Assembly (NCBI GenBank): GCA_002479245.1
Contig: DLMG01000127.1
Span: 1-11,088, forward strand
Length of the DNA: 11,088 bases
Source of the DNA: Verrucomicrobia subdivision 3 bacterium UBA7542
GTDB taxonomy: Bacteria > Verrucomicrobiota > Verrucomicrobiia > Limisphaerales > UBA11358
Direction of reading: 5' to 3'
The notes beneath the pieces are model-generated. The model had not been told where the DNA came from and made no database searches. It saw only the letters and a list, made by a program, of their open reading frames with translations. Within the stretch, counting starts at the first letter, position 1; each line of letters opens with the position of its first letter. Both the position numbers and the translations under genes were made by a program. Positions 1 through 11,088 of the stretch are shown in pieces.

Positions 1-252
1 GGTTTTCAAGTGACCGGTGACATCCACAGGGCCGTTGAAGACGCTGATCGGTCGTCGAAAAAACATGGCATGGAGGCAATCGCCGCCGCCATCGCCGCCG
101 GTCGGCAGTTGATTGAGGTTAAAAAGTTGGTTAGACACGGAAATTGGCTGAAATGGCTTGAGGACAATTGTAAGGGTATCGCGCGTGCGCCGCCACGGCA
201 GGTCGCGGGCGTTGGCGGAGAACCAGTCAAGCAAGGCTGGAACAATCCGTGA
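1..252 (+). pseudogene. Fragment of a DUF3102-like protein (partial, probably decayed)
   Basis: The frame is open from the first base of the window, so the true start may lie upstream; a GTG at 10 is the first possible internal start. The segment IAAAIAAGRQLIEVKKLVRHG followed by NWLKWLEDNC resembles the helical core of DUF3102 proteins, which are found in plasmid, phage and accessory regions and have no well-defined function. After LEDNC the family normally continues with a helix-turn-helix-like stretch. Here it runs instead into low-quality Arg/Pro/Gly-rich sequence and stops about 30 codons later. A +1 shift near 160-190 gives an alternative tail, but it is not convincingly family-like. 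I read it as a truncated or frameshifted remnant. It could also be a small intact hypothetical gene. The assignment rests on remembered motif shape, not a search. Confidence 0.35.
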
Positions 253-349
253 CGATTTCGGATTTGTTACGCGCCGGTTCTTTCTGCGTGTCATTACAGT
301 TGAATTTTACGGGCACGGCGGCAGGATGCAATCGTCGGGATGTCTTCCC

Positions 350-418
350 GTTTGGAGTCCCGCCTTCAGGCGGCATTGCCGATTTTCCGAAGAACCGCCT
401 AAAGGCGGGACTCCAAAC
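350..418. repeat. Palindromic interspersed repeat family R1, paired copy
   Basis: Two 24-nt arms at 350-373 and 395-418 are reverse complements at 23 of 24 positions. Each arm is also a small hairpin: CCGCC-TTCA-GGCGG at 360-373 and CCGCC-TAAA-GGCGG at 395-408. The outer 10 bp (GTTTGGAGTC / GACTCCAAAC) pair perfectly. The same architecture recurs at 6251-6321 and as a single arm at 6945-6968. This is typical of REP/BIME-type elements mobilised in trans by RAYT transposases, but none is encoded in the window, so that link is inference. Confidence 0.8.
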
Positions 419-433
419 CTGTCGTGCAAAAAA

Positions 434-461
434 CTTTGTGTTCTTTGTGTTCTTTGTGGTT
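434..461. repeat. Short 9-nt tandem repeat upstream of rnhC
   Basis: Three consecutive units of CTTTGTGTT (434-442, 443-451, 452-461; the last is CTTTGTGGTT) end 11 nt before the proposed GTG start of ribonuclease HIII. The T/G-rich strand lacks a Shine-Dalgarno sequence. It may be an A/T-rich leader or slippage-prone tract; no function is evident. Confidence 0.6.
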
Positions 462-472
462 ATCCTTTTTCA

Positions 473-1435
473 GTGAAACCGCTGACTTCCTACACGGGCA
501 AGCTCACCGACGAACAGGCGTCGGCGCTTGAAACCGCCCTGAGCTCGCGTGGCTTCAAATTTCGCGCGGTGCCCTACGCGCGGTTCGCCGGCGAAAAGGA
601 CAAAATCAACGTGGTCTTTTACGAAAGCGGCAAGCTGGTGGTGCAGGGGAAGGGGACTCAGGAATTCATCGAGTTCGTGCTGGAGCCGGAGGTCCTGAAG
701 CAGGCGCGGCTGGGATACGAGACGGTGCTGAATCCCGATTTGCTGCTGCCGCGCATCGGCGTGGACGAAAGCGGCAAGGGCGATTTCTTCGGTCCGCTGT
801 GCATCGCCGGGGTTTACATCAACGAAAATGTTGTCAAGGCGTGGAAGGATGCCGGCATCCGCGATTCCAAAAACATTTCCAGCGACAAGAAAATCAGCGA
901 GCTGGCGGAACTGATCCGCAAAACCCCCGGGTGTGTGGTGAACATCGTCACGATTGGCAACGAGGCTTACAACCGGCTTTATGCCAGAATGAAAAGCGTG
1001 AACACGATCCTGGCGTGGGGCCACGCGCGCGTGATTGAAAATTTGATGGGGCAGCGACATCAAATGAACCCCGCACCGGTCAAGGCCATCAGCGATCAGT
1101 TCGCGTCCAGCAAGGACGTGGTGGCGAAGGCGTTGATGTCGCTGGGCCGGGAGATTGAACTGGTGCAGTATCATCGGGCGGAAGAGGACCTGGCGGTGGC
1201 GGCGGCATCCATCCTGGCGCGGGACGGATTTGTAAAAGGCCTGGCGAAACTGGAAAAGGAATTCAATGTGGAACTGCCGAAAGGCGCATCGACAGCCGTG
1301 GACGAGGCGGCGAAGAAATTTGTGGTGGAGCAGGGCGCAGAGAATCTGCCGAAAATCGCCAAGGTCCATTTCCGCACGGCTTATCGGGCGCAGGGCTTGC
1401 CCGAGCCGCCGAAAAAGGAATGGCGGAAGAGTTGA
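473..1435 (+). CDS. rnhC: Ribonuclease HIII
   Basis: Cytoplasmic endonuclease that cleaves the RNA strand of RNA-DNA hybrids, with roles in R-loop and primer removal. The 320-residue product matches the usual length of about 300. Residues 1-85 form the TBP-like N-terminal substrate-binding domain that separates HIII from HII. The catalytic domain opens with GVDESGKGDFFGPL (acidic pair D98-E99), followed by DSK near 130, the NTILAWGHARVI helix, ISDQFA (D208) and the acidic cluster EED (237-239) before LAVAAASILARD. These supply the four carboxylates for metal binding; which of 237-239 is the fourth cannot be fixed by eye. GTG at 473 is chosen because upstream in-frame sequence is repeat DNA with no family resemblance. 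No clear Shine-Dalgarno site is visible, only a T/G-rich repeat tract. Confidence 0.93.
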   Translation: MKPLTSYTGKLTDEQASALETALSSRGFKFRAVPYARFAGEKDKINVVFYESGKLVVQGKGTQEFIEFVLEPEVLKQARLGYETVLNPDLLLPRIGVDESGKGDFFGPLCIAGVYINENVVKAWKDAGIRDSKNISSDKKISELAELIRKTPGCVVNIVTIGNEAYNRLYARMKSVNTILAWGHARVIENLMGQRHQMNPAPVKAISDQFASSKDVVAKALMSLGREIELVQYHRAEEDLAVAAASILARDGFVKGLAKLEKEFNVELPKGASTAVDEAAKKFVVEQGAENLPKIAKVHFRTAYRAQGLPEPPKKEWRKS

Positions 1436-1464
1436 GAATGGTTGGGCACTTGCCCTCATCCTGA

Positions 1465-1484
1465 CCTTCTCCCCCGGGAGAAGG
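1465..1484. repeat. Perfect hairpin downstream of rnhC, possible terminator
   Basis: CCTTCTCCC and GGGAGAAGG form a perfect 9-bp stem around a CC spacer, 29 nt after the rnhC stop. No T-run follows directly (the T-rich stretch at 1500-1509 is 16 nt further on), so an intrinsic terminator is not well supported. It resembles the CCTTCTCCC...GGGAGAAGG interspersed repeats common in GC-rich environmental genomes. Confidence 0.45.
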
Positions 1485-1565
1485 AACAGCGGTAGTCAGG
1501 TTTTTATTTTGCGGGTAACCATCCGGTAAATTCAGTCGTAGGTGTTTCACTGAGCCGGCGGATGA

Positions 1566-1629
1566 TTCTCCCTCTCCTTGTCCCGATTCCGAATCGGGAT
1601 GTTAGTCCGAGGGCCGGGGTGAGGGAGGG
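1566..1629. repeat. Nested inverted repeat in the rnhC-antitoxin gap
   Basis: The outer portions (TTCTCCCTCTCC on the left, GGGTGAGGGAGG on the right) are imperfectly complementary. They enclose a perfect 9-bp palindrome, TCCCGATTC-C-GAATCGGGA, at 1581-1599. The 1436-1783 gap holds this element, the smaller hairpin at 1465-1484 and the possible operator at 1754-1774. I see no coding signal in the rest of the gap. Confidence 0.5.
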
Positions 1630-1753
1630 TTTAATTTTTCTGCATTGCCGAAAAGTTTGAGCCGATTCACATCGGCTGCTACGATGTCGCATGGCCCGAC
1701 CCAATTCCATCGAACTGCCCGGCTGCGGCTGGCCTTGCTTTTAAAGTCTTGCG

Positions 1754-1774
1754 GTGACACTTTTGAGGTGTTAC
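1754..1774. promoter_or_regulatory. Possible antitoxin operator (inverted repeat)
   Basis: GTGACAC (1754-1760) and GTGTTAC (1768-1774) are inverted repeats, complementary except for one G-T pair, with a 7-nt spacer. They lie just upstream of the antitoxin start at 1784 and overlap the Shine-Dalgarno-like GAGGTG at 1765-1770. Phd/YefM-type antitoxins usually repress their own operon by binding such palindromes. The match to that role is by position only. Confidence 0.28.
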
Positions 1775-1783
1775 TTTTTCCAC

Positions 1784-2032
1784 GTGAGCACGATTACGGC
1801 AAAACAGTTGCACCAGGAAACAAAAGCGGTTTTGAACCAGCTTGAGCAGGGCGAATCTTTGGTCATCACCCGCAATGGCCGCACCATCGGGCGGATTGAG
1901 CCTTTGACGGTCCCCAAGTCGCGCGGCTGGGCGGACATCATGGGCGAAGTGTGGCAGGCGCAAAAAAGCGTCAAGGCCGCCGACCGCCTGCCGAATCCCG
2001 TTCTCCAGGAACGCCAGCGCCGTCGGCGATGA
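1784..2032 (+). CDS. Antitoxin, Phd/YefM family
   Basis: An 82-residue antitoxin that would neutralise the adjacent PIN toxin by direct binding and repress the operon. The N-terminal 45 residues have the Phd/YefM pattern: STITAKQLHQETKAVLNQLE, then GESLVITRNGRTIGRIEPL, which forms the DNA-binding, dimerising domain. The C-terminal half (GWADIMGEVWQAQ to the Arg-rich end) would be the flexible toxin-binding tail. GTG at 1784 is preferred over the in-frame GTG at 1754 because family similarity begins at STITA and GAGGTG lies at 1765-1770. Its TGA overlaps the toxin ATG by 4 nt, implying translational coupling. The Arg-rich terminus (RQRRRR) is unusual but typical of such coupled ends. Confidence 0.85.
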   Translation: MSTITAKQLHQETKAVLNQLEQGESLVITRNGRTIGRIEPLTVPKSRGWADIMGEVWQAQKSVKAADRLPNPVLQERQRRRR

Positions 2033-2457
2033 AAATTTACGCCGACACTTCCGCGCTGATCGCCTGGTTCAACCCGGCGGATGAATTTGCCCCGGCGGTA
2101 ACAACGTGGAGCCGGGAACGCGCGCCGGAGTTTTGCTGGAATCCGCTGCTGCGAATTGAATTGCGGCACAATCTTCGCCGTCTCTCCGGCAAATACGCCG
2201 CCATTGCCTGGCAGGCCTACCGTGCCAGCGAAACCTCACAACGGCTGAAGTTGGGCCTCCAACGTTTGTCCGATCTTTTGGAATGGGGCGATGAATTGAG
2301 CGCGCGTCACGCTCCAAACTCCGCCGCCGGCACCTGGGATTTTGTCCACGTTGCCGCCGCCCAACACGTCCGCGCCGAAGTGTTCATCACGTGCGACGCC
2401 GCCCAGGCGGAACTGGCCCGCGTTGCCGGCCTGACACAGGTTCAGCTTTTCAAATAA
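2029..2457 (+). CDS. PIN-domain ribonuclease toxin (VapC-like)
   Basis: A 142-residue PIN-fold nuclease; VapC toxins cleave tRNA or rRNA and halt translation when released from the antitoxin. The acidic catalytic set is visible: D6 in KIYADTSALIAW, E44 in RIELRHNL, D104 in WDFVHVAAA and D123 in ITCDAAQ. The length fits the family. ATG at 2029 overlaps the antitoxin stop, giving the usual antitoxin-first order. In-frame sequence further upstream (from 1951) overlaps the antitoxin and shows no PIN similarity. All four acids are present, so the toxin looks intact. The RNA target cannot be told from sequence. Confidence 0.88.
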   Translation: MKIYADTSALIAWFNPADEFAPAVTTWSRERAPEFCWNPLLRIELRHNLRRLSGKYAAIAWQAYRASETSQRLKLGLQRLSDLLEWGDELSARHAPNSAAGTWDFVHVAAAQHVRAEVFITCDAAQAELARVAGLTQVQLFK

Positions 2458-2483
2458 GCATCAGGCACCGGTCACTTGTGATC

Positions 2484-2966
2484 ATGCAGTCTGCATTGAA
2501 TAGTTCAACCGTTGCGGAAATGGCTTTGGTTTGCTTTCACAAATCGGTCATTCACGGCACCGGTGGATTTGCCAAAATGGACATTGCCGCCGGCACGCGC
2601 GTCATCGAATACGTAGGCGAAAAGATCACCAAGGCCGAATCGCTGCGCCGGTGCGAATCCGCCAACGAATACATTTTCTCGCTGGATGACGCGCACGACC
2701 TCGACGGCAATGTGCCGTGGAACCCGGCGCGTTTCCTGAATCACAGTTGCGACCCGAATTGCGAGGCGAAACCGGACGGCGGGTGCATCTGGATTGTGGC
2801 GCGGCGCGACATCCGGGCCGGTGAGGAAATCACATTCAACTACGGCTACGATCTGGAGGATTACCGGGAACATCCCTGCCGCTGCGGCGCGGCGGATTGC
2901 GCCGGCTATATCGTGGCCGAAGAATTATTCGAGCATGTCCGGAAGCAACACGCGCTCGTGGGGTAA
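2484..2966 (+). CDS. SET-domain protein (predicted lysine methyltransferase)
   Basis: A predicted S-adenosylmethionine-dependent protein-lysine methyltransferase of 160 residues. SET features in order: IHGTGGFA (23-30), EYVGE (42-46), RFLNHSC (83-89) with C93, the catalytic EEITFNYGYD (114-123), and a post-SET cluster C132-x-C134-x4-C139. C89 with the post-SET cysteines would form the zinc site that closes the lysine channel. It is a minimal SET plus post-SET module without other domains, as in chlamydial and verrucomicrobial examples. The substrate is unknown; bacterial relatives are proposed to act on histone-like, ribosomal or host proteins. ATG 2484 is used; GTG 2478 and ATG 2520 are in-frame alternatives, and family similarity begins only at about residue 15. 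No Shine-Dalgarno site is clear. Confidence 0.9.
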   Translation: MQSALNSSTVAEMALVCFHKSVIHGTGGFAKMDIAAGTRVIEYVGEKITKAESLRRCESANEYIFSLDDAHDLDGNVPWNPARFLNHSCDPNCEAKPDGGCIWIVARRDIRAGEEITFNYGYDLEDYREHPCRCGAADCAGYIVAEELFEHVRKQHALVG

Positions 2967-2992
2967 GCTTGATTTATCTCCCCCATGAACCT

Positions 2993-3069
2993 CTTGGGAG
3001 CGCCGGCGTTCTGCTGGCCAGTCGGGATCCAAAACCAGAACTCGCCGGCGAGACGCCAGCGCTCCCAGG
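2993..3069. repeat. Palindromic interspersed repeat family R2, copy 1
   Basis: The left arm (2993-3021, CTTGGGAGCGCCGGCGTTCT...) and right arm (3041-3069, ...GACGCCAGCGCTCCCAGG) are reverse complements at about 24 of 29 positions around a 19-nt spacer. A second copy is at 6332-6412. It lies between the SET gene and the convergent redoxin gene and could act as a transcription boundary, but it has no T-tract. Nothing else is recognisable in 2967-3173. Confidence 0.75.
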
Positions 3070-3173
3070 AACTGAACCCCTGGATCGTATCAGCCGATGT
3101 TTGACCTGGGTCAAAGAAAAAGGACGTCGGTTTAATGGCGCCCACTCCTTGGCACTGTTTTCTTAAAAGCGGT

Positions 3174-3770
3174 TTAATTCGCGTATTTAACGCCGCAACC
3201 GTAGGGCTTGGTCTGGCTCACCTCAATCGGTTTGCCGGCCATCAGGGCATCCACGGCCTCGCGGACATAGTTGCGCGCGGTGTGTGGGTCATGCTGCGGA
3301 TCGGGTTTGTTGTCAATCGCGCCCTGATAAACCAGCACACCGTTCTTATCAATCACATACATGTCCGGCGTGGTTTTCATGTCGTAGAGATGGCCAACCG
3401 CGCCGGAACTGTCATCAATCCAGGCTGTCGCAATGATTTTTTTGTCGGCGATTTCCTGTTTGGCCTGGTCGGGTGTGCGATGGCTGGGATTATTGGGGTT
3501 CACCGAATTGACGATGAGCCACACGACGCCCTTGGCGGCCATGTCTTTTTCCAACTCCTGCATCGCGCCGGTCTTGTATTGGTTGTTACAAAACGGGCAG
3601 TCGGAGTTGTAGGATTCCAGCACGACAATCTTGCCCTTGTAATCGCTGAGCTTGATTGCCTTGCCGTTGATGTCCGTGGCCGTGAAATCCGGGGCGGTTT
3701 TGCTGATTTCGGTGGCCAGCGCGGCGGAAACCAGTGTCATTGCCGTCAATAATACAAATGCTCTTTTCAT
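3174..3770 (-). CDS. Secreted AhpC/TSA-type redoxin (thiol peroxidase or thiol-disulfide protein)
   Basis: A 198-residue thioredoxin-fold protein of the AhpC/TSA superfamily. Residues 1-19 (MKRAFVLLTAMTLVSAALA) form a signal peptide with an ALA-T cleavage site, so it acts outside the cytoplasm. Family elements follow: APDFTATDINGK (26-37), the redox motif SDCPFC (C58, C61), KTTPDMYVIDKNGVLVYQG and a conserved-looking C-terminal YGCGVKY with a third cysteine, C192. The CPFC pair suggests disulfide exchange, with electrons possibly supplied by the DsbD-like reductase encoded just upstream on the same strand (inference). Start at 3770 is chosen because it begins the signal peptide; 13 more in-frame codons upstream look non-coding and cover the promoter-to-start region. 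A promoter-like pair lies at 3808-3835. No Shine-Dalgarno is seen. Confidence 0.87.
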   Translation of the reverse strand: MKRAFVLLTAMTLVSAALATEISKTAPDFTATDINGKAIKLSDYKGKIVVLESYNSDCPFCNNQYKTGAMQELEKDMAAKGVVWLIVNSVNPNNPSHRTPDQAKQEIADKKIIATAWIDDSSGAVGHLYDMKTTPDMYVIDKNGVLVYQGAIDNKPDPQHDPHTARNYVREAVDALMAGKPIEVSQTKPYGCGVKYAN

Positions 3771-3807
3771 AGGTTTAGAATTATTAATTGTTTGGTTTAG
3801 AGACACC

Positions 3808-3835
3808 AATCTAGGCGGTTTCGTTCAAAAGTCAA
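3808..3835 (-). promoter_or_regulatory. Putative sigma-70-type promoter for the redoxin gene
   Basis: On the minus strand TTGACT (3835-3830) and TAGATT (3813-3808) are separated by 16 nt and resemble the -35 and -10 hexamers (5/6 and 4/6 matches to consensus). Transcription would begin near 3800, giving a leader of about 30 nt before the ATG at 3770. This would let the redoxin be expressed independently of dsbD. Confidence 0.42.
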
Positions 3836-3852
3836 TGCGCCGTGTGTGGAGA

Positions 3853-3907
3853 GTGGCACAGGCCTTCGGCCTGTGTTTGGGCTCACAGGCGTGGACGCCT
3901 GTGCCAC
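3853..3907. repeat. Palindromic interspersed repeat family R3, copy 1
   Basis: The ends GTGGCACAGGC (3853-3863) and GCCTGTGCCAC (3897-3907) are perfectly complementary. Inside are two hairpins: CACAGGCC-TTC-GGCCTGTG (3857-3875) and CACAGGCG-TGGA-CGCCTGTG (3884-3903). Further copies are at 3985-4040 and, in degenerate form, 5261-5308. Confidence 0.85.
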
Positions 3908-3918
3908 AATACAATCCG

Positions 3919-3981
3919 TCACCGCGCCGCGCGGTCGAGGGCGTCGAGCACGATACCCAGTGTCAAAACCTCCGGCAAAAC
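3919..3981 (-). pseudogene. Duplicated 3' end of dsbD (about 20 codons)
   Basis: Read on the minus strand, this segment gives VLPEVLTLGIVLDALDRAAR and a TGA stop. It matches the real dsbD C-terminus (VLPEILTPGIVLDALDRAAR, 4053 onward) with only two substitutions. On the plus strand it lies 134 nt to the left of the true gene end. The shared 46 nt around the stop (up to about 3954) are identical, while the more internal codons have several changes. With the R3 repeat it forms a roughly 132-nt unit repeated twice. It has no start and cannot be a gene. It is a partial tandem duplication or the trace of recombination with a lost paralogue. Confidence 0.8.
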
Positions 3982-3984
3982 AAG

Positions 3985-4040
3985 GTGGCACAGGCCTCTG
4001 GCCTGTGTTTTGGAGTCACAGACGTGGACGTCTGTGCCAC
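3985..4040. repeat. Palindromic interspersed repeat family R3, copy 2
   Basis: It has the same layout as copy 1, 132 nt further on. The hairpins are CACAGGCC-TCT-GGCCTGTG (3989-4007) and CACAGACG-TGGA-CGTCTGTG (4017-4036). Compared with copy 1, the second stem has a paired change (G-C to A-T) that preserves pairing, and the loop TGGA is unchanged. It ends 13 nt past the dsbD stop and could act as its transcript end. Confidence 0.85.
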
Positions 4041-4052
4041 AAATACAATCCG

Positions 4053-6203
4053 TCACCGCGCCGCGCGGTCGAGGGCGTCGAGCACGATGCCCGGTGTCAG
4101 AATTTCGGGCAGGACGATTGGCGGCGCGGCGGGGTCCCGGGGATAAACCAAAACCAGCGGCACGCCGGCGCGGCTGAAGCGGTTCAATTCGGTCGTGATA
4201 TTGTCGGGGAATCGCGTGTAATCGCCGAGCAGGGCGACGGCGTTCATGGACTTGAGCTTCGCGCGCACGGACGGGATTTCGATGCTGGTCTTTTTGTTGA
4301 CTTGGCAGTTAACGCACCAGTCTGCGGTGAAATCCACAAACACAGGCCGGCCTGCGGCTTGTGCCTTGGCCACCGCTGCGGTGCTCCACGAATGCCACTC
4401 AATTTGATCCGGTGTCTGGCAAAAAGCATAAGTTCCAATTCCAACAGCAAGAAGAATACTGACGATCCTCGCCAGTCCGCGGCATTTTGTTCCTCTCTGT
4501 ACGAACTCGCCCCAAATCCAAGCCGCAAGGCCCAAGGCAACGAGGAACAATCCAAACCAAAGTGTACGGCTTTTGTCGAAATTCCCGGCTGCCAGCAGGA
4601 ACAACCACACAGCAGTGGCCAGCATCGGGAAACCCATGGCGATTTTGAATTTTTCCATCCACGCGCCGGGTTTGGGCAGAAATTTCAGCCACGCCGGATT
4701 CCAGCTCAACACAACGTACGGCGCGGCGAGTCCGACACCGACAGCGAGAAACATCATCAGAATCACCGGCGCTGTCTCCCTGAATGCGAAGCCGAGTGCC
4801 GTGGCCAGAACAGGTGCAGTGCAAGATGTAGCGAGCACCGTTGTTAATAGGCCGTTGAAAAATGCGCCCGCCGCGCCATGCTTCGACGCCAGTCCGCCCG
4901 CCGCGTCGAGCGCGCGTCCGCCAAGCGTGACTTCAAATACGCCGAATAGATTCAGCGCCACGAGCGTGACGAGCGTGGTGAGGCAAACGACAAAAACCGG
5001 GCTGCCAAACTGCATGCCCCAGCCGGCCCGGTGCCCGGCAGCCTTGACGCCGATGACGATGGCTGCGAGCGCGAGAAACGACACCAGCACGCCGAGCGCG
5101 TAAACAAGGCCGAGTTTGCGCACGTGCCGCGGGTCACTTCTGGATTCGCCGACAAAGCCGAGAATTTTCAGCGCGATGACCGGCAGCACGCACGGCATGA
5201 TGTTCAGAATCAATCCGCCGATGAAGGCGTAGAGCAGCATTTTCCAGAGCGGCTGTGAAAGTGGGGCAGGCATCTTGCCTGCTTGGACAGGCTGGAAGCC
5301 CGTCCCACTCTCCGGCGGCGATTGCGCGGACATTGTTTCACCGGCGGGCGCTTGGTCGCTGACGGGCATTTTGACTTCAAATCCCTCGCGCGAATTACTC
5401 ATTTGCAAAACCAACACGCCAGAAATTTCCTTTGGCCAATCGCCGGAAAATTTTTTTACAGCCTTGCGAAGGCAAATGTCGGCGGAATAGGCGGAAATGA
5501 TTTCCGTCGCAGCTTGAACTTCAAAGTTGTCGCTGGTGTTTGGAAAAAAATCTACCGAGGCAAATTTTATATTTTTGTCAGCGCCGCCCCGCCAGTTGCT
5601 CATGATAAATGATCGTGTGTCATCGTTAGTCACGTTTTCCCACCATGCTTGAAATTGATAAAAGCCGTTGGTTTGCGGCACCTTGCTTTTCCACGATTCA
5701 ATGAGCGCGGCGTCGGCGGACGCTTTGGTTTGGTCGCTGATGTTGAGGGTGGCTTCGACGTTGCCATTGCCGGGGATGCAGGCTGCCTTGCATTCGAGCC
5801 AGGAAACCTTGGCCTTCAAATCGAGCGGGCCGGGCTTCAAATCGGCGGCGAGCTTGAGCGGCACGAGCAGGACAACCTCGTCGTCGTAACCGTAGGTGGT
5901 GACTTCGACCGGCGGCAATTTTTCCGGGAGCGGCCATTGGATTTCGCCGGCGGTGACGCCGGGCGGCAATTGCCATTCGATTTTGGTGGCGTAGCCGGCA
6001 GCACCGGGATTTTTCCAGTAGGTGTGCCAGCCCGGCTCCATTTTCAAATCCACGCCGGCCAGCACAGTGTCGCCGGGACGCGCGGTGTCGGCGGACAATA
6101 TCAGCCGCGCCTGCGTGTGGGCTGCGCTGGCGGTGAGGGCCGCGAGGCAAACCCAGCCTGCCAGAATGGTTCCGATGCGTCGCACAGGGATTAGATGCCA
6201 CAT
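4053..6203 (-). CDS. dsbD: DsbD/ScsB-family transmembrane thiol-disulfide reductase
   Basis: A 716-residue inner-membrane protein that would carry electrons from cytoplasmic thioredoxin to extracytoplasmic thiol proteins. Residues 1-28 are a signal peptide. The N-terminal beta-rich domain (about 30-290) carries C138 and C142 (WLECKAACIPG), like ScsB/DsbD-alpha domains. The membrane domain (about 320-590) has the paired transmembrane cysteines C338 (NIMPCVLPV) and C461 (ATSCTAPVLA) and about eight hydrophobic helices. The C-terminal thioredoxin-like domain has the active site DWCVNC (C630, C633). All three cysteine pairs are present, so it looks functional. ATG 6203 is used; GTG at codon 7 is an alternative. 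Residues 299-315 (SGTGFQPVQAGKMPAPL) are encoded by an inserted palindromic repeat in the linker before the first helix. The redoxin gene downstream on the same strand is a possible electron acceptor. Confidence 0.92.
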   Translation of the reverse strand: MWHLIPVRRIGTILAGWVCLAALTASAAHTQARLILSADTARPGDTVLAGVDLKMEPGWHTYWKNPGAAGYATKIEWQLPPGVTAGEIQWPLPEKLPPVEVTTYGYDDEVVLLVPLKLAADLKPGPLDLKAKVSWLECKAACIPGNGNVEATLNISDQTKASADAALIESWKSKVPQTNGFYQFQAWWENVTNDDTRSFIMSNWRGGADKNIKFASVDFFPNTSDNFEVQAATEIISAYSADICLRKAVKKFSGDWPKEISGVLVLQMSNSREGFEVKMPVSDQAPAGETMSAQSPPESGTGFQPVQAGKMPAPLSQPLWKMLLYAFIGGLILNIMPCVLPVIALKILGFVGESRSDPRHVRKLGLVYALGVLVSFLALAAIVIGVKAAGHRAGWGMQFGSPVFVVCLTTLVTLVALNLFGVFEVTLGGRALDAAGGLASKHGAAGAFFNGLLTTVLATSCTAPVLATALGFAFRETAPVILMMFLAVGVGLAAPYVVLSWNPAWLKFLPKPGAWMEKFKIAMGFPMLATAVWLFLLAAGNFDKSRTLWFGLFLVALGLAAWIWGEFVQRGTKCRGLARIVSILLAVGIGTYAFCQTPDQIEWHSWSTAAVAKAQAAGRPVFVDFTADWCVNCQVNKKTSIEIPSVRAKLKSMNAVALLGDYTRFPDNITTELNRFSRAGVPLVLVYPRDPAAPPIVLPEILTPGIVLDALDRAAR
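5261..5308. repeat. Degenerate R3 palindromic repeat inside dsbD
   Basis: GTGGGGCAGGC at the left end and GCCCGTCCCAC at the right end pair at 9 of 11 positions. Inside are the hairpins GCAGGC-ATCTT-GCCTGC and GGACAGGCT-GGA-AGCCCGTCC (one mismatch). The layout matches the R3 copies at 3853 and 3985. The insertion keeps the dsbD frame and adds about 16 residues to an interdomain linker. Confidence 0.75.
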
Positions 6204-6250
6204 TTGACGGAACGTTTGAAGTGATTTCGGATGTCTCTAACTCTGGCACC

Positions 6251-6321
6251 GTTTGGAGTTCCGCGTTTACGCGGTTCAGGTAAATACCACCACCCAGCCG
6301 CCTGAAGGCGGAACTCCGAAC
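6251..6321. repeat. Palindromic repeat family R1, second paired copy
   Basis: The arms at 6251-6274 (hairpin CCGCG-TTTA-CGCGG) and 6298-6321 (hairpin CCGCC-TGAA-GGCGG) are flanked by GTTTGGAGTT and AACTCCGAAC, complementary at 9 of 10. The two inner stems differ from each other but each pairs perfectly with itself. It lies 48 nt upstream of dsbD and would be in its leader or promoter region. The 6204-6489 gap holds this element and the R2 copy next to it; I see no gene there. Confidence 0.78.
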
Positions 6322-6331
6322 AGTCTGCAAG

Positions 6332-6412
6332 CCTTGGGAACGCTGGCGTCTCGCCGGCCAGTGGAGCAGCCACCGTCATACAACAAGCCGGCGGGACGCC
6401 AGCGCTCCCAGG
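6332..6412. repeat. Palindromic repeat family R2, copy 2
   Basis: The left arm (6332-6361, CCTTGGGAACGCTGGCGTCT...) and right arm (6387-6412, GCCGGCGGGACGCCAGCG...) are imperfect reverse complements, like the copy at 2993-3069. It directly follows the R1 element at 6251-6321, making a 160-nt repeat cluster between the divergent dsbD and glycosylase genes. Confidence 0.75.
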
Positions 6413-6489
6413 ATGCTGAAGTTCAGGACGAAGCGGGCAAGCGGGTATTTCAACCGCGACTTCCAAAATGCAGTTGCCAAAAATTCCCC

Positions 6490-6981
6490 ATGCGCTTGTG
6501 GACGCTGCACCCGAAGTATCTGGACGCCCGGGGGCTGGTGGCGCTCTGGCGCGAAGCGTTGCTGGCGCAAAAAGTTTTGCTCGGTGCGACCCGTGGGTAC
6601 AAGCATCATCCGCAATTGCGCCGCTTTTCCGGACTGGCCAATCCGCCCGCCGCACTGGCGAGTTATCTGGCGGCGGTACATGAAGAAGCTGTGCAACGCG
6701 GTTATAAATTTGACGCGTCCAAAATCGGCGCGCGGCGAATTCGCGGCAAATTGAAGGAAACGCGCGGCCAGTTGCTTTATGAGTGGCGGCATTTGAAACG
6801 GAAGTTGAAAAAACGCGATCCAAAAAAACACCGCGATCTTTTGCCGAAAAAAATTCCCGCGCCGCATCCGTTGTTCCGGATCGTTCCCGGCAGGGTACCG
6901 GATTGGGAAAGGGTGCGATGGGTTAACATTGCTGTTCGCCCGAGCCGCGTAGACGCGGAACTCCAAACAGACAGCGCCTGA
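6490..6981 (+). CDS. Pyrimidine-dimer DNA glycosylase (Pyr_excise family)
   Basis: A 163-residue protein resembling the bacterial branch of the T4 endonuclease V (DenV) superfamily, which starts base-excision repair of UV-induced cyclobutane dimers. Recognisable features are the N-terminal MRLWTLHPKYLD, the helix LVALWREALLAQKVL with E22 (likely equivalent to catalytic Glu23 of DenV), and the GYKHHPQLRRF segment followed by a basic helical region. In DenV the nucleophile is the amino group of Thr2; here residue 2 is Arg, so the chemistry is uncertain. ATG 6490 is chosen because family similarity starts exactly there. Upstream in-frame codons are repeat DNA. No Shine-Dalgarno is visible. The last residues (about 152-160) are encoded by an R1 repeat arm, suggesting that the original C-terminus was replaced. 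Confidence 0.78.
   Translation: MRLWTLHPKYLDARGLVALWREALLAQKVLLGATRGYKHHPQLRRFSGLANPPAALASYLAAVHEEAVQRGYKFDASKIGARRIRGKLKETRGQLLYEWRHLKRKLKKRDPKKHRDLLPKKIPAPHPLFRIVPGRVPDWERVRWVNIAVRPSRVDAELQTDSA
6945..6968. repeat. Single R1 arm inside the 3' end of the glycosylase gene
   Basis: Hairpin CCGCG-TAGA-CGCGG (6945-6958) plus AACTCCAAAC (6959-6968) matches the right-hand arm of the R1 elements. No left partner is visible nearby. It lies within the last 13 codons of the Pyr_excise gene. Confidence 0.72.
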
Positions 6982-7016
6982 ACGCGCCGCGTTTTTGCGC
7001 GAAGGAATCTGCTTGC

Positions 7017-7043
7017 TTGACAGGCCACGACCCGCTGTAATGC
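7017..7043 (+). promoter_or_regulatory. Possible promoter of the selenoprotein operon
   Basis: TTGACA at 7017-7022 is a perfect -35 hexamer, 48 nt before the proposed ATG at 7070. The -10 match is poor (TAATGC at 7038 with 15-nt spacing, or TGTAAT at 7036 with 13). It is reported because there is no other good candidate in the short gap after the preceding stop at 6981. Confidence 0.3.
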
Positions 7044-7069
7044 CAATCACGGCGACAAACTGGATAACC

Positions 7070-9172
7070 ATGAGTTCGGCGCTGAAAGAAATCATCCGGT
7101 CAGGCGTGGTCTTTTTGGGTGTGTTTCTCTTCGGAGCGAGCTTCATGGTCAATGCCGCCTCCGGCGGCGAAGCGACGGCTGCCGCGAATTCTCAATCCGG
7201 ACAGATTCAAACAGCCCATCTCGATTATAGCGAGGTCGGGTATGGCTTAATTAACTGCGGCCTCCCGGTTGTCAATCGATCCACCCCGTTCACAAAGGAA
7301 CCGGCGTTCGCCGGGAACAAAGTTGTGCGCGGCACCTTCCAGCCCGGCGGCAGCGACAGCAATTCAATCGCTTTTGCCTGGGACCGAGCCGCCGGAAAAC
7401 TTTACCTCGACCTCAATCACAACCAGGATTTGACCGACGATCCCTCCGGCGTTTTTTTGGCGCGCACAGCGAGGACGGTTTATTATCAGACGTTCACGAA
7501 CATCCACCTGCTTTTCAACACCGCATCCGGCAAATGCCAGGTGCTGGCGGACATCACCTTCTATGACAACCTTCCGCGACCGAGTTGCAACCTCGCGTTG
7601 CGCTCGTTCTGGCAGGGCAAGGTGACGTTGCAAGGACAGGACTGGCAGGTGGGCATCGTCCAAAATGGCTTGAACCAATCGGGTTCGTTCGAGAACGGCC
7701 GGTTGCTGCTGCGTCCCTGGGAAAAACGAAACCAGTCATTCAACACCTACGATGGTTCGCTCGTCACCGTTCCCTTTTCACGGAAACTTTTTGTTGACGG
7801 CCACGCCTATCAACTGGACCTGGTGGCCAGACCGCAGGACGGCGAAGCGAAGCCCGCCCTCCAATTCACGGAACAAACCGTCCCGCTTGGCGAATTGAAA
7901 ATCGCCGGCAAATTTATTCAACGGCTTGTCTTGTCGGGCGGACCGTATCTCGTGGTGCTCGATCAACCGGCAGCCAGCGTAAAAGTCCCGACCGGCAGCT
8001 ACAACCGACCCGACATCCTGCTGGAACAAAATGGCGCCGAGGCCTTCTGCAATCCCGGCCTAACGCTAGTTGGCTGGCGGATTTCCGTGGATGACAAGAC
8101 CCCGGCGGTGTTGGACGCGGGCGGGCCGTTGACCAATTCCGTCACTGCCAGCCGTCACGGGCGGGATTTGCGCCTTGATTACCGACTGGTTGGTGCGGGC
8201 GGCGAAACCTACCAACTGGCAAATCAAAATCGCTCCCAGCCGCCGGAGTTCGCGGTGTACAAGGGCGACAGGAAAATCGTGTCGGGCAAATTCGAATTTG
8301 GCTGAGGCGGCACCTGTTCGCACTCATGGCGAGTGCCTCTCACGTCCGCCGGTGAACTGAAGATCGTGGCCGTTTCCGATCTCGGAGGCCTCGGTGCGAA
8401 GGAAGGCGATCCGGTCAGTTACCATTGGACGGTCCCCAGTCTCATCCCTTCATTTCTGCCGTGGCTGGCGGTTTTGCTGCTGTTATTGACCAAGCCAAAC
8501 CGTTGCGGCCGGGCATGGTGGATCTGGCTGCCCCTCGGATGTGTGGCGGCCATGGAACAATTGTCGCAGTCAGCCTTTGAATTTCTGCCCTCGGGCACGG
8601 CAGACATGTTTCTTGAGATGGCGGGTTCGCTGGCCTTTGGCGTTGCCGCCGTCTGGCTGCTGGCGCACCAACTGGCGCGCAGCCATCGGCTCGTCACTTT
8701 CCTGTGCCTCGCGCCCACCTTGGCGGGCTTCAGCCTTTTCAGTTTTTTGGTCAGACAGGATTGGACCGTGGACGGGGCCTCCCTGGTATTGGTGATGCTG
8801 GTTCCGCTGGCCCTCAGCGTTCTTGTGGTTGCGCTGGCCATCTTTTTAGCCGGGCTGGCCTGCCGGGGTCGCTATCGTCCCTTGGGGCTGTACCTCTGGA
8901 TCTTCCTGTCACTGCTGGCGCTTTGGCTGGTGATTCTCACACCGGTCTTTGCCTTCGCAATGATTGTTTCGGGTGGTCGGTTGCCGTGGCAGGAATTCTT
9001 CGTCGTGGTTTTGGTTCTGACGGCAGCCGGGTTCGTCACGCTGTTCCCGTTCCTGGTTCTGTCTTCCGCCAACTCACTTTTCCGCGAACGGCTCAAGGCG
9101 TTGCTGCACGTGAAACCGGAGGCCCCGCCGCCACTGAATGCGCCTTTGCCCGACGACCAATTGAAAGCTTGA
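7070..9172 (+). CDS. Predicted secreted/membrane selenoprotein with in-frame UGA (Sec412), unknown function
   Basis: Conventional reading gives two genes: 7070-8305, stopping at TGA after KFEFG, and 8333-9172. Both are in the same frame with no other stop between them. Reading the TGA at 8303-8305 as selenocysteine gives one 700-residue protein. Residues 1-31 look like a signal sequence. Residues 60-411 form a beta-rich extracytoplasmic domain with an EF-hand-like loop DLNHNQDLTDD (114-124). Then come U412-GGTC416 and SHSWRVP, then about six or seven transmembrane helices from about residue 457 and a Pro-rich tail. The N-terminal domain is paralogous to the next gene. ATG 7070 begins the signal sequence; ATG 7040 is an alternative. 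No Shine-Dalgarno is clear. Function is unknown; the U-x3-C pair suggests redox or metal binding. If the TGA is a true stop, a secreted protein and an unusual headless membrane protein result. Confidence 0.62.
8306..8350 (+). promoter_or_regulatory. Candidate bacterial SECIS stem-loop 1
   Basis: Directly after the TGA, GCACTC (8320-8325) pairs with GAGTGC (8331-8336) around the loop ATGGC (8326-8330); the loop starts 20 nt after the TGA. GGCGG (8306-8310) could pair with CCGCC (8346-8350) as a lower stem. Distance and loop size fit bacterial SECIS rules (about 16-37 nt; 3-14 nt). The loop's first G is its third base, not the first or second as usual. Confidence 0.55.
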
Positions 9173-9203
9173 ACTTGATGAACAAAAAGCCAACCTTAAC
9201 ATC

Positions 9204-10481
9204 ATGAAACTTTCCAGAAAATTGATTCTGGCCGGAATGGTTCTCGCCGGCACCGCGTTCGCGCAAACCGAGCAGTGGCTGGAATACCATACCAGCGCCG
9301 AGGGCCGCGCCTACCACCAGATGGAACTGACCACCAATCCGCCACCCGGCGTCGCCCTGCCCAAGCTGAACGCGCCGCCCTATTTCGCGCGCTGGTCCAC
9401 GCCGATGGACCCCGCCGGCGGCCGCTGGCTCTGCTTCGACCGCACACGCAAGTCCGGGCCGTATGACCGGCTGTACATTGACAGCAACGGCAATGGCCGG
9501 CTGGACGACAAAACGCCCATCCAGGCGCGACTGGATTCCTACTTCGCCTTTTTTCCGCCGGCCCCCGTTGTTTTCAAGGGCGAGGACGGGCCGATCACCT
9601 ATCATCTCGTGTTCCGGTTCTATCAATACGAAAAGAGTCCCGCGCAATTGCTGGCATCGTCCGCCGGCTGGTATGAAGGCGTGGTGAATTTCGACGGCGT
9701 GAAAAAACGCATCCAACTGATTGACGGCAACGTCAACGGCACGTTTAACGACGTCGCACCGGATCCTTATGACAGCGACCGCGTCCAGGTCGAGGGCGAC
9801 AAGACCGGCGAACGTTTTTTGGGCAAAATGCTGGAAGTGGACGGAAAGCTTTTCCGGATCGAAGCCGCCCGCGACGGCGCGTTCGTCAAGGTGCAAAAGG
9901 TCCCGCCCGGCGGGATCACGCTCGGCCAGGTGCGCGTGCCGGAAAACATTTCCGAATTCGCCGCGTTCGGCGGGAACGGCCATTTCGTGCGCCAGCCGGT
10001 GAACGGCGAATTCACCCTGCCGGCGGGCAATTACCGGATCTTTCGCTGGACGATCAATCGCAAGGATGAAAAAGGCGCGGCGTGGACGCTGTCCGGCTAT
10101 AATTTCCCCAAAACCGCCGGGTTCGAGGTCGCTGCCGACAAAACTGCCGTGCTGGAAATCGGCGAGCCGGTGCAAGCCGTGCTCAAGGCGACCGAGAACC
10201 CCAACCGCCAGGTCGCCTTCAACCTCAGTTTCGTGGGGCAACAGAAGGAATCCATCGAGATGCTGCGTGACGGGCAGCGCCCGCGCGGGCCGAAATTGAT
10301 GCTGGCCAATGCCGACGGGACGTTGTGTTATACGAACACGTTCGAGTTTGGGTGAGGCGGCGTTTGTTCGCTCTCATGGCGGGAGCCCAAAAATGTTCAG
10401 CGTCCGTTGGTTGGCAACATCAAAATTTTCAGCCCGTTCCAGGTGCTGACGAGTCCGTTGACGCTCGAAGCAAAAAAATAA
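9204..10481 (+). CDS. Predicted secreted selenoprotein with in-frame UGA (Sec384), paralogue of the preceding gene
   Basis: Conventional reading stops at TGA 10353-10355 after TNTFEFG (383 residues). The frame continues as GGVCSLSWREP and then about 30 further residues to TAA at 10479-10481, giving 425 residues with U384 and C388. Residues 1-20 (MKLSRKLILAGMVLAGTAFA) are a signal peptide. Two calcium-type loops are visible: DSNGNGRLDD (93-102) and DGNVNGTFND (174-183). The segment ITLGQVRVPENISEF parallels VPLGELKIAGKFIQR in the upstream paralogue. This copy lacks the membrane domain and ends in a hydrophilic tail, so it should be periplasmic or secreted. It begins 31 nt after the previous gene, and its extended end leaves only 12 nt to the next, consistent with one operon. 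Function is unknown; this is not a recognised enzyme. If TGA is a stop, the tail is lost. Confidence 0.65.
10356..10386 (+). promoter_or_regulatory. Candidate bacterial SECIS stem-loop 2
   Basis: GCTCTC (10370-10375) pairs with GGGAGC (10381-10386), including one T-G wobble, around the loop ATGGC (10376-10380). The loop starts 20 nt after the TGA, exactly as in stem-loop 1. The third base pair is A-T there and T-A here, so the stem is preserved by a double change. Confidence 0.55.
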
Positions 10482-10493
10482 TTTGATCATCGC

Positions 10494-11069
10494 ATGAAAA
10501 CGACACGGCAATTCCTTCTGGTTTCTGCCGCTTTGGTGTTTTTGGGCGTCAGCACGCACGCCCAGACGCTGGAACGGCTACGGACCATTATTCAAAAAGC
10601 GCCGGATACCGGCACAAATGCCGGCGCGCAAAAACTCAACTGTTCCGGGACGGTCACCGACACCGCCGGCAGCCCCCTTGCCGGCGCGACGGTGGAGTAT
10701 TGGCGTTATGAGGGAAATCCGTTTCTGGCAAATCCTCTGGAATTGAAAAAACAAATCACCACGGGCACCAACGGCGCTTTTGAATTCCCGGCGTCGCGGG
10801 CGTCGGGATACCTGCTGGCGCGAAAACCGGGACTGGCCCCGGCCTGGAAACAGTTGGGCCAGCCGTTTAATTCCGTCGGCGAGACGGAAGAACGTTTGGT
10901 GCTGACTCCGCCGGCGCCGCTGGCGGGCGTGGTGGTGGACGAAGCGGAGGAATTGCGTCAGATGCGTGAGCACGCCGCGGAGCAGGCTGCGCTGTTCGGC
11001 ATCGGCAGCGACGACGAAACTGATTCTGTCGAACTGCTCACACCGCACGGCAAGCAAGCCGATCACTAA
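10494..11069 (+). CDS. Secreted protein with carboxypeptidase-regulatory-like domain, atypical C-terminus
   Basis: A 191-residue exported protein. MKTTRQFLLVSAALVFLGVSTHA is a signal peptide (cleavage before Q24). Residues about 47-147 form a beta-sandwich of the CarboxypepD_reg/SpaA-like type: LNCSGTVTDTAGSPLAGATVEYWRY, then TTGTNGAFEFPASRASGYLLARKPG, then ERLVLTPPAPLAGVVVDE, where a second domain of this type would normally begin. It is instead replaced by an acidic helical tail, EELRQMREHAAEQAALFGIG, ending at TAA. The tail does not look like this fold, so the gene may be truncated and fused to foreign sequence. It starts 12 nt after the extended end of the preceding selenoprotein candidate and is probably the third gene of the same operon. 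Such domains usually serve as surface or structural modules; no catalytic motif is seen. Confidence 0.72.
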   Translation: MKTTRQFLLVSAALVFLGVSTHAQTLERLRTIIQKAPDTGTNAGAQKLNCSGTVTDTAGSPLAGATVEYWRYEGNPFLANPLELKKQITTGTNGAFEFPASRASGYLLARKPGLAPAWKQLGQPFNSVGETEERLVLTPPAPLAGVVVDEAEELRQMREHAAEQAALFGIGSDDETDSVELLTPHGKQADH

Positions 11070-11088
11070 ATACCTTGGGAGATTCGCC

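Follow-up and report, generated by a model that had tools for sequence, protein, structure and literature searches.

Two adjacent genes on the forward strand of the window, that is, of the whole stretch of 11,088 nucleotides analysed here, very probably form a tandem selenoprotein pair. We put a rough probability of 0.88 on the reading that the UGAs at 8303 and 10353 are decoded as selenocysteine (Sec) by means of hairpins located just behind them, and that the Sec of both proteins sits in an extracytoplasmic immunoglobulin-like (Ig-like) β-sandwich. Directly observed are the in-frame UGA, a covarying hairpin, purifying selection past the UGA, the Sec machinery and a total of 75 sites in two phyla. 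The two genes have the following features:

7040..9172, + strand: gene 1, predicted selenoprotein of the long type, 710 aa, Sec422
7409..7441, + strand: calcium-loop-like stretch DLNHNQDLTDD of gene 1
8303..8305, + strand: predicted Sec codon of gene 1, an in-frame TGA
8320..8336, + strand: predicted bacterial SECIS hairpin of gene 1, stem 8320-8325/8331-8336, loop 8326-8330 (ATGGC)
8441..9106, + strand: stretch of gene 1 encoding its C-terminal helices (residues 468-689, from the secondary structure of the AlphaFold model), predicted to be a membrane domain
9204..10481, + strand: gene 2, predicted selenoprotein of the short type with a signal-peptide-like start, 425 aa, Sec384
9480..9509, + strand: calcium-loop-like stretch DSNGNGRLDD of gene 2
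9723..9752, + strand: second calcium-loop-like stretch of gene 2, DGNVNGTFND
10353..10355, + strand: predicted Sec codon of gene 2, an in-frame TGA (FEFG-U-GGVCSLSWREP)
10370..10386, + strand: predicted SECIS hairpin of gene 2, stem 10370-10375/10381-10386 (GCTCTC/GGGAGC), loop ATGGC

Around its TGA, gene 1 reads AAA TTC GAA TTT GGC TGA GGC GGC ACC TGT TCG CAC TCA TGG CGA GTG CCT, which translates into KFEFG, the TGA and GGTCSHSWRVP. The first-pass annotation had described gene 1 as a probable selenoprotein gene with an open frame beyond the TGA at 8303-8305, and this frame indeed continues to the TGA at 9170-9172; the chance of 288 open codons past a stop is approximately 3e-5 at the base composition of the window. 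A mechanical list of open reading frames splits the gene in two, with the second piece starting from GTG 8333 within the hairpin, as had been stated. The start codon is uncertain (ATG 7040 or ATG 7070): residue 412, given earlier for the site, corresponds to a start at ATG 7070, and a start at ATG 7040 places the site at residue 422. The predicted protein is composed of an N-terminal hydrophobic segment, a β-rich ectodomain, the Sec β-sandwich and about seven C-terminal helices. Both parts of the fusion proposed in the first-pass annotation, the calcium-loop-like stretch DLNHNQDLTDD and the C-terminal helices, were found, and by its resemblance to calcium loops the former may bind calcium. The TGA and the hairpin of gene 1 are real, and judged from the sequence its reading as a selenoprotein gene is very likely right, but this interpretation was too small, since it overlooked the second gene in tandem and the presence of at least five family members in the genome.

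Gene 2 ends at the TAA 10479-10481, 41 codons separating its TGA from this TAA. The two proteins are distant paralogues, 24% identical where they align (E 1e-12). Such an arrangement recurs in the family: a second member is located directly downstream of seven of the 12 long members (assigned by length after Sec and having flanks), namely those of the window, L027, L187, L188, L202, L203 and L230. The second member in L230 is of the gene 2 type with a long extension. Some of the gene-2-type members in L189, L190, L192 and L230 extend 263-569 residues past Sec, and a Laminin_G_3 domain sits in the extension of the L192 member.

To find relatives, a sample of 384 genomes of the class was searched with gene 2, and 14 of them matched. 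Exactly one TGA is read in 24 of the 28 match rows, the other four being pieces off the site or the weak G205 match. An alignment of Sec segments (A1) was used for the phylum (Verrucomicrobiota) and for a second phylum, that of G645, labelled Planctomycetota bacterium. Among 387 genomes of the phylum 11 matched (18 of 19 rows with one TGA, one of these, in G115, being spurious), and among 294 genomes of the second phylum 25 matched (44 of 45 rows with one TGA, the weakest near E 0.001). A search of nine arbitrary genomes, run with no positive control, gave no family match. The stop codon in the match rows is always TGA, never TAA or TAG. The first-pass annotation had turned to homologues for a check of the site, and in the match rows spanning it they have the TGA aligned there, with the exception of two sense-codon paralogues. 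One of 76 extracted sites was dropped, leaving 75 distinct sites in two phyla (the two of the window and 73 further ones).

These sites share the motif [FY]G-U-G-G-x-C-x-x-S-W-R-x-P. The glycines are conserved at 73 (G-1), 68 (G+1) and 61 (G+2) of the 75 sites, followed downstream by S+7 (56), W+8 (58), R+9 (51) and P+11 (64). The U-x3-C motif proposed for gene 1 is present at 61 of 75 sites; at the remaining 14 Cys+4 is absent, and the U and mostly the flanking glycines are retained.

The stem of 6 bp with the loop ATGGC was confirmed behind the TGA of gene 1, with the claimed distance of 20 nt from TGA to loop. Its arms are GCACTC and GAGTGC, and the hairpin alone (nt 17-35) has a free energy of -9.1 kcal/mol; the corresponding value for gene 2 is -8.4 kcal/mol, again with 20 nt between UGA and loop. 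Both hairpins begin 14 nt downstream of their UGA, and between the two genes both arms are changed with the pairing kept, showing compensatory exchange. In an ungapped alignment of 26 sequences all six pairs form in every sequence (156 cells), and four of the six vary on both sides, whereas slid controls are 28-66% paired. RNAalifold recovers the identical stem unprompted.

Complete pairing in this register (six of six) is seen at 58 of the 75 sites, among which 18 distinct combinations of arms occur. Shuffling of codon columns (500 shuffles) gave a mean of 8.6 such sites (maximum 17), and shuffling of synonymous codons within the same residue (500 shuffles) a mean of 34.6 (maximum 42), both types of shuffle ignoring the kinship of the sequences. 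More sites are fully paired than after synonymous-codon shuffling, so the pairing goes beyond the constraint of the protein sequence. Among the remaining 17 sites, several show a stem that is shifted or longer (L235, for instance, has 8 bp and a 3-nt loop); no convincing hairpin was seen at L218 and L220. A covariance model trained on the 26 sites, which includes coding-sequence signal too, was applied to 26 second-phylum sites outside the training set (loci L222-L241). With a threshold of 15 bits it finds 17 of them, and three of the nine missed sites have partial matches of 11-13 bits. Off-site matches in the second-phylum sources reach up to 13.2 bits; in 356 kb of unrelated sequence (47 loci) there was a single match, of 11.9 bits.

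When single stretches of 42 nt were folded, the consensus stem was not the minimum in either window gene (z -2.56 for gene 1, -0.33 for gene 2). These single folds prefer other structures in both genes, and the case for the hairpin rests on covariation. The consensus for bacterial SECIS elements (bSECIS), as given in the legend of Fig. 2A of PMC13188914, comprises an apical loop of 3-9 nt, a stem of 4-16 bp, a UGA-loop distance of 16-37 nt, a free energy of at most -7.5 kcal/mol and a G within the first two loop positions. By the rules in this form, both window hairpins agree in loop size (5 nt), stem (6 bp), spacing (20 nt) and energy, and the energy rule is satisfied at 56 of 75 sites (nt 14-38). 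The loop G is found in 27 of 58 sites and in neither window loop (ATGGC, with G at positions 3 and 4). An Rfam scan of the window gave nothing at either hairpin and no match near the gathering score.

The hairpin also leaves an imprint on the protein, seen as covariation between Sec+6 and Sec+10 across the 75 sites: Leu+6 is paired with Glu+10 at nine sites, Tyr or His+6 with Val or Ile+10 at 40, and Ala+6 with Gly+10 at nine.

The own genome (assembly of 4.4 Mb in 428 contigs, 69.8% complete) was searched for selA, selB, selC and selD, the genes the first-pass annotation had named for inspection, and all four were found over the curated cut-off (tRNA-Sec 71.4 bits, selB 326, selA 499, selD 340); ARAGORN gives tca (UCA) as the anticodon of the tRNA-Sec. 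Very likely, SelB would bind the hairpin and deliver Sec-tRNA at the UGA. Three more TGA members are encoded in this genome, two on contig C387 together with selA and selB and one on contig C168 together with selC and selD. The end of C168 (L026) and window positions 10365-10465 share 101 identical bases over the end of gene 2 and then diverge, and the genes after this shared stretch are 87% identical over 461 nt. Probably the selC/selD locus carries a second copy of the end of gene 2 that was interrupted in the assembly.

Across the class, selA is over the cut-off in 12 of the 13 genomes with a TGA member (own genome included), and the thirteenth, G239, has selB. For selB the proportion is 11 of 13 member-bearing genomes, compared to 60 of 384 in the whole class sample; G020 and G047 have selA and no selB over the cut-off (three candidates scored). 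In nine congeners without a family member, selA was found in none. In the second phylum, selA is over the cut-off in 21 of 25 matching genomes (all except G703, G826, G924 and G943) compared to 170 of 269 others (191 of 294 overall), the association being weaker because selA is common there. Members share a contig with selA or selB, at a distance of about 12 kb or less, in five of 13 class genomes (G000, G333, G308, G052 and G244) and in at least seven of 25 second-phylum genomes (G665, G684, G937, G672, G845, G779 and G940).

The AlphaFold model of gene 2 (mean pLDDT 92.3, 75 in the Sec-bearing block) is all-β, containing no helix of four or more residues, and strands follow Sec384 at residues 387-393, 402-407 and 414-421. 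Sec is thus predicted to sit in a C-terminal Ig-like β-sandwich, the domain being completed by the strands after the UGA. Read-through would supply these last strands, leaving the domain incomplete without them, and export would place the Sec β-sandwich outside the cytoplasm. In PMC13188914 the majority of characterized bacterial selenoproteins is described as having a thioredoxin-like fold; in contrast to thioredoxin-fold selenoproteins, the gene 2 model lacks the alternating α/β fold at Sec. Macroglobulin- and Ig-like β-sandwiches were compared (E. coli α2-macroglobulin, complement C5, the PorU C-terminal domain and the BsuPI inhibitor 3isy), with 10-11% identity for two of them and Z values within the range expected for a common arrangement, a level of similarity that does not establish homology.

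Foldseek searches with both models gave no match at E ≤ 0.001, and a PDB sequence search with gene 2 was likewise without a match; the fold comparisons hardly reach the N-terminal portions of the two proteins. The window proteins themselves (P0001 and P0002) are matched by no model in Pfam or NCBIfam, NCBIfam (June 2026) has no match to the 26 Sec segments, and among 62 relatives of gene 2 four Pfam families each weakly match one member.

With known bacterial selenoproteins the pair shares the in-frame UGA, the hairpin just downstream, selA, selB, selC and selD and, usually, a nearby Cys. It differs from them in that no Cys homologue was found and that Sec lies in a predicted Ig-like β-sandwich. 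Table 1 of PMC13188914 comprises 119 families and subfamilies, none of which is entered with this motif or with such a UxxxC. Selenoprotein genes are also found side by side with TsoB (NF045694, rhodanese/DsbD fusion-like) and in the Sao and Tso operons, as here. TsoB has a DsbD-like membrane part, which a DsbD neighbour in the window resembles (121 bits, compared to a cut-off of 805); unlike TsoB, this neighbour has no in-frame TGA, and the two new genes match no NCBIfam model.

The neighbourhood of the pair in the window contains the following genes, the first two upstream of gene 1:

3174..3809, - strand: AhpC/TSA-Redoxin (TlpA/ResA-like) thiol protein, a possible partner
4053..6203, - strand: DsbD-type membrane thiol reductant carrier, a possible electron source
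10494..11069, + strand: carboxypeptidase-regulatory-repeat protein, a short copy scoring 29.2 bits and thus below the Pfam cut-off (32.3)

Relatives of the last one recur near family members: at the loci with long flanks, recurrent neighbours are carboxypeptidase-regulatory-repeat proteins (six loci), SelD (five), Fer4_5 proteins (five) and additionally selB or selA. Similar SelD proteins cluster at five family loci; the domain scan was made for the L026 copy (362-2068, on C168 of the own genome), which has a C-terminal carboxymuconolactone decarboxylase/AhpD-like (CMD) domain (PF02627, 43.1 bits). The Fer4_5 membrane ferredoxin-like protein, likewise assigned by a domain scan of the L026 copy (3916-4806), has relatives in L189, L203, L230 and L232, in both phyla, and is a possible electron donor. 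A 2-hydroxyglutaryl-CoA dehydratase D-component (PF06050) is encoded at L197:8885-10150 near a family member and Sec genes, with cluster mates in L224 and L238; the protein at L027:9144-10966 is similar to it by eye. The window also encodes a SET-domain protein (2391-2966, + strand, PF00856, 86.9 bits), a domain less common in bacteria.

Our best guess on function, a tentative one at rather less than even odds, is that the selenol serves as a redox module of the cell envelope paired with Cys+4. The selenol would be a redox nucleophile that usually joins Cys+4 in a selenenylsulfide, and membrane carriers could reduce it again, such as the DsbD/TlpA-like proteins or the Fer4_5 ferredoxin protein encoded close to several members. 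Membrane anchoring of this activity would fall to the long member, and the short member would be a secreted form. A selenenylsulfide cannot be a general step, since 14 of the 75 sites lack Cys+4. For the same reason, Cys+4 being dispensable, we retain another reading of the selenoprotein, which we consider unlikely and below the redox module: Sec may instead be a metal ligand or a covalent sulfur or selenium carrier. The carrier arm of SoxY has the motif GGCGG with the Cys between glycines, and the G-U-G-G loop resembles this glycine-flanked carrier Cys, SoxYZ chains being Ig-like as well. The loss of the partner Cys with retention of the U and mostly of its glycines would fit such a role, as would the weak structural similarity that Foldseek gives between gene 1 and SoxYZ chains (probability 0.66-0.89). 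This similarity is not significant (E 0.07-0.23) and lies in an Ig-like fold common to many proteins, and the motif is an internal loop here and a C-terminal arm in SoxY. The conservation of Cys+4 at 61 sites likewise argues against a ligand or carrier. The 50 VIA matches listed contain no SoxYZ.

A different view would be that the UGA is a true stop, gene 1 then being two genes (the second from GTG 8333), gene 2 ending at FEFG and the hairpin being incidental. The mechanical ORF list agrees with this, and so do the database entries: all 147 fetched proteins (120 listed out of 713, plus eight and 19 from region searches, P0030 being the window's own) end in FEFG, FEYG or MEFG directly ahead of the UGA site. 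The codons past the UGA are, however, conserved as protein. For gene 2, dN/dS past the UGA is 0.079/0.334 (L187) and 0.160/0.559 (L188), compared to 0.167/0.673 and 0.259/1.33 ahead of it; for gene 1 the values are 0.418/1.18 and 0.515/1.57 past the UGA and 0.353/0.855 (L187) ahead of it. By these measures both frames are under purifying selection on both sides of the UGA. In addition, GGxCxxSWRxP spans two phyla behind a stop that is invariably TGA, and the remaining strands would be required to close the predicted domain. We regard termination at these sites as very improbable.

The conserved frame across the stop would equally be expected if the UGA were read through otherwise, by low-level insertion of Trp or another near-cognate amino acid, or if UGA were reassigned to Trp. 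Reassignment is contradicted by the selA, selB and selD matches, which are open without internal stops, and by gene 1 itself, which terminates at a TGA. Plain read-through leaves the covarying hairpin, the link to the Sec machinery and the lack of any member with a Trp codon at the site unexplained, and we give this explanation the same slight chance as a true stop. A sequencing or assembly error, frameshift or pseudogene, for which the fragmented and incomplete assembly could speak, is negligible given the same in-frame TGA at 75 distinct sites in many genomes and a frame that is unbroken and under purifying selection on both sides. Insertion of Sec at both UGAs is the reading we prefer.

Most selenoprotein families have Cys homologues, and the first-pass annotation had expected homologues with Cys at the Sec position. 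None was found: site-region searches of about 5.8 billion proteins, which reach proteins sharing a five-residue word with the query, returned 35 and 19 proteins, aligned only up to the UGA and with no Cys version among them, and a loose Cys pattern in genome contigs gave chance-like pieces among the matches listed. The two sense-codon paralogues of the second phylum, in G703 (38.8 bits) and G888 (4.9 bits, with flanks close to those of its neighbour), have no Cys at the site, and a UGA paralogue lies beside each on the same contig. In place of the Sec loop, the sense-codon paralogues at L222 (minus strand) and L236 have MEYEYGGRFGHCGYWW and MLSYERSDARGFIWSASW, without Cys at the site. Because the region searches gave no Cys form and the sense-codon paralogues lack Cys at the site, the family is likely Sec-only, as far as can be judged from sequence comparison.

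A literature search, with subscription papers, preprints and supplementary tables (such as the candidate table of PMC4807772) outside its scope, found no description of the family. The genetic mechanism is known; the protein family, the fold context of its Sec and its apparent Sec-only nature look new.

Selenoproteins are usually found via Cys homologues or thioredoxin-like motifs, and this family would escape searches of both kinds, a possible explanation for the hundreds of its proteins that databases contain in truncated form. Its recognition would bring several selenoproteins into the genomes of two phyla in one step, and its hairpins, as a clean set of covarying SECIS elements, could help to refine prediction models. 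With this family one could also ask which functions require selenium itself, here within a fold that is not known for redox chemistry. On a broader view, to which we give about an even chance, it may represent a widespread Sec-only superfamily of the cell envelope in which sulfur is unable to replace selenium, occurring as a two-gene operon in two phyla, closely linked to Sec genes and perhaps a main reason why these bacteria keep the Sec code.
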